Source of the DNA: Tautonia marina
GTDB lineage: Bacteria; Planctomycetota; Planctomycetia; Isosphaerales; Isosphaeraceae
Reading direction: 5' to 3'
Length of the DNA: 64,000 nucleotides
Assembly (NCBI RefSeq): GCF_009177065.1
Contig: NZ_WEZF01000015.1
Coordinates: 124,001 to 188,000, forward strand
Positions 1 through 64,000 of the stretch are shown here, one piece after another. Position 1 is the stretch's first letter, and each line of letters opens with the position of its first letter. The notes beneath the pieces were generated by a model, which was not told where the DNA came from, ran no database searches, and saw only the letters and a list, made by a program, of their open reading frames with translations. The position numbers and the translations under genes were made by a program.

Positions 1-1134
1 GGTCTTTTCCCAGGTGAACTCGGGCTCGGAGCGGCCGAAGTGGCCACCGGCGGCGGTCTTGCGGAAGATCGGCCGACGCAGTTCGAGGTGGGCGATGATG
101 CCCGACGGGGTCAGCGGGAAGTGCTCTCGGATCAGGGCCTCGATCTGATCGTGCGGGATCGTTCCGGTGCCGAACGTATCGACGTGGATGCTTACCGGGG
201 CGCTCACGCCGATCGCGTAGGCGAGCTGGACCTCGCATTTCTTGGCCAGCCCGGCGGCCACCACATTTTTCGCGGCGTAGCGGGCCATGTAGGCGGCCGA
301 GCGGTCCACCTTGGTCGAGTCCTTGCCGCTGAACGCCCCGCCGCCGTGTCGGCCGGCGCCGCCGTAGGTATCGACGATGATCTTCCGGCCGGTCAGGCCG
401 GCGTCGCCGTGCGGGCCGCCGACGATGAACTGGCCGGTCGGGTTGATGTGGTAGGTGATCTCTCCCTTGACCATGTCCTTCGGCAGGACCGGCTCGATGA
501 TCTCCTTGATGACCGTCTCGCGGATCTGCTGCTGGGTGACGCCGGGGTCGTGCTGGGTGGAGACGACCACGGTGTCGATCCGGACCGGGCGGCCGTCGTC
601 GTATTCGACCGTGACCTGGCTCTTGTTGTCGGGCCGAAGCCAGGGGATCGTGCCGTTCTGCCGCAGCTCGGTCAGGCGGTTGAGAATGCGGTGGGCCAGG
701 GCGATCGGCAGGGGCATCAGCTCGGGGGTCTCGTCGCAGGCGTAGCCGAACATCAAGCCCTGGTCGCCGGCGCCGATCTCCTTGCCTTTGGCGGAATCTT
801 CGTTGACCCCCATGGCGATGTCGGGCGACTGCTTGCCCAGGGCGACCATCACGCCGCAGGTGTCGGCGTCGAAGCCCATGGCGCTGGAGGTGTAGCCGAT
901 CTCTCGGACGACCTGCCGGACGACCCCGGGGTAGTCCACGACGGCCGTGGTCGTGATCTCGCCGGCCAGGACGACCAGGCCGGTCGTCACCAGGGTCTCG
1001 CAGGCGACCCGGGCGTTGGGGTCTTGCTCGAGGATCGCGTCGAGGATGCCGTCGGAAATCTGGTCGGCCATCTTGTCGGGATGGCCCATCGAGACAGATT
1101 CGCTGGTAAACAGGTAGCGATTATTTTGGGACAC
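1..1134 (-). CDS. metK: S-adenosylmethionine synthetase, 3' end cut by window edge
   Basis: MetK makes S-adenosylmethionine from methionine and ATP in the cytosol and supplies the cell's methyl donor. The minus-strand frame reads 378 codons without a stop. It carries the family's hallmarks: GHPDK near residue 20, [11 protein letters not shown], the phosphate loop [12 protein letters not shown], and the C-terminal [16 protein letters not shown] at the window edge. The family is about 390 residues long, so only a few terminal residues and the stop are missing. The start is a GTG at 1134 ([13 protein letters not shown]), preceded by GGAGAGG about 8 nt upstream. It is divergent from the DUF1579 gene across a 325-bp spacer. 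Identification is close to certain. Confidence 0.97.
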
Positions 1135-1459
1135 GGGCAGACCTCTCCTGCGGTCGAGTGACGGGGCCGGGGGACCGGATCACACCTCCAACGGGGCCAT
1201 CAGGCAAGCGTCCCCCCTTCGGGAGCTGGAAACTCCGTTTCGAGGGGCGAGTCTATCAAGGCCCCCGCCGCGCTGTAAAGCCAAGCCAGCCTTGAGCGTC
1301 GGCCCAGTGCCACGAAACCGGGCAAGATTCTGGTCGATTTTCTCTGGACATTCTCGGTACGTCCGTTCATACTTCGGCCGTCTTCTTCTGTTCGTGTGTC
1401 CAGTATAGGCCGCGAAGGGGAGGACCACGGTCGAAACCTAACGAGCGGAGGACCAGCCT
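1135..1459. other. Divergent intergenic region between metK and DUF1579 gene
   Basis: This 325-bp spacer must hold promoters for both flanking genes. A minus-strand TATACT near 1400-1410 could be a -10 box for metK, which would give a leader of more than 200 nt. I looked for SAM or SAH riboswitch landmarks in that leader and did not recognise any. No convincing open frame is present; the short minus-strand frames have poor codon structure. Confidence 0.5.
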
Positions 1460-2041
1460 GTGCGACAAAAGACGCGAAGCCTTCCCTTCCTGGCGGTATG
1501 GGTGGTGGTGGTGGTTCCGGCGTTCGCACACGCTCAGGAGGACTTTGAAGCCATGCTTCCTCAACCGACGGCTGAACATCGACACTTGATCGGGGAGGTC
1601 GGCACCTGGGACGCGACGATTACCTCGTTCATGAACGGTCCCGGCCAGCCTCCGACGGTGTCCAAGGGGGTCGAGACGAACCGGATGATGGGCGACTTCT
1701 GGCTCCTTAGCGAGTTCGAAGGGGACTTCGGCGGCATGCCCTTCCGGGGGCACAGCCAGATCGGCTTCGATCCGAAGGCCGGCCACTACGTCATGAGCTG
1801 GGTCGACACGATGAACCCGAAGCTCTCGACCCAGACCGGCACTTACGACCCGGATTCGAAGACTTACACCTTCGAGGGCAAGGCCTTCGACCCGATGCTC
1901 GACAAGGAGGTGGATCAGAAGACCGTCAGCGTCTTGACCGACGCCGACCACAAGGTCTTCACCCTCTTCATGAAGGCCCCCGAATACGGCGACGACTGGG
2001 TCGAGTTCATGAAAATCGAGTACACCCGACGCAAGAACTGA
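1460..2041 (+). CDS. Exported DUF1579 family protein
   Basis: The 193-residue protein has a classical signal peptide, with a hydrophobic stretch LAVWVVVVVPAF followed by AHA-Q, so the mature protein is probably periplasmic. The rest matches the DUF1579 family, a lipocalin-like fold of unknown function: PTAEHRHLIGEVGTWDATI, then the MMGDFWLLSEFEGDFGG and GFDPKAGHYVMSWVD segments. The GTG start at 1460 is preceded by CGGAGGA at a good distance. It appears monocistronic and converges on the next gene. No enzymatic role can be read from the sequence. Confidence 0.85.
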   Translation: MRQKTRSLPFLAVWVVVVVPAFAHAQEDFEAMLPQPTAEHRHLIGEVGTWDATITSFMNGPGQPPTVSKGVETNRMMGDFWLLSEFEGDFGGMPFRGHSQIGFDPKAGHYVMSWVDTMNPKLSTQTGTYDPDSKTYTFEGKAFDPMLDKEVDQKTVSVLTDADHKVFTLFMKAPEYGDDWVEFMKIEYTRRKN

Positions 2042-2192
2042 CCGGGGCCAAGAACCGGGGCACCAAGCCCGAGCCGGTTGGGATCGCTCTGCGGAAGCCG
2101 GGCGATCCTCTTCGATCGAGGGTCGATCACGGTTCGATGCGAATTGCCAAAGAACGGAGGAACCTGGACGGCGGAGGCTTCGAAGCTTCGGC

Positions 2193-3017
2193 TCACCCGG
2201 TGCCGGGGGAGGCATCGCGCTGGCGGTCGCGGCGATACCAGGTCCAGAGCAGGCGGAGGGTGGTGGCGTCGAGCATGGCCTGGGAGGTCGGATAGGTACT
2301 CGGCTCAGCCTCTGGGGAGGGTCGGCCGAGCAGGGCGAGGGTCGAGTCGGTGATGGTGGCGGTGTCGGCCCGGGCGACCAGCTCGGCGAGGAAGATCGGG
2401 AAGTTCTCGACGGCGGAGGGGAGCAGGCGGTCGCCGAGGTCGCTGTAATTCATCTGGTCGGCGACGATTCGGAAGGCGATTTGGGGGTCGGTGCGGACCA
2501 GGTGCAGCTCGGTGACGGGGTCGCGGGGGACTCGCTTCGAACGCCGGGTGCGGGGGGGCTTCGGGCCTCGGAGGATCATGGCGTTGAGGCCCGAGGCGAC
2601 GGCGTTGGCCCAGCCGATTCCCTGGGGGTCGCGGAACTCGTCGTCGGCGGCGATCCGACCACCGTGGACCAGCTCCAGCTTCGACCAGGGGACGTAGTGG
2701 GCCGGCTCTCCTCGAAGTCCGCTGATGCTCAGCCCTTCGGGTTGAATGGCCGCGCGGTGGACCGATCGGGCGGGGACGAGCTTGGGCACGGTGTCGACGC
2801 GGCGGGCCTCGGCGGCGATCCCCTGGTCGTACAGGGCGTCGAGCAGTTCGCGGACCTCTCCTTCGGCCAGGGGCCAGGGGAGGATGCCGGGGGCGCGCTT
2901 GACCCACTGCATCGCCTCGGTCGGGTGCAGGCCCATGACCCCCCGGAATAGGTCGCGCAGGGCGTCCGGGTTCTCAGGAGCGTCGAAGAGGATCAGGCGG
3001 TAATCGGTTTCAGGCAT
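2193..3017 (-). CDS. Protein with N-terminal ribosomal L7/L12 C-domain-like fold
   Basis: This 274-residue cytosolic protein of unknown function has no signal peptide. Residues 4-72 resemble the C-terminal domain of ribosomal protein L7/L12 (and the related ClpS fold): a beta strand YRLILF, then helices containing LRDLFRGVMGLHPTEAMQWV, KRAPGIL and GEVRELLDALYDQG, and a final strand AAEAR. In L7/L12 this face binds translation factors; whether that holds here is unknown. The remaining 200 residues are not recognised; they hold a basic patch (PKPPRTRRSKRVPRD) and an acidic-aromatic C-terminal half. The ATG at 3017 is the only sensible start. It is divergent from the transporter gene. Confidence 0.75.
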   Translation of the reverse strand: MPETDYRLILFDAPENPDALRDLFRGVMGLHPTEAMQWVKRAPGILPWPLAEGEVRELLDALYDQGIAAEARRVDTVPKLVPARSVHRAAIQPEGLSISGLRGEPAHYVPWSKLELVHGGRIAADDEFRDPQGIGWANAVASGLNAMILRGPKPPRTRRSKRVPRDPVTELHLVRTDPQIAFRIVADQMNYSDLGDRLLPSAVENFPIFLAELVARADTATITDSTLALLGRPSPEAEPSTYPTSQAMLDATTLRLLWTWYRRDRQRDASPGTG

Positions 3018-3273
3018 GAGTGTTCGATCGCCTGGGCGATCCCCCGATCAGCGTGCGGGTCGATATGGAATTGAGCTTACGTCCTCGATGGTCCGACGGC
3101 CAGTGGTCACGGCTCCGCGAGGCGGTGGGCCAGCACCTCGACGCGAGGAGTCTGAGGGGGTAAAGTCCCGAATCAAGGACGGCTCGCGTGGAAGGGGCCA
3201 TCGAGACGAGACGATCTGCCAGGACGGTACGCGGCGAGCTGGGGCGAAACCAGAGCAGAAGGCTGGGCAACTC

Positions 3274-4629
3274 ATGGTGATGGCGATCTCTGCTTGGATC
3301 AAGCGAATCCTGGGCTCGCTGGGGCCGGGGCTGATTATTGCGTCGGTCTGTCTCGGTCCGGGCAGCGTGACGACGGCCTCGAAGATCGGGGCCGAATATG
3401 GGTATGCCTTGATCTGGGTGGTCGTGCTGGCGGCGGCGGCCATGATGATGTACACGGTCATGGGGGCCCGCTTCGGGGCGACGCAGGTTCGGTCGTTCTT
3501 GCAGGCGGTGGCCGATCGCTACGGGCGATGGTTCGCAGTCCTGATCGGCCTGGCGGCCTTCCTGATGTCGGCCAGCTTCCAGTTCGGCAACAACCTCGGG
3601 GTGACGACCGCGACGGCCAGCGTGACGGACAACTGGGCCTCGCGGAACCTCTCGGCCTTGCTCGGCCGGTCGGTGGCCGAGGAGCAGGTCTGGCCGTTCG
3701 TCTTCACCGGCACAGCGATCCTGATGGTCGCCTTCACGAAGAACCTCTATCGGCTGATTGAGCGGGTGATGATCGTGCTGGTGCTGATCATGATCGTCGC
3801 CTTCTTCACGAACCTGGTGGTGGCCCGGCCGAACCTGGCCGAGGCGGCCGCGGGGCTCGTCCCCCAGTTGCCGAAGGGAGACGGCACGATCACGGTGATG
3901 GCGGCGATGGTGGGGACGACGTTTGTCTTGCATGCCTGCCTCTATCAGTCGTACCTGGTGCAGTCGAAGGGGTGGCGGTTGCCGGACGTTCGCAAGAGCC
4001 TGATCGACTCGGTGGTGGGGATTGGCTTGCTGTCGACGATCAGCATCCTGATCATCCTGACCTCGGCGGCGGCCTTGCGGCCTCGGGGAATCGTGATCCA
4101 GGACGCGGCCGAGATGGCCCTGCAACTGGAGGCGACCTTCGGGCCGATGGCGAAGTTCATCTTCTGCCTCGGGTTCTGGGCGGCGGCCTTCTCGTCGATT
4201 CCGGTCAACGCCCTGGTGGGCGGGGGCCTGCTGGCCGACGGCCTGGGCCTCGGCTCTCGGATGGACCAGCCGTGGCCGAGGCGGTTCGCGCTGGGGATCA
4301 TGGTCATCGGCATGCTCATCGCCACGATGCCGCAGGAGAACCGGGCCAATGCCCTGGTGATCGCCCAGGCGGCGACGATGCTGGCAGTGCCGGCGGTCGG
4401 GATCGGCATGTTCCTGATTCTCAACGATCGGTCGATCATGGGGCGGTTTGCGAACTCGTGGCGTCAGAACATTTTGGCGGGCTTCGGCTTGCTGCTGGTG
4501 CTGGTCCTCTCGGTGGCGACCTACGGGCGGTTGATCGATCAGATCGGCAAGGTTCGGGAGCAGTGGCGAACGGAGCCGGCGGCGGTCGAAGCGCCGGTCG
4601 AGGTCGAACCGGCCAAGGAATCGGACTAG
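3274..4629 (+). CDS. Nramp-like divalent metal transporter homologue with altered metal-site motifs
   Basis: A 451-residue polytopic inner-membrane protein of about 11 helices in the Nramp (natural resistance-associated macrophage protein) fold. The N-terminus SLGPGLIIASVCLGPGSVT aligns with Nramp helix 1, and the helix 6 region reads VLHACLYQSYLV. The canonical helix-1 DPGN metal-binding motif is GPGS here (residues 28-31), and the helix-6 MPH is VLH (218-220), so the usual aspartate and methionine ligands are absent. Substrate specificity therefore cannot be assumed to be Mn2+ or Fe2+. The frame is open upstream to 3016, but the ATG at 3274 places helix 1 at the expected distance; the ATG at 3280 is an alternative. 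Confidence 0.85.
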   Translation: MVMAISAWIKRILGSLGPGLIIASVCLGPGSVTTASKIGAEYGYALIWVVVLAAAAMMMYTVMGARFGATQVRSFLQAVADRYGRWFAVLIGLAAFLMSASFQFGNNLGVTTATASVTDNWASRNLSALLGRSVAEEQVWPFVFTGTAILMVAFTKNLYRLIERVMIVLVLIMIVAFFTNLVVARPNLAEAAAGLVPQLPKGDGTITVMAAMVGTTFVLHACLYQSYLVQSKGWRLPDVRKSLIDSVVGIGLLSTISILIILTSAAALRPRGIVIQDAAEMALQLEATFGPMAKFIFCLGFWAAAFSSIPVNALVGGGLLADGLGLGSRMDQPWPRRFALGIMVIGMLIATMPQENRANALVIAQAATMLAVPAVGIGMFLILNDRSIMGRFANSWRQNILAGFGLLLVLVLSVATYGRLIDQIGKVREQWRTEPAAVEAPVEVEPAKESD

Positions 4630-4773
4630 GCGCGGGGGCCGGTTCCTGGCAGCATCCGCCGATCCCCTCTGGAGGAGGCGGCGTTCGACCGCCCGACGCT
4701 TCGTCGATGTCCGTTGAAGTCTGAAATCACCGACCCTCGCCGATCGAGGCGGGTCGTTGGGGGGCGAGTCTCC

Positions 4774-5061
4774 ATGCAGCGGTGCCCGATCCGTCTTGGC
4801 GTGGCGGTCGTCTGCCTTGTGCTGGCCACGAGTGCCTCGGGGTGCAACGCCCTCGGTCTCGGCAAGAACAAGGATGGCCAAGCCGACCAGCCGACATTCT
4901 ACGACGAGTTCTTCAGCGGTCAGGACGAGGCCGACGCGATCGCCTCCTCCAAGGAGCCCGACCCGGCGGCCCCGGCTCGGATGCACCGGCGGAACCGCTT
5001 GCCCGGCGGCCTGAGTTCCGAGGCTCGGGAGATCGAGCGAGGGTCGTTCAACATCTACTGA
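4774..5061 (+). CDS. Small putative lipoprotein
   Basis: A 95-residue protein with a signal sequence (residues 1-23) ending in TSASGC, a plausible lipobox although position -3 is Ala rather than Leu. The mature part is hydrophilic and charged, with GKNKDGQADQ, an acidic FYDEFFSGQDEADA segment and a basic RMHRRNRL patch. I recognise no family. The ATG at 4774 was preferred to an in-frame ATG at 4714 because it places the signal peptide at the N-terminus. It lies 145 bp after the transporter and directly before yraN, so it may be cotranscribed with them. Confidence 0.65.
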   Translation: MQRCPIRLGVAVVCLVLATSASGCNALGLGKNKDGQADQPTFYDEFFSGQDEADAIASSKEPDPAAPARMHRRNRLPGGLSSEAREIERGSFNIY

Positions 5062-5118
5062 GCCGGGGTGGTGGGACTCCGGAGCGTGCGGTCGAGGGGC
5101 CTTCGGGAGCGTGCCGGG

Positions 5119-5565
5119 ATGTTCCGACTTCGCCTCCCGAGGTGGCTCCGGAGTGGCCGGGAAACCGACCGGCCCTGGAACCAGTGGTTCGGCGACCGGG
5201 GGGAGCGGGCCGCGTCGAGGTACTTGCGCCGCAAGGGGATGCGGATTCTCTGCCGGAGCTACCGGACTCCGCGGGGCGAGATTGATCTGGTGGCCCGCGA
5301 GGGAGACACGCTCGTCTTCGTCGAGGTGAAGACCCGTCGCCAAGGGCAACCCGCCGAGGCCGTGACGCTGGAGAAGCAGCGCCGGATCACCCGAGCCTCG
5401 CTCCAGTTCCTCAAGTGGCATGGCCTGCTCGATGCGGCGAGGCCGGTCCCGTGCCGGTTCGACATCGTGGCGATCGTCTGGCCCGACGGCCTTGGCCGAC
5501 CGACCATCGAGCACTTCCCCGACGCCTTCGACGCCGCCGGGCCGAAGGGGCAGTTCTTCGTGTAG
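5119..5565 (+). CDS. YraN family (UPF0102) nuclease-fold protein
   Basis: A 148-residue protein of the YraN/UPF0102 family, which adopts a restriction-endonuclease-like fold. The diagnostic segments are GERAASRYLRRKGMRILCRSYR, then RGEIDLVAREGDTLVFVEVK, where Asp and the E-V-K triad match the PD-(D/E)XK catalytic pattern. The C-terminal half has KQRRITRASLQFL and CRFDIVAI, also typical. Biological function is not established, though a role in DNA processing has been suggested for the fold. The ATG at 5119 gives the usual family length. GTGs at 5068 and 5071 in the same frame would add 17 residues and sit right behind the upstream stop. Confidence 0.88.
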   Translation: MFRLRLPRWLRSGRETDRPWNQWFGDRGERAASRYLRRKGMRILCRSYRTPRGEIDLVAREGDTLVFVEVKTRRQGQPAEAVTLEKQRRITRASLQFLKWHGLLDAARPVPCRFDIVAIVWPDGLGRPTIEHFPDAFDAAGPKGQFFV

Positions 5566-6210
5566 TGCGCCCGTGCCTGCGCTCTTGGTGCGCCTGAAGT
5601 GAATGGCGAAATTACTTGCTCAGTCATGGTTTGCGTCGTTTCTTGTGATTCGTTTCGGGAGTTCGTCGGGCGCGACTGGTGAGGCGGTCTGCAAAGGGGT
5701 GGCGAACCGTTCGAGGCGGGGCAACGAGACGAGATGCGGGGCTCGGTGCGCTGGGCGATGCGCGGTTGGTGCGCTTGGTGGCTTTGGTGTAACATCTTGT
5801 CAAAGAAATGGTTCGGGCGTTATTGGGTGTTCGTTTCGGGAAACGCGATGGTTGCGAGTGGTCGATGTCTCTGGGAGCTTGCGGACGGATTGGACGGAGG
5901 AGGAAGGGGTGGAGTTCGTCGGGTTCGGGGGACACTGACACTATCGGGGAACAGGGGCGGTTCAGTCACTTTTGACGGGGGCGAATTTGGGAATGGGAGG
6001 CAGGGTCGCTGGTTTCTGGTTCGGGGGGGCGGAGGGACGTACAATCGGCCTCGGTCGGTCGATCGGTCAACGCGGATCGGGGCACGAGAAGGCCCGGATC
6101 GGACGGCCGAGCGATCGAAGTGAAGTGGGGCGGGTCTGACTGAGGATCGGCCCCGAGGAGCTTTCCCTGCGATGACGCAACGTCACGCAACACACGGTCG
6201 GGAGACGACA
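5566..6210. other. 645-bp gene-free region with a degenerate direct repeat
   Basis: No coding frame here has plausible codon use. The plus strand is rich in G and T and looks less GC-rich than its surroundings. Two segments, about 5626-5660 and 5808-5841, share ATGGTT followed 22-23 nt later by TTCGTTTCGGGA (5649-5660 and 5830-5841) with further partial matches between, so they look like a diverged direct repeat about 180 bp apart. The promoter of the downstream Dabb gene should lie in the last 150 bp. Confidence 0.45.
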
Positions 6211-6654
6211 ATGATGCGCAACTCGATGATTCGTCCGGTGCTGGCCGCCCTCGCCGGGGCCCTGGTGATGGCCGCAGTCCTGTCAGTGACCGGGCAATCG
6301 GAGGCCGAGCCGGTCGCCGCGGTCGCCGCCGCGCCGCTGGCCCACATGGTCTTTTTCACGTTGGCGAACAAGTCGGAGGCGAACGCCCAGAAGCTGGTCG
6401 ATGCCTGCCATCAGTACCTCGACGGCCACGAGGGGACCGTCTATTTCTCCGCCGGCACCCGCGCCGAGGAGTTCGATCGGGAGGTGAACGTCACCGATTT
6501 TGACGTGGCCCTGCACCTGGTCTTCGAAGACAAGGCCGCGCACGACACCTACCAGGATCACCCGCGCCACCTGGAATTCATCGAGAAGAACAAGGACCTG
6601 TGGTCGACCGTCCGGGTGTTTGACTCGTACGTGGCCGGATCGTCGGGCCGCTGA
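6211..6654 (+). CDS. Exported Dabb (stress-responsive alpha/beta-barrel) domain protein
   Basis: A 147-residue protein. Residues 1-35 form an Ala-rich signal peptide or anchor (PVLAALAGALVMAAVLSVTG). The rest is a dimeric ferredoxin-like Dabb domain: LAHMVFFTLANKSEANAQKLVDAC, then FSAGTRAEEFDREVN, FDVALHLVFEDKAAHDTYQDH and HLEFIEKNKDLWSTVRVFDSY. Dabb domains occur in stress proteins and small cyclases or dehydratases; an exported form has no defined role. The start at 6211 (MMRNS) follows CGGGAG at a proper spacing; an upstream ATG at 6172 would bury the signal sequence. It appears to be a single-gene unit. Confidence 0.82.
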   Translation: MMRNSMIRPVLAALAGALVMAAVLSVTGQSEAEPVAAVAAAPLAHMVFFTLANKSEANAQKLVDACHQYLDGHEGTVYFSAGTRAEEFDREVNVTDFDVALHLVFEDKAAHDTYQDHPRHLEFIEKNKDLWSTVRVFDSYVAGSSGR

Positions 6655-6834
6655 GCGTTGATGCCGGATCAGGCAAGCAAGGGGCGGTCGCGGCGGGGTA
6701 CGCCGGGCCGCTCATTGATTTGATGATGTGTGTGGATGTGATTGTGTTTTGCGAGGATGGGGGGTGGATGCCCTGCCTGGTGCGGTGCTTGCGCGGAATG
6801 GGAGGGTCGGCCTCTCGGCTAAATCGGGGGCCGG

Positions 6835-6890
6835 GGCCCCCTCACCCAGCCTTCGGCCACCCGCTCCCCCGCGTGGCGGGAGAGCGGGTG
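6835..6890. repeat. REP-like palindromic intergenic repeat
   Basis: Between the Dabb gene and the beta-helix gene lies a near-perfect stem: CACCCGCTC at 6858-6866 pairs with GAGCGGGTG at 6882-6890, and CCCGC (6868-6872) pairs with GCGGG (6876-6880) inside it. It is preceded by GGGGCCCCCTCACCCAGCC. The composition and symmetry resemble short interspersed palindromes of high-GC bacterial genomes. It lies between convergent genes and could also act as a transcription stop for either. Confidence 0.5.
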
Positions 6891-6939
6891 TTGGAGGTGG
6901 GCCGTCGGCGAGCCGAGCTTTGCACAAGGGACGAGGACG

Positions 6940-9900
6940 TTACAGGTTCAGGTGCCCGGATCGAGCGAACAAAAGATCGACGCCGAGGGGGCTGGGGCCG
7001 CCGGCGCGCCGGGCGGCGAGGGAGGTGCCAGGGGCGGGAAGGGTGATGAGCTGGGTGAAGTTCGTCCCCGCGAAGCCGCTGCCGGCGAGGAAGGCGGAGG
7101 GGATGCCGGGTCCGGGCCGTGATTGCAGGCCCCCAGGAGCGCGGCCGACCAGCGTGAGCAGGAGGGATTGGCCGGGAGCGACCGGGGCGCTTGGGGTGAT
7201 CGAGAGCATCCGGGCCACCTCGTCATAGGAGACGGAGGCGATCGGGATAGGAGCGGCGCCGGTGGTGGTGGGCACGAGGGAGAAGTTGGCCAGGTTGAGG
7301 GTCCGGGCGGCATCGCGGCTGAGGTAGCCGTTGATCCGAACGTCGATCCGGGTCAAGGCGCCCGTGGTGGGATTGATGATGGGTGTGACCCGTTCGACGA
7401 ATGGGCCGGAGGCGATGGACCGGGTGCGGGTCTGGGCGGTGAGGTTGCCTCGGATGTCGTTGGTGGGGGTGATCGTGTTCGCGCCCTCGACCACCTGATT
7501 GAGGAACAGGCCCGAGCCGAGGCCGTTCGGGTCGGCGAAGCCGTTGCCGACGGTGCCGATCGCGCCGTTGATGTCGGGGCCGATTCGGTTCCCGGTCACA
7601 AGGTTGTTGATGGCATTGAATGCGGTGATGTTCAGACCGACCTGGGAATTCCCGCTAATCAGGTTGTCGGCAATGGTGTTGCCGGGGGCGTCGCTGAGGA
7701 AGATGCCCTGGAAATTCGGCAGGCGGGCGGTGCCGGCGGCGTTGGTTCCCACGCGGTTGCCGGCCACGATGTTGCCCGTGCTGACCGAGCCGACGGCCGG
7801 AGGGTAAGGGACGATCTGCGGGCCGGTGGGGGTGACGACGGTGACGGCGTTGACCGTGTCGGCGTTGAGGATCTGGAGGCCGACCTCGCGGTTGCCCGAG
7901 AGCAGGTTCCCGCCTCCGTTCGGGTCGGAGAACGAGCCGAGGCCGATCTGGTTGCCGGAGGCGCCGTAGAGGAAGATTCCCTGGCGGTTGCCGATCGCAG
8001 TGGTGCCGGTGGCGTCGGTGCCGATGAAGTTCCCGGCGACGAGGTTGCCGGAGGTCGGGGCGCGGGGCTCGTCGAAGGCGATGCTCGTGAGGCGGAGGCC
8101 GACTTCGAGGTTGCCGGAGATCAGGTTGCGTGCCGCCGGGCCGGTGCCGCCGATGATGTTGTTCGAGGTGTTCATGAGGATGACGCCGTCGCTGTTGGGC
8201 ACGGCGGCCGATCCATCGCGGTTGGTGCCGATCCGGTTCCCTTGCAGCACGTTGCCGGCGGCCTGGCCTCGGATGTAGACGCCGATCCGGTTGCCGGAGA
8301 TGACGTTCCCCTGGCCGACTCCGGTGCCGCCGATGGTGGTGTTCGAGGCGCCGTCGGCAATGACGATGCCGTCGTTGCGGGGGTCGAACGTCAGGCGGTC
8401 GCTCGCGCCGGGGGTGCCGTCGTCGGGGGTGGTGGGCAGCCCCGTTTGCACGTTGCCGGCGCGGGGGTCGAGCGATCGGGAGCCGGTGCGGTCGGTGCCG
8501 ATGAAGCTGCCGGAGACGCGGTTGCCGGAGCTGCCGGGGCCGTCGATCCGGAGGTTCCCCCGGCCATCGACCACGCCGTTGGCGGCAATCACGGAGTTGA
8601 GCACCGTGTTGCCGGGAGCGTTCAGGAGCAAGACGCCGACCAGACGATTGCCGAGCGCGGCCTCTCCACCGGCGTTGGTGCCGATGAAGCTGTCGGCAAT
8701 CACGTTGCCGGTGCCACCGACCAGGGCGACCCCGAAGCCGCGGTTGCCGGAGACGACGTTGCCTTGCAGGGCCATGTTCGACGGGCCGGCGACGATCACA
8801 CCGCTGCCCTGGTTGGAGAGGGCGGCCGAGCCGTCGCGGTTGGTGCCGATGAAGTTGCCGATCAGGACCGTGTTCGACCCCTGGGAAATGGCCATCACCC
8901 CGTTGCCGAGATTGCCTGAGATGACGTTTCGTTCCAGGCGGTTCGACGCGGCATTGTCGAGGAAGACGCCGTCGCGCTGGTTGGCGATGGCGAACTGACC
9001 GGTGCGGTCGGTGCCGATGAGGTTGTCGATCAGGGTGTTGCCGTCGGAGCCGTCGCGCAGTTCGACGCCGAACAGGCGGTTCCCGGACAGCACGTTGGCC
9101 GACAGGGTATTGTTCCGGGCGCTGAGGACCATCACGCCGTGGAGGTTGTTCGGCCGGGCGGCGGTGCCCTGGCGGTTGGTGCCGATGAGGTTGCTTGTCA
9201 AGAAGTTCCCGGAGGTTCCGGCGAGGGCGACGCCGAAGCCGCGGTTGCCGCTGATGGCGTTGGAGTCGAGCGAGGTGGTGTTGGCGTTGACGATGAGGAC
9301 GCCGCTGAGGTTCGGCCGGGCAAGGGAGCCGGTCGGGCCGGCGAGACCGATGAGGTTCCCGGACAGGGTGTTCCCATTCGCGCCGTTGAGGACGACGACG
9401 CCGTCGTTGCGATTGCCGGAGATGACGTTGCCGGCCAGAACGTTGTCGGGGGCGGCGTCGAGCAAGACGCCTCGGGTGTTGCCGAGGCCGTCGAGGCCGG
9501 TTTCATCGGTGCCGATGAGGTTGCCGTCGATCAGGTTCCCCGAAGCGGCGGCGCCGATGACCTGGAGGCCGTCTCCGGAGTGCCCGGCGATGAGGTTTCC
9601 GTCCTCGACCCGGTTGTTCGGGGCGTTGAGGATCACCAGGCCGACCTGCTGTGTGCCGAGGCCAGCCGTGCCGGCGAGGTTGGTGCCGATGAGATTACCG
9701 GAGACGACGTTTTCCGAGGCCGAGCCGCCGGCGATTGTCAGGCCGAAGACGCCGTTGCCGGAGATCAGGTTCGACCGGCCGCCGATGGTGTTGCGGGGCG
9801 AGTCGGAAATGCGAACGCCGGTCCCGGCATTGCCTCGCGCCGCCGTACCGCCGACATTGGCGCCGATGACATTGCCCGAGACGAGGTTCTCGAACGCTCC

Positions 9901-12798
9901 GGCGGCCAGAACGACCCCGTCTCCTCGGTTGCCGGAAATCAGGTTGCCGGAGCCAGTCACGTCTCCGCCGACGCGGTTGGCCGAGGCGCCGTTGAGGATC
10001 GTCACGCCGTTGGCGGCATTGCCGAGGGGGGCGTCTCCGGTGGCGTCGAGGCCAATGACGTTACCGGCGATCTGGTTGTTCGAGGCCCCCGAGCCTTGCA
10101 GCAGGATGCCCGACCCGCCGTTGCCGGAGATGATGTTGCCGTCGGCCGGTTGCACCCCACCGATGGCGTTGTTGCCGGCGTTGACCAGCAGGATGCCGTG
10201 GCCGGCGTTGCCTCGGTTGTTCAGTCCGAGGTCGTCGGTGCCGATCCGGCTCAACTGGATCACGTTGTTCGAGGCACCGGGACCGATCAGGGCGATGCCG
10301 GAGCCGCCGTTGCTGGAGACGACGTTGCTGGCCAGGGTGTTGGCCGAGGCCCCCTCGACCCGGACCCCGTCGCCAGCGTTGGGCACGGAGGTCGCCCCGA
10401 CGGGGCCGAGGCCGATGAAGTTGCCGGTCACGAGAGTGTCGGTGGTGCCGTTGCCGGTCAGGTGAACGCCGTGGCCGAGGTTGCCGGAAATCACGTTCCC
10501 CGCGCCGATGGTGTTGCCTGGCGCGTTGCTCAGGAGCACCCCAACGGCGTTGCCGATCGGCGAGAGGCCGGAGACGTTGGTGCCGATGAAGTTGCCGAGG
10601 GCGGTGTTCTCCGAAACCGCCTCGCCCTGGAGCAAGAGGCCCGGCCCGGTGTTGCCGGAGAGGAGATTGCCGCGTCTCAGCCCGGCGGTCGTGGCGTTGG
10701 CCCCGCCGATGGTGTTGCCGGTGATGAGGCCGGCGGAATCGGAGTCGCCAATCAGGGCGATGCCCGCCCCGCCGTTGCCGATGGGCAGCGATCCCGAGGG
10801 GTTCGTGCCGACGAAGTTCCCGGAGATGACGTTCGAGGCACTGGCGGCGTTGTTGCCACCGGGTTCGTTGAGCAGCGTTGTCAGGCGGATGCCGTCGCCG
10901 CCGTTGCCCGAAACGAGATTGCCCGAGCGGAGCGTTCCGGGACTGATGCTGACGTTTTCACCGCCGATGGTGTTGTTCGACGCCCCTTCGAGCAGGATGC
11001 CGTGCCTCGTGTTGCCGATCGGGCTCGATCCGTTGGCGTTCGTGCCGATGAAGTTGCCGAGGATCGCGTTGTTCGAGGTTGGCCCGCCGTAGAGCAGGAT
11101 GCCATTGTGGCCGTTGCCGGAGATGAGGTTCCCCGCGGTGCGGACCCCACTCGCCGCATTCACGCCGCCGATCGTGTTGGAGACAGCGCCAAGAAACTGA
11201 GGGGTTCCGCCGACATTGACCAGCCCGGCATTGAGCCGAACGCCGTTCTCGGTGTTCGGCACGGCGGATGAGCCGTTGGCGTTGGTGCCGATCAGGTTCC
11301 CCTGGACGACGTTCCCGGAGGAGGCACGCTCCAGTTCGATGCCGTCGCTACCGTTGCCGGAAATCAGGTTGCCGGCCCCGGCCGCCGCGCCGCCGATCGT
11401 GTTGTTGAGGCCGCCGTTGACCTCGATGCCGTCTTCCTGGTTCGGAATCGCGGCCGTGCCCAGGGCGTTGGTGCCGATCCGGTTCCCCTGGATGGTGTTG
11501 TTCGCCGCGCCGGCGTTGGCGAGCAAGATGCCGTCTCCCCGGTTGCCGGAGATGAGGTTCCCCAGGCCGGGGCCGGTGCCGCCGATGGTGTTGAAGGTGG
11601 CGTTGTTGATTTCGATGCCGGTATCGATGTTCTCCAGCGCGATCGTGCCGGTGACATCGACGCCGACGAAGTTTCCGGCGACGAGGTTGCCGGTGGTGCC
11701 CGGTCCCTGAATGCGGATGCCGTCGCCGCCGTTGTGGGCGATCAGGTTGCCGGCCGAGAGGACAAAGGGGGTGGTGTTCGCGCCGCCGATGGTGTTGTTG
11801 ACCGAAGCCTGGTGGAGCCGGACGCCGAGGAACTCGTTGCGTAAGGGGTTGACGCCGTCGACGGCCGTGCCGATGCGGTTGGCGGCGATCAGGTTGGCAT
11901 TGCCCGAGCGGACCTCGACGCCGTTGATGCCGTTGCCGGAGATCAGGTTGCCGAGGTTCGCCGTCAGGCCACCGAGGGTGTGGCCCGAGCCGCCGACAAT
12001 CTGGACGCCGTGGCCATCGACCCCGAGGTTTTCGTCGCGCATGGCGACCAGGCCCGAGCGGTCGGTGCCGATGAAATTCCCTTGCACGACGACGTTCTGG
12101 ACCGCGTCGAGCAGAATGTTGTCGGTGTCGTTGCCGGCAATGACGTTGCCGATGGTGCCAAGCACGAAGGGAGCCGAGAGCGGGCCGCCGATTCGGGCAT
12201 TGCTCGCGCCGTTGGTCACGGCGACGCCGCCGCCGAGGTTCGGTTCGGCCGTGGTTCCGGAGGCATCGACGCCGATGTGGTTCCCCTGAAGGATCGCCCC
12301 CGACGCGGCCGCGCCGGTGATCAGGACGCCCGGGCCTCGGCTGCCGACGATCGCAAAGGACTGGATCGTGACATTCGGGCCGGTGATTCGGATCGTGTTG
12401 TTGGCCACGCGGTCGCCGTCGATGGTGAGCACCGGCACGTCGGAGAAGCCGTCGCCCGTGGTGCCGTCGAGGACCACGGGCACGGTCAGATCGGGCAAGC
12501 TGCCGACCAGCGTGATCGACCCACTCAGGCCGTTGAAGACAATCCGGTCGTCGTCGCCAAAGAGACCGGTGGTGTTGGCGAGGATGTCGGGGTTGGCCGT
12601 GCCCCCGGCGTTGATGGCCTCGATGGCCGATCGCAAGGTGACCTCGCCGGGGATGGGGGCGAGCGCATCGGTCAAGGTCGTGACCTGGATCGTCGCCAGC
12701 AGGGCGCGCCGCTCCATCGGCTCGACGGCCAACGGCATTCCCCGTGCTCCCCGACGACGGAACGATGCCCGAACCACTCGACGACCCTGTCGACTCAT
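6940..12798 (-). CDS. Giant parallel beta-helix cell-surface protein
   Basis: A 1952-residue exported protein. The N-terminus MSRQGRRVVRASF..MPLAVEPMERRALLA carries the planctomycete extracellular-protein signature. It is followed by a start module, TLRSAIEAINAGG..PDILANTT..DDRIVF, typical of right-handed beta-helix 'CSLREA' proteins. The bulk is about 25 imperfect copies of a 60-75-residue unit with the core N(V/L)ISGN..DGV.L, N.I.GN.IGTN..G, characteristic of NosD/pectate-lyase-type helices. The C-terminal 150 residues are a separate Ig-like region (IDVRINGYLSRDAARTLNL). It probably forms a long rod at the cell surface for adhesion or carbohydrate contact, but no catalytic residues are evident. 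The ATG at 12798 was chosen because it places the signature at the N-terminus; the open frame runs to 12951. Confidence 0.85.
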   Translation of the reverse strand: MSRQGRRVVRASFRRRGARGMPLAVEPMERRALLATIQVTTLTDALAPIPGEVTLRSAIEAINAGGTANPDILANTTGLFGDDDRIVFNGLSGSITLVGSLPDLTVPVVLDGTTGDGFSDVPVLTIDGDRVANNTIRITGPNVTIQSFAIVGSRGPGVLITGAAASGAILQGNHIGVDASGTTAEPNLGGGVAVTNGASNARIGGPLSAPFVLGTIGNVIAGNDTDNILLDAVQNVVVQGNFIGTDRSGLVAMRDENLGVDGHGVQIVGGSGHTLGGLTANLGNLISGNGINGVEVRSGNANLIAANRIGTAVDGVNPLRNEFLGVRLHQASVNNTIGGANTTPFVLSAGNLIAHNGGDGIRIQGPGTTGNLVAGNFVGVDVTGTIALENIDTGIEINNATFNTIGGTGPGLGNLISGNRGDGILLANAGAANNTIQGNRIGTNALGTAAIPNQEDGIEVNGGLNNTIGGAAAGAGNLISGNGSDGIELERASSGNVVQGNLIGTNANGSSAVPNTENGVRLNAGLVNVGGTPQFLGAVSNTIGGVNAASGVRTAGNLISGNGHNGILLYGGPTSNNAILGNFIGTNANGSSPIGNTRHGILLEGASNNTIGGENVSISPGTLRSGNLVSGNGGDGIRLTTLLNEPGGNNAASASNVISGNFVGTNPSGSLPIGNGGAGIALIGDSDSAGLITGNTIGGANATTAGLRRGNLLSGNTGPGLLLQGEAVSENTALGNFIGTNVSGLSPIGNAVGVLLSNAPGNTIGAGNVISGNLGHGVHLTGNGTTDTLVTGNFIGLGPVGATSVPNAGDGVRVEGASANTLASNVVSSNGGSGIALIGPGASNNVIQLSRIGTDDLGLNNRGNAGHGILLVNAGNNAIGGVQPADGNIISGNGGSGILLQGSGASNNQIAGNVIGLDATGDAPLGNAANGVTILNGASANRVGGDVTGSGNLISGNRGDGVVLAAGAFENLVSGNVIGANVGGTAARGNAGTGVRISDSPRNTIGGRSNLISGNGVFGLTIAGGSASENVVSGNLIGTNLAGTAGLGTQQVGLVILNAPNNRVEDGNLIAGHSGDGLQVIGAAASGNLIDGNLIGTDETGLDGLGNTRGVLLDAAPDNVLAGNVISGNRNDGVVVLNGANGNTLSGNLIGLAGPTGSLARPNLSGVLIVNANTTSLDSNAISGNRGFGVALAGTSGNFLTSNLIGTNRQGTAARPNNLHGVMVLSARNNTLSANVLSGNRLFGVELRDGSDGNTLIDNLIGTDRTGQFAIANQRDGVFLDNAASNRLERNVISGNLGNGVMAISQGSNTVLIGNFIGTNRDGSAALSNQGSGVIVAGPSNMALQGNVVSGNRGFGVALVGGTGNVIADSFIGTNAGGEAALGNRLVGVLLLNAPGNTVLNSVIAANGVVDGRGNLRIDGPGSSGNRVSGSFIGTDRTGSRSLDPRAGNVQTGLPTTPDDGTPGASDRLTFDPRNDGIVIADGASNTTIGGTGVGQGNVISGNRIGVYIRGQAAGNVLQGNRIGTNRDGSAAVPNSDGVILMNTSNNIIGGTGPAARNLISGNLEVGLRLTSIAFDEPRAPTSGNLVAGNFIGTDATGTTAIGNRQGIFLYGASGNQIGLGSFSDPNGGGNLLSGNREVGLQILNADTVNAVTVVTPTGPQIVPYPPAVGSVSTGNIVAGNRVGTNAAGTARLPNFQGIFLSDAPGNTIADNLISGNSQVGLNITAFNAINNLVTGNRIGPDINGAIGTVGNGFADPNGLGSGLFLNQVVEGANTITPTNDIRGNLTAQTRTRSIASGPFVERVTPIINPTTGALTRIDVRINGYLSRDAARTLNLANFSLVPTTTGAAPIPIASVSYDEVARMLSITPSAPVAPGQSLLLTLVGRAPGGLQSRPGPGIPSAFLAGSGFAGTNFTQLITLPAPGTSLAARRAGGPSPLGVDLLFARSGHLNL

Positions 12799-13057
12799 CG
12801 CTGTTTCCTCAATCGTTGCAACCGTTCCGTTCGCCGGAGTCCCCCCTGTCGTTGGCGTGCCGAGGACAGGGCTCTGCCCTCGATCGGCCGGCCTTCGGGG
12901 ATCGGTGTCGCTCCACGCTAGCAGGCAAGCACGCACGAACGCAAGAAGCATCGTCTCGTGCCCCGGTGTTGGAGGCGCGGGCGACAGTCTCTCACGTCCG
13001 AATCACTTTCGCAAGTGCCCCAGGTTACCGGAAGAAGGGCGAATCAGGGGGGCTGGT

Positions 13058-13816
13058 TCAGATGGAGGATTGGGGAGGGAGTGAGGAGATGGCGTTGCGC
13101 CAGACGGCCGGGACGGCGTCCCAGGCACGTGCGTAGGTGGGATCGAGAGGAACGGGGACGTAGATGGCATCGGAGAGGAACAGGGGCATTTCGGGCAAGG
13201 GGCGACCGACTGCGACGGGTTCGAGGAAGACCTCGCCGACGGGTCCGCCGATGTACGAGACGCAGGCGAGGGGCTCGTCGGCGGTCAGGGGGAAGTCGCC
13301 TGGGCTGCCTTCCTCCCAGATCACCTGATGGATGCCGTGCGGGTCGCGGGGGCCGGGTGGGAAGAGATCGACGATGAGGAGGTGAATGCCCGCGTGGAGC
13401 GCGTCTCGGACCTTGCGGACGAAGGCGTCGATGGCGTATCGGCTACTCTTGTTCCCCGGCGAGACCAGCTCGACCATGGCCACGACGCGATGATCGCTCG
13501 AATGGCGGACGACCACCGCCTTGGCTTTCCGGGCGAGGAGGTCATCTTCTCGACCGGCATGGAAGCGGACCCGAGGCGGCCGGGTGGCCAGGGCCAATCC
13601 CCCTTCCTGGCCCGGCTCAGGGAGCGGAGCCCGAGGAGCGGGACGTTCCAGCGTGAGGACGTCGGGACCCATGCCCCCGGCGATCTGCTCGGCCATGGCG
13701 TAGTAGCCGTCGGGCAGGAGCCCGTCATTCAAGGCTCGCTTGATCGTCGAGATCCACTCGTGGTGGAAGTCGTGGAAGGTCCCCGCCGGGACGCGGGTCC
13801 AGTCGTGGATCGGCAT
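13058..13816 (-). CDS. DUF4058 family protein
   Basis: A 252-residue cytosolic protein of the DUF4058 family, abundant in planctomycetes and cyanobacteria. Diagnostic parts are the N-terminus MPIHDWTRVPAGTFHDFHHEW, the central HSSDHRVVAMVELVSPGNKSS, where E-L-V-S-P-G-N-K recalls nuclease-like folds, and HLLIVDLFPPGPRD. The C-terminal part (LPLTPT-like PVPLDPTYARAWD) is also typical. Function is unknown. The start at 13816 matches the family N-terminus; an in-frame ATG at 13861 would add 15 residues. It lies 260 bp upstream of the beta-helix gene on the same strand, so cotranscription is possible but unproven. Confidence 0.85.
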   Translation of the reverse strand: MPIHDWTRVPAGTFHDFHHEWISTIKRALNDGLLPDGYYAMAEQIAGGMGPDVLTLERPAPRAPLPEPGQEGGLALATRPPRVRFHAGREDDLLARKAKAVVVRHSSDHRVVAMVELVSPGNKSSRYAIDAFVRKVRDALHAGIHLLIVDLFPPGPRDPHGIHQVIWEEGSPGDFPLTADEPLACVSYIGGPVGEVFLEPVAVGRPLPEMPLFLSDAIYVPVPLDPTYARAWDAVPAVWRNAISSLPPQSSI

Positions 13817-13891
13817 GGCGGAAGGGTCCTGAATCGGGAAGGGAGGGTGAGGCGCGATCACCCCCCCTGAGGATACCCGATCGATCAGCGA

Positions 13892-16561
<2,670 letters not shown>

Positions 16562-16977
16562 GAGCAATCCTCTCGGAGGGAAGACGTTGAGGTCGAGGCG
16601 GGCGACTTCGAACCCGCCCCGAGTGCGTCCCCAGACCATTGGACCACGGGTTGAGGGGACGCCGGGGCTCATTGTGCCATGCAAGGAAGCGAATTGCTCT
16701 GGAATTCTTCCCGGGTCATGACGCTGGCGCGGGGAGCCGATCCGCGCCCGTCTCGCTCGGTTCCCGATGCGGGAAGGTCGGCCCTGGGCGTCTGACCGAC
16801 GCAATCGTCACGCGTTGGGCCGCTCGAAGCGAACCGAAGCGAGCGCCGGGTGCTACGCTTGCAGCGGAAACATCGGGGCGAGTTGGTCCCCGCAGTCCGA
16901 TTCGATGGGCCTTGCCGTGTGAGGAGGGACGGCGAGCACCGCTCAACGCAGCCGATTTGGTTGGGGAGCCTCTTGAA
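16562..16977. other. Divergent intergenic region upstream of phosphoesterase and a small exported protein
   Basis: These 416 bp hold the two divergent promoter regions. Near 16595-16620 a GGGCG/CGCCC hairpin encloses TTCGAA and superficially resembles a tRNA T-arm. The rest of a tRNA is absent. No gene-like frame was seen other than in-frame upstream extensions of the flanking genes. Confidence 0.5.
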
Positions 16978-17316
16978 ATGATGCGACGATCCCCCCTGCT
17001 CCGCCGGGCGATTGGGTTGGCCGGGATGGTGGTGCTGCTGTCGACGGCCGGAGCCTTCGGGCAATCGTCGCCCAGCGCGCGGTTCCGCGACGGATTTTTT
17101 GGGCCGTTTGACGGCTACGGGGCGATCTGGGCCTATCCGTCCGATTTCAGCAACGGCCCGTCACCCTATTACTCGCCGATCTTTAACTCGATGGCCGCCA
17201 GCCGTCCGTCGCCGACCCTGGAACCGAGCCCGTATTACCGATCGCCGTTGGATCTGCTTCGGTTCAATCGTCCTGAATCGCCCAGGTTGCTTGGTCGGAT
17301 CTTCCGCAAGCGGTGA
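16978..17316 (+). CDS. Small exported protein of unknown function
   Basis: A 112-residue protein with a clear signal peptide (LLRRAIGLAGMVVLLSTAGAFG-Q, cleavage after AFG). The mature part is rich in Tyr, Pro and Ser (AIWAYPSDFSNGPSPYYSPIF, EPSPYYRSPLDLLRFN) and ends with a basic RIFRKR. It resembles no family I recognise; the composition suggests a periplasmic or wall-associated protein. The start is ATG at 16978 or 16981, with GGGGAG about 10 nt upstream. It lies 146 bp upstream of glgX on the same strand. Confidence 0.65.
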   Translation: MMRRSPLLRRAIGLAGMVVLLSTAGAFGQSSPSARFRDGFFGPFDGYGAIWAYPSDFSNGPSPYYSPIFNSMAASRPSPTLEPSPYYRSPLDLLRFNRPESPRLLGRIFRKR

Positions 17317-17462
17317 TCGGCCAGGATAGGCTGGAATCGCTCGTCCAGAGGGGGGCCGTTGACCGATCGAGAGGGAGGACGTACTGTTCTGCGTCGGTCT
17401 GTGAGGGCCTGGGCGATCGCGCCGCGCCCGGACCGAGGGCTCGTAGGAGGATTGCCCGCACC

Positions 17463-19580
17463 ATGGCCACGATGATCGACCATGCCCCGTTGCGCAACGG
17501 AACGCTTGGTTCCTATCACTTCCGGGACCGAGAGTTAACCGTGACCCGAGGGGAGCCCCTGCCCCTGGGGGCTCACCGCACGCAGGGCGGTGTCAATTTT
17601 GTGTTGATTTGCCGGCATGCGTCCTCGGTTAACCTGGTGCTTTGCGAGATCTGCAACGGCGCGATTGTGGCGGAAATTCCGCTCGACCCGAGGCTGAATC
17701 GGACGGGAGATCACTGGCACGTTCGGGTTGAGGGGCTCGACGGCGACTTTTGCTACGGCTACCGGGTCGATGGTCCCAAGGGGGGCCCGCACCGCTACGA
17801 CCCGTCGAAGATCCTGATCGACCCGGCCTGCCGGGCGCTTTCGTGCGGCACTCCCTGGGGCCAGACCGGCACGATGCCGAGGCTGAGCCTGACGATGCCG
17901 ACGGACTACGACCGGATCAACGACCTGCACCCGCGGGTTCCGCTCGAAGACTCAATCCTGTACGAGCTGCACGTGCGAGGATTCACGGCGAACCCGAATT
18001 CGGGGGTCCGCCACCCCGGCACCTTCGCCGGCCTGGTCGAGAAGATCGACTATCTGAAAGACCTGGGGATCACGGGCATCGAACTGTTGCCGATCGACGA
18101 GTTTGACGAGAACGATTGCCCCTTCGTCAATCCGTACACCGGCAAGCGGAACCGGAATTTCTGGGGCTACAACCCCATTGCCTATGCCGCGCCGAAGGCG
18201 GCGTATTCCAGCAACCCCGAGCGGACCGCCCCCTGGGAAGAATTCCGCCGGATGGTCCGCTCGTTTCACGACGCGGGGCTTGAGGTGGTGCTCGACGTGG
18301 TCTTCAACCACACGGCCGAGGGGGGCGAAGGGGGCCCGACGTACAGTTTCCGCGGCCTGGATAACGAGCTGTACTATCTGGTCGATGAGCATGGGCGTTA
18401 TCTGAACTTCACGGGTTGCGGCAACACGGTCAACAGTAATCATCCGGTGGTGCGCAACCTGATTCTCGCCTGCCTGCGGAATCTGGTGGCCGAGTCGCAC
18501 GTGGACGGCTTCCGGTTCGACCTGGCGTCGGTCCTCGGGCGGGACAAGAAGGGGCATGTGCTGGTCGAGCCTCCGGTGGTGGAGATGATCAGCGAGGACC
18601 CGTTGCTCCGCGACTCGAAGCTGATCGCCGAGCCGTGGGACGCGGCCGGTCTGTATCAGGTCGGCAGCTTCCCGGGAGGGGCTCGGTGGTCTGAGTGGAA
18701 CGGCCACTATCGAGACGATGTGCGGCGGTTCTGGAAAGGGGACTGCGGCCAGGTCAATCTGCTTGCGACCCGGCTCTGCGGCAGTCAGGACCTGTACGCC
18801 GATCGAGGCCCCTTGCACTCGATCAACCTGATTACCTGCCACGACGGATTCACGCTGCACGACCTCGTCTCGTACAACCAGAAGCACAACCTGGCCAACG
18901 GCGAGGACAACCGCGACGGCCACAACGACAACGCCTCATGGAACTGCGGTGCCGAGGGGCCGACGGAGGACCCGGCCGTCTTGTCGCTCCGGGCCCGCCA
19001 GGCCCGCAACCTAATTGCTACTCTGATGGTCAGTCAGGGGGTTCCGATGATCCTGGGAGGGGATGAAATGCTCCGCACCCAGGGGGGGAACAACAATGCC
19101 TGGTGCCAGGACAACGAGACAAGCTGGGTCGACTGGTCGTTGCTGGAGGAACACGCCGACTTCCATCGGTTCGTCAAGCAGATGATTGCCTTGCGGAAGC
19201 GGCACCCGGCGTTGCGGCGTCGGACGTTTTTGAAGCGGGCGGCCGGGTTCCCGCCCGATATCGTCTGGCACGGCGTCCGGCCTGGCGAGCCGGATTTCGG
19301 CTACGACAGTCACACGCTTGCCCTGGCCCTCGACGGCCGTCGCTGCGATCGACCGGGCGTGATCGACCGCGATATTTATATCGCCTTCAACGCCTACTGG
19401 CAGCCGTTGTCGTTTACGATTCCGGCGTCTCCCTCGGGGCGGCCCTGGCGGCGCACGGTGGATACCTCGCTCCCCTCGCCGGATGACGCGGTCGGCCTGG
19501 ATGAAGGGCCGATCGTGCCGATCATGAAGCCGTACCGCGTGACGGGTCGGTCGATGCTGATCCTCGTCTCGGAGGAGTGA
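17463..19580 (+). CDS. glgX: Glycogen debranching enzyme (GlgX/isoamylase type, GH13)
   Basis: This 705-residue enzyme hydrolyses alpha-1,6 branches of glycogen during its breakdown in the cytosol. An N-terminal CBM48-like domain (PLGAHRTQGGVNFVLICRHASSVNLVL) precedes a GH13 barrel with all four conserved regions: VVLDVVFNHTAEG, GFRFDLASVLG (nucleophile Asp353), LIAEPWDAAG (acid/base Glu390) and CHDGFTLHDLVSY (Asp461). The GlgX-type VNGHNDN-like segment reads RDGHNDNASWN. AGGAGG at 17445-17450 supports the ATG at 17463. A few hundred bases upstream the small exported protein shares its direction, but no other glycogen gene is in the window. Confidence 0.93.
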   Translation: MATMIDHAPLRNGTLGSYHFRDRELTVTRGEPLPLGAHRTQGGVNFVLICRHASSVNLVLCEICNGAIVAEIPLDPRLNRTGDHWHVRVEGLDGDFCYGYRVDGPKGGPHRYDPSKILIDPACRALSCGTPWGQTGTMPRLSLTMPTDYDRINDLHPRVPLEDSILYELHVRGFTANPNSGVRHPGTFAGLVEKIDYLKDLGITGIELLPIDEFDENDCPFVNPYTGKRNRNFWGYNPIAYAAPKAAYSSNPERTAPWEEFRRMVRSFHDAGLEVVLDVVFNHTAEGGEGGPTYSFRGLDNELYYLVDEHGRYLNFTGCGNTVNSNHPVVRNLILACLRNLVAESHVDGFRFDLASVLGRDKKGHVLVEPPVVEMISEDPLLRDSKLIAEPWDAAGLYQVGSFPGGARWSEWNGHYRDDVRRFWKGDCGQVNLLATRLCGSQDLYADRGPLHSINLITCHDGFTLHDLVSYNQKHNLANGEDNRDGHNDNASWNCGAEGPTEDPAVLSLRARQARNLIATLMVSQGVPMILGGDEMLRTQGGNNNAWCQDNETSWVDWSLLEEHADFHRFVKQMIALRKRHPALRRRTFLKRAAGFPPDIVWHGVRPGEPDFGYDSHTLALALDGRRCDRPGVIDRDIYIAFNAYWQPLSFTIPASPSGRPWRRTVDTSLPSPDDAVGLDEGPIVPIMKPYRVTGRSMLILVSEE

Positions 19581-19592
19581 GCGGTCCGGAGG

Positions 19593-19649
19593 GCTCCGGA
19601 CACCATGTTTTGCCGGAGCGGTCCCCGCGTGCCTGGCGGGTCCCGCTCC
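19593..19649. repeat. Two mutually exclusive hairpins after glgX
   Basis: GCTCCGG (19593-19599) can pair with CCGGAGC (19613-19619). The alternative is GGAGCGG (19615-19621) pairing with CCGCTCC (19643-19649), with an inner CCCGC/GCGGG stem (19624-19628 with 19636-19640). Both use bases 19615-19619, so only one can form at a time. The second hairpin shares the CCCCGCGTG..GGCGGG core with the palindrome at 6858-6890 and may belong to the same repeat family. Confidence 0.45.
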
Positions 19650-20010
19650 TCCCCGTTCGTCTCCCCGGTCCCGTACGGGGGAGAGGAATCCCTCGATTTT
19701 GGTTGCACGCGGTCATCATTCCGGGCCGACGTCCTGCCCCAGGTCCTCGGGCGCAGAGACTGCGAGAACCTGGGGCCGAACCACGGCCCCGAGTTGGCCG
19801 AGATGGACCCTTTGCAACCGTTCGAGGGTATCCCGCCTCCCGAATCCATGTCGGTGCCCCTGCCTGATTTGTGGTGAGTGCCTGGCCGCAGGCCGGCTGG
19901 GGGGACTCTCCGTGAGGACTCACCGTACCTTGCTCGGGGGACGCGTCAGGGGAGTGCGGCAATTACTCAGCGAGCGATGCGTGAAGCGACAGGATTCTTT
20001 TCGTAATCAC

Positions 20011-20039
20011 TTGACACTCGATATCTGATCGCTTATCCC
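20011..20039 (+). promoter_or_regulatory. Candidate sigma-70-type promoter upstream of DUF1559 gene
   Basis: TTGACA at 20011-20016 is followed after 17 bp by TATCCC at 20034-20039. The -35 is a perfect consensus match and the -10 matches in its first three bases. It lies about 255 bp upstream of the DUF1559 start, in the only clearly AT-richer part of the spacer. Proposed from sequence only. Confidence 0.35.
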
Positions 20040-20294
20040 GGATGAGGGGTAGAGTCTCGAAATCAGGAAATGCAATTCCCAAATCCTGATACGGGACGGG
20101 CCGACGAGTGGCCAACGCAATCGCGGATGGGGTTTCCCATGGCCTGGAGGAGAATCGCGTGAACGGCGGCGCCTCGGCCCTCTCAGGGAGGGGGCATCAG
20201 GGTCGTTGCGTTTTTCCTCCGACTTGTTGGTGCTTCTGGTGAAGCAGGGCCCTTCTTTTTCTCATCCTGCTGTTCTCTTGGAGGCACGTTCGTT

Positions 20295-21392
20295 ATGAGA
20301 GCAAAAGCTCGCGGTTTCACGCTGATCGAATTGCTGGTTGTGATCGCCATCATCGGTGTCCTGATCGCCTTGCTGCTGCCGGCCGTGCAGGCGGCTCGCG
20401 AGGCCGCTCGTCGGGCGCAGTGCACGAACAACCTGAAGCAGATGGGTCTGTCGATCCACAATTATCATTCGGTGAACAACTCAATGCCGCCGCTGTTCGG
20501 CAACTTCGGGACTGCCCCGAATGGCCCGAGCGAGCCGGGCGGCCCCTGGCCGCTGGGCTGGGCCGTGGCGATTCTGCCCTTCATGGAGCAGCAGGCGCTG
20601 TTCAATGCGGCCAACCACTCCTTCGGCGCCTTCGGCGTGGCGAACGTCGGGACGCTGTCGGCTGTTCGCGTCGACACGTACGTCTGCCCGTCGGAGAGCC
20701 TTCGGAACGGCCCCTGGATCGCGAATACCTTTATGAGCTACCACGCCAACATCGGCGGCCCCTCCGCGATGTCGGCCTGGGCCGGCGCGGTCGTGCCGTT
20801 CCGCAGCAATCCGGGGGATTTTCCCGGCTACACCAACGCCGTGCAGACGGCGAACCTGAGCGTCTTCGGGTTCGAGGGGGTCACCGACGGCACCAGCAAC
20901 ACCGCGGCCTTCAGTGAGAAGCTGATCGGCCTGGCCGGATACGTCGGTGGTGCCGTGCCGGGCTCGGCCAACGCCAAGCGGGTGTCGTACCAGACCAGCG
21001 TGAGCCAGGGCTGGGACGCGACCGACGGCGTTGCGCAAGCCCAGGCGTTCTTCAACGCGTGCCGGAGCATTCCGTCAACGACGGCCCCCACCAACCCGAC
21101 CCAGTGGTCCGGGGCGACCTGGGCCGGCAGCCACGCCGGGACGTTGCACTTCAACGCCTACAACCACGTGATGCCGCCGAACGGCCTGTCGTGCGTCGCC
21201 TCCAACTCGTGGGGAGGCCCTCCCGGCGGGTTCAACGACGCGATCACGGCCACGAGCAACCACTCCGGCGGGGTCAACGTCTGCATGATGGACGGCTCGG
21301 TCCGGTTCGTGAAGGACACCGTCAGCACGCCGGTCTGGTGGGCCATCGGCACCCGGAACCAGGGCGAGATCATCAGCTCCGACCAGTTCTGA
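20295..21392 (+). CDS. DUF1559 pseudopilin-like exported protein
   Basis: A 365-residue protein with a type IV pilin-like N-terminus: [24 protein letters not shown], i.e. a prepilin peptidase site (G/FTLIE) and a hydrophobic helix, followed by the family signature [16 protein letters not shown]. The globular DUF1559 part ends with the conserved H-(X)n-DG motif ([19 protein letters not shown]) and [14 protein letters not shown]. The family is strongly expanded in planctomycetes and is thought to form secreted pseudopilin or surface structures; exact function is unknown. ATG 20295 is preceded by GGAGG. A small lipoprotein gene follows 128 bp downstream. Confidence 0.93.
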
Positions 21393-21435
21393 GCTGAGCG
21401 GCCTCCGGCGCCGCAAGGCTCCGAGAGATCATCGT

Positions 21436-21468
21436 GCCGGGGTGCCCGGATGGACCGGGCACCCCGGC
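21436..21468 (+). terminator. 14-bp perfect hairpin after DUF1559 gene
   Basis: GCCGGGGTGCCCGG (21436-21449) and CCGGGCACCCCGGC (21455-21468) are perfectly complementary around the loop ATGGA, 44 bp after the DUF1559 stop and 53 bp before the next gene. There is no T-run, so it may attenuate or stabilise the upstream mRNA rather than be a classical intrinsic terminator. Confidence 0.6.
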
Positions 21469-21520
21469 GCTTCCGAACCCTGATCGCTTCACATCGTCAC
21501 AAAGATTGGGAGATCGTTGC

Positions 21521-21700
21521 ATGTTCCGTTTGCGCCACGTTTTCGCCGCCGCCTTTGTGGGAGCTTGCCTGGTTGGTTGCGGCCAAGATCAGCCGAACGA
21601 ACCCACCGCGGCTGAAGATATCGACGAAGAATTCATCCAGAACTCGGCGGAAATGATGCAGAAGGCCAACACCGGCATGGACCCCAAGGCCGCACGCTAA
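21521..21700 (+). CDS. Small lipoprotein next to DUF1559 gene
   Basis: A 59-residue precursor with a signal sequence (HVFAAAFVGACLVGC) ending in a canonical lipobox L-V-G-C. The lipidated mature peptide is about 40 residues long and acidic (AAEDIDEEFIQNSAEMMQK). No family was recognised, but very small lipoproteins beside DUF1559 genes are common in planctomycetes. It follows the DUF1559 gene in the same direction, beyond a strong hairpin, so expression may be uncoupled. A GGGAG motif 12 nt upstream is a usable ribosome site. Confidence 0.7.
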   Translation: MFRLRHVFAAAFVGACLVGCGQDQPNEPTAAEDIDEEFIQNSAEMMQKANTGMDPKAAR

Positions 21701-21791
21701 GGGTGGTCAGATCGGGGCCGGCCTTCGAAGGCCCCGGGTCGAGCCGCCTGGGAACCTGGAGCGCCGGCCCGCCTTGCGACGAGGTGCGTTG

Positions 21792-24700
21792 ATGAGCGGA
21801 CGGTTCGTCCAACTCTTCTGGCTCGTCTTGCTGGGCGTGCTGGCCTTCGGAGTTTTCTGGCACATCTCGGAATGGCGGCATGCCCGGGGCCTTCAGCGCG
21901 TCCGGGAACAGATGGCCGTCTACCGCTTCGCCGAGGCTCGGGAGTGGCTTGCCGACCTGCCTTCCTGGCGATCGGGGAGGCCCGAGGAGGCATACCGGCT
22001 GGGCGTCTGCGAGCACGCGGGGGGTGACATTCCCGCGGCGCTGGCGGCCTGGTCCCGTATTGAGCCCGACTCGGAATGGGGGATCCAGGCCGGCCTGGCA
22101 CGGGCCCGGACCCTTGTCGGCGACCTCGGCCGGTTCAGCGACGCTGAGGAAATCTTCGTCGAGCTGATGGACGCCCTGCCGTCGGGCCCCAGTCCGCAGC
22201 GCGACGAGGTGCGGGCCTCGCTCGCCGAACTCTGGTTCTGGCAAGGTCGCCGTGACGAGGTCAGCCGCCTGCTCGAGTCGACCTGGAAGGCCACCACCGA
22301 CCCGATCGGCGTGCTGCGGGACCGCTGGCGGGCCGAAACCGCGACGACCATGGTGGAGATGATCCGCGCCGACGTCGAGCAGGCGGCGCGCAAGGCCCCC
22401 GACGACGACCGGGTCTGGCTCGCCCAGGCCAGCCTGGCCTTCCAGGCTGCCCGTTACGACGAGGCCCGCCAGTGGCTCGACCGCTGCCTTGAGCGACGTC
22501 CCGAGGACCCGGCGGTCTGGATGGCCCGGCTGGCGCTGGCTCGCGAGATCGAGGACCTCGACGAGGTCCAACGCGCCATGGAGGCCCTGCCCGCCGACCG
22601 CCTGACAGCCGCCGAGCGGCTCTCGCTGTTCGCCTGGCTGGCCCGTCGCCGGGGCGACACCGCCGCCGAGCAGGACGCCCTGGAGCGGCTGCTCACCCTC
22701 CCCCCAGCCGACCCGAGGACGCTCGATCGCCTGGCAACGCTCGCCTCGGAGGCCGGCGACCTGGACGCCGCCGCCGAGTATCGCCGCCGCAAGGCCGAGC
22801 TCGACGTGGCCAAGGACCGCTACCGCTTCCTGATGGACGAAGAGATCGTCCCGGATCGCTACACCGAACTGGCCGAACTGGCCGATCTCCTCGGCCGCCG
22901 GTTCGAGGCCATCGCCTGGTGGACGCTCCGTTTCTCCTCCATGCCGACCGACGACACAGCCCGGGCCGCCCTGAACCGGCTCCGGGCGCTCCCCGAGCCC
23001 GACCCGCCCGCCCCCGGCGTGACGCTTGCCGCGGCCCTGGCCGAGGATCAATCCCTGTCCGATGCGCCGGCAATCGCTTCCCAGGCTGCTCGGCCCGGCG
23101 AACCCGTCGTGCCGTCGTTCCAGGACATCGCCGCCGAGTCCGGGCTGACGTTCGTCTTCGACAACGGCCGCTCGCCCGAGCGCCAGATGCCCGAGACGAC
23201 CGCCGGCGGTATCGGCTTGCTCGACTACGACGGCGACGGCTGGATGGATGTCTATGTCGTGCAAGGTGGCCCCTTCCCGCCGGACCCGACACGCCCCTCG
23301 GAGGAGAGCGACCGGCTGTTCCGCAATCGCGGCGACGGCACGTTCGAGGATGTCTCCGAGGCCTCCGGCATCACCCAATTGACCCCCGACTATGGGCACG
23401 GGGTGACCGTCGGCGACATCGACAACGACGGCCACCCTGACCTGTTCCTGACCCGCTGGCGTGCGTATCAGTTGCTGCGGAACAAGGGCGACGGCACGTT
23501 CGAGGATGTCACCGCCGCCTGGGGCCTGGACGGCGACCGCGATTGGCCCACCTCGGCCGCCTTCGCCGACCTGGACAACGACGGCCGCCTCGACCTCTAC
23601 GTCTGCCATTACCTGGTGTGGGACGTCGAGGACCCGAAGCTGTGCCGGCGGGTGACGGTCTCCGATGCCTCGGAGCTGAGCGACCCGGACCAGTTGTACA
23701 ACTACTGCTCGCCCCGGCTCTTCCCTGCCCTGCAAGACCACGTGTTTCGCAACGATGGCGAGCGATTTGTCGACGTGACCGAGCAGGCCGGCATCGTCGA
23801 TCCCGAGGGCCGCGGTCTGGGAGTGGTCGCCGCCGATGTCGACGGCGACGGCCTGGTCGATCTGTACGTGGCCAACGACACCACCGCCGATTACCTCTGG
23901 CGCAACCTCGGCGATTTCCGGTTCGAGGACGTGGCCTTCGCCAGCGGCGTCGCCTGCAACGCCGACGGCGCCTTCCAGGCCGGCATGGGGACCGCGTGCG
24001 GCGATGTCGACGGCGACGGCCTTCCCGATTTGCTGGTCACGAACTTCTACGGCGAGGGCACGACCTTCTTCAAGAACCTCGGCGGCGGCATGTTCGGCGA
24101 CACCAGCGCGTCGATCGGCCTGACGGCCGCGAGCCGCTACCTGCTCGGGTTCGGGATCGCCCTGCTCGACGCCAACAACGACGGCGCCATCGACATCGCC
24201 ACGGCCAACGGCCACGTCAACGACGACCGGCCCGACTATCCGTACGACATGCCCGCCACGCTCTTGCTCGGCAATGCCCAGGGACGTTTGGTCGACGTGA
24301 CGCAGGAGGTTGGTCCGTCCTGGGCCAAGCCCCGCGTCTCCCGGGGCCTTGCCGCTGGCGACCTCGACAATGATGGCCGGGTTGACGCCGTGCTGCTCCC
24401 CCAGATGAGCCCGATGGCCTACCTGCACAATCGCACTGAGGCCGGCGGCCACTTCGTGACCTTCCAGCTCGTCGGCACGCAATCGAACCGCGACGGCATC
24501 GGGGCGGTCGTCACCGTCGAGGCGGGAGGGAAGCGCCAGCGGGCCTGGCGCGTGGGGGGCGGCAGCTTCCAGTCATCCTCTGACCCTCGGCTCCGCTTCG
24601 GTCTGGGCGAGTGGACGCAACTGGAGCGCGTCGAAGTCCGCTGGCCTTCGGGCCAGATTGATCGGTTTACATCCGTGGCCGCTGACCAGGCCTATCAGCT

Positions 24701-24815
24701 CCGCGAAGGAGCAGCCGAACTGACCCCCCTCGATGCGGGATGGTCCCAGCACAACGAACCCATGACAGGGACCGGAACCGGGATTGACCATGACCATGAC
24801 AACGCCGCCGAATGA
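21792..24815 (+). CDS. CRTAC1-like protein: TPR region plus FG-GAP/VCBS propeller and ASPIC/UnbV domain
   Basis: A 1007-residue protein. An N-terminal membrane anchor (FVQLFWLVLLGVLAFGVFW) is followed by about 400 residues of TPR-like helical repeats (e.g. WLAQASLAFQAARYDEARQWLDRCL). Next comes a seven-bladed-propeller-like region with Ca2+-binding DxDxDG-type repeats: DYDGDGWMDVY, DIDNDGHPDLF, DLDNDGRLDLY, DVDGDGLVDLY, DVDGDGLPDLL and DLDNDGRVDAV. The C-terminus has an ASPIC/UnbV domain (GIGAVVTVEAGGKRQRAW..RFGLGEW..VEVRWPSGQID). It is probably anchored and faces outward; a binding or scaffold role is likely. ATG 21792 has GAGG 7 nt upstream. Its 3' end overlaps the next gene by 26 bp. Confidence 0.9.
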   Translation: MSGRFVQLFWLVLLGVLAFGVFWHISEWRHARGLQRVREQMAVYRFAEAREWLADLPSWRSGRPEEAYRLGVCEHAGGDIPAALAAWSRIEPDSEWGIQAGLARARTLVGDLGRFSDAEEIFVELMDALPSGPSPQRDEVRASLAELWFWQGRRDEVSRLLESTWKATTDPIGVLRDRWRAETATTMVEMIRADVEQAARKAPDDDRVWLAQASLAFQAARYDEARQWLDRCLERRPEDPAVWMARLALAREIEDLDEVQRAMEALPADRLTAAERLSLFAWLARRRGDTAAEQDALERLLTLPPADPRTLDRLATLASEAGDLDAAAEYRRRKAELDVAKDRYRFLMDEEIVPDRYTELAELADLLGRRFEAIAWWTLRFSSMPTDDTARAALNRLRALPEPDPPAPGVTLAAALAEDQSLSDAPAIASQAARPGEPVVPSFQDIAAESGLTFVFDNGRSPERQMPETTAGGIGLLDYDGDGWMDVYVVQGGPFPPDPTRPSEESDRLFRNRGDGTFEDVSEASGITQLTPDYGHGVTVGDIDNDGHPDLFLTRWRAYQLLRNKGDGTFEDVTAAWGLDGDRDWPTSAAFADLDNDGRLDLYVCHYLVWDVEDPKLCRRVTVSDASELSDPDQLYNYCSPRLFPALQDHVFRNDGERFVDVTEQAGIVDPEGRGLGVVAADVDGDGLVDLYVANDTTADYLWRNLGDFRFEDVAFASGVACNADGAFQAGMGTACGDVDGDGLPDLLVTNFYGEGTTFFKNLGGGMFGDTSASIGLTAASRYLLGFGIALLDANNDGAIDIATANGHVNDDRPDYPYDMPATLLLGNAQGRLVDVTQEVGPSWAKPRVSRGLAAGDLDNDGRVDAVLLPQMSPMAYLHNRTEAGGHFVTFQLVGTQSNRDGIGAVVTVEAGGKRQRAWRVGGGSFQSSSDPRLRFGLGEWTQLERVEVRWPSGQIDRFTSVAADQAYQLREGAAELTPLDAGWSQHNEPMTGTGTGIDHDHDNAAE

Positions 24816-25608
24816 TCCGCACTCCCCCACCCCTTCCGAGACTCCTGGCTCCGGTGCGCCCCCGTCGGCGCCGGATTCCGGGGACCGTCGCGCCGGAGGC
24901 GGCCCCGCCCTCCTGCCGCTCTGGGCGTTGCTCGCCGCCCTGGCCGCCGGGGCCGCGTCCTGGGCGCTGGGCGAGACGAAGCTCGTCCAGGTCCCGGCCA
25001 GGGAGGTCCCCATGGAGACGATGGGGGTCGAGCATATGGGGACGACGGCCCAGACCGAACAGCGGGCCGTGCTTGAGACCGCGATGCGTGCCTACGGCGT
25101 GACCGGCGCCCTGCTCGGCCTGATGCTCGGGCTGGCCGGGGGCCTTGCCCGCGCGTCTCGCCACGATGTCCTGCGGTCGGCGATCGTCGGCCTGGTCGTC
25201 GGAGCCGTGGCAGGAGCCCTGGCCTCGCTGGCCGCGGTCCCTGCCTTCTTTCATTTCCGAGATTCCATCACGATCGATGATTTGCTGCTTTCCTGGATGA
25301 TGCATGGCCTGATCTGGGGTGCCATCGGCAGCGCCGGCGGGTTGGCACTGGCGATCGGCTCGGGAGGAGGGGGGCCTCGGATCGCCCGGGGCGTGGCGGG
25401 CGGGCTGATGGGCGCGTTGATTGGTGCCCTCATCCTGGAATTTGTCGGCGCCGTTTTGTTCGCGAATGATGAGACGGGCGAACCCCTGGCGGCAAGTGCG
25501 CAAGCACGCCTGATGCTGCTGCTTTTCGGTGTGAGCATCACCGCGCTGGTTGCGGCCGTAAGAATCCAGGCCACCGGAGCAGCAACGCGGAAGCCAGCAG
25601 CCCACTGA
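24790..25608 (+). CDS. Polytopic membrane protein of unknown function
   Basis: A 272-residue protein with a Pro/Ser-rich cytosolic N-terminus (residues 1-40) and about six hydrophobic segments, e.g. LLPLWALLAALAAGAASWAL, GALLGLMLGLAGGLA, SAIVGLVVGAVAGALASLAA, LIWGAIGSAGGLALAIG, GGLMGALIGALILEFVGAVLF and LMLLLFGVSITALVAAV. Glycine-rich helices suggest tight packing. No family was recognised. ATGs at 24790 and 24796 both lie within the end of the CRTAC1-like gene, so the two are probably translationally coupled and act in the same process. Confidence 0.75.
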   Translation: MTMTTPPNDPHSPTPSETPGSGAPPSAPDSGDRRAGGGPALLPLWALLAALAAGAASWALGETKLVQVPAREVPMETMGVEHMGTTAQTEQRAVLETAMRAYGVTGALLGLMLGLAGGLARASRHDVLRSAIVGLVVGAVAGALASLAAVPAFFHFRDSITIDDLLLSWMMHGLIWGAIGSAGGLALAIGSGGGGPRIARGVAGGLMGALIGALILEFVGAVLFANDETGEPLAASAQARLMLLLFGVSITALVAAVRIQATGAATRKPAAH

Positions 25609-25901
25609 ATCGGCCCAGGATCCTGTTCATGAGTGCATCGACTGCCACTGGGAACGGCCCAGGACCAGACGACAGTGCGAGGCACACCGAGGCAGATTCC
25701 GCGTGCATTCGCCCGCCAGGCGCCTCCCTCCGCCCGCAGCCGACCGGATGCGGGCGGGATGAGCCTGTGAAGGGGCTGGCAATTCCCTGCGTGGATTGCA
25801 TGGACATCCCTCCTGGCTCCTGCTAAGGTGAAGTTCTGCCAAAGTTGAGCGATGGTTGAACAAGTTCGAGGCTCCATCGACTCAAGCAAGAGGGGTGATT
25901 T

Positions 25902-27299
25902 GTGTTGAGCTCGCATGATTCTGGACTGCGATTCCCTGCGCCTTGCTCGGGACCGAACCGACGAGAGGCGTTGCGTGCGGGGGCGTTGACGCTGGGGGGG
26001 CTGTCGCTCCCGGCATTGTTCCAGGCCCGATCGGCGTCGGCCACGGCGGCGGCATCGCCCGTGCGGACGACCTCGGGGCGGGCGAAGGCGTGCATCCTGG
26101 TCTTCGCCTGGGGAGGCCCAAGCCAGCTCGAGACGCTGGATCTGAAGCCCGACGCTCCCGACGAAATCCGGGGCGAGTTCCGACCGATCGCCACCTCGGT
26201 GCCGGGCATCCAGATCAGCGAGCACTTCCCGATGCTCGCCGAGCGGATGGACAAACTGGCGATCATCCGCTCGATGACGCACGACGACCCGGCGCACCTG
26301 TCGAGCGTGCATCACCAGCAGACCGGGCACCTGGCCCCCCGGCCGAAGTCGGACGCCGATGGCCCGTCGCCGGGCGACTGGCCGCATCTGGGATCGCTGG
26401 TCGCCCGGGTGCAGCCGAGGGCGGGGGCCTTGCCGGCGTCGGTCATCATGCCCTGGACGGTTGCGCATCCGGCGGCTCCGGGCGGCAAGGCCCCCGGCCA
26501 GCACGGCGGCTGGCTCGGCAAGGCATATGATCCGTTCCTCCTGCCCGGCGACCCGAATGCCGAGGGGTTCCGCGTCGAGGGGCTCGATCTGCCTGAGGGA
26601 CTGGCGCCGGATCGCGTTCGGTCGCGACGGGACCTGCTTTCGAGCATCGATCGAGGGGCCGTCGAGCCTCCCTCGTGGACCAAAACGCAGGCCAGGGCGT
26701 TCGACGCTCTGCTCTCGGCCGAGGCCCGGGGCGCCTTCCAGATCGACCGCGAAGACCCGATCACCCGAGACCGCTACGGCCGGCACATTCACGGCCAGTG
26801 CCTGTTGATGGCCCGTCGGCTGGTCGAGGCCGGTGTCCCCCTGGTGACGGTCAACTGGCACGACGACCGGCAAAACTACTGGGATACGCACGTCGACAAC
26901 TTCAACCACCTGAAGAACCGCCTGATGCCCCCGACCGATCGCGGCCTGTCGGCCCTGCTCGATGATCTGGCCGCGCGGGGGTTGCTCGACGAAACCCTGG
27001 TGGTCTGGGTCGGCGAGTTCGGCCGCAACCCCCGGATCACCCGGACCAACGCCGGCCGAGAGCACTGGCCCCGCTGCTATTCCGCCCTTTTGGCCGGTGG
27101 CGGCGTGAACGGCGGGATGGTGCACGGCTCGTCCGACCGCTGGGCCGCCTATCCCGCCTCCGACCCGGTCAGCCCCACCGACCTCGCCGCGACGATCCTC
27201 CATGCCCTCGGCATCGACCCGAGCACCGAGGTGATCGACCCCGTCGGCCGCCCCCTGGCCATCAATCGAGGAACTCCTGTGACGGACATCCTGGCATGA
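25902..27299 (+). CDS. DUF1501 protein, Tat-exported
   Basis: A 465-residue protein of the DUF1501 family, related to the alkaline phosphatase/sulfatase superfamily. The N-terminus NRREALRAGALTLGGLSLPALF is a twin-arginine signal. Then follow CILVFAWGGPSQLETLDLKPDAP, the SVHHQQTGH segment, and VVWVGEFGRNPRI with GREHWPRCYSALLAGGGVNGGMVHG, all family hallmarks. It probably folds in the cytosol and is exported folded; the catalytic activity is unknown. The GTG start at 25902 follows AGAGGGG. Unlike the second DUF1501 gene at 51.5 kb it has no PSD1 neighbour. Confidence 0.92.
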   Translation: MLSSHDSGLRFPAPCSGPNRREALRAGALTLGGLSLPALFQARSASATAAASPVRTTSGRAKACILVFAWGGPSQLETLDLKPDAPDEIRGEFRPIATSVPGIQISEHFPMLAERMDKLAIIRSMTHDDPAHLSSVHHQQTGHLAPRPKSDADGPSPGDWPHLGSLVARVQPRAGALPASVIMPWTVAHPAAPGGKAPGQHGGWLGKAYDPFLLPGDPNAEGFRVEGLDLPEGLAPDRVRSRRDLLSSIDRGAVEPPSWTKTQARAFDALLSAEARGAFQIDREDPITRDRYGRHIHGQCLLMARRLVEAGVPLVTVNWHDDRQNYWDTHVDNFNHLKNRLMPPTDRGLSALLDDLAARGLLDETLVVWVGEFGRNPRITRTNAGREHWPRCYSALLAGGGVNGGMVHGSSDRWAAYPASDPVSPTDLAATILHALGIDPSTEVIDPVGRPLAINRGTPVTDILA

Positions 27300-27454
27300 G
27301 ATGATTTGGTTGAGGCCGATTGCCGCCAGGTGTTGGGTTCTGGCATGGGGTTTGCCCTGGTTTGTTCCCTCGTAAGGCGATGCGATTCACTCGTGAGCGG
27401 GTGAAGCATCTTGAAACGAGGTACAAACTTCGATATCGACGAGGGCATTCTGCC

Positions 27455-27634
27455 ATGACTCTGCTCAAGTGGGCCCTGGTGGCGCTGGTTGTCGCCGTGA
27501 TCGCCGGAATTTTTGGCTTCACTGGGGTGGCCGAAGGGGCCGCGACTGTCGCTAAAGTTCTGGTAGGGATCTTCCTGGTTCTTGCATTGATTCTGGGAGT
27601 CCTGGGCGTCACGGTGTACAAAAAAGTGACCTGA
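27455..27634 (+). CDS. DUF1328 small membrane protein
   Basis: A 59-residue protein of the DUF1328/YtjA family, which is found in many bacteria. It has two transmembrane segments (LLKWALVALVVAVIAGIFGF and VAKVLVGIFLVLALILGVLG) joined by the family signature TGVAEGAATVAK. Function is unknown; homologues are often stress-related. ATG 27455 follows GAGGG. It lies between DUF1501 and DUF362 genes with gaps over 100 bp on each side, so it is probably a separate unit. Confidence 0.88.
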   Translation: MTLLKWALVALVVAVIAGIFGFTGVAEGAATVAKVLVGIFLVLALILGVLGVTVYKKVT

Positions 27635-27750
27635 CCTGAGCGGGCACCGGCCCGGCGAGTGATCGAATCGAACTGACGCGGGCCTGGATTCCGGCGCGAA
27701 CTGATGGGGCCGGAATCGAGGTCCGATTCACACCTGGGGGGTTCCCGACC

Positions 27751-28968
27751 ATGCGACCGCGACGACCTCGACCGTGCTCCAGAGGATCATCGGTGGCGAG
27801 CGGAGTGGACCGTCGGGCCTTCCTGGCGGCTTCGGCGGCGGGTGCAACCCTGATCGGCGGGAGTGCCGGTCCCATGGCGTCTGGGGCGTTGGCGTCGGGC
27901 CCTGGGCCGAAGATCTTGGCCGACGGGCACCGCTTCCCCGGGGCCTATCCAGGGCGGGTCGTGGAGGTGAAGAACCCGGCCGCGGTGATCGACGGCGAAC
28001 CGGTGCTCGACGCCGTTCGGGTGATGATGGCCAAAGGCATGACCGGCCTGACGGGCATTGAGGAGCCGGTGGAAGCCTGGCGGTCGATGTTCGAGCCGGG
28101 CGACGTGGTCGGCATCAAGGTCAACCCGGTGGGCCAGCCGCACGCGATCAGCAATCACGCGACAGTGCACGCGATCGTCGAAGGCTTGGAATCGGCCGGC
28201 ATCCCCCGGCGCGACATCGTGATCTTCGACCGCTACAAGGATCAGTTCATCCAGGCCGGCTACCTGGAGAACCTGCCCGACGGCTGCCAGTGGGACTGGG
28301 CCGTCGACTCGTACGACGAGGCGCAGCTCGACATCGCTCGATACGACCCGGACGTCTTCGCCACGCTCGACATCGTGCACGCCCAGCCCGGCATTCACGA
28401 TCCGAAGGATGATCGCACGCGACGATCGCATGTGTCCAAGGTTGTGTCGAGAAAAATCAACAAGCTGATTTGCATTCCGGTGCTGAAAGATCACGGCTCG
28501 GGGGGCGTGACGCTGGCGCTCAAGAACATGAGCCACGGCCTGGTGAACAACGTCTCCCGGAGCCACGGCACCCACGACACGAACACCTGTAACCTGTTCA
28601 TCCCGGCGATCTGCTCGTTGCCGGTGATTCAGGAAAAGAGTGTCTTGCAGATTCTGGACGGTTTGAACGCCGTCTATCACCGAGGTCCAGGCGCCGTCAA
28701 GCGTTACGTCTGGTCGTATGGTGCCCTGTTCTTCGCGACCGATCCGGTGGCGATGGACCGGGTCTGCTGGGAAATTGTCGACGCCAAGCGCGTGGCCGAG
28801 GGGATGCCCCCGGTCGCCGAGACGGGCCGGGCGGGTAAGGATCCGACCGGCACCGAGGCGTTCGACTATCGCCAGCCGCAGCACATTGCCGGGGCCGGCG
28901 CGCTGGGGCTGGGCGTTTTTGCACGGGACGCCATTGACCACCGTGCCTATAATCTCGTTGGATCATGA
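27751..28968 (+). CDS. DUF362 protein with Tat signal
   Basis: A 405-residue protein with a twin-arginine signal (VDRRAFLAASAAGATLIGG) and a DUF362 domain: MFEPGDVVGIKVNPVG, IPRRDIVIFDR, SRKINKLICIPVLKDHGSGGVTLALKNMSHGLV and FFATDPVAMDRVCWEIV. DUF362 proteins are poorly characterised, and some are linked to iron-sulfur proteins, but no Cys cluster is visible here. The start could be ATG 27751 or a GTG at 27793 that sits closer to the RR motif. It is followed after 44 bp by a small lipoprotein gene in the same direction. Confidence 0.88.
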   Translation: MRPRRPRPCSRGSSVASGVDRRAFLAASAAGATLIGGSAGPMASGALASGPGPKILADGHRFPGAYPGRVVEVKNPAAVIDGEPVLDAVRVMMAKGMTGLTGIEEPVEAWRSMFEPGDVVGIKVNPVGQPHAISNHATVHAIVEGLESAGIPRRDIVIFDRYKDQFIQAGYLENLPDGCQWDWAVDSYDEAQLDIARYDPDVFATLDIVHAQPGIHDPKDDRTRRSHVSKVVSRKINKLICIPVLKDHGSGGVTLALKNMSHGLVNNVSRSHGTHDTNTCNLFIPAICSLPVIQEKSVLQILDGLNAVYHRGPGAVKRYVWSYGALFFATDPVAMDRVCWEIVDAKRVAEGMPPVAETGRAGKDPTGTEAFDYRQPQHIAGAGALGLGVFARDAIDHRAYNLVGS

Positions 28969-29012
28969 GAAGAATCGACCATTTGGTTGCTTCTCAACTG
29001 GAGGAAGTGTTC

Positions 29013-29210
29013 GTGCGAAGCTTGAGGATGTTCCTGACTGCTCTGGTCCTTGCGGGGGCTTCCCTCGCGTCGGGTGTTGGTTGCTCCGGCGGAGGAACGC
29101 AGATTCCTCTGGCCGACGTGCCGCCCACCCCGCCCCCGGCGGACCCCACCCAGGTCCCGGCGAATGCTCCGCCTCCGGGGGCACGCAGCCCGGATGTCTT
29201 GCCTGATTAA
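29013..29210 (+). CDS. Small Pro-rich lipoprotein upstream of DUF1559 gene
   Basis: A 65-residue precursor starting at GTG 29013, supported by GGAGG at 29000-29004. The signal sequence (FLTALVLAGASLASGVGC) ends in a lipobox-like S-G-V-G-C. The mature part is short and Pro-rich (ADVPPTPPPADPTQVPANAPPP), as in spacer segments of wall or envelope lipoproteins. With the DUF1559 gene 308 bp downstream it mirrors the pair at 20.3-21.7 kb, in the opposite gene order. Confidence 0.65.
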   Translation: MRSLRMFLTALVLAGASLASGVGCSGGGTQIPLADVPPTPPPADPTQVPANAPPPGARSPDVLPD

Positions 29211-29517
29211 CGTCCCTACCGGGTCGCGCTGACGTTGACCATCTCTGGACACGGGCAACGTGACCTGCTGATTGAATCACCGCCTTGCTGACACTGCCTT
29301 GCGGACCCGCCCCCGGCATCCCTTCCGCCGGGCCGACTCTGGGATTCGTCTCCGAGTCGGCGTTTCCGCAGTCCTGAATTGCTTCCGCCCGGGTCGTGCA
29401 CGGGTGTTTTCAACGAGGTTCTCGGGTCACCTTGCGCCCAGGATCCCCGTACAGAAAACCCCCGAGGGTTCATCGTCCCTTCTTTTCGGCTTTATTCTCG
29501 AAACTCGAGGACTCCGC
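29211..29517. other. Spacer upstream of second DUF1559 gene
   Basis: These 307 bp contain no credible gene. The in-frame extension of the DUF1559 frame up to 29272 has no initiation support and would bury the pilin-like signal. GAGG at 29507-29510 is the ribosome site for the gene at 29518. The promoter should lie here, but no clear boxes were seen. Confidence 0.5.
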
Positions 29518-30636
29518 ATGATTTCTGCTTCGAACCGACCGCTGAGCCATCGGCTTCGCGGTTTCACGCTGATCGAACTGCTGGTCGTTATCGCCATTAT
29601 CGGTGTTCTGATCGCCTTGCTGCTCCCGGCCGTTCAGGCGGCCCGCGAAGCGGCTCGTCGGGCTCAGTGCTCGAACAACATGAAGCAGATCGGTCTGGCG
29701 CTTCATAACTATCACAGCACGCACAACGTCTTCCCGATGGGAAGCGCTCAGACCACCGTTCCCGGTGGTGCGTTGGGTGCCCGCAACGGCTGGGGCAACT
29801 GGAGCGCCCAGTCGATGCTGCTGGCCTTCCTGGAACAGCAGCCGGTGTACAACTCCATCAACTTCGGCATCCCCAACGCCAGCAATACGGGCGAGGGGCA
29901 GGAGATGAACACCACGGCTGTGACCACGCAGATCAGCGCCTTCCAGTGCCCGTCGGCGCCCCGATACCCGGGCACCTGGCACGGCCGTCCGTCGGCCCAC
30001 ACCAACTACTTCGCCTCGCTCGGCGCGAGCATGAACATGATGGCCTACAACAACAACTCGCGGCCGAACGGCCTGTTCGAGGTGGGTGGTACGGCCTACG
30101 GCGAGCGCGACATCCTCGACGGCACCTCCAACACGGTGGCCTTCGGTGAGTGGCGGACCGGCGACGGCAACGCCACGAAGTTCTCGGTTCCGCAGGACAT
30201 CGTTGTCTACAACACCTTCCCGGCGGGTGCCGCGAACTGGAACGATCCTCGCCTGAACATGCCGTTCGGCGGTGGCTCGTTGAACCAGTGGCTCACCGGA
30301 TGCGCGGGCGTGGCTCAGGCCTCGTTGCCGAACCCGCCGGCCGATCACCGCAGCTTCCTCGGTCAGATGTGGGCCCAGGGCCTCATCTCGCGGACGCTCG
30401 GCAACATGCTCGTGCCGCCCAACTCGAACTTCCCCAACTGCGCCCACGTGCTCTGGGGTGGTGACAGCGACGGCACCTACGGCAACTTCAGCGCCCACAG
30501 CTACCATCCGGGTGGTGCGAACATGCTGTTTGGCGACGGTTCGGTCCGCTTCATCAAGGACACGACCAACCAGATCGTGATCTGGAGCATCGGCACCCGA
30601 GACGGTGGCGAGGTCGTTTCGGCCGACCAGCTCTGA
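29518..30636 (+). CDS. DUF1559 pseudopilin-like exported protein
   Basis: A 372-residue DUF1559 protein. The N-terminus [24 protein letters not shown] is nearly identical to that of the gene at 20.3 kb, as is [15 protein letters not shown]. The globular region differs and contains many Asn and Gly (MAYNNNSRPNGL, GGSLNQWLTGC). The conserved end is HPGGANMLFGDGSVRFIKDTTNQIVIWSIGTRDGGEVVSADQL. It is expected to be processed by a prepilin peptidase and exported by a type II/IV-pilus-like machine. A strong terminator follows 86 bp downstream. Confidence 0.93.
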   Translation: MISASNRPLSHRLRGFTLIELLVVIAIIGVLIALLLPAVQAAREAARRAQCSNNMKQIGLALHNYHSTHNVFPMGSAQTTVPGGALGARNGWGNWSAQSMLLAFLEQQPVYNSINFGIPNASNTGEGQEMNTTAVTTQISAFQCPSAPRYPGTWHGRPSAHTNYFASLGASMNMMAYNNNSRPNGLFEVGGTAYGERDILDGTSNTVAFGEWRTGDGNATKFSVPQDIVVYNTFPAGAANWNDPRLNMPFGGGSLNQWLTGCAGVAQASLPNPPADHRSFLGQMWAQGLISRTLGNMLVPPNSNFPNCAHVLWGGDSDGTYGNFSAHSYHPGGANMLFGDGSVRFIKDTTNQIVIWSIGTRDGGEVVSADQL

Positions 30637-30722
30637 TCGCCCCGCTCGGCTCAATCGGTAGACGTTCGGCACGGTTGCGTGATCGTTGGTCTGCCGGTTC
30701 CTGAGCGTTTAAGCATCCTTTG

Positions 30723-30775
30723 AACCGAGGCCAGTCCTGGCGACACATCGCGTAGGACCGGCCTCGGTTTATTTT
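30723..30775 (+). terminator. Intrinsic terminator after DUF1559 gene
   Basis: AACCGAGGCC (30723-30732) pairs with GGCCTCGGTT (30760-30769); after one mismatch, GTCCT pairs with AGGAC. The loop is about 15 nt and a TTTATTTT tract follows to 30775. This is the best intrinsic terminator in the window and may also protect against transcription from the convergent DUF4345 gene. Confidence 0.85.
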
Positions 30776-30796
30776 GCGCCGCGTGTGATCGTTGCG

Positions 30797-31183
30797 TCAG
30801 GGTTGCGGTCGATCGAGGAGCCTGAGCGCAACGATTCCGACAAGACAGCCGCTCAGCTCGGCGGCGAGCAAGCCGAAGAAGAGGGCGTCCGAAACGCCAT
30901 CGACGACGATGCCGAAGATTCGGCCAAACGCTGCGCCGCCGAGCGCCGTCGCCTGGACAAACAGCCCTGGCCCGAACCATTGCGGTCGCGAGGCTGACAC
31001 GGCGAAGAAGAGGGCCATGCCCAGTTCCAAGCCTCCGTAAAAGGCCCGGATCTCGGCACGCGCGACCGGGCGGGTCAGCTCGACGCCGAGCCCCGTGATC
31101 CCCTCGGGCTGGAGCAGGAGCCAGAGGCCGAAGCCGCCGAAGGCGATCGCGGTCAGCACGAGCGAGATCCGAGCGAGCTGCAT
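30797..31183 (-). CDS. DUF4345-like small membrane protein
   Basis: A 128-residue protein with four predicted transmembrane helices: ISLVLTAIAFGGFGLWLLL, AFYGGLELGMALFFAVSA, LFVQATALGGAAFGRIFGIVVDG and ALFFGLLAAELSGCLVGIVAL. The pattern P-E-G-(X)n-E-I-R-A-F-Y-G-G-L-E-L-G is characteristic of DUF4345 proteins. Function is unknown. ATG 31183 has AGGAGGG at ideal spacing. It appears monocistronic and converges on the DUF1559 gene. Confidence 0.8.
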   Translation of the reverse strand: MQLARISLVLTAIAFGGFGLWLLLQPEGITGLGVELTRPVARAEIRAFYGGLELGMALFFAVSASRPQWFGPGLFVQATALGGAAFGRIFGIVVDGVSDALFFGLLAAELSGCLVGIVALRLLDRPQP

Positions 31184-31316
31184 TTGGGAATGCCCTCCTG
31201 TCGTATCGGGGCCGCTTTGCGGGCCACTTCGAATCCGAAGGTCTGCATAGCGGAACCTGCGCGTGCTTCCAGCCTCACGTGATGCGTCGTCCTGTGTCCT
31301 GGGTGTGTCCTGGGTG

Positions 31317-31341
31317 GCCCCGATTGCTCGTCAATCGGGGG
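31317..31341 (+). repeat. REP-like palindrome, copy A
   Basis: GCCCCGATTG, loop CTCGT, CAATCGGGG: nine perfect base pairs. It matches copy B (read on the minus strand) at 20 of 25 positions, including the loop core CTCG. Confidence 0.7.
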
Positions 31342-31396
31342 CGCGGAGCGATGAGAGACCTCGGTGCGGCCTCCCGTGGCCTCGTGCGGCTGCGCC

Positions 31397-31421
31397 GCCC
31401 CGGTTGGCGAGCAACCGGAGC
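31397..31421 (-). repeat. REP-like palindrome, copy B (inverted)
   Basis: On the minus strand this reads GCTCCGGTTG, loop CTCGC, CAACCGGGGC. Compared with copy A, an A-T pair in the stem is replaced by G-C on both arms, so the stem is conserved by a compensatory change. One mismatch remains near the base. Confidence 0.7.
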
Positions 31422-31560
31422 TACCCCAAACGCATCATTCCGTGGCGGAACGCGGACGACGAAACGGCTCCCAGGCATCGAGACGAGGGCTCCCGATCGC
31501 CCACTACGGATCGGCACGATCCCGGCCAACCGGGGCAAGGTGCTCGCCAGGAAGACGGCC

Positions 31561-32502
31561 TCAGCTCGTGATCCCCTTGGTCAGGTGCATGAAGGCGGTT
31601 TCGAGGTTGATCTCGTCTTCGCGGAAGAGGGTCAGCTCGAAGCCGTTCTCAATCAGGCGCTGGGCGAGGAAGCCGTAGGTGATGACCTCGGGTTTCATCT
31701 TCACGACGAGGAAGGTGTGGTCGTTCAGGTCGGTCTTCTGATCGACCGACTCGATTTCGGGCTGCTTTTCGAGGAAGTCGGCGGCGTCGATCATGCGGTC
31801 CGTCACGGTGATGTTCAGCACGATGTCGGTGCGGACCTGCTTCATCACGTCGGAAACGGCGCCGTTGACGAGCAACTGCCCCTGCTCGATGATGCCGATC
31901 TTGTTGCAGATGTCGGCCAGCTCGGGAAGGATGTGGCTGGAGACGAGGATCGTCTTGCCCATCGCCCGCAGTTCCTTGAGCAGGGCCCGAATCTCGATCC
32001 GGGCGCGGGGGTCGAGCCCTGAGGCGGGCTCGTCGAGCAGGAGCACCTGCGGGTCGTGCAGCAGGACGCGGGCTAGGCCGAGGCGCTGAGTCATGCCTCG
32101 GGAGAGGCTGGTGACGAGGGCGTCGCGCTTGTACGTCAGGTCGACCAGTTCGAGCACCTCCTCGCAGATCTTCTTGCGGGCCGGGCCGGAGATCCGGTAG
32201 GCGGCGGCGAAGAATTCGAGGTACTCGATGACCTTCATGTCGTCGTAAACGCCGAAGAAGTCGGGCATGTAGCCGATGGCGCGGCGGATCTCCTTGGCGC
32301 CGTTGTAAATCGAATGGCCGCAGACGTACGCCTCGCCCCAGGTCGGGTTGAGCAACGTGGCGAGGATGCGCATGGTCGTGGTCTTGCCCGCGCCGTTCGG
32401 GCCGATGAACCCGTAAACATCCCCCTGGTTAAGGGTCAGGTTCAGGCGATTCAGGGCGTAGAGGTCGCCGTACATCTTGGTCAGGTCGCGGGTTTCGATC
32501 AT
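31561..32502 (-). CDS. ABC-2 type transporter ATP-binding protein
   Basis: A 313-residue ATPase subunit of an ABC exporter. Walker A is GFIGPNGAGKTT near residue 35, the signature is LSRGMTQRLGLAR (usual LSGGQ degenerate, as in many DrrA/GldA-type ATPases), Walker B is VLLLDEPASGLDP, and the switch His is SSHILPE. A C-terminal extension of about 90 residues is typical of ABC-2 ATPases. The ATG at 32502 is preceded by GAGAGG. No permease gene is adjacent; the large membrane protein gene ending 164 bp upstream on the same strand may be functionally linked. Confidence 0.92.
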   Translation of the reverse strand: MIETRDLTKMYGDLYALNRLNLTLNQGDVYGFIGPNGAGKTTTMRILATLLNPTWGEAYVCGHSIYNGAKEIRRAIGYMPDFFGVYDDMKVIEYLEFFAAAYRISGPARKKICEEVLELVDLTYKRDALVTSLSRGMTQRLGLARVLLHDPQVLLLDEPASGLDPRARIEIRALLKELRAMGKTILVSSHILPELADICNKIGIIEQGQLLVNGAVSDVMKQVRTDIVLNITVTDRMIDAADFLEKQPEIESVDQKTDLNDHTFLVVKMKPEVITYGFLAQRLIENGFELTLFREDEINLETAFMHLTKGITS

Positions 32503-32666
32503 CGGCGGGGCCTCTCAGACGAGGTGGGGCGTTGAATTGAGGGCGTCTTAGAAGAATCAAAAGGGTGATGAGACCGAGGGCGGAGGTGTCTGGGGCCGAG
32601 TGCGGAGCCTTGGCGACTGCGGACAGGATGACCCAGTCACCTCTTCCCATCAACTGCGGCGGACCA

Positions 32667-34949
32667 TTAGTCGGCCATTGGGGTTGGTAGCAGGACGCGG
32701 AGGACGGTCGAGCGTTCCTGGGTGGTTGTGGTCGGTTGTTCGCCGTCGAGCAACAGCGCCGAGGAGGGGCCTTCGAGTTCGGCCAGCAGGATGGGGCGGC
32801 GGAGGTCGAGCTGGGCCGACAGGTCGAGTTGGCCGAGCACCAGGTTCGATTTCTGCCCGCGCTGGCGACGGCCGGATCGGGCGAAGCTAAGCGACCGGAT
32901 CAGGTCGCCCCGGGACACCGAGACCGTGGCGTTGGGGTCGTAGGTATAAATCTGGTTGAAGCTTCGGGCGATCTGGTCGAGGTATCCGGTCAGGTTCCGG
33001 TTGCTGGCCGAGGCGATCCGGACGGTCTCGCCGGGGGCGATCGGCTGGTCGAACAGGTAGACGTCGCCGGCGTAGGCGATGAGCACCTGATTCATCGTCC
33101 GGCCGAGGCGGTTGGTGATCGTGCCGTCGAGGCGATTCCCCCCCAGGTCGGTCAGCTCGGCGTCGAGGGCCGGGGGCATGTCGTCGAACCAGGTGCCCAT
33201 GAGGGCGCGGGTTGTCCAGATGGGCACGCGGACCCCGGTGAGCGTTGACGGCGGGGTGCTGGACCTCGGGTCGTTCGGTGACTGGTAGGCATACCCCGCG
33301 CTGGTCAGGGCCATGCCGCCGTTGTTGCCCATGCCGCCGAAGCTGCGTTCGGCGGTGCCGAACCAGGTGGTAATGACCTCATCGACCTGGCTGGGGGGCA
33401 AGGGTTCGGCCGCTTCGGGAGCGTCGGTGTCGAGTGGCAGGGGGAGGACGGTCACATCGTAATCACGGTTTTGCGGGCTGAAGATGGTGGCGAAGCTGGT
33501 CCCTCGGGCAAGGTAGCGATCACCATCGCCGAAGCCCTGGTCAATGTCGACCACATCGACCCGGTTGATCCGCAGGTCGGTCCCCTTGACCGCGTAGGCC
33601 GTGGCGTAGGCAATCAGGCTGACGACGACCACGATGGCCGGGAAGGTGATCCAGGTCAGCTCCATCCGCTTTAACACACGTTTCAGGAAGAAGTAATCGC
33701 CAGGTCCGATGAGCAGGATGTACAGGAAGACGAACCCCGCGACCCAGCCGAACGGGACAAGCCGGACCCCCTGGAACTGTTCGAGCGAGCGGTGCAGGTA
33801 GCTCGACAGGTCGCGGACCTCGCCCGTGTAGAAGGCGCTTGAGGTGCTGGTGTCGCTCGTCGTTGCCTCTCGGCCGCCGAGGTCGAGGACGCGAGACCAG
33901 AAGGCGTTGCGGTCTCGCCAATCGGCAAAGGGGCGTTCGTCGACACTCAGCCCGATGACGGTCACGCGTCCCAGGCCATAGGGGCCTCGGACGATGACCG
34001 GGCCGCCGACGGATCGATCGACCAGGAGAACGCGAGCCCCTCGGCCGGGCACCGGCTCGAACGAGGTGACCGAGACGAGGTTGCCGGGCGTGGTGATCGG
34101 TGAGATCGAGCCGACGAAGGATTCGATCGTGCCCAGGTCGCCCGTTTCGGTCCGCTCGGCGGGCAAGGCGGGCAGTACGTCAGCGAGGACGCTGTCGGGA
34201 TCGGACACGAGTTGCCACTGGGCGAACCCACCGGCCAGGACCAGATGGCCGCCGTTGCGGACCCACTGCAAGAGGGGCTGGCTGCGGAAATCTTGCAGGT
34301 TTTCGAGTGTGCCGGGATCGTTGAGGTCGAGAATCAGGGCCTCGACCGCGTCGTAGCCGTACCAGCGGTCGGGAATGCCCTCGGGGACTCGGAGTCGAGA
34401 GACGACCAGCCGAGCGTCCTGCAAGGGGTCGGTCGAGCGGAACTCGGACATGCTCGGCAGCAGATCAACGCCGCCCGGATTGCCGATTACGGCCAGGACG
34501 ATTTGCTCGGGGTCGAGCCAGGAAACGTTGTCTTCAGTCTCAAGGGCGCGAAGTCGCCCCGACTCATCGAAGACCTCGACCCGGAACGTGGTGGCGGTAT
34601 CGCCGGGGCGAACGTAGGTGGAGAATGAAGCGAGCGATCGGGCCGGAACGTCGACCCGACGACGGACGATCGTGGGCACGCCGCCGTCGTCGGGCACGAT
34701 GACCCGAAGCTCTCCGGCGAACCGCTCCGGGCCACCTTGAAGATCGACCCGAACGGGGGTCCAGGTGCCGATCTTGTACGACTGATCGGCCCGATCTTCG
34801 GCCAGACCGACGCGAATGTTCTCGATCGTGACGACCGGCTCGGACTGCCGAGCGACGGCCAACCCGCCCCCTCGTTCCAGCCCGGCAACTGCGATGAGCG
34901 CAAGCATGGCCGCCAGGATCGGGCGGTGGACTCGGAACGATGACCTCAT
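32667..34949 (-). CDS. Large exported membrane protein of unknown function
   Basis: A 760-residue protein with an N-terminal signal (ILAAMLALIAVAGL). Residues of about 40-440 are extracytoplasmic and include a glutamine-amidotransferase-like/BatA-like region (WVRNGGHLVLAGGF, GPYGLGRVTVIGLSVDERPFADW). Two transmembrane helices follow near the middle (WVAGFVFLYILLIGPGDYFFL and FPAIVVVVSLIAYATAYAV), then a second soluble domain. This layout is common in planctomycete genes near ABC-2 ATPases or MoxR/DUF58 clusters, but the role is not established. ATG 34949 follows GGAGAGG; the open frame extends to 35279. The downstream ABC ATPase gene may be cotranscribed. Confidence 0.75.
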   Translation of the reverse strand: MRSSFRVHRPILAAMLALIAVAGLERGGGLAVARQSEPVVTIENIRVGLAEDRADQSYKIGTWTPVRVDLQGGPERFAGELRVIVPDDGGVPTIVRRRVDVPARSLASFSTYVRPGDTATTFRVEVFDESGRLRALETEDNVSWLDPEQIVLAVIGNPGGVDLLPSMSEFRSTDPLQDARLVVSRLRVPEGIPDRWYGYDAVEALILDLNDPGTLENLQDFRSQPLLQWVRNGGHLVLAGGFAQWQLVSDPDSVLADVLPALPAERTETGDLGTIESFVGSISPITTPGNLVSVTSFEPVPGRGARVLLVDRSVGGPVIVRGPYGLGRVTVIGLSVDERPFADWRDRNAFWSRVLDLGGREATTSDTSTSSAFYTGEVRDLSSYLHRSLEQFQGVRLVPFGWVAGFVFLYILLIGPGDYFFLKRVLKRMELTWITFPAIVVVVSLIAYATAYAVKGTDLRINRVDVVDIDQGFGDGDRYLARGTSFATIFSPQNRDYDVTVLPLPLDTDAPEAAEPLPPSQVDEVITTWFGTAERSFGGMGNNGGMALTSAGYAYQSPNDPRSSTPPSTLTGVRVPIWTTRALMGTWFDDMPPALDAELTDLGGNRLDGTITNRLGRTMNQVLIAYAGDVYLFDQPIAPGETVRIASASNRNLTGYLDQIARSFNQIYTYDPNATVSVSRGDLIRSLSFARSGRRQRGQKSNLVLGQLDLSAQLDLRRPILLAELEGPSSALLLDGEQPTTTTQERSTVLRVLLPTPMAD

Positions 34950-35233
34950 GGTGCCTCTCCGCGATCGCTGCATGTCACCTGGGGCGGGTTCGGGCGGATC
35001 TGGTGATGGGAGGAGATGGGATGCCGTTCGGCCGATGCTCGCTCGCATCGCGTTGACGCCGATCGATCGCGGCCCCATCGCGTGAGGGAACCGGGCCGGG
35101 CTCGCAGAGGCATCGTCGAGGATAGAGAGCATTCCGGACGCCGAGATGAACCAGATCGGATCGAAGAATTTTCGAACGGGGCGAATTCCCCAGGGGCGAT
35201 TCGAGGCGATGCGATGCAAGTCAGGACGGCGGC

Positions 35234-35557
35234 TCAGGGCTTTTCCGACGGGTCGCAGCGGCAAGGGTCGTCGCCGCATCCGGGGCAGCCCTGGCCGTAT
35301 TTCCGTCGAACCGCCGCGTCGAGGTCGATCCCTCGAAGATTGGCCAGGGTCGCCAGCCAGGCGAGCACGTCGGCCATCTCCAAAGCGAGATCGTCGTCGC
35401 TGCCGCTACGAAGCGCCTCGGCCAGCTCGCCAAACTCGGCGGTCAGCCAGAGGAAGGTCGCGGCGTCACCGCGCGCGGCGTCCTTGGCTCCGTAGAGCGA
35501 GGCGATCCGACGCTGCAACGCGCCGAGCGTCATCCCTCCGGCGGAAGATTCGCTCAT
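35234..35557 (-). CDS. MazG-like nucleotide pyrophosphohydrolase with Cys-rich tail
   Basis: A 107-residue all-alpha NTP pyrophosphohydrolase of the MazG family, which removes non-canonical nucleotides. Metal-binding acidic residues are visible in FGELAEAL (helix 2 E..E) and LEMADVLAWLATLANLRGIDL (E..D of helix 3). After RKYGQG it ends with CPGCGDDPCRCDP, a Cys-rich tail (four Cys) that is not part of the core fold and may bind zinc. The start is ATG 35557, with GTG 35560 as an alternative; neither has a strong ribosome site. Confidence 0.82.
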   Translation of the reverse strand: MSESSAGGMTLGALQRRIASLYGAKDAARGDAATFLWLTAEFGELAEALRSGSDDDLALEMADVLAWLATLANLRGIDLDAAVRRKYGQGCPGCGDDPCRCDPSEKP

Positions 35558-35597
35558 CACAGCACAATGTTAAAGGGCGAGTCCGAGAATTGCCAGT

Positions 35598-35629
35598 CCC
35601 GGGCCGACCTTTGCCAAGGTCGGCCCGGG
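35598..35629 (-). terminator. 14-bp perfect hairpin after surface-protein gene
   Basis: CCCGGGCCGACCTT (35598-35611) and AAGGTCGGCCCGGG (35616-35629) pair perfectly around a TGCC loop, 21 bp past the stop of the surface protein gene read from the right. A T-rich tail is absent on the minus strand. It most likely ends or stabilises that transcript before the MazG-like gene. Confidence 0.65.
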
Positions 35630-35650
35630 GGAGCGCTGTCCCGTCGGAGA

Positions 35651-36592
35651 TCAAGGGATCTCATTGCCGACGACCAGGAAGCGGTCGGCCGGGAACGGGT
35701 TCTCGACCGAGAATCGGCTGGTGCCGACAAAATCACCCAGGTCGAGGAAGGGCGCGGCCAGGGTCCGGTTGATCCGGAAGATGCTGCCGACATCGACCAG
35801 CACGCCGCCGTCGATTCGGGCCCCCTGCCCTCCCAGGCCGGTGCCCGAGGCCGGCTGCGCGATCAGGCCGAGGTCGCGACCGATCTGGACGCTCGCGCCG
35901 TCGGTCATCGTCAGATAGCCGCCGACGTTCAGGACGTTCAGATCGAGGCCGGTGCGGATGCCGGTGTCCGGCCCCGCCAGGTGGGCGCTGCGAAGAATTT
36001 CGAGCTGGTTCAAGGTGCCAGCGACGTTGATCGCCGCGCCCGGCTCCATTTCGGCCAGGGCGATCCGATCGACGGTCGCATCGCCGCGCACGATCATCGG
36101 GCCGCTGAGCTTGGCCGTGTTGTAGCCGAAGATGCCGTTGATCGGGCCGTAGACGTCGAGCAGGCCGACGTTCAACATCCCATCGCCAAACGCCTTGAAC
36201 GGCCCGAAGGTGTGGGCTCCCCGAGGCACCCGGACCCGCGTCAGGGGAACGATGTCGAGTTGGCTCAGCGTGTTGGTGCCACGCACGACCAGACCGATCC
36301 GGCCGTCGGGCAACGAGGTCGAGGTGATGGCCCCCTCGCCGGTTAGCTGAACGCGGTAGCGCTCGCCGTCGGTGTCAGTGACGGTCACCGCGCTGCCGGC
36401 GGCGGTCACGAACCGCTGAACATTGCCGCGGGTGCCGATGCCCAGTTGCTGCGCGAGCAAGGCCCGCTGTTGCAGAAAGCGGGCGCCCGGGGTCAGGGTG
36501 GACATGAGTTGTCGTGATTCAAGGGCATCGCCGATGGCCGGTCGGTAAGACCGTCGAGCCGGCCGACCCGTCCTGTCTCGCTTGCTCATCAT
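35651..36592 (-). CDS. Secreted planctomycete surface protein
   Basis: A 313-residue protein whose N-terminus RSYRPAIGDALESRQLMSTLTPG carries the planctomycete extracellular signature (LESRQLMS). The body consists of beta-rich segments with Gly-Asn turns (LQLTGEGAITSTSLPDGRIGLVVRG, GPMIVRGDATVDRIALAEM, LDLNVLNVGGYLTMTDG), consistent with a small beta-helix or beta-solenoid. No catalytic motif is seen. ATG 36592 (MMSKRD) follows GGAGGAATCGGG. It is divergent from the alginate-export-like gene, so the two may share a regulatory region and act at the same cell surface. Confidence 0.75.
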   Translation of the reverse strand: MMSKRDRTGRPARRSYRPAIGDALESRQLMSTLTPGARFLQQRALLAQQLGIGTRGNVQRFVTAAGSAVTVTDTDGERYRVQLTGEGAITSTSLPDGRIGLVVRGTNTLSQLDIVPLTRVRVPRGAHTFGPFKAFGDGMLNVGLLDVYGPINGIFGYNTAKLSGPMIVRGDATVDRIALAEMEPGAAINVAGTLNQLEILRSAHLAGPDTGIRTGLDLNVLNVGGYLTMTDGASVQIGRDLGLIAQPASGTGLGGQGARIDGGVLVDVGSIFRINRTLAAPFLDLGDFVGTSRFSVENPFPADRFLVVGNEIP

Positions 36593-36917
36593 CCCGATTC
36601 CTCCGTGAAATGGTCGGGTGCGTGCTCGCAGCCTCCGGCCTGGCTCGTCGATGAGGATGACGCGCCGACTCCGAAGGTCCACACGTCCTCCAAGATCGGC
36701 ACGCCCTGGCCGGCCGATCGGGCCGGATCGGCACGGGTTTGGCCCGGCGATCGGCCTGTGATGGTCTTGCCGGTCCTGGTGTCGGACGGGCAGTCGCTGG
36801 GGGCGGGACGTGGCTCGCAGATCGGATCGATTGGAATGAAGCAAGGGCCTGTGTCGATAGAAGGGGTGTTCCGGTGTGGGTGGCGGGTGTTTGCCATCGA
36901 AGAGAAGGGGTTGAGGC
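36593..36917. other. Divergent spacer between surface protein and outer-membrane barrel genes
   Basis: These 325 bp contain no convincing gene; frames on both strands are in-frame extensions or shadows. Promoters for both divergent genes should lie here. No clear -35/-10 pair was seen. Confidence 0.45.
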
Positions 36918-38711
36918 ATGCTTCGATGGCGATTCAGGCTGATGGCGAAAAGGATGGCCCTGGGGATCATTTTGATCGTTCCCAGAGGACCGGGCATTCG
37001 GGCGGCTCAGGATGGGCTTCCGCTTGCCGAGCCGCAGTCGATCGGTTCGCCGGTTGCACCGTCGAGTCAGGCGTCGCTGGGATCGTCGGGCAACGAACCC
37101 CCCCCTGCCTCGCCACCCGAGGTCGAGGCGATTCTTGATCGTCGCGCCGCCCGACAACAGGCGTGCGAGCATGCCGATTGGCCCCGATGGTGCCGCTACT
37201 GTGCCCAGGCCAGGGCGGGACTGGAGCTTGCCCCGAAGACGCTCCGGCCGTTCTCGACCGAGCTTGGCCTCTTCGCCCTGGGGCAGCCGTACCAGTACGT
37301 GCCTCCGCAGTATCCGTGGACGCTCGTCGTGCCTCCCTTTCCCAAGGGGCGGAAGCCCGGAGCGCCCCCAGCCCCGGTGAGTCCCTGGGGGATGCCCCAC
37401 TACAACGATAACTTTCGCCATCTCGACGATCCCGAGAACCGGCTCGTCGATCCGTTCGACGTCTTCAAACGGATTCCCGCCGCGGATGGGGCAATCGTTT
37501 CGGACTTCGGTGGCGAGTTCCGCTGGCAGGGACGGATCGAGGACAACCGCCGCCTGATCGGCGAGCAAAACAACCACAGCCTCTTTCGAGAGCGGCTTTA
37601 TCTCGACACCTGGTACTGGAACCGCTTTCGGACCTTCGTGGAGGTGTTCTGGGCCGACTCGACCCCTCAGTCGGTGCAACCGGTCTTCCTTGACCTGAAT
37701 CACGGCGACCTGCTCAACGCCTTCGGTGAGTTTCGGTTTTACGATCAGGACCAGCGGACATTCTCCGCGCGGTTCGGCGATCGTCAGCAACTGCTGTTCG
37801 GCAATCAGCGGCTTGTCTCGCCGCTCGACTGGGCCAACTCACCCCGAACGTTCAAAAACGTGGCCAACGGCCTCTGGCGCAGTCCGAACTGGAATCTCGA
37901 CCTGTTCTGGTCTCGGCCGAACATCATTCTTGCCAATCAGTTCGACGAGCCGAACAACGCGCAGCAATTCTTTGGAACCTACCTGACCTACAAGGGCCGC
38001 GAGAATCGCCTGTACGATTTCTATTACCTTGGGTTCCTTCAAGAGAACCAACCTGGTGTCGTCTTCAATGGCGAGCGCGGCAACCTGGCGATTCACACGC
38101 TCGGCACGCGCTGGCAAGGGGAATGGGAGGACTGGCTCTGGGAGGGGGAGGCCTCGTATCAGTTCGGCTTCCATCAGGGCTTGCCCCGTAATGCCGGGGC
38201 GGTGTCGGCCGGATTCGGGCGGAAGTTCCCCCGCTTGCCGTTCAATCCGCTGTTCATGGCTTATTTTGATTATGCCTCGGGCAATCGCCGGCCGGGGGCG
38301 GGGAACTTCGCCACGTTCAACCAGCTCTTCCCGTTTGGGCACAAGTACCTGGGCCTGATGGACATTGTGGGTCGGCAGAACCTGATTGCCCCTCACGCCT
38401 ACCTGCGGCTCAATTTCGGATCACGGACCAATCTGGTCTTCTGGTACAACAACTTTCACCTGGCCTCGGCCCGAGCGCCCCTGTTCAACGCGGCAGGCGC
38501 GCCGATTCGGTTCGACCCATCGGGCGCGGCCGGTCGCTTCGTGGGCAATGAACTGGACATTGTGTTGACGACGTATCTGAACCCGCACGCCGATTTTCAG
38601 TTCGGCGTTTCCAAGTTCTTCTCCGGAACGTTCATCGAGCGGACGGACCCTGACCCGGCCGCCCGCGGCGACGGCTTCTTCTTCTACACCCAGTTCACCT
38701 ACCGGTTCTGA
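36918..38711 (+). CDS. Alginate-export (AlgE)-like outer-membrane beta-barrel protein
   Basis: A 597-residue protein of the alginate export family, an outer-membrane porin-like channel for polysaccharides. A short basic N-terminus and hydrophobic stretch (MALGIILIVP) act as signal. A linker with three Cys (CEHADWPRWCRYCAQARAG) precedes the barrel. Barrel strands alternate aromatic and polar residues (ERLYLDTWYWNRFRTFVEVFWAD, LWRSPNWNLDLFWSRPNII, RLNFGSRTNLVFWYNNFHLASAR), and the chain ends in TQFTYRF with the terminal Phe typical of outer-membrane barrels. It supports an outer membrane in this organism. The substrate is unknown. Confidence 0.85.
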   Translation: MLRWRFRLMAKRMALGIILIVPRGPGIRAAQDGLPLAEPQSIGSPVAPSSQASLGSSGNEPPPASPPEVEAILDRRAARQQACEHADWPRWCRYCAQARAGLELAPKTLRPFSTELGLFALGQPYQYVPPQYPWTLVVPPFPKGRKPGAPPAPVSPWGMPHYNDNFRHLDDPENRLVDPFDVFKRIPAADGAIVSDFGGEFRWQGRIEDNRRLIGEQNNHSLFRERLYLDTWYWNRFRTFVEVFWADSTPQSVQPVFLDLNHGDLLNAFGEFRFYDQDQRTFSARFGDRQQLLFGNQRLVSPLDWANSPRTFKNVANGLWRSPNWNLDLFWSRPNIILANQFDEPNNAQQFFGTYLTYKGRENRLYDFYYLGFLQENQPGVVFNGERGNLAIHTLGTRWQGEWEDWLWEGEASYQFGFHQGLPRNAGAVSAGFGRKFPRLPFNPLFMAYFDYASGNRRPGAGNFATFNQLFPFGHKYLGLMDIVGRQNLIAPHAYLRLNFGSRTNLVFWYNNFHLASARAPLFNAAGAPIRFDPSGAAGRFVGNELDIVLTTYLNPHADFQFGVSKFFSGTFIERTDPDPAARGDGFFFYTQFTYRF

Positions 38712-38719
38712 GTGGTGGA

Positions 38720-38751
38720 GTGAGCGTCAGGCCAGATCGCCCGACGCTCAC
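38720..38751. terminator. Bidirectional hairpin between convergent genes
   Basis: GTGAGCGTC (38720-38728) pairs with GACGCTCAC (38743-38751), nine perfect pairs with a 14-nt loop, in the 60-bp gap between the barrel gene and the TPR metallopeptidase gene. It probably stops transcription in both directions. Confidence 0.6.
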
Positions 38752-38771
38752 AGAACGCCGCCTGGGCCGGC

Positions 38772-41579
38772 TTACTTCGGTTCCGCGACGGTCGCCCCCG
38801 CAGGCTCGCCGCCGTTTTCGGCGGCCTCAGCTTCGGGGCCGTTGCCTGCCGCCGCAAGTGCCTGTTCGCGCTTGGCCTTCAGGGCGTCGGGGTCTTTGGG
38901 TTCGAGACCGAGCGCGACCTCGAACTCGCGGGCGGCCTCGGCATGGCGGCCGAGCCCGGTGTAGGCATCGCCCAGAACCGAGTGCGCGGTCACGTCGTTG
39001 ACATCAATGTAAAGGCATTCCTCGGCCCATCGAACGGCCTGCTCGAAGTCCTCGCGGGCCAGGTGGCGCTCGGCCAAAACCTTCCGGACGGACAGATCGT
39101 CCGGGTCGTTTTCGGCCAGGCGGGCGAGGTCGCCGAGGAAGGCGTCCACATCTCCCTGGCGCAGATGCACGCGGGCCAGACCTGCGAGCCACTTCGAGTT
39201 CAAGGGGTCGTCGCGGCGCGCCAGCTCGTAAAGCCGGGCGGCTTCCTCAAGATCGCCGTCCTTCATGGTCAGTTCGGCCAGCAGGTCCACCACGCGCTCG
39301 TTCGGCCGGTCCTCATCGACGGCGGGGCGGAGCAGTTCGAGGGCCTTCGCCTCGTCGCCGATGAGCATCATCACGCGGGCCATGACGTAAGAGGCGAGCG
39401 GCTGATGCGGTTCGAGTTCGAGCGCCTTCTCGGCAAAGGGGCGGGCGCTCTTGTAGTCTCGGCGGGCGAAGTATTCGTAGGCAACCTTGGCGTTCAGCTC
39501 GGCGTTGTCGGGTTCCTTGCGGGTGTCGAGCAGGAGGCGGGAGAAGGAGACCGATTCCTCGTCCTCAACCCGGGTCCGGATGGTTTCAACCACGGCGTCG
39601 AGGTGGGCAAGATACCCTTCCTCGAACTCCTCGACCGGCACGCCGAAGGTCGATTCGACGGCCTCCTGCGTCGTCATGCCACGGCGGTAGGCTTCCAGCA
39701 GGTCAGCCAGCGCGCCCTCTCCGAAGCGTTCCACCATGTACCGGGCGTAAAGCTGGGCCTGGCAGTAGGCCAGTTGCCGCTCGTCGGGCTCTTTCGGTCG
39801 GATGAAGCCGAGGTTGATCGTCTCCAGATTCAACAGGTTCCGCTTCGGCACGCGATCGACGAGTAGCTTGTTCCAGGCCTGCGGCCGAGGCCCCCCCTCG
39901 CTTTCGACGGCCAGGGCCTCGGTGTACCAGTGGGGGATATTGAAGTTCGTTTGTTGCAAGGTGATCACGTGAGCGACTTCATGCGTGAGCACCCGAGCCC
40001 AGTTGAACGCCTGCCGCGTGGCCGCCGGACTGGCCAGCGCGACCACCTTACCGGTGCAGGCACCAACGGTCGGAATGAACGGCAAGGCGGTGGTGCGGCC
40101 GCTGAACTTCTCGTGATCCTTCATGATCTGGATTGAGGTCTTCCCCGGCGGTTCGAAGCCGAAGCGCTCGACCAGTTCGGGGTGCACCTTCTCCAGGTAA
40201 TCGGCCATGTAGCGACCAAGCAGCAGATCCTGCGTCGGGTCCACCAGCACGATGTAATGGTCGGTCTCGATCGCCTCGTACGAGGCCATGTGATCGAGCA
40301 CTTTCATCATGTTGTCGGCCCGGATATTGAACGGATCGGCGTCGAAGGCCACGTCGAACAGGGCCCGGGCCTCGGGTTCGCGGCCGATCTGCATGTAGAG
40401 CATTCCCAGGCCGACCTTCGGACCGGCGGCTTCGGGATCGGCGTTGATCGCTTCGAGAAAGGCCCGTTCGGCCGGATGATACTTGCGACGGTCGGCCAGG
40501 CGATCTCCCAGGGCTTCGTAGAAGACCACCGGCCGGGGGGTATCGCGCAACGCCGCGGCCTCGGCCGCCGCCGCGCCGATCGGCTGCACGAGCAACTGAT
40601 ACGACGCCGCGAGGCGGGCCAATGCGTCCTGATCGCGAGGGTTCAGGGCCACCGCCTTCTTCGACGCCTCCAGCGCGTCGGTGAACCGCTCGTCCGACAG
40701 ATTCAGGTCGGCCAGCAAGACCAGGGCGGGAGCATACGACGGGTTGATCTCCAGCGCGGCCTCGGCCTTCGATCGGCCGTCGCTCAGGGCATAATTGTCG
40801 AGGTCGATCCGGCCAAGCGTCACCAAAACCTCGGCGGCGCTGGGGTTGATCAGCAGGGCGCGGTTCAGCTCTCGGCGGGCGTTGCCTTGCTGGTAGCCGT
40901 CGAAGAACAGTTCCCCTTGCAACCAGGCGGCCTGCCAGGCGCGGGGATCAACTCTCAGCGCGCCTTCATACAGTTCGTTGATCACATCGTTGAGCGATTG
41001 CGCCAGGTCTTCGCCTCGGGCTGTGGCCCGATAGTAGCGCTGGGCGGCCTGGCCGATCAGGATGAGCGCGTCGGGATCGCGGCGGGCTTCCTTGTTGCGG
41101 GCGTTGAAGTCTCGAATGAACCAGCGATAGGCTTCGATCGCTTCCTTTGATTCTCCCCGGGCATCGTGCAAGAGGGCCGCGACCCATCGGGCGCGTCGGC
41201 AGAGGGTGTCGGCCTCGAGCGCCTGGGCGACGAGGTCGTCGGCGGTGTCCCACTGACCCCTTGAGAACTGCAGATCGGCGAGCAGGCCGAGAAGTTCGGG
41301 ATCGGGTTCGTCGGCTCCGGCCAGTGCGTCGAGGGTTGCGATCGCCTCGTCGATGCGTCCCATGCTGCGAAGGCATTCGGCCTTCTGTCGGGCGATTCGG
41401 GCGACCTCGCTCGGGTCGGCCGGTTCGAGGGCTTCGAGCCGCTCCAGGGCACGCGCATAGCGGCCGGTTTGCCAGTCGCGCCGGGCTTCTTCCAACTCGT
41501 CGGCCCGAATGGAGGTCCCGCCGAGGAAGATCCCGCTACCCACTCCGATGATGAGGAACACGAAGATCCGAAGCCGCAT
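38772..41579 (-). CDS. Exported TPR protein with zinc-metallopeptidase (MA-like) domain
   Basis: A 935-residue protein. Signal sequence: MRLRIFVFLIIGVGSGIFL. Residues of about 30-460 are TPR repeats (RDWQTGRYARALERLEALEP, ALLINPSAAEVLVTLGRIDL and so on). The middle holds a gluzincin-type peptidase domain with HEVAH at residues 533-537 and the downstream acidic IPHWYTEALAVESEG, which supplies the third zinc ligand. More TPR repeats follow from about residue 690, and the C-terminus is Ala/Glu-rich. It is likely a periplasmic peptidase with protein-binding arms. ATG 41579 follows GGAGAGGG. It lies 156 bp after DUF58 and may be part of the MoxR-DUF58 transcription unit. Confidence 0.85.
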   Translation of the reverse strand: MRLRIFVFLIIGVGSGIFLGGTSIRADELEEARRDWQTGRYARALERLEALEPADPSEVARIARQKAECLRSMGRIDEAIATLDALAGADEPDPELLGLLADLQFSRGQWDTADDLVAQALEADTLCRRARWVAALLHDARGESKEAIEAYRWFIRDFNARNKEARRDPDALILIGQAAQRYYRATARGEDLAQSLNDVINELYEGALRVDPRAWQAAWLQGELFFDGYQQGNARRELNRALLINPSAAEVLVTLGRIDLDNYALSDGRSKAEAALEINPSYAPALVLLADLNLSDERFTDALEASKKAVALNPRDQDALARLAASYQLLVQPIGAAAAEAAALRDTPRPVVFYEALGDRLADRRKYHPAERAFLEAINADPEAAGPKVGLGMLYMQIGREPEARALFDVAFDADPFNIRADNMMKVLDHMASYEAIETDHYIVLVDPTQDLLLGRYMADYLEKVHPELVERFGFEPPGKTSIQIMKDHEKFSGRTTALPFIPTVGACTGKVVALASPAATRQAFNWARVLTHEVAHVITLQQTNFNIPHWYTEALAVESEGGPRPQAWNKLLVDRVPKRNLLNLETINLGFIRPKEPDERQLAYCQAQLYARYMVERFGEGALADLLEAYRRGMTTQEAVESTFGVPVEEFEEGYLAHLDAVVETIRTRVEDEESVSFSRLLLDTRKEPDNAELNAKVAYEYFARRDYKSARPFAEKALELEPHQPLASYVMARVMMLIGDEAKALELLRPAVDEDRPNERVVDLLAELTMKDGDLEEAARLYELARRDDPLNSKWLAGLARVHLRQGDVDAFLGDLARLAENDPDDLSVRKVLAERHLAREDFEQAVRWAEECLYIDVNDVTAHSVLGDAYTGLGRHAEAAREFEVALGLEPKDPDALKAKREQALAAAGNGPEAEAAENGGEPAGATVAEPK

Positions 41580-41735
41580 GGTCGCCCTCTCCGTGGGTGC
41601 TCGTCCGCGATGTGATACGTTCCGCGTCGGCCAGGGTCGCAGTACCGGCCGCGCATCTCGACCTTTCCACCTTACCACCGTCGGCTCGGTTCGTACCAGG
41701 GGCTCTGCATTGGGAACGCTGGGCCGCCGGAGTGC

Positions 41736-42665
41736 TCAGGAGCGTGGCACACCGTGCGAGCGGCCAGTACGACGGGCGAGGTAGTCGAGCAAGATTCGCT
41801 CGGGGGCCTCAGTGGTCGGGGCGTGCTGGTAGTCGGCCCCCATGCCGAGCAGACGCTCGCGGAGCAACCGGCAGTGCGTCTGAAACCGCTCCAGGTAGGT
41901 CGCCCGCAGGGCCGACGGGTCGACCCGCATGGCCCGGCCGCTCGCTTCCAGGTCCTGGAATCGGACGGGGCCGGCGAAGTCGAACGATTCTTCCTCCGGC
42001 GCGAGGATGTGAAAGAACAAGACCTCGTGATGCCGGTGCCGGAGATGCCGGAGCGACTGGCAGAGCGCATCAAGGTCATCCAGCCCATCGGAGAAGATCA
42101 CGATGAGCCCTCGCCGTCGAATCCGCTCGGCCAAGGCGTGCAAGACGCGGTGCAACGGGGCTTCTCCGCCTGGCCTGGCCTGCTCCATCGCCCGGCAAAG
42201 GACCGAGAAGTGACCGGGAGCCGACCGCGCCGGAATCATCGACCGCACCTCGCCATCGAACGTCACCAGCCCCACCGCATCGCGCTGGCGAATCATCAAG
42301 TAGGCAAGCGACGCCGCCAGCCGTCTCGCGTGTTCCAGTTTCGAGATCGTGCGTCCGGCGAAGGCCATGCTTCCCGAGGTATCGAGAACAAGATACGCCT
42401 TGAGATTTGTTTCTTCTTCATATTCACGGACGTAGTAGCGATCTGTCTTCCCGAATGCCCGCCAGTCGATGTGCCGGATCTCATCGCCGGGACCATACGG
42501 CCGATGCTCGGCGAACTCGACCGAAAACCCCTTGAACGGGCTCCGGTGCAAGCCGCTCACGACCCCCTCAACGACTAGCTTTGCCAGCAGTTCCAGCCGT
42601 CCGAACCGCGCCAGCGCTTCGGGGTCGAGGTCGGCCGTCGGGTCGGGAGGCGTGTTCGGAGGCAT
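41736..42665 (-). CDS. DUF58 (von Willebrand-like) protein
   Basis: A 309-residue DUF58 protein, almost always found downstream of moxR and thought to work with the MoxR ATPase in assembling or activating membrane complexes. Family segments are seen: EFAEHRPYGPGDEIRHIDWRAFGKTDRYYVREYEEET, then the MIDAS-like VLDTSGSM, and AVGLVTFDGEVRSMIP. Further on lies RRRGLIVIFSDGLDD. ATG 42665 starts 48 bp after the moxR stop. Upstream in-frame initiation would be at a TTG (42707) overlapping moxR and is less likely. Confidence 0.92.
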   Translation of the reverse strand: MPPNTPPDPTADLDPEALARFGRLELLAKLVVEGVVSGLHRSPFKGFSVEFAEHRPYGPGDEIRHIDWRAFGKTDRYYVREYEEETNLKAYLVLDTSGSMAFAGRTISKLEHARRLAASLAYLMIRQRDAVGLVTFDGEVRSMIPARSAPGHFSVLCRAMEQARPGGEAPLHRVLHALAERIRRRGLIVIFSDGLDDLDALCQSLRHLRHRHHEVLFFHILAPEEESFDFAGPVRFQDLEASGRAMRVDPSALRATYLERFQTHCRLLRERLLGMGADYQHAPTTEAPERILLDYLARRTGRSHGVPRS

Positions 42666-42713
42666 GGGGTGATCCGTTGGAGGCTGAAACAGGAACCAGA
42701 GTCGCAAGTACGA

Positions 42714-43772
<1,059 letters not shown>

Positions 43773-43925
43773 CACGGTCGGGTCCTTCGTTCGGATCGCC
43801 GCTCGGGCGGCACTTCGGCTGAGCCTGGCGGGAGAATCGCACCAGCGTCCCAGCCCCCGGCGTACGCGTCAAGGCAGGGCTCTACCCCGGCCTCCCCATG
43901 AACTCGCCTTCCCGGCAATGCGGTG

Positions 43926-46900
43926 TCAGGCGGTTGCCGAAACAGCCGAACGTTCCAGCAGGTGCAGGAACAGGACATCGGCTGGCAGGCTCGATTGGGC
44001 CAGCTCGACCAGATGCTCATGGTGCGTGAAGAACAGGATCTGAGTCCGACGCGACAGCTCGGCCAGGGCGCGCAGGGCGGCGGCCGATCGCTCGTCATCG
44101 AAATTCAAAAGAATGTCGTCGGCAATCAGGGGGATCGGCTCGTGGCGGTCGAGCCAGCCTTCCAGGCTCGCCAGGCGAAGGGCCAGATAAAGCTGATCGC
44201 AACTGCCGTCGCTCATCGCTTCGACCCCGACGCGCTGACCGTTCCGCACGCCGAGCAACACGGGGCGTCCGTGGTCGTCCTCGTCGAAGTCGAGCCCCTG
44301 GAACGAGCCGGAGGTCAGCTCGGCGAACAGCTCGCCGGCGCGGCGGATGACCGGCCCCTGGTGCTCCTCGCGGAACTGTTCGATGCCGCGGTGGAGCAGT
44401 TCGGTGGCGATCCTGAGCGCGGCGTAATCCTCGACCTTCGACCGCAACTCGGCCAGCAGCGACTGCGTCCGCTCGGCGGCCAGGGCCGCGTCGTCTCCCC
44501 CCTGTTGCGATCGGAGCCACTCCCGCTCGCCGCCGATCGTCTGGTCGAGGCGTGATCGTTCTTGCTCAATCTCATCAATTTCCGTGTCGAGTTCCTGAAG
44601 AAGCAGGTCGATTTCATCGGCATCGACGGATTTTGCCTCGGCGATGAACTCCTCCAGCGAGGCCCCCGCGCTGAGGTCGCGGATCTGGTCCTCCACGCGC
44701 CTCAGTTCGCTTTCGACCCTCGACCGATCGGCGGCCCTGGCCTCGGCCTCGGGCAGCTCGTCGGCCGAGTCGCAGCGGGCTTCCTGGCAGAGGGTGTCGA
44801 GCCTCGCCTGCTCCTGGAGAATCGTTTGCTCGGCCGCTCGGAGCTTCGCAACGGCCGATTCGCAGTTCTGCCGGGTCGTCTCTCGATGCTTGCGGAGGTC
44901 CCGCGCCTCGCCGAGCCGGCGATACAGCTCGGCCACGGCCGTCTCGACCGGCCGCTCGACCAGATCAGGGGCGATGGCTCGGCAAACCTCGGCGACATCG
45001 TGGGCGAATTCCCTCGCGTCGCGGTCGATGCCGTCGATTCGAGCCTTGAACCCTCGGGCCTTGTCCAGGTGGGCGAACAGCTTGTCGATCCGATCGAGAA
45101 ACTGATCGGCCTGCGCCGGGGTGTCCTCGGGTTCGAGGCCGATCCGGGCCATCAACGGCTCCCATCGAGCGTGCCACTGCTCGCGATGGCGGGTCGATTC
45201 GAGGAGCCTTCGCTCGGCCTCGTCGCGCTCGCGGCGGGCGTGCTGAAGATTCTTCCTCGTCTCCTCGCGGCGGGTCCGGCGTTCCTCAACCTCGGCGATT
45301 ACGGCCTCGGCCCGCTCCAGCCGATCGGCGAGCGATTCGGTGGCGATCCCCTTCGATTCCGAGCCGTCCGGTAAGGCCGAGGCGATCGCGTCTCGGGACT
45401 CGGCGATGGTGCGTTGAAGCGATTCGATCTGCTCGTCCTGAAGCCGAAGCGCCTCAACCGCCTCCACAATCGCCTCGCGGCGGCGGAGCCAGGCTCGCAG
45501 TTCCTCCGGACCAAGTCGATCCGGAAGCCCGAGCGTGCGGAGCCGATCGGCCCAAGAGTGCCGGAGCTGCTCCACGGCGTCGGCCACCTGTTGCTTCGCG
45601 TGCTGGAGATCGGCCCGGCGGCTGTTGAGCTTCTCGCGGTGGGCGAGGTGATTGGCGAGCGTTGCGGCTCGATCGGCCTCGCGGCGGAGGCGGTCGGCCT
45701 GTTCATCGGCGCGCAACAGGCTGCGCTCGAAGGCTCCGTCGAGCGATCCCCCCGGCGCGAACTCGGCGATAAAAGCGACGGTCTCGTCTGTCGGCGCGGC
45801 CTGGTCGAGCCACGAGCGCCGGACAAGCTGCCAGCCCTCATCGCGTCGAGTTCGGGAGGCGGCCAGATCGGCCTCGGTCGGCATGTCATGTTCGAGCGTC
45901 AAGGTGCGAATCTGAACCTCGACCGCGTCGAGATCCGCCGTCACGGTCGCCAGGTCCCGTTCAAGCTGGTTCATGCGTTGCGTGTGATCGGTGACCGCCT
46001 GCGATGCCTCGGCAATCGTTTCGTCGAGCGGAGGCCGGAGCTGGACCAGTTCCTCAAGCGAGCCATCCCAGTGCGGCAGTCCTTGACGCGCCCGCTGCAA
46101 GGCTCGTTGTTCCTGCTCGCGAGCCGATTGAAAGGTCCGCAACTCCTCCTCGGGATCACCGAGCTTCCGGCAACGCTGAACCACCCGTCGCAGGGGTTTG
46201 ATGTCCGGCTCGGGACCGATCGCGTCGAGTTCTTCGGTCAGTTCCTCCAGGCGGGCCACCTGCGCCTCGAACGCCTGGCGGTGACGGTCGAGACTGGTTT
46301 CGATCGACGCGTGCTCGCGTCCGAGCCCCCGGATCAGATCGGGCTCGTCTCCCCGGAGTCGAAGGGCCGCGGCCTGCTCTAAATCCCGAGGCTTGCCTAG
46401 CTCGACCAGCAGGTTGCGGGCGTAATGCTCGTCGCTGGTTTGCTGGGCTCGGATCCCTGGTCGATGCTCCTGAGCGAGCAGATGGGCTCCGAGCCGCTGG
46501 TAGAGCGACTCGATGCACTCGCCTTGCGCGAGCAATTCGTCGGGCACGGCGATCGTTTCGAGCGCGGCGGCCAGCGCGTCGCGATCCATCTTGGCCTGTT
46601 CGGCCAGGGCGAGAGCCCGGGTCAGGGATTCGCGGGCCGATCGGTGGCGATCGGCGAAGTCTTCGGGAAGCGGGACGACGTCGGCCAGCTCCTCGAACCG
46701 GGTCAGGAATTCGTCTCGTTCGGCGATCGGCTTCTTGGCGCTCTGAATGCGCAGCAGGCGGTTGCGGGCTCGGGAGCGATCCTGGCGGGTGAGGTCGAAT
46801 TCCTCTTTCGCGTGCAAGGCGTCGCGGAGCGCCTCATGATGACGGGTCCACTCGTCGCTCGGAAGCTGAGACTCCTGAACCTGCTTGCGCAAGGCCGCCA

Positions 46901-47471
46901 GTTCCGAGAGCAACCGGTTGATCTCAGGATTCTGACCTCGGGGCTTGAACAGATCATCCAGTTCTTTTTGAAGGGTGCCGGTCGCCGCTTTCAGACCGGT
47001 CAGGCCCGATCCGGCGGCGAACAAGAGCTGGCCGACCTGGCCCTTCCCTTCCAGAATCGCCTTGCCCCCCTCGACGAGCCGATGGTGGTCGATCCCGAAG
47101 AGCGCCCGGAAGGTGTCCTCATCGACCCCGCCGAGGAACCGATCGAGCGTTTCGGGCTCGATCGGCGTGGCAGAGTCATCCAGAGCGGTCAACGCATTCT
47201 TGTTCTTTTTCCGCCGCTGGAAGGCGAGCACGTTGCCGGCCCGATTTTCAATCTCGGCCCCAAGGCACATCTGATTGTGCTCATGAAGGAAGTTGTCGTT
47301 TGATCGGAGCGGGATGCCATAAAAGAGGTTGTGGATGGCACGCAGGGTCGAGCTTTTCCCGGCCTCGTTCGGTCCGTGAATCAGGTGCAAGCCGAACGAC
47401 CCAGCCGAGAGGTCGAGCGACAGATCGGTGAACGGCCCGAAGGCCAGCAGGTCGAGGCGTCGAAGTCTCAT
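43926..47471 (-). CDS. YhaN-like SMC/SbcC-type ATPase
   Basis: An 1181-residue AAA ATPase of the YhaN/SbcC type. The N-terminus has the ABC-like Walker A GPNEAGKSS (33-41) and FYGIPLRSNDNFL. The middle 900 residues are long coiled coils rich in Glu, Arg, Leu and Ala with a central interruption. The C-terminus has the signature-like region EAMSDGSCDQLYLALRLASLEGWL and Walker B IPLIADDILLNFDDERSAAALRALAEL. It pairs with the Mre11-like nuclease whose gene overlaps its start by 4 nt, and together they should form a DNA-end-processing complex like SbcCD. ATG 47471. Confidence 0.9.
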   Translation of the reverse strand: MRLRRLDLLAFGPFTDLSLDLSAGSFGLHLIHGPNEAGKSSTLRAIHNLFYGIPLRSNDNFLHEHNQMCLGAEIENRAGNVLAFQRRKKNKNALTALDDSATPIEPETLDRFLGGVDEDTFRALFGIDHHRLVEGGKAILEGKGQVGQLLFAAGSGLTGLKAATGTLQKELDDLFKPRGQNPEINRLLSELAALRKQVQESQLPSDEWTRHHEALRDALHAKEEFDLTRQDRSRARNRLLRIQSAKKPIAERDEFLTRFEELADVVPLPEDFADRHRSARESLTRALALAEQAKMDRDALAAALETIAVPDELLAQGECIESLYQRLGAHLLAQEHRPGIRAQQTSDEHYARNLLVELGKPRDLEQAAALRLRGDEPDLIRGLGREHASIETSLDRHRQAFEAQVARLEELTEELDAIGPEPDIKPLRRVVQRCRKLGDPEEELRTFQSAREQEQRALQRARQGLPHWDGSLEELVQLRPPLDETIAEASQAVTDHTQRMNQLERDLATVTADLDAVEVQIRTLTLEHDMPTEADLAASRTRRDEGWQLVRRSWLDQAAPTDETVAFIAEFAPGGSLDGAFERSLLRADEQADRLRREADRAATLANHLAHREKLNSRRADLQHAKQQVADAVEQLRHSWADRLRTLGLPDRLGPEELRAWLRRREAIVEAVEALRLQDEQIESLQRTIAESRDAIASALPDGSESKGIATESLADRLERAEAVIAEVEERRTRREETRKNLQHARRERDEAERRLLESTRHREQWHARWEPLMARIGLEPEDTPAQADQFLDRIDKLFAHLDKARGFKARIDGIDRDAREFAHDVAEVCRAIAPDLVERPVETAVAELYRRLGEARDLRKHRETTRQNCESAVAKLRAAEQTILQEQARLDTLCQEARCDSADELPEAEARAADRSRVESELRRVEDQIRDLSAGASLEEFIAEAKSVDADEIDLLLQELDTEIDEIEQERSRLDQTIGGEREWLRSQQGGDDAALAAERTQSLLAELRSKVEDYAALRIATELLHRGIEQFREEHQGPVIRRAGELFAELTSGSFQGLDFDEDDHGRPVLLGVRNGQRVGVEAMSDGSCDQLYLALRLASLEGWLDRHEPIPLIADDILLNFDDERSAAALRALAELSRRTQILFFTHHEHLVELAQSSLPADVLFLHLLERSAVSATA

Positions 47472-48739
47472 GAGCGCGGTTCGCTTGCGGATCGGAGCCG
47501 ATGCAGGAGAAGAGGGCCGGCGCGGTCGAGCATCTCCCGGAGCCAGTCGGGGTCATCGAGGCTCAAGGGGTCGTCGCCGGTCGTGAATTCCGAAGGGAGT
47601 TTGCGGCGCAGGTCCGCCAGCCGATCGCCGAGGTCGCGGAGCTTCTGCTCGTCGGTGCGGTACGAATCGACCAGGCTCATCAACGCGTCGATCGGGCCGT
47701 CGCCGTCCCGTTCCGAAGCCCGCAGCCGGGGCCGGGTCGAAAGCTTGACCCGCTCGATCCAGAGCCGATCGCCGTCGATCGAGAGCCCCTCGGCCCGAAT
47801 CTCGTTGATCCATCGGGCGCTGTCGGCCACGAACGCTTCGTGCCATCGCGTCGCCCCCAGCACCCGGACCCGCACGGCCAGCAGGCGGTCGGGATCGTCT
47901 TCCTCGTCGAGCAGGCGGCGCAGCCCCTGATCGACCAGACCGATCAAATCGCTCGGCCGTTCCAGGTTCGAGGCGTCGAGGTCGCAGACCTCCCAGCGCA
48001 TTACGTCGAGCCGGTGAAACGTCGATCGCGGTTCCTGGCCCGGTTCGAGATCGACGATCAGGCATCCTTTCGGCCCCGTCTCGCGGATGTGCCGCCCTTG
48101 CAGGTTGCCGGGAAAGACGATCGACGGATCATCCGCGACGTTGTGCCGCACATGAATATGACCGAGCGCCCAGTAGTCGTACCCCTTCGCCCGCAACCCT
48201 TCGACCGAGCACGGGGCGTAGCGCTCGTGCCCTTCGGCCCCCGCAACGCAGGTATGCAACATGCCGATGTTCAGACAGCCGGCCACCGGCGCCGGGTATC
48301 GGACCGAAAGGTCCTGCGTGACCGCCGCCGTGGCAAACCCCTGGCCGTGAATCATCACGTCGATCTCGGGCAGGGAGATCGTCTCCGGTTTGTCGGTTTC
48401 GAGCATCGTGATCCCCTCGGGCAGCGAGAGGGACCGGGTCATCTTGTTCTGAGCATCGTGATTGCCGGCGATGATGTAGACGGGGATCTTGGCGTCGATG
48501 AGCGCTTCGAGCGTCTTGCGAAGAAACAGCCCCGTGTTGTAATCGCGCCAGGTGCCGTCGTAGAGATCGCCGGCGATCAGGACGAAATCGACCCGCTGCT
48601 CGATGGCCAGCTCGACCATGCGTTTCAAGGCCCGCCGCGTGCTCGATCGCAGCCGGTCAATCGGCGCGCCGTCGTACCGCTCCAGCCCTACCATCGGGCT
48701 GTCGAGGTGGATGTCCGCCGTGTGAAGAAACCGAGGCAT
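47468..48739 (-). CDS. YhaO-like Mre11/SbcD-type DNA exonuclease
   Basis: A 423-residue metallophosphoesterase of the YhaO family, the nuclease subunit of an SbcCD/Mre11-Rad50-like complex. All phosphodiesterase motifs are present: I HTADIHLDS, II IAGDLYDG, III IIAGNHD, IV IHGQGF, and MLHTCVAG and LGHIHVR for the remaining metal ligands. The C-terminal part (residues 280-423) probably binds the coiled-coil ATPase. ATG 48739 gives the family N-terminus MPRFLHTADIH; ATG 48766 is an alternative. The stop overlaps the yhaN-like start (ATGA). Confidence 0.92.
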   Translation of the reverse strand: MPRFLHTADIHLDSPMVGLERYDGAPIDRLRSSTRRALKRMVELAIEQRVDFVLIAGDLYDGTWRDYNTGLFLRKTLEALIDAKIPVYIIAGNHDAQNKMTRSLSLPEGITMLETDKPETISLPEIDVMIHGQGFATAAVTQDLSVRYPAPVAGCLNIGMLHTCVAGAEGHERYAPCSVEGLRAKGYDYWALGHIHVRHNVADDPSIVFPGNLQGRHIRETGPKGCLIVDLEPGQEPRSTFHRLDVMRWEVCDLDASNLERPSDLIGLVDQGLRRLLDEEDDPDRLLAVRVRVLGATRWHEAFVADSARWINEIRAEGLSIDGDRLWIERVKLSTRPRLRASERDGDGPIDALMSLVDSYRTDEQKLRDLGDRLADLRRKLPSEFTTGDDPLSLDDPDWLREMLDRAGPLLLHRLRSASEPRS

Positions 48740-48978
48740 AACCGGGCTTGCTGGGGTTGAAGGCATCCCGCTCGGGCGATTCGTCCGAAAGGCGACCGCT
48801 CGCCCTCGGTGACATCTGACCATCATGACACGATCCCCCGGTTCGGCAACCGCAATCGTGCAAGTCCCTCGCCCTCGAACAACTTCGGGCTTGCGAGTCG
48901 TTCCGAAGGCTGCTAGGCTCATCCAATGGTTGTTGAATAATCTCGTCCCATCGCCCGGCCCGAGCGGGGAGGTAAGCG

Positions 48979-51444
48979 ATGATGAATCGGACGGCATCGG
49001 TCTGGATGGTTTCGGTGGTCTTGGCCTGCAGCGGAGGCCTCGCCCAGGCTCAGGCCCCCGATGCGGCCTCGGAAACCTTCTTCGAGTTGAAGATCCGTCC
49101 GGTTCTGGCTGAATCGTGCGTCACCTGCCACGGCGAGGTGAAACAGAACGGCGACCTGCGGCTCGACAGCCGACAGGCAATGCTCGACGGCGGCGTGAGC
49201 GGCCCGGCCATCGAGCCGGGAGCTCCCGAGGAAAGCCTGCTCACCTTCGCCATCTCGCACGAGGACGAGCTGCTCAAGATGCCTCCGGAGGAGCCCCTCT
49301 CCCGAGAGGTTCGCGACGATTTCGCCGCCTGGATCGCTGCCGGAGCCCCCTGGCCCGAGGCGACCGCCGGCGGGCCGATCGAGGGGAAAACCCACTGGGC
49401 CTTCGGACCGCTCCGTCCGATCGAGCCTCCCGTCGATCCGACTGGCTGGGCCACCGAGCCAATCGATCAGCTCATCGCCGCCAAGCAACGCGAGGCGGGT
49501 GTCTATCCGGTCGATCGGGCCGATCGCCGCGCCTTGATCCGTCGTGCCACGTTCGACCTGATCGGATTGCCCCCCGAGCCGGAGCGGGTTGAGGCCTTCG
49601 TCAACGACGATCGGCCCGACGCCTACGACCGCTTGATCGAGGAACTGCTCGCCAGCCCCCACTACGGCGAGCGCTGGGGACGCTACTGGCTCGACCTCGC
49701 CCGCTATGCCGACACCGCCGGGGACAACTCGGACTACCCGATCCGAGAGGCGTACCTGTACCGCGATTACGTCATCGACGCCTTCAACGCCGACATCCCC
49801 TACGACCAGTTCCTCCACGAACAGCTTGCCGGCGACATCCTCGCCCTTGAAGGCCCCGAAGAGGACTACGCCCGGCAGGTCATCGCCACCGGGTTCATCG
49901 CTCAGTCAAAGCGGTTCGGCACCCGCAAGCTGGAAGACATCCACCAGATTATCGAAGACACCCTGCACACGACCGGCCAGGTCGTGCTCGGGCTCTCGAT
50001 GCGGTGTGCCCGATGCCACGATCACAAGTTCGATCCGATCAGCGCGAATGACTATTACGCCCTCTACGGCTTTTTCGCCGGCACGAAGTACCCCTTCGCC
50101 GGCGCCGAGGAAGTGCGACGGCCGAGCGAATTCGCCCCGCTCGTTCCCCCGTCGCGGCTCTCCGAGTTCGAATCGCAGTACAACGAGACGATCGCCCACC
50201 TGAAGGCCGAGCTGAGCACCACCGAGGCCGAGGCGTCCCAGGCAATCGGCGATGCCGGCTTCGCCGCCGCGGTTGAGCAGTTCGTCGGCCTCCCCGACCG
50301 GATCGAACGGGCCGAGGTCGAACTGTTGCGGACCACCCGAAGCCAGAACCGCCGCATCAACGGCGTGAAGACCGAGTTGACGCAACTGGAGGAGGCCGGT
50401 CCCGAAGCCCTCGCCCCGAAGGCTTATGCCGTCCGGGACGGCGAGCCGACCGATGCGGAGTTCCAGAAGGGCGGCGACCCGCGGAACCTGGGAGAGGTCG
50501 TTCCCCGAGGCGTCCTCCGCGTGCTCGACCCCTCCGGCAAAATCGACCTGCCCGAGACCGGCAGCGGTCGCCTGGCCCTGGCCGAGTGGCTGACCGACGG
50601 CCCCCCGCGCGATCTGGTCGCCCGGGTCATGGTCAACCGCCTCTGGCAGCACCACTTCGGCAAGCCGATCGTCGCCACCCCGTCCGACTTTGGCCTGAGG
50701 GGCACCCCCCCCACGCATCCCGACCTGCTCGAATGGCTCGCGAGCGACTTCATCGCGTCCGGGTGGTCGATCAAAGAAATGCACCGACGGATCATGCGGT
50801 CGGAAACCTACCGGCTCGCCTCGACCCGCGACCCGAATAACGAGGCGATCGACACCGGCAACACCTGGTACTGGCGATTCGACCGCCGCCCGCTCGACGC
50901 CGAGGCTCTCCGAGACGGTCTGCTCGCCCTTGGTGGCAACCTGAAGACCGACCGACCCGGCCCGCATCCGTTCCCGGAGGTCAACACCTGGACCTTCACC
51001 GCCCACCATCAATTCAAGGCGCTTTATCCGTCGGAACACCGGAGCGTCTACCTGATGGTCCAGCGGCTCCACCCCCACCCGTATCTCTCGCTCTTTAATG
51101 GGCCGGATGCCGGGGCCACGACCGCCATGCGAGACAGCTCGACCGTCTCGCTCCAGGCTCTTTATCTGCTCAACAACACGTTCGTCCACGACCAGGCCGA
51201 GCGGTTCGCCGGCCGGCTCGTGACCAGCATGGCCGACCCGGACGCCCGGCTCCAACAGGCATATCTGCTCGCCTTCGGCCGTAGGCCGACCGACAACGAA
51301 CGCGAGCGGGCCGAAACCTTCCTTGCCCAGTATCAGGCCAGCCTGATCTCGGAAGGCTGCGCCGACGATCGCTGCGAGTCGGAAGCCTGGTCGGCCCTGG
51401 CCCGCGCCATGTTCGCCTCGAATGAATTTTTCCACGTGGACTGA
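48979..51444 (+). CDS. PSCyt1/PSCyt2/PSD1 (DUF1549/DUF1553) c-type cytochrome
   Basis: An 821-residue exported protein with a signal peptide ([18 protein letters not shown]). An N-terminal planctomycete cytochrome C domain (PSCyt1) has the haem site CVTCH (47-51) and a distal Met in [15 protein letters not shown]1549/PSCyt2 follows from about residue 155 ([26 protein letters not shown]) with a second haem site CARCH at 343-347. DUF1553/PSD1 ([31 protein letters not shown]) forms the C-terminal half. The family is a planctomycete/verrucomicrobial hallmark of unresolved function. ATG 48979 or 48982 follows GGGGAGG. The gene is 43 bp upstream of a DUF1501 gene, the usual partner. Confidence 0.95.
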
Positions 51445-51487
51445 TTGATCGCCGTGATGCTCGATGCTCGACGGAGGGCCCTCGCCG

Positions 51488-52855
51488 ATGGCGTTTGAAC
51501 CGATCGACCGCCGAACCATGCTCCGCCGCGCCTCCGCATTTGCCACGGCCGGCGGATTGGGATTGTATCGTCAGCTCTCGATTGCCGCCGCCGCCAACGA
51601 GGGGCACCCGCTCGCCCCTCGCCCCGGCCACTTCCCGAGCAAGGCGAAGCATCTGATCATCTTCTTCATGACCGGCGGCTTCTCGCATCTCGACACGTTC
51701 GACTACAAGCCGCAACTCCAGGCCGACCACGACAAGGAGGTCGGCAAGCGCAAGGTCCTGGCCTCCCCCTACTCGTTCCGCCCCCGGGGCGAGTCGGGCA
51801 AGATGGTCAGCGAGCTGTTCGAGCACGTCGGCGGCGTGATCGACGACTTCTGCTTCCTGCACACCGTCCACGGCGACTCGGCCGGGCACTCGGCCGCCAC
51901 CCTGGGCATGCACACCGGGTCGGTCACGATCCCGTTGCCGAGCATCGGCTCGTGGGTCAGCTACGGCCTGGGGACGCTCAATACGAACCTGCCCTCGTTC
52001 GTCGTCCTGGCAGGCAAGGAGCCTTACAACGGTTTCCAGGTCTGGGACTCGAACTTCCTGCCCGCCTATCACAAGGGGGTCCGCGTGATCCCCGGTGACA
52101 ACCCCCTGCCCGACGTCAAGAGCCCGGTCGAATCCGTCTCGCGTCGGGAGCTTGAAGGCTTGATGCTCCGCGACCTGAACGAGGCTCACCTCTCTCGTCG
52201 CGACGGCGACGCCATGCTCGCCTCTCGGATGGCCACCTTCGACACCGCCTACGGCCTGATGCGCGAGGCTCCCGAAGCCTTCGATCTCGGCGGCGAAACA
52301 TCCGAAACCCTTGATCTTTACGGGGCCGGCACCGACGACCCCAGTTCCTTCGCCGCCCAGTGCCTGACCGCCCGGCGGCTGGTCGAGCGCGGTGTCCGCG
52401 TGGTCGAGTTGTTCGACGTCGGCTCCAACACCAACTGGGACAGCCACAACAACATCGACGACCACCGCAAGCTGTCCAAGAACATCGACCAGCCGATCGC
52501 CGCCCTCATTACCGACCTGAAGCGCCGCGGAATGCTCGACGATACGCTCATCGTCGGCTGCTCCGAGTTCGGCCGGACCCCCTGGCAGGATCTCACCCCG
52601 GTCGGTCGCGGACACCATAGCCGCTGCTTCACCTGCTTCCTGGCCGGTGGCGGCGTCAAGGGAGGCTTCAGCTACGGCGTCTCCGACGAGTACGGCAACG
52701 CCCCGGCCGAAAACCCGGTCCACGTCCACGACTTCCACGCGACGATCCTGCACCTGATGGGCATGGATCACACCCGCCTGACCTACCGCTACTCCGGCCG
52801 CGACTACCGCCTGACCGACGTTCACGGCAACGTCGTGCACGACATCATCGCCTGA
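51488..52855 (+). CDS. DUF1501 protein, PSD1 partner
   Basis: A 455-residue DUF1501 protein with a Tat-like signal (IDRRTMLRRASAFATAGGLGL). Family segments: HLIIFFMTGGFSHLDTFDYKPQL, HGDSAGHSAATLGMHTGS, VELFDVGSNTNWDSHNN and VGCSEFGRTPW followed by GRGHHSRCFTCFLAGGGVKGGFSYG. It is cotranscribed with the preceding PSCyt/PSD1 gene (43-bp gap) and probably acts with it in the periplasm; the reaction is unknown. ATG 51488 follows GGAGGG. It shares only family-level similarity with the DUF1501 protein at 25.9 kb. Confidence 0.94.
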   Translation: MAFEPIDRRTMLRRASAFATAGGLGLYRQLSIAAAANEGHPLAPRPGHFPSKAKHLIIFFMTGGFSHLDTFDYKPQLQADHDKEVGKRKVLASPYSFRPRGESGKMVSELFEHVGGVIDDFCFLHTVHGDSAGHSAATLGMHTGSVTIPLPSIGSWVSYGLGTLNTNLPSFVVLAGKEPYNGFQVWDSNFLPAYHKGVRVIPGDNPLPDVKSPVESVSRRELEGLMLRDLNEAHLSRRDGDAMLASRMATFDTAYGLMREAPEAFDLGGETSETLDLYGAGTDDPSSFAAQCLTARRLVERGVRVVELFDVGSNTNWDSHNNIDDHRKLSKNIDQPIAALITDLKRRGMLDDTLIVGCSEFGRTPWQDLTPVGRGHHSRCFTCFLAGGGVKGGFSYGVSDEYGNAPAENPVHVHDFHATILHLMGMDHTRLTYRYSGRDYRLTDVHGNVVHDIIA

Positions 52856-52950
52856 GCAATCGGCCAACAACCCGCAGGGATCGGGCCGGGTGGATGACCC
52901 TCCCCCGTTTCCGATCCCCTTTGGCCAAATCCGCTCGACCCACAACGTCA

Positions 52951-52991
52951 ACACGCCCAGCTCCGGAGATCATCTCCAGGGCTGGGCGTGT
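52951..52991 (+). terminator. Terminator hairpin after PSD1-DUF1501 unit
   Basis: ACACGCCCAGC (52951-52961) pairs perfectly with GCTGGGCGTGT (52981-52991); inside, CC.GGAGAT and ATCTCC.GG extend the stem. It lies 95 bp after the DUF1501 stop and is followed by a weak T-containing tract (GTGGTTTGG). It also separates this unit from the convergent tRNA gene. Confidence 0.65.
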
Positions 52992-53020
52992 GTGGTTTGG
53001 TCAAGGCATTTCTGAGCAAG

Positions 53021-53109
53021 CGGAGAGGGGGGGATTCGAACCCCCGATACCGGTTTCCCAGTATAACGGTTTAGCAAACCGTCGCTTTCAACCACTCAGC
53101 CACCTCTCC
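53021..53109 (-). tRNA. tRNA-Ser, anticodon GCT
   Basis: An 89-nt class II tRNA on the minus strand. The acceptor GGAGAGG pairs with CCTCTCC, the D-arm begins GGCTGAGTGG, and the anticodon loop TTTGCTAAA is within a CGG/CCG-type stem and gives GCT, reading AGC/AGU. A long variable arm (TACTGGGAAACCGGTA) is diagnostic of Ser, and the T-arm is GGGGGTTCGAATCCCCC. CCA is not encoded. All arms fold without mismatch of note. Confidence 0.97.
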
Positions 53110-53337
53110 AGGTGGGGTTCGGACAGGCTCTTGGAAGCCGTGGCGAACCACGACAGTATTATCGAAGATCCAGGGCGGGTGTCAACGCGCGACTCGTTGG
53201 ATTTTTTTCTCCATCGCGCCCACCGGCGCCGTTCGGCGGCGACTGGGATTGACCCTCGAAGGGGGGGCGATAGAGTCTCAAACGGACTTGAAGGAGGCTC
53301 GATCCCGCAAGACCGGCCAGAGAAAGGACGGAGCGTC

Positions 53338-54099
53338 GTGGAATCCGATCACCCGCAGCGGCCCCAGCAGACTTCCGATCGTCGCGCCAGAAGGCTTCGA
53401 AGGCTCAAGCGACTGGCCGTGGTGCTGCTCGTGCTGCTCGTGGCTTCGGCGGCGGTGTTCCACCGGGCCTTGTTCCTGGGCAATGTGGGGGCGGTCGATC
53501 CGGGCAAGGTCTACCGATGCGCCCAGCCGAAGGGCAACCTCGACGACCTGATCGCCGAGCTTCAGCCCGGTTCGATTCTAAACCTTCGGGGCGGCTGGTA
53601 CACCGATTCCTGGTACGCGGCCGAGGTCGAGGCGACGGAACAGGCCGGCATCGACTTCTACGACTTCCCCATGAAGGCCACTCGGCGGCCCAGCCGGGCG
53701 GAACTCTTGACGCTGATCGACCTGCTCGACCGTTGCCGCTATCCCCTGGTCATCCACTGCAAGTCGGGCGCCGATCGGACCGGCCTGGCCAGTGCGCTGT
53801 ATCGCCTGGTGGTCCTGGGGCACTCGCCCGACGAGGCGCTCGAAGAATTCTCGATCTTCTACACCCATATCCCCCTCGCCGGACCCGAGCGCCTGCACGA
53901 GCCGTTCAAGGAGTACCGCGACTGGCTCCAGGTCGAGGGCAAGACGCACGAGCCAAGTCTCTTCCGCGATTGGGTCGCGCACCACTTCCGCGATGAGGGC
54001 TCGGCCGAGAACACCCTGATCGCTCCCTTAACGCCCGGCCCGCGCATGGGACCGCCGCCGGCCTCGCTCGCCTCCGAGCCGAACAGGCCGAAGGGGTAA
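53338..54099 (+). CDS. Membrane-anchored tyrosine/dual-specificity phosphatase
   Basis: A 253-residue protein. A basic cytosolic N-terminus and one helix (LAVVLLVLLVASAAVFHRALF) anchor a phosphatase domain. The P-loop is HCKSGADRTGLA (Cys141, Arg147, the C-X5-R motif), with upstream KVYRCAQPKGNLDDLI and SILNLRGG strands as in the tyrosine-phosphatase (Siw14/DSP-like) family. It should dephosphorylate proteins or inositol phosphates outside or at the membrane; topology suggests an extracytoplasmic domain, but this is inferred. GTG 53338 follows GGACGGAG. The C-terminal 30 residues are Pro-rich and probably disordered. Confidence 0.87.
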   Translation: MESDHPQRPQQTSDRRARRLRRLKRLAVVLLVLLVASAAVFHRALFLGNVGAVDPGKVYRCAQPKGNLDDLIAELQPGSILNLRGGWYTDSWYAAEVEATEQAGIDFYDFPMKATRRPSRAELLTLIDLLDRCRYPLVIHCKSGADRTGLASALYRLVVLGHSPDEALEEFSIFYTHIPLAGPERLHEPFKEYRDWLQVEGKTHEPSLFRDWVAHHFRDEGSAENTLIAPLTPGPRMGPPPASLASEPNRPKG

Positions 54100-54257
54100 T
54101 TCGGATCGAACTGCCGCGAGACGCCGATCACGTCGAGCATCCCTGGAGTCCCTGGGCGATCCGAACCGATGCGATCGACTGCGACGGCGCGGATCAGCGC
54201 GATCCGAACCAGGCCGTCTCGTTCGCAAATCGGGATGGACCAGGGAGGGTCGCCGTC

Positions 54258-54827
54258 ATGCTCCGGGGTTTCGCTCACGTCGTGATCACGCTGGTCGGGT
54301 TGGGATCGGTGGTCGGCTCGGTGGCGATCGGACAAGGATCGGGGGCGATGATCCCCCCTCCCCCCGAAAGACTGGTGGTGCGGACGCTCGATGATCTCGT
54401 CCGGCTCGATCCGGTCGCGCTCGAAAGCCTCTACCGGCAATCACCTCCCGCCCCGATTCCCAACGGCCCGGTCACGGGGCGCCCGGTCATTCTGCCCGGC
54501 TCGATCATGGCCGTACCGGCCTCGAAGGTCGGTCGGGCGGTCTGGCAAGGTAAGATTTTCGACCCTGCGCAAGGGATGGCCGTCAATCGCTTCTTCGGGA
54601 TCGAGGCCATCCACGGCGAACTTTCCTACGGCCATTCCTGGCTCGACGGCGGCCCTGCTCTGATCCTCGACTACGAACGAACCTCCCGCCTCTACGGGCC
54701 ATACCGGGACGAACTCCGAGAGGTCGCCCCCGGCCTGATCCTCGGCCTGATGTACGATCGACGCCCCCCGTGCCCGAAGCGGACGCGGTTCTTTGCGCTC
54801 GATTACGGCTGCACCCCGGCGCACTGA
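54258..54827 (+). CDS. Exported protein of unknown function
   Basis: A 189-residue protein with a signal peptide (FAHVVITLVGLGSVVGSVAIGQ). The mature part begins with a Pro-rich segment (MIPPPPERLVVRTLDDLVRLDP) and continues with GRPVILPGSIMAVPASKVGRAVWQGKIF, FFGIEAIHGELSYGHSWLDGGPALILDYERTSRLYGPYRDE and VAPGLILGLMYDR. This resembles planctomycete proteins with a lipocalin-like fold that I cannot name. ATG 54258 follows AGGGAGGG. It is not closely linked to the phosphatase gene, which ends 158 bp upstream. Confidence 0.7.
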   Translation: MLRGFAHVVITLVGLGSVVGSVAIGQGSGAMIPPPPERLVVRTLDDLVRLDPVALESLYRQSPPAPIPNGPVTGRPVILPGSIMAVPASKVGRAVWQGKIFDPAQGMAVNRFFGIEAIHGELSYGHSWLDGGPALILDYERTSRLYGPYRDELREVAPGLILGLMYDRRPPCPKRTRFFALDYGCTPAH

Positions 54828-54956
54828 GCGCCGCGGTCAGGTTGCGATCACATCAACGCGACCGACGAACCGGTCATCCGTTCGTCTTAATCGGTTCGAG
54901 GTCATGGAAGCGAATCATCACGCACGGGCCGGCGGTCGGATCGGGCCTTGCGCCCC

Positions 54957-55118
54957 TCAGACCGCCACCAGCGCCGGTTCTACCTCATCAACCGTGTCCA
55001 CGATCAGCGAGGCGATCAGCCACTCGATCGGCAAGCCAAGCGCCTTGGCTTCCTCCTGAACCTGGGCGAACAGTTCCGGCGACAGCGTGACCGACAGTTC
55101 CGAGGCATTCGAGTTCAT
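54957..55118 (-). CDS. Small ribbon-helix-helix (CopG-like) protein
   Basis: A 53-residue protein. After five residues the sequence ELSVTLSPELFAQVQEEAKA shows a beta strand followed by the first helix of a ribbon-helix-helix fold; LGLPIEWLIASLIVDTVDEV forms the second helix. Such proteins are DNA-binding regulators, often antitoxins. GAGGAG lies 8 nt before ATG 55118, and it is well supported despite its size. No toxin frame follows: the next ATG downstream on this strand gives only about 14 codons. It may therefore be an orphan antitoxin or a small transcription factor. Confidence 0.7.
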   Translation of the reverse strand: MNSNASELSVTLSPELFAQVQEEAKALGLPIEWLIASLIVDTVDEVEPALVAV

Positions 55119-55876
55119 CGTCGTGACTCCTCAGCGAAGCCCGCGGAGCGGGAGACGCGGCTCAGACAGAATGGCCTGCCAACGTCCCAGGGTGATGGGA
55201 AATGCCATGCACTCAGGCATGGCTCATTCATTACTCCCAGAGCGTCGTTCCGTGACAGTGATTTGTCAAGGTTGCCACCCTAAGAGTTGCATTGAGCGTG
55301 CCAACGGCGGACGACAATCCACCGGATTCGGGCCGAATGGCCATGAACAGGATACGGCCGGTGGAGTGACAGACGTGTTGTAGGTCTTGGACGCTTCAAC
55401 GTCTCGAAAGATTCCAAAAAATTCGATCGAGGCCCGGCTCATCGCAACGAACCCCTTTTCAGGGCCATCGCTGGCGGTACGTAAGCCCGCTGAGCTGAGT
55501 GGCTCCGTCCGCAGGATCGGAGCGGATCGAATCGCGTCCCGCGCAATCTCCCACGACGCGATCACCGAGTCAAAGGGGGGAAAACGGAAGGGACCGCTGA
55601 TCGGTCTCGTGCGAGGAGAACCAGATGTGACTTGTGCAAGAGTCGATTGTTCTGTCATGATGACACGCTGCTGGTCAGAATAGTTCGATCTGTTGGTGGT
55701 CTCGGTGTCGTGCCCGCGGACCACTTCCTCTCGTCATGCCCATAGCCCCAGACGTCGACCCGAGCTGGGTCAGCGTTCCGCGCTTGCCTTCCTGATTCGG
55801 CGCTGACTCCATCAACGGGGGTCGCTGAGACTGGCTCCCTCGGTGTCAGTTCACTCGCCATCTGTGGAGTGCTGCC
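55119..55876. other. 758-bp region without a recognised gene, upstream of the Tae4-like gene
   Basis: Composition is more AT-rich here than nearby (for example AAAGATTCCAAAAAATTCGATCG near 55404). A minus-strand frame (55266-55724) and a plus-strand frame (55387-55683) lack a codon pattern like the neighbours and have no homology signature; I regard both as non-coding. No immunity-protein-like gene was found. The region may be degenerate or transferred DNA. Confidence 0.45.
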
Positions 55877-56356
55877 ATGAAGCCGACCTGGGCGAAGTTC
55901 CAAGCCGAGTTCCTCGACTATGTCAACTATCCTGATTCCGATGCGGTCAAAACGCTCATCGGTGGCGGAATTGATGCGGATTACATCACGAACACCTGCG
56001 CCATTCGGCTCAGCCGAGGGCTGAATGAAAGCGGCGTGCCCTTGCCCGCCCGTCGCAATGGCCTCTTGACGGTTCGAGGAGGCGACAAGAAGTACTACGC
56101 CCTGCGGGTGGCGGAGATGCGGACCTGGCTTCCGCTCATGCTCGGCAAGCCCGCCGTGGATCATCGAAAAAAGGCCGGCACGGCGTTTGATCCGAAGACG
56201 CTCTCGGCCCTGAAAGGGATCATCGCCTTCGACATCCGATTCTCGGACGCCACCGGGCATCTCGACTCGTGGGACGGATCAACCTTCTCCAGCGAGTATC
56301 GGGTCTCGGATTACTGGACTCCGGCGACCCGAATCACCCTCTGGGCGCTGAGTTAA
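55877..56356 (+). CDS. Tae4-like peptidoglycan amidase
   Basis: A 159-residue protein matching type VI amidase effector 4 (Tae4), NlpC/P60-fold enzymes that cleave between D-Glu and meso-diaminopimelate in peptidoglycan. Family features in order: FQAEFLDYVNYPDSD, the pair-like IGGGIDADYI, the catalytic Cys41 in NTCAIRLSRGLNESG, GGDKKYYALRVAEM, LKGIIAFDIRFSDATGHLDSW with catalytic His128, and WDGST. The Cys pair that forms a disulfide after the His motif in enterobacterial Tae4 is absent (GSTFSSEY). There is no signal peptide. No T6SS gene and no Tai4-like immunity gene are adjacent. ATG 55877 with GTGGAG upstream. Confidence 0.85.
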   Translation: MKPTWAKFQAEFLDYVNYPDSDAVKTLIGGGIDADYITNTCAIRLSRGLNESGVPLPARRNGLLTVRGGDKKYYALRVAEMRTWLPLMLGKPAVDHRKKAGTAFDPKTLSALKGIIAFDIRFSDATGHLDSWDGSTFSSEYRVSDYWTPATRITLWALS

Positions 56357-56717
56357 GACGACCGGCCTCCCGGTGCAGGGAGTATTCCGGAGAGGTGAAC
56401 CGTCGGGGCAGGTCGCTCCTCTCTTGGAGCGATCCGCCACCGAGATCCCGCGCGCTCAGCAAGTGTCCGCACGATTGAGCCTCTGGCCGGCTGGCTTCCG
56501 CCGCGTCGCTTCAAGGGATGCTTGCCTTGCTGGCTCGGCGCGAACCCGATACACTCGAATGCCAACACACCAATGAATGATTGCCTCGCCTGAACGCGCA
56601 AACGGGACGTTCCCCGGAGAGCAAGGCGGAAGTCTCCCGAGTGGCCGCGAGCACCGGGAACATTTCGCTCGGCTCGCGATCTCCGGCGATGTTCTGGACA
56701 TGATCAACGGATACGGA
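56357..56717. other. Spacer between Tae4-like gene and prfC
   Basis: These 361 bp contain no immunity-like or other credible gene. The prfC frame is open back to 56577, and ATGs at 56577 and 56700 exist, but their ribosome sites are weak. The promoter for the prfC unit should lie here. Confidence 0.4.
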
Positions 56718-58364
56718 ATGAAACTTCTGGATGGGAACGGTCGGGGGCATCTTCCAGGCGAAGCGGATCCAGGCACCACGATCTTTGATCCGACGGTCAG
56801 GGCCGAGGTCAGGCGACGGCGGACCTTTGCCATCATCTCTCACCCCGACGCCGGCAAGACAACCTTGACCGAGAAGCTCTTGCTCTATGCCGGGTGCCTC
56901 GACGTGGCCGGTATGGTCCGCGGTCGGCGGAATCAGCGGGCGGTAACCTCGGACTGGATGGCCCTGGAACGGCAGCGGGGGATCTCGATCACCTCGACGG
57001 CCCTGAGCGTCGATTATCAAGGGGTTCGCGTCAACCTGCTCGACACCCCCGGCCACGAGGACTTCAGCGAAGACACCTATCGGACCTTGATGGCCGCCGA
57101 TAGCGCCGTGATGGTACTCGACGCGACGAAGGGGGTCGAACCGCAGACTGAGAAGCTGTTTCAGGTCTGCGCCAGGCGCGGGATTCCCATCCTGACGTTC
57201 GTGAACAAGCTCGACCGCCCTGGCAGTGATCCGCTGGGCATTCTCAGCGAGATCGAGCGCGTTCTGGGCATTGCCGCCTCCCCCTTGAACTGGCCGGTCG
57301 GTCTGGGCCGAGACTTCCGCGGCCTCTGCCATCGCGAAACGCGCGAGGTGACGCTATTTGACCCCGCGGCCCGCGGATCGCTCGTCGTGCCGACGACCAC
57401 CTGTCGACTTGACGATCCTGACGACGACCGGCTCTCACCGTCCGATCGGGACCAGCTCCAGGGCGACCTCGACCTGCTCGACGTGGCCGGGGCGCCGTTC
57501 GACCACGATCGGTTTCTTCAAGGCCAGGTGACCCCCGTCTTCTTCGGCAGCGCTCTGACGAATTACGGGGTCGAAGCCTTCTTCGATGCCTTTCTGAAGC
57601 TGGGACCTCCTCCCGGCTCCCGCCGCGCCGAGCATGGCCCGGTCCCCGCCGATCGGGCGGAGTTCGCCGGGTTCATCTTCAAGCTGCAGGCGAACATGGA
57701 CCCGAAGCACCGCGACCGGGTGGCCTTTCTCCGCGTCTGCTCGGGACGCTTCGAGCGCGACATGGAAGTCACCAACGCCCGGACCGGCACGAAGCTTCGC
57801 CTCGCCCGATCCCACCGCCTGTTTGCCCAGGGGCGTGAGACGACCGACGAGGCCTTTCCCGGCGACGTGGTCGGGCTGAACAGCACCGGTGACCTGCGGC
57901 TCGGAGACACGCTCTACGCCGGCCCTCCGATCCGCTACGAACCGTTGCCGGAGTTCCCTCCCGAGTGCTTCGCCCGGCTCGATTGCGCCGACACGGGACG
58001 CCGCAAGCAGTTCGACCGCGGCCTGTTTCAACTCGTCGAGGAAGGGGCGGTTCGCGTGCTGGTCAGCACCCGGCCGGGAGTCCGAGAACTCTACCTGGCG
58101 GCTGTCGGCACGTTGCAGTTCGACGTGGTGCAGGCGAGGCTCGAATCGGAGTACGGCGTGCCGACCCGCCTGGTCCCGATGGAGCCGAAGCTCGCCCGAC
58201 GGGTTGGCGGCGACGCGGCGGCGCTCAAGAGCCTCTGGTTGCCGAGGGCCTCGATCCCCACCTCCGACCGCGACGGCCTCCCGGTCATCCTGTTCAGCAC
58301 CTCGTTTGAGCTGGAAAGCTGCCGCAAGAACAATCCCGAGCTTCACTTCGAACCGCTTTCGTAA
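56718..58364 (+). CDS. prfC: Peptide chain release factor 3 (RF3)
   Basis: A 548-residue translational GTPase that releases RF1/RF2 from the ribosome after termination. G1 is SHPDAGKTT, preceded by RRRRTFAII; G2 is RQRGISITSTA; G3 is DTPGHEDF and G4 is FVNKLDRPG. Further RF3 features are YAGCLDVAGMVRGRRNQRAVTSDWMALERQRG, TPVFFGSALTNYGVEAFFDAFL and FAGFIFKLQANMDPKHRDRVAFLRVCSG. The start is uncertain: ATG 56718 leaves 34 residues before the RRRRTF block; ATGs at 56700 and 56577 are upstream. It is followed after 48 bp by the Hen1-type gene in the same direction. Confidence 0.93.
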   Translation: MKLLDGNGRGHLPGEADPGTTIFDPTVRAEVRRRRTFAIISHPDAGKTTLTEKLLLYAGCLDVAGMVRGRRNQRAVTSDWMALERQRGISITSTALSVDYQGVRVNLLDTPGHEDFSEDTYRTLMAADSAVMVLDATKGVEPQTEKLFQVCARRGIPILTFVNKLDRPGSDPLGILSEIERVLGIAASPLNWPVGLGRDFRGLCHRETREVTLFDPAARGSLVVPTTTCRLDDPDDDRLSPSDRDQLQGDLDLLDVAGAPFDHDRFLQGQVTPVFFGSALTNYGVEAFFDAFLKLGPPPGSRRAEHGPVPADRAEFAGFIFKLQANMDPKHRDRVAFLRVCSGRFERDMEVTNARTGTKLRLARSHRLFAQGRETTDEAFPGDVVGLNSTGDLRLGDTLYAGPPIRYEPLPEFPPECFARLDCADTGRRKQFDRGLFQLVEEGAVRVLVSTRPGVRELYLAAVGTLQFDVVQARLESEYGVPTRLVPMEPKLARRVGGDAAALKSLWLPRASIPTSDRDGLPVILFSTSFELESCRKNNPELHFEPLS

Positions 58365-58412
58365 CAGGGATCAGCCCTCGACTCACGCGCAGCTCAACGG
58401 GGACGGAGACTC

Positions 58413-59024
58413 ATGGCCCGATCGCTCCATAGCTCTCGGATCGAGGAGACGGTCGACCGGCTCCGAGCCAGCGGAGCCGAGAGTGTCCTGGACCTCGGGT
58501 GTGGGTCGGGTCGGCTGCTGGCTCGCCTGCTCCGCGAGCCGCAATTCCGTCGGGTGGCCGGCCTCGACATCTGCCCGCGCTCGCTGAGCCAGGCCGCCGA
58601 CTCCCTGCGAGCGGAACGAGACCAGCACGACGGTCGCCTGGAATTGATCCACGGTTCCTTCACCGAGCCGGACGATCGGCTCTGCGGGTTCGACGCCGCC
58701 GTGATGGTCGAGACGATCGAGCATCTTGATCCCAGGCGTCTCTCGGAGGTCGAGCGGACGGTCTTTCAGCACTGGCGGCCGAAAACGGTGGTCATCACCA
58801 CGCCGAACCGCGACTTCAACGCTCTCTTTCAACGCGATGCGCGGATCTTGCGACACCGGGATCACCGCTTCGAATGGTCTCGAGAAAAGTTCGCTCGATG
58901 GGCCGGCGGCGTCGCCGAGCGGAACGGTTACCACGTCACCTTCGACGGCATCGGTCAGGAACACCCGGCGTTCGGCTGCCCGACCCAGGTGGCGGAATTC
59001 GCACTGAGGGACGCACCTCCATGA
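58413..59024 (+). CDS. Hen1-type 3'-terminal RNA ribose 2'-O-methyltransferase, catalytic domain only
   Basis: A 203-residue SAM-dependent methyltransferase most like the C-terminal catalytic domain of bacterial Hen1, which methylates the 2'-O of RNA 3' ends before RNA repair by Pnkp. The SAM motif is VLDLGCGSG (25-33) and the second acidic residue is in GLDIC. The metal-binding pattern of Hen1 is intact: E100-T-I-E103-H104 and HRDH (H148/H151) before RFEWSREKFARWA. TPNRDFN also matches. It lacks the N-terminal ligase-activating domain of two-domain bacterial Hen1 and no Pnkp gene is adjacent. The stop overlaps the start of the DUF1349 gene (ATGA). Confidence 0.85.
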   Translation: MARSLHSSRIEETVDRLRASGAESVLDLGCGSGRLLARLLREPQFRRVAGLDICPRSLSQAADSLRAERDQHDGRLELIHGSFTEPDDRLCGFDAAVMVETIEHLDPRRLSEVERTVFQHWRPKTVVITTPNRDFNALFQRDARILRHRDHRFEWSREKFARWAGGVAERNGYHVTFDGIGQEHPAFGCPTQVAEFALRDAPP

Positions 59025-59647
59025 GCGACGAACCGTTGATCGAGTCGTTTGGGAATCCGTCGATCAGTCCTCGCCTCCGATGGCTCAACCCGCCGCAGCG
59101 TTGGGACGTGGATCGCGAGGCGTCCTGTCTGCGGGTCTGGCCCGAGGGGGGAACCGACTTCTGGCAGAAGACGCACTACGGATTCGAGGCCGACACCGGG
59201 CACTTCCTCCATCTGGTCGCCTCGGCCGATTTCGTCCTGACCGCTCGGGTCCGGTCGCGGCCGGTCCATCAGTACGATCAGGCCGGGTTGATGGTCCGCG
59301 TCTCGCCGACTTGCTGGCTGAAAACCTCGATCGAGTTCGAGCCGAACGGTCCGAACCGCCTCGGAGCCGTGGTGACGAACGACGGCTTCTCGGACTGGTC
59401 CACCCAGTCGATCCCTCACGAGGTCGAGACGGTCTGGTTCCGTGTCCGGCTCGAAGGCAACGATTGCCTGGTCGAGGTATCGCGCGACGGATCAACCTGG
59501 GAACAGATCCGCATGGCTCCCCTCCGCGAGCGGCCGAGCGTGCCGACCGTCGCCTGCGGCCTCTACGCGTGCAGTCCGAAAGGGGCCGGCTTCATGGCCG
59601 AATTTGCCGAGTTAAGCTTCGTGCCGGGACGCCTCCAACACGGCTGA
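59021..59647 (+). CDS. DUF1349 (concanavalin-like) protein
   Basis: A 208-residue cytosolic protein of the DUF1349 family, whose beta-sandwich resembles concanavalin-like lectins. Family segments: PPQRWDVDREASCLRVWPEGGTDFWQKTHYGFEADTGHFL, RPVHQYDQAGLMVRVSPTCWLKTSIEF, GAVVTNDGFSDWSTQ and WFRVRLEGNDCLVEVSRDGSTWEQIRMA. The ligand is unknown. Translation is coupled to the Hen1-type gene by a 4-nt overlap, so the two are probably made together. ATG 59021. Confidence 0.88.
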   Translation: MSDEPLIESFGNPSISPRLRWLNPPQRWDVDREASCLRVWPEGGTDFWQKTHYGFEADTGHFLHLVASADFVLTARVRSRPVHQYDQAGLMVRVSPTCWLKTSIEFEPNGPNRLGAVVTNDGFSDWSTQSIPHEVETVWFRVRLEGNDCLVEVSRDGSTWEQIRMAPLRERPSVPTVACGLYACSPKGAGFMAEFAELSFVPGRLQHG

Positions 59648-59915
59648 TCGCTCCCGTCGTTCCCCCCTCCGCTCGGATCTCTTGAGCGTTTTTCCTGCAA
59701 GGCTGGTGTCTTCAGGACCCAAGCCTTGCGAGGCCCTGGAGGCAGGGGGTAGACGGCTGCGTTCAATTTGGCGATAGTCCAACCACGGATGATCGCTCCC
59801 CTTTGGACGTGAAGACGTCTGCGGCTCGACGGAAACGAAACCCAGGGGCACGCGGTCTCTGTTGTTCAGGCAATGTCCAGGCCTTCACCATCTCAACGAA
59901 GGATGGGGCGCACTG

Positions 59916-60584
59916 ATGAAGCACCTTGCGAAGACGCTCGTGCTGGCGGTCGTGGTGGCGATCCTTTCCCCCTCGGCCGTCCGGTCAGAGACGATCATCG
60001 ACTTCGACGATCTCTCCCTGTCGAATTATGGAGCCATTCCCGACGGCTACCAGAGTCGGGCGGTCGGCACCGCGAACATCGAGGTCGGTTACCGCACCTA
60101 TCACGCGACCGACAATTCGACCATCGACGATCATCTGCTCTTCTGGAACACCGGGTACGGTGACCTGTCGTTCGTCGCGATCGCCAGCGAGAACGGCCGG
60201 GGTGCCGAGATTCTCCTGACCCCCGATGCCGGCTATGCCGTGACCCTGTCGAGCTTTGACCTGGCCGGCTTCAACCAGGTGGACCGGGTCGCCCGCTTTG
60301 TGCGGATTGTCGACGGCAACGATAACCTGCTGCTCGACCTGGGCGCCGACCTGACCATCCTGGGGGCGGGGCCGTCTCACAGCACCTTCCAACCGAACTT
60401 CACCCACGCCGGGCCGATCAAGCTTCAGTGGGGGGTCAACTGGAACATCGGCATCGACAACATCCGCTTCTCGCAGACCCGACTGACGGTGATCCCCGAG
60501 CCCTCTTCGATGACCATCGTGTTGCTCGGGGGGGCCTTGCTGGTCTCGGCCCGCCCTGTCCTCCGACGGGTTCGCCGCTCCTGA
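59916..60584 (+). CDS. PEP-CTERM exported protein
   Basis: A 222-residue protein with an N-terminal signal (LAKTLVLAVVVAILSPSAVRS). Its C-terminus is VIPEPSSMTIVLLGGALLVSARPVLRRVRRS, a PEP-CTERM sorting signal: the PEP motif, a hydrophobic helix and a basic tail. It would be processed by an exosortase, which is not in this window. The mature domain (TIIDFDDLSLSNYGAIPDGYQS, LLLDLGADLTILGAGP) resembles carbohydrate-binding-module-like beta sandwiches. ATG 59916 follows AAGGA at some distance. It is probably monocistronic. Confidence 0.85.
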   Translation: MKHLAKTLVLAVVVAILSPSAVRSETIIDFDDLSLSNYGAIPDGYQSRAVGTANIEVGYRTYHATDNSTIDDHLLFWNTGYGDLSFVAIASENGRGAEILLTPDAGYAVTLSSFDLAGFNQVDRVARFVRIVDGNDNLLLDLGADLTILGAGPSHSTFQPNFTHAGPIKLQWGVNWNIGIDNIRFSQTRLTVIPEPSSMTIVLLGGALLVSARPVLRRVRRS

Positions 60585-60629
60585 GGCTCCGACCCGGTGT
60601 CAGACTCCATCGTTCCCACTGATCGGGAC

Positions 60630-60663
60630 GCGGCGGTTCCCGGGCCTGGCCTCGAACCGCCGC
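60630..60663. terminator. Bidirectional terminator hairpin
   Basis: GCGGCGGTTC (60630-60639) pairs perfectly with GAACCGCCGC (60654-60663) around a 14-nt loop; flanking GGAC and GTCC extend the stem with one bulge. It fills the 91-bp gap between the convergent PEP-CTERM and metG genes. Confidence 0.65.
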
Positions 60664-60675
60664 CGTCCTGCCGGT

Positions 60676-62328
60676 TCACGAGCCCGAGGCGGGAGCGTCG
60701 GCCTTCAGGTCGATCTTCGGAAACAGCGGGGTGACCTTCCCGTTGACCAGTGGCGCGGTCACTCGCAGGTCGGGGCCGGCCGGACGCTCGGCGGCGCTGG
60801 CGAACGAGACGGCGTCCCACGGTTGAGCCTCGCCGAAGTTGAAGGCGGCGTAGAAGGTCTCGGCGGTGCGGGGGAGGAAGGGTTTGATCAGGATCGAGAC
60901 GACCCGGAGCGCCTCGGCCAGATTGACGAGCACGACCTTCGTGGCCTCAAGATCGGTCTTGGCGAGTTTGAACGGCTGGGTGGCCTCGATGTAGCGGTTG
61001 GCGGCGTCGAGGACCTCAAGCCAGATCCGCTGCAACGCCGTCGCATACTGGAACGATCCGACGAGGCCGCGCAGGTCTTCCACCAGGCTCGGCAAATCCA
61101 GCTCGGCCCGCCAGGTGGTCGGATCAATGGCCGCCGAGCCGTCGAGCGACCCGTCGAAGTACTTCAGGCACATGGTCAGGGTGCGGCTGTAGAGGTTCCC
61201 CAGGTTGTTGGCCAGCCCGGTGTTGTACGTCTCGGCGAACCGCTCGAACGAGAACTCACCGTCCCCTCCGAACGGGCACTGGCTCATGAAGTAGTAGCGG
61301 AACCCCTCGCTGCTGAACTGGCGGATCAGGTCCATCGGCTCGACGATGTTGCCGATGGATTTGCTCATCTTTTGCAAGACGCCGCTCGCGTCGTCCTTGC
61401 GGTAAACGAAGCCGTGAGCAAAAACCGCCTTCGGCAGAGGCAACCCCGCTGACATGAGCATCGCCGGCCAGAGGGCGCAGTGAAACCGGGTGATGTCCTT
61501 GCCGATCACATGCGTATCGGCTGGCCAGTAGCGCTGAAACTTCGCGTCGTCGTTGCCGTAACCGAGCGCCGTGATGTAGTTCAACAGCGCGTCGAACCAG
61601 ACGTAAATCGTCTGCTCCTCGTCAAACGGAACGGTAATGCCCCAGGTGAACCCTTTCCGACTGATCGAGACATCCTGAAGCCCCGACTTGACCAGGTTGA
61701 CGATCTCGTTGCGTCGGCTTTCGGGCTGGATGAACTCGGGGTGCGCCTCGTAGTGGGCGAGCAGGCGGTCTCGAAACTCCGAAAGCTTGAAGAAGTAATT
61801 CTCCTCCTCGACGATCTTCAAGGGGGTGTTCGGGTGGTTCGGGCAGGTGCCGCCGGCGGCCTGGACCTCCTCGATGGTCTTGAACTCCTGGCCGGTGGGG
61901 GAGACGGCTTCCTTGGCCGTCTTGAACTCCTCGCACCCCTCGCAATAAAGCCCTTGATACGGCCGCTTATCGATGTCTCCCGCGTCGTACACTGCCTGAA
62001 TGAACTGGCGGCAGCCGGCGTGGTGCCGCGCCTCGCTCGTCTGGATGAAGTCGTCGAACGAGATGTCGAGCGCTCGCCAGACGGCCTTGAACTGCTCGGC
62101 CATGTCATCGACGTACGGCTGCGGCTCGACCCCCAACTCCTGGGCTCGCTTCGAGACCTTGATCGTATTTTCGTCGTTGCCCATCAAGAAATAGGTGTCG
62201 AAGCCTTCCATGCGACGGAAGCGGGCCTGCACGTCGGCGCCGATCTTTTCGAAGGCGGTGCCGATGTGCGGTCGGCTGTTCGGATAGTCGATCGCGGTGG
62301 TAATGAAGAAGGTCGAGGCTTGGCTCAT
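60676..62328 (-). CDS. metG: Methionyl-tRNA synthetase
   Basis: A 550-residue class I aminoacyl-tRNA synthetase charging tRNA-Met. The HIGH-type motif is RPHIGTAFEKIG (residues 19-30), the connective zinc region is YCEGCEEFKTA..GGTCPNHP (one CXXC knuckle with further Cys), and KMSKS lies at about residue 320 (VLQKMSKSIGNIVEP). The anticodon-binding helical domain follows (NLGNLYSRTL, ALQRIWLEVLDAANRYIEATQPF). The C-terminal tRNA-binding (Arc1p-like) domain of long forms is absent. ATG 62328 gives the family N-terminus MSQASTFFITTAIDYPN. Confidence 0.96.
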   Translation of the reverse strand: MSQASTFFITTAIDYPNSRPHIGTAFEKIGADVQARFRRMEGFDTYFLMGNDENTIKVSKRAQELGVEPQPYVDDMAEQFKAVWRALDISFDDFIQTSEARHHAGCRQFIQAVYDAGDIDKRPYQGLYCEGCEEFKTAKEAVSPTGQEFKTIEEVQAAGGTCPNHPNTPLKIVEEENYFFKLSEFRDRLLAHYEAHPEFIQPESRRNEIVNLVKSGLQDVSISRKGFTWGITVPFDEEQTIYVWFDALLNYITALGYGNDDAKFQRYWPADTHVIGKDITRFHCALWPAMLMSAGLPLPKAVFAHGFVYRKDDASGVLQKMSKSIGNIVEPMDLIRQFSSEGFRYYFMSQCPFGGDGEFSFERFAETYNTGLANNLGNLYSRTLTMCLKYFDGSLDGSAAIDPTTWRAELDLPSLVEDLRGLVGSFQYATALQRIWLEVLDAANRYIEATQPFKLAKTDLEATKVVLVNLAEALRVVSILIKPFLPRTAETFYAAFNFGEAQPWDAVSFASAAERPAGPDLRVTAPLVNGKVTPLFPKIDLKADAPASGS

Positions 62329-62521
62329 GATTCGGTTCGATCCATCAAAGCGACGGCCCCGCGGTTTGCAACTCGCCCGGGGCGCGGACCGTGCCGGCCG
62401 GAGATGGTCCGACACGCGGGGAGGAGGCGGCGTTCGCTTCGCCGTCAAGCCGATCATTCTAGCAAGTCGGGCGGTCGGCTCACCAACCATCAACGGCTTG
62501 AGCCAAACGTCTTCGGCAGGA

Positions 62522-62800
62522 TCAGGCCCCCGAGCCCCCGGCGATCGACTTGAAGTAATCGCGATCCGGCAGCAAGACCACCACCGCTTCGTCGGAATCG
62601 GTATCAAAATCCCAGAGATACCACAGCCGGCAGTGAGCGCAGGTCGAAAGCATTCGCTCCGGGAACCCGTCGTCGGGCTGATGGAGCGTCATCTCACGAT
62701 CGCACGAGAAGCACAAAATGCTCGACAGCGGCGTTTCTCCCAGCGAAACGCCCAGCACCTTGACTGCCGCACTCGTCTTGACCCTGCGGAAAGTGGCCAT
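62522..62800 (-). CDS. Small zinc-ribbon-like protein
   Basis: A 92-residue protein whose core has two Cys pairs, LCFSCDREM and STCAHCRLW, spaced about 22 residues apart as in zinc ribbons. The N-terminus is basic (MATFRRVKTSAAVKVLG) and the C-terminus carries acidic and hydrophobic segments (WDFDTDSDEAVVVLLPDRDYF). No family was recognised. ATG 62800 was chosen over an in-frame ATG at 62878 because of the GGAG upstream. It lies upstream of metG on the same strand with a gap of about 190 bp. Confidence 0.65.
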   Translation of the reverse strand: MATFRRVKTSAAVKVLGVSLGETPLSSILCFSCDREMTLHQPDDGFPERMLSTCAHCRLWYLWDFDTDSDEAVVVLLPDRDYFKSIAGGSGA

Positions 62801-62952
62801 GCCGAGGGCTCCAGGGCTGCTCGTTCGTCTCTGGGCGGGACCGACTCTCCCAGAGACCTCCACGTTAAACGCCATCAACGAAACGTCGCAGCAAAAATCA
62901 AACCGTCATTCCGTTCAAACGTGTCGGAAAAGTCTAATTCAATTCTGAGCCG

Positions 62953-64000
62953 TCAGCCGATCGGGGCGGTTCCGCCGGTCGCGTCTTCCATGATCGCGTG
63001 TTCGGTCCATTCCTCGACCGGACGGGCCGGGCCGAGCACCCCTCGGCTCATCACGGCGATCCGGTCGCACACTCCCATCAGCTCGGGCAAGTACGAGCTG
63101 ACCATGATCACCGCCTTTCCCTCGGCGGCCAGGCTGCCGATCATCCGGTAAATCTCGGCCTTGCTCCCCACATCGATCCCTCGGGTCGGCTCGTCGAGCA
63201 ACAGCACATCGGCCTGCTGGTGCAGCAGTCGAGCCAGCGCCACCTTCTGCTGATTCCCCCCCGAAAGCGCCCCGATTCGTTGATCGGGCCCCTGCGTCCG
63301 AATCCGCATTGCCTCGATCCACTGCCGGGTTTCTCGCCGCCGCGATCCCAGCCTCAGCCATCCGAATCGCGCATAACGCCCCAGGGCCGAAAGCGTCAGG
63401 TTCTCCTCGACCGACCGCCCCAGCGCAAGCCCTTCCTCCTTGCGATCCTCGCTCAGAAACCCGATCCCCTCACGGATCGATCGCCTCGGACTTGCCGCCA
63501 CCGAGCCGGAGTGCCCCTTGATCGTCACCTCCCCCGATCGCACCTCGTCGAGCCCAAAAATCGCCCTCAGCAACTCCGTCCGACCCGCCCCCACCAAGCC
63601 GGCAATTCCCAGCACCTCCCCCCGGTGCAAGGTCAGGTCCGCCCACCTCGGCAAGCGACGCCCGGCCAGCCCCCGCAGGTCGAGCACCGGCTCCCCCGCT
63701 TCGTGAGGCACTTTCGGGAACATCTCGGTCAGATCCCGACCCACCATCGCCGCGATGATCCCTCGCAGCGCCGCCCCCTTCATCGCTCCCCGCTCGACCG
63801 CCCTGCCATCCCTCAAGACCGTGTACCGATCCGCCACCCGCTGCACTTCTTCGAGAAAATGACTGATATAAACGATCGCCAGACCCTGCCTTTTCAGCCG
63901 GTCGATCACCGCGAACAGCCGCTCCGCGTCCCGCTCGGTCAACGAACTCGTCGGCTCGTCGAAGACAATCACCCGAGCCTCGCACACCAGGGCCCTCGCC
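62953..64000 (-). CDS. Sugar ABC transporter ATP-binding protein (RbsA/MglA type), 5' part cut by window edge
   Basis: The visible 348 codons are the C-terminal part of a double-ATPase subunit of a CUT2-type sugar importer. They start inside the first ATPase domain just before its Walker B (RVIVFDEPTSSL) and H-loop (VYISHFLEEV). The second domain has the usual degenerate Walker A (GLVGAGRTELLRAIFG), the signature LSGGNQQKVALARLL, Walker B VLLLDEPTRGIDVG, and SSYLPELMGVCDRI. The chain ends at 62953. The partner permease and binding-protein genes would lie beyond the right edge. The sugar cannot be read from the ATPase. Confidence 0.93.
   Translation of the reverse strand, partial: ARALVCEARVIVFDEPTSSLTERDAERLFAVIDRLKRQGLAIVYISHFLEEVQRVADRYTVLRDGRAVERGAMKGAALRGIIAAMVGRDLTEMFPKVPHEAGEPVLDLRGLAGRRLPRWADLTLHRGEVLGIAGLVGAGRTELLRAIFGLDEVRSGEVTIKGHSGSVAASPRRSIREGIGFLSEDRKEEGLALGRSVEENLTLSALGRYARFGWLRLGSRRRETRQWIEAMRIRTQGPDQRIGALSGGNQQKVALARLLHQQADVLLLDEPTRGIDVGSKAEIYRMIGSLAAEGKAVIMVSSYLPELMGVCDRIAVMSRGVLGPARPVEEWTEHAIMEDATGGTAPIG

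Follow-up and report, generated by a model that had tools for sequence, protein, structure and literature searches.

A conserved branch of Nramp-fold proteins without the canonical metal ligands, represented in Tautonia marina, has probably changed its substrate class

What does a transporter of the Nramp family carry when the residues that bind transition metals have been replaced? This question is raised by a gene on the plus strand at positions 3274-4629 of a 64,000-nucleotide stretch of the Tautonia marina genome, which is hereafter called the window. A sequence-only reading of the window had noted that the encoded protein keeps the Nramp fold while its aspartate, asparagine and methionine ligands are gone, and had suggested that it may belong either to a branch that moved to ions such as Mg2+ or Al3+ or to a new one. 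Our analysis indicates that the protein represents a real, conserved branch of a known family in which the substrate class has probably changed. With a probability of roughly 0.6, it would be a secondary transporter of the Nramp (LeuT-like) fold whose substrate is not a free divalent metal but a small organic solute, in all likelihood a carboxylate.

Translation confirmed the coordinates, strand and frame of the gene, which consists of 451 codons and a stop codon; its start codon lies at 3274 or 3280, the first two residues being absent in two of three congeners. The product (451 aa) matches the Nramp family in Pfam (PF01566; residues 32-396) with 228.1 bits and an E-value of 2.1e-67, at a cut-off of 29.8. 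The AlphaFold2 model, made from an alignment of 46 sequences, has a mean pLDDT of 90.6 and a pTM of 0.88, and its top fold in the PDB is DraNramp (6d91; Z 47.2, rmsd 2.4, 391 residues aligned). The retention of the Nramp fold claimed earlier is thus supported by both Pfam and the model. EleNRMT (7qji) follows with a Z of 41.6. Outside Nramp, the model matches AdiC best (Z 30.7), ahead of AgcS (30.2), CHT1 (28.1) and ApcT (27.9); these last four indicate a common fold only. The closest PDB sequence is that of EleNRMT (7qia), with an E-value of 6.9e-25 for the window protein and of 4.6e-42 for the GPGS profile, named after the helix-1 motif described below.

The gene is present in the window genome and in the three other Tautonia genomes searched, at 80-96% identity (82% for the copy of Tautonia sociabilis, L070), and Ka/Ks between the window gene and the three congeners is approximately 0.08, 0.21 and 0.28. 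Because all four searched genomes of the genus carry the gene and Ka/Ks is low, it is neither an error nor a product of chance. A decaying or chance variant without function is hardly credible, since the frame is open, Ka/Ks is in the range of 0.08-0.28, and the three congeners all share the downstream genes, two of them the upstream genes as well. The adjacent open reading frames, conserved in these congeners, encode by eye a lipoprotein-like and a YraN-like protein. In the window there is no metabolic operon around the gene, which stands alone, and no metal operon was seen by eye among the window's open reading frames. An Rfam scan of the window detected tRNA only and no riboswitch. In the 21 other searched genomes of the family Isosphaeraceae, the best matches share 25-31% identity with the window protein. 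A canonical Nramp was not found in the window genome and is present in 17 of these 21 genomes, so that the GPGS protein may have taken the place of a metal importer.

Alignment with DraNramp places G28, P29, G30 and S31 of helix 1 (GPGS, positions 3355-3366 on the plus strand, as are all features below) at D56, P57, G58 and N59, and GPGS thereby replaces the metal-binding DPGN. In helix 6 (TTFVLHACLYQSY, residues 215-227, positions 3916-3954), V218, L219, H220 and Q225 correspond to M230, P231, H232 and H237, and VLH stands in the place of MPH. Both replacements, and the loss of the Asp, Asn and Met ligands, agree with what had been read from the sequence alone; of these sites, only the His remains in the window protein. 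A return to canonical MntH through an alignment shift is ruled out, because no shift restores DPGN. In helix 3 (QFGNN, residues 103-107, positions 3580-3594), Q103 and N106 are found at the positions of D131 and E134. Helix 8 contains SSIPVN (residues 307-312, positions 4192-4209).

The same replacements recur among the relatives. GPGS is conserved in 90 of the 90 rows of our first collection, which were chosen by protein kinship; because the scan patterns demanded GPG or QxxNN, the constancy of GPG is partly selected for, and the Ser of GPGS was in no pattern. For column counts, rows at least 97% identical were merged into a non-redundant set of 93 GPGS members. Since rows were typed by their helix-1 motif here, which makes the motif invariant by construction, its conservation was taken from the 90-row set. 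N106 is present in 92 of the 93 members (one gap) and Q103 in 91, with QxxNN having been one of the search patterns; Q225 is found in 88, Y227 in 89, and S307, S308 and N312 in 92 each (one gap each). The Met column of MPH holds Val, Ser or Ala in 85 of the 93 members. H220 occurs in 24 and is therefore no feature of the clade. In DPGN rows, E106, H220 and H225 are each found in 22 of 22, D103 in 20, S307 in 21, S308 in 22 and N312 in none. The Ser pair of helix 8 is thus usual in DPGN rows as well and does not decide the coupling ion. The Q225 column holds Arg in 29 of 29 non-redundant members of another type, GTGS, and His in all 22 DPGN rows. Acids conserved in at least 90% of the GPGS clade are E163, D245 and D322; the former two are also kept in DPGN rows, and the D322 column is Gly in DPGN rows, Glu in those of NRMT and again Asp in GTGS. 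Throughout the GPGS clade, the ligands of the metal and of the proton path have been lost.

A maximum-likelihood tree was built from 73 sequences representing the helix-1 types encountered. The GPGS clade comprises 25 of the 73 rows (support 100/100) and is monophyletic only when a single GPGN row is included. The other types form clades of their own: DPGN (100/100), NRMT-like DAGG (99/82), GTGS (100/100), GPGT (100/99) and GAGD (100/97). A constraint that grouped the window protein and L070 with seven DPGN rows was rejected (p-AU 0.00037), so that the non-canonical position proposed earlier is borne out by the tree. In the free tree GPGS lies apart from NRMT, and a constraint joining all GPGS/GPGN rows with the NRMT rows was not rejected (p-AU 0.10), so that the two may be sister groups; the rows of these topology tests (110 GPGS, 7 DAGG and so on) include the same gene fetched twice. 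Of the two placements offered by the sequence-only reading, the new branch is the nearer one. The Mg2+/Al3+ branches are not favoured, because NRMT and NRAT keep the helix-1 Asp, for which Gly is found in all 90 relatives, and because many operon partners of the relatives belong to organic metabolism.

KSB1 and Bacteroidota proteins and the window protein form a set of nine rows (100/99) whose internal branching order is unresolved and which lies away from other Planctomycetota; this suggests horizontal transfer of the gene into the genus. Our genome scan yielded 254 confirmed relatives, the best 80 of which were used as loci. These 80 come from KSB1, Bacteroidota, Planctomycetota, Verrucomicrobiota, Hydrogenedentota, Nitrospiraceae and others, and haloarchaeal members were added from plasmid records. 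A search of 296 Bacteroidota genomes with the window protein at an E-value of 1e-50 gave four matches, one of them in the set's own centre genome. Such proteins are therefore rare in Bacteroidota.

The gene context of the relatives was analysed at these best 80 of the 254 loci, with neighbouring genes picked as open frames and operon members counted as same-strand neighbours within 150 bases. Such neighbours are present at 61 of the 80 loci. The neighbour families include an SDR-like protein (15 loci), its DHDPS partner (12), an M20 deacylase (9) and one GNAT family (6), which spans several lineages; one single-linkage family (F0) also caught stray Nramp fragments, for which reason these counts are based on the same-strand neighbours. 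The commonest order of genes, found in Bacteroidota and lineages close to them, runs from Nramp through an M20 deacylase (in some cases) and the SDR-like Rossmann protein to the DHDPS-family protein, and some of these SDR/DHDPS loci have SusD, BNR/sortilin-like proteins, Gfo/Idh/MocA dehydrogenases or a NagX-like protein nearby. A Pfam search was run on 139 of the 160 GPGS neighbours; the 21 omitted were mostly longer than approximately 575 aa, and three were short. Among the commonest 25 of 97 families, beyond which these operons may encode further transporters, it detected DHDPS 15 times, M20 and GNAT 9 times each, HPPK 8, Gfo/Idh/MocA 7, PanB 6, xylose-isomerase-like 4, and PhyH and aldo/keto reductase 3 times each. 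Part of the 15 DHDPS matches is due to verrucomicrobial GPGS copies, which lie in a housekeeping row of dapA, dapB, folK, panB and moaC.

Other lineages have other partners. In Planctomycetota, one locus (L113) contains genes for a weakly enolase-like protein (MR_MLE_C, 18 bits, below the cut-off), PhyH, a creatininase-like protein and GNAT. A second (L104) contains a xylose-isomerase-like TIM barrel, GNAT and an esterase, of which the first two families recur in L108 and the full set in L112, and genome G025 has a contiguous row of Nramp, PhyH, creatininase, GNAT and SDR. Aminotransferases, MTTB/MtaB and aldo/keto reductase are also found beside GPGS genes. The KSB1 copies, which are nearest to the window protein by path, have rhodanese and DoxX/MauE neighbours, and some lie opposite an aspartate-alanine-exchanger gene. 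LarC, a nickel-insertion (nickel-cofactor) gene, adjoins two GPGS copies. Three haloarchaeal copies lie beside Gfo/Idh/MocA genes, one of them also beside heparinase II/III and sulfatase genes and one beside an amidohydrolase gene. The GPGN copy of Neorhizobium comes after a DHDPS gene, with a LacI-type regulator gene alongside. No Rfam match, and hence no M-box, the riboswitch that precedes a subset of NRMT genes, was found in the nine of the 80 GPGS loci that were scanned.

As a control, we used loci of canonical DPGN genes, with shorter flanks (mostly 1.5 kb) and a gene filter unlike that of the GPGS loci; 13 of the 21 loci have no same-strand neighbour in reach, with two loci counted twice (L117/L193 and L119/L194). 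Ten neighbours of DPGN/NRMT genes were scanned, nine of them distinct: two GNAT, one FAD oxidoreductase, a PA domain, Usp, an ABC-2 permease, a protein kinase (the same gene twice), EamA and an amidotransferase-phosphoribosyltransferase. No sugar-acid genes are present among these nine, which are a small set from short flanks.

Each of the four Tautonia genomes encodes homologues of the SDR and DHDPS proteins next to each other, with 48-54% and 60-61% identity, respectively; in the window genome, the pair is located at C27:28501-30696 (54% and 61%). Among 40 relatives, with thresholds of 1e-40 for SDR and 1e-50 for the GPGS Nramp, nine genomes contain both, two GPGS only, six SDR only and 23 neither (Fisher p 0.0007). 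Counted by genus the numbers are 5, 2, 6 and 21 (p 0.024), and outside the window's own genus p is 0.018; these Fisher tests ignore relatedness. The profile match of the operon protein to DHDPS is modest (41.9 bits), and all 13 aligned rows retain the lysine presumed to form the Schiff base (AIK in 11, AVK in one and ATK in one). Because this lysine is kept, the DHDPS-type protein is, judging from its family, likely to cleave or form a keto acid as an aldolase or lyase.

A GTGS protein had matches in 20 of the 296 Bacteroidota genomes (E 1e-45), with up to four matches per genome, and two such genomes have six and eight Nramp-family matches, one of the eight being a fragment. Pfam was applied to 87 neighbours of GTGS genes, none longer than 620 aa, and the counts are those among the commonest 25 of 46 families: one glucuronate isomerase UxaC (654 bits), eight Gfo/Idh/MocA, seven GH2, seven xylose-isomerase-like, four each of GH88, KDPG/KHG aldolase and SDR, and three each of PfkB and C5-epimerase. 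A GarL-like aldolase and a LarA-like racemase are also encoded near GTGS genes. Much of this neighbourhood is uronate and sugar-acid catabolism. The invariant Arg near the predicted site of GTGS proteins would be hard to square with a cation substrate. Five of the 87 neighbours are SSF symporters, so the real carrier at these loci could be an SSF protein. Among the remaining types, GPGT copies of Haloferax mediterranei and Haloarcula marismortui are directly followed by hydantoinase/oxoprolinase A and B genes, and an NRMT-type copy on a Serratia plasmid has a magnesium transporter adjoining it. Neighbours that would hint at a function were lacking at two of the ten plasmid loci analysed, those of Pseudoalteromonas (GPGT) and Haematobacter.

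The reading that the window protein carries an organic solute is based on the predicted fold, the loss of ligands, the separateness from canonical Nramp and the operon links of the relatives, and its strength was unchanged when near-copies were merged. Candidate carboxylates include a sugar acid, a keto acid and an N-acylated amino acid. In APC amino-acid carriers, the carboxylate of the substrate is bound by a GxG loop of helix 1. By analogy, the window protein may work by LeuT-type alternating access: the substrate would sit where helices 1 and 6 are broken, its carboxylate on the backbone amides of the unwound GPGS loop, and the rest of it held by N106, Q225 and Y227, with S307, S308 and N312 nearby. 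In the GTGS clade, the acid would be paired with the Arg that occupies the Gln225 column. The probable partner pathway in the window's genus would consist of the epimerase-like SDR and the DHDPS-type aldolase encoded elsewhere in the genome.

In favour of an organic solute are N106 and Q103, which replace the acids E106 and D103 of DPGN rows, the operon enzymes of organic-acid, sugar and amino-acid metabolism in many relatives, including the haloarchaeal copies beside Gfo/Idh/MocA genes, the SDR/DHDPS pair of the genus with its conserved lysine and its co-occurrence with GPGS, the Arg and the uronate-catabolism neighbours of GTGS, and the genetics of PxpT on 5-oxoproline (PMC13274462, as far as its available text reports). 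Counting against it are the restriction of the SDR/DHDPS operons to Bacteroidota and their close relatives, a single region of the tree, the lack of a metabolic operon at the window gene, the KSB1 and verrucomicrobial neighbours, and LarC beside two copies. The lack of a canonical Nramp in the window genome, EleNRMT as the best PDB profile match, the Mn2+ report on YcsG (PMC10448178, in its available part), the SSF symporters among GTGS neighbours and the small size of the neighbour control also count against it.

Several of these points would fit a metal carrier after all, in which Mg2+ or another hydrated divalent ion would be bound via water, S31, N106, Q225 and backbone carbonyls, as in an EleNRMT without the Asp. 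We consider this unlikely. Its strongest points are the window genome without a canonical Nramp, set against 17 of 21 other searched family genomes with one, the report on YcsG, and the kinship to NRMT, seen both in the best PDB sequence match and in the p-AU of 0.10 for GPGS and NRMT as one clade. The persistence of Mn2+ transport in EcoDMT altered toward NRMT residues (PMC8806188, in the portion available) and the LarC genes adjoining two GPGS copies point in the same direction. However, the helix-1 Asp is Gly in all 90 relatives, Asn takes the place of the helix-3 Glu in 92 of the 93 members, M-boxes were found neither in the nine scanned loci nor in the window, and, LarC aside, the commonest neighbour families belong to organic metabolism or housekeeping. 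Co-transport of an organic acid with a metal ion, or transport of a complex of the two, would reconcile the operons with the Mn2+ effect of YcsG, which is reported to be a Mn2+ importer and yet is encoded in a 5-oxoprolinase operon (available parts of PMC10448178 and PMC13274462). We regard this as improbable, because no acidic metal ligand is left in GPGS, and the carry-over from YcsG to the GPGS clade is loose.

A role without transport also deserves mention. In the plant protein EIN2, an Nramp-like domain serves in a membrane sensor or scaffold. The loss of the canonical ligands and the standalone position of the gene in the window's genus would be compatible with such a role, but we judge it very improbable: only 19 residues follow the last predicted helix, so that there is no long signalling domain, and in helices 1, 3, 6 and 8 the polar positions hardly vary across several phyla, as expected of a working site.

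A wider proposal, which we put forward tentatively and at somewhat less than even odds, is that several Nramp branches (GPGS, GTGS and perhaps GPGT and GxGD/E) are organic-acid carriers. GTGS proteins would carry uronates or keto-deoxy products, GPGS proteins another carboxylate that feeds an SDR/DHDPS-aldolase route, and haloarchaeal GPGT proteins a hydantoin- or oxoproline-like acid. If this is true, the metal transport of SLC11 would be one specialisation in a wider family that carries organic anions via a GxG loop in helix 1, and the account of how SLC11 gained its metal selectivity would change. Many annotations as 'Nramp family divalent metal transporter' would then be wrong; among the 46 plasmid rows that two non-canonical queries listed, 44 bear this product name, one is called 'divalent metal cation transporter' and one is unannotated, and the two lists have some loci in common. 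The dispute over YcsG (Mn2+ versus 5-oxoproline) would gain a family-wide frame, and a candidate carrier for the inner membrane would be at hand for some polysaccharide-degradation operons. With its invariant Arg and one member, that of Maribellus (L174), beside a glucuronate isomerase gene, the GTGS clade makes the substrate question directly testable.

Proteins of this kind have been touched on in the literature, which is cited here from the available parts of the papers. Nramp-related proteins without DPGN and MPH have been described as diverse and paraphyletic (PMC12873925) and termed an 'orphan' outgroup (PMC10606218), and the string 'GPG' is absent from the main text of both papers. Shin et al. 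named NrmT and considered that the outgroup may connect to carriers of non-metal substrates (PMC4072509). A 2026 preprint calls Nramp-related sequences 'thus likely metal transporters' (PMC13060092), and a figure legend on the alginate clusters of Alteromonas 76-1 lists 'Nramp, metal-ion transporter' (PMC6431674). PxpT of Corynebacterium glutamicum, a member of the Nramp family, is needed for growth on 5-oxoproline, and its authors leave metals possible (PMC13274462). Its homologue YcsG, claimed to be a Mn2+ importer, is reported to raise cellular Mn2+ (PMC10448178); its gene lies in a 5-oxoprolinase operon and was earlier linked to 5-oxoproline use (PMC10448178, PMC13274462). Since PxpT has been published, an organic-acid relative of Nramp is already in print. 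In the polysaccharide, uronate and sugar-acid literature searched, which left most subscription journals aside, no claim of an organic-acid Nramp was found, and neither the GPGS clade and its SDR/DHDPS link nor the GTGS/uronate clade was met in the literature searched.

Compared with known systems, the window protein shares with canonical Nramp/MntH proteins (DraNramp, BfraNramp, SLC11) the same fold, Q365 and the helix-8 Ser pair; unlike them, it has D56, N59, M230, D131, E134 and H237 all replaced and belongs to a separate clade. EleNRMT and the NRMTs are its closest solved relatives by sequence profile and, like it, lack the methionine. However, the NRMT signature is DxxG-TxxA/T and that of NRAT DxxN-AxxT, both with the helix-1 Asp (PMC8806188, available part). 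NRMT has DAGG in helix 1 with APW in helix 6, whereas the window clade has GPGS and TTF...YQxY. Relative to the NRMT signature, Asp is changed to Gly and Gly to Ser in helix 1, and in helix 6 T215 preserves the Thr and Val takes the place of the Ala. The DxxN site of NRAT is not present in the window protein, in which GPGS offers neither Asp nor Asn. PxpT and YcsG are likewise Nramp-family proteins within organic-acid operons, according to the parts of their reports cited above; an integrative model of YcsG (9a52_A) matches the window model with a Z of 38.2, an rmsd of 4.8 and 15% identity, as a comparison of folds only, and a GAGD-type query of PDB sequences returned EleNRMT, NRAT and BfraNramp only and not YcsG. 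The GTGS clade resembles GPGS in its GxGS helix 1 and in the absence of acids from the site columns, and differs from it in the Arg for Q225, in its uronate-catabolism neighbours and in forming its own clade (100/100). The description that the window protein fits is that of the Nramp-related 'orphan' outgroup, as far as the available texts define it, which lacks DPGN, MPH and the proton-path residues; the window protein lacks DPGN and MPH as well as D131 and E134, the proton-path columns checked.

The genome of Tautonia marina encodes two Nramp-family proteins besides the 451-aa GPGS-type transporter encoded at 3274-4629 (+) of the window, and both are non-canonical in helix 1. One, of the GAGD type (locus L002/L146; contig C19, 4013-5188), adjoins a gene that was judged by eye to be UbiD-like, and the other is of the GTGE type (L003/L147; contig C21, 118195-119403). 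No Nramp with the canonical DPGN motif was found in the Nramp family search of this genome. DPGN Nramps are present in 17 other genomes of the family to which T. marina belongs (L015-L018, L020-L031 and L033), and 15 of these have frames of 639-704 aa. The C-terminal stretch of these proteins, as read by eye in two sequences, resembles a universal stress protein domain.

Within the window, an 834-aa open frame (3010-5514, -) runs antisense through the transporter gene; given the high GC content here, this frame has the look of a mere shadow of the real gene. A 2003-aa frame (6940-12951, -) is built of repeated GN-x-IGT / NLISGN units and, as judged by eye, may encode a secreted or surface right-handed beta-helix protein. 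A tRNA gene (53021-53109, -) is the window's sole match to Rfam at gathering level.

In three Planctomycetota loci (L217, L218 and L220), a common protein family (c8) is encoded near the genes for the epimerase-like SDR and DHDPS-type aldolase, the pair that shares operons with some GPGS relatives; the one of its three members that was scanned, at L217, is a DUF1501 protein. In another Planctomycetota locus, entered as both L193 and L117, the gene that follows the NRMT-type one encodes a Ser/Thr kinase carrying a long array of TPRs.

On plasmids of Haloferax mediterranei and Haloarcula marismortui (L273, 5983-10838, and L277, 5995-10823), hydantoinase/oxoprolinase A and B genes directly follow a GPGT-type Nramp gene, a row similar in layout to the pxp operons.
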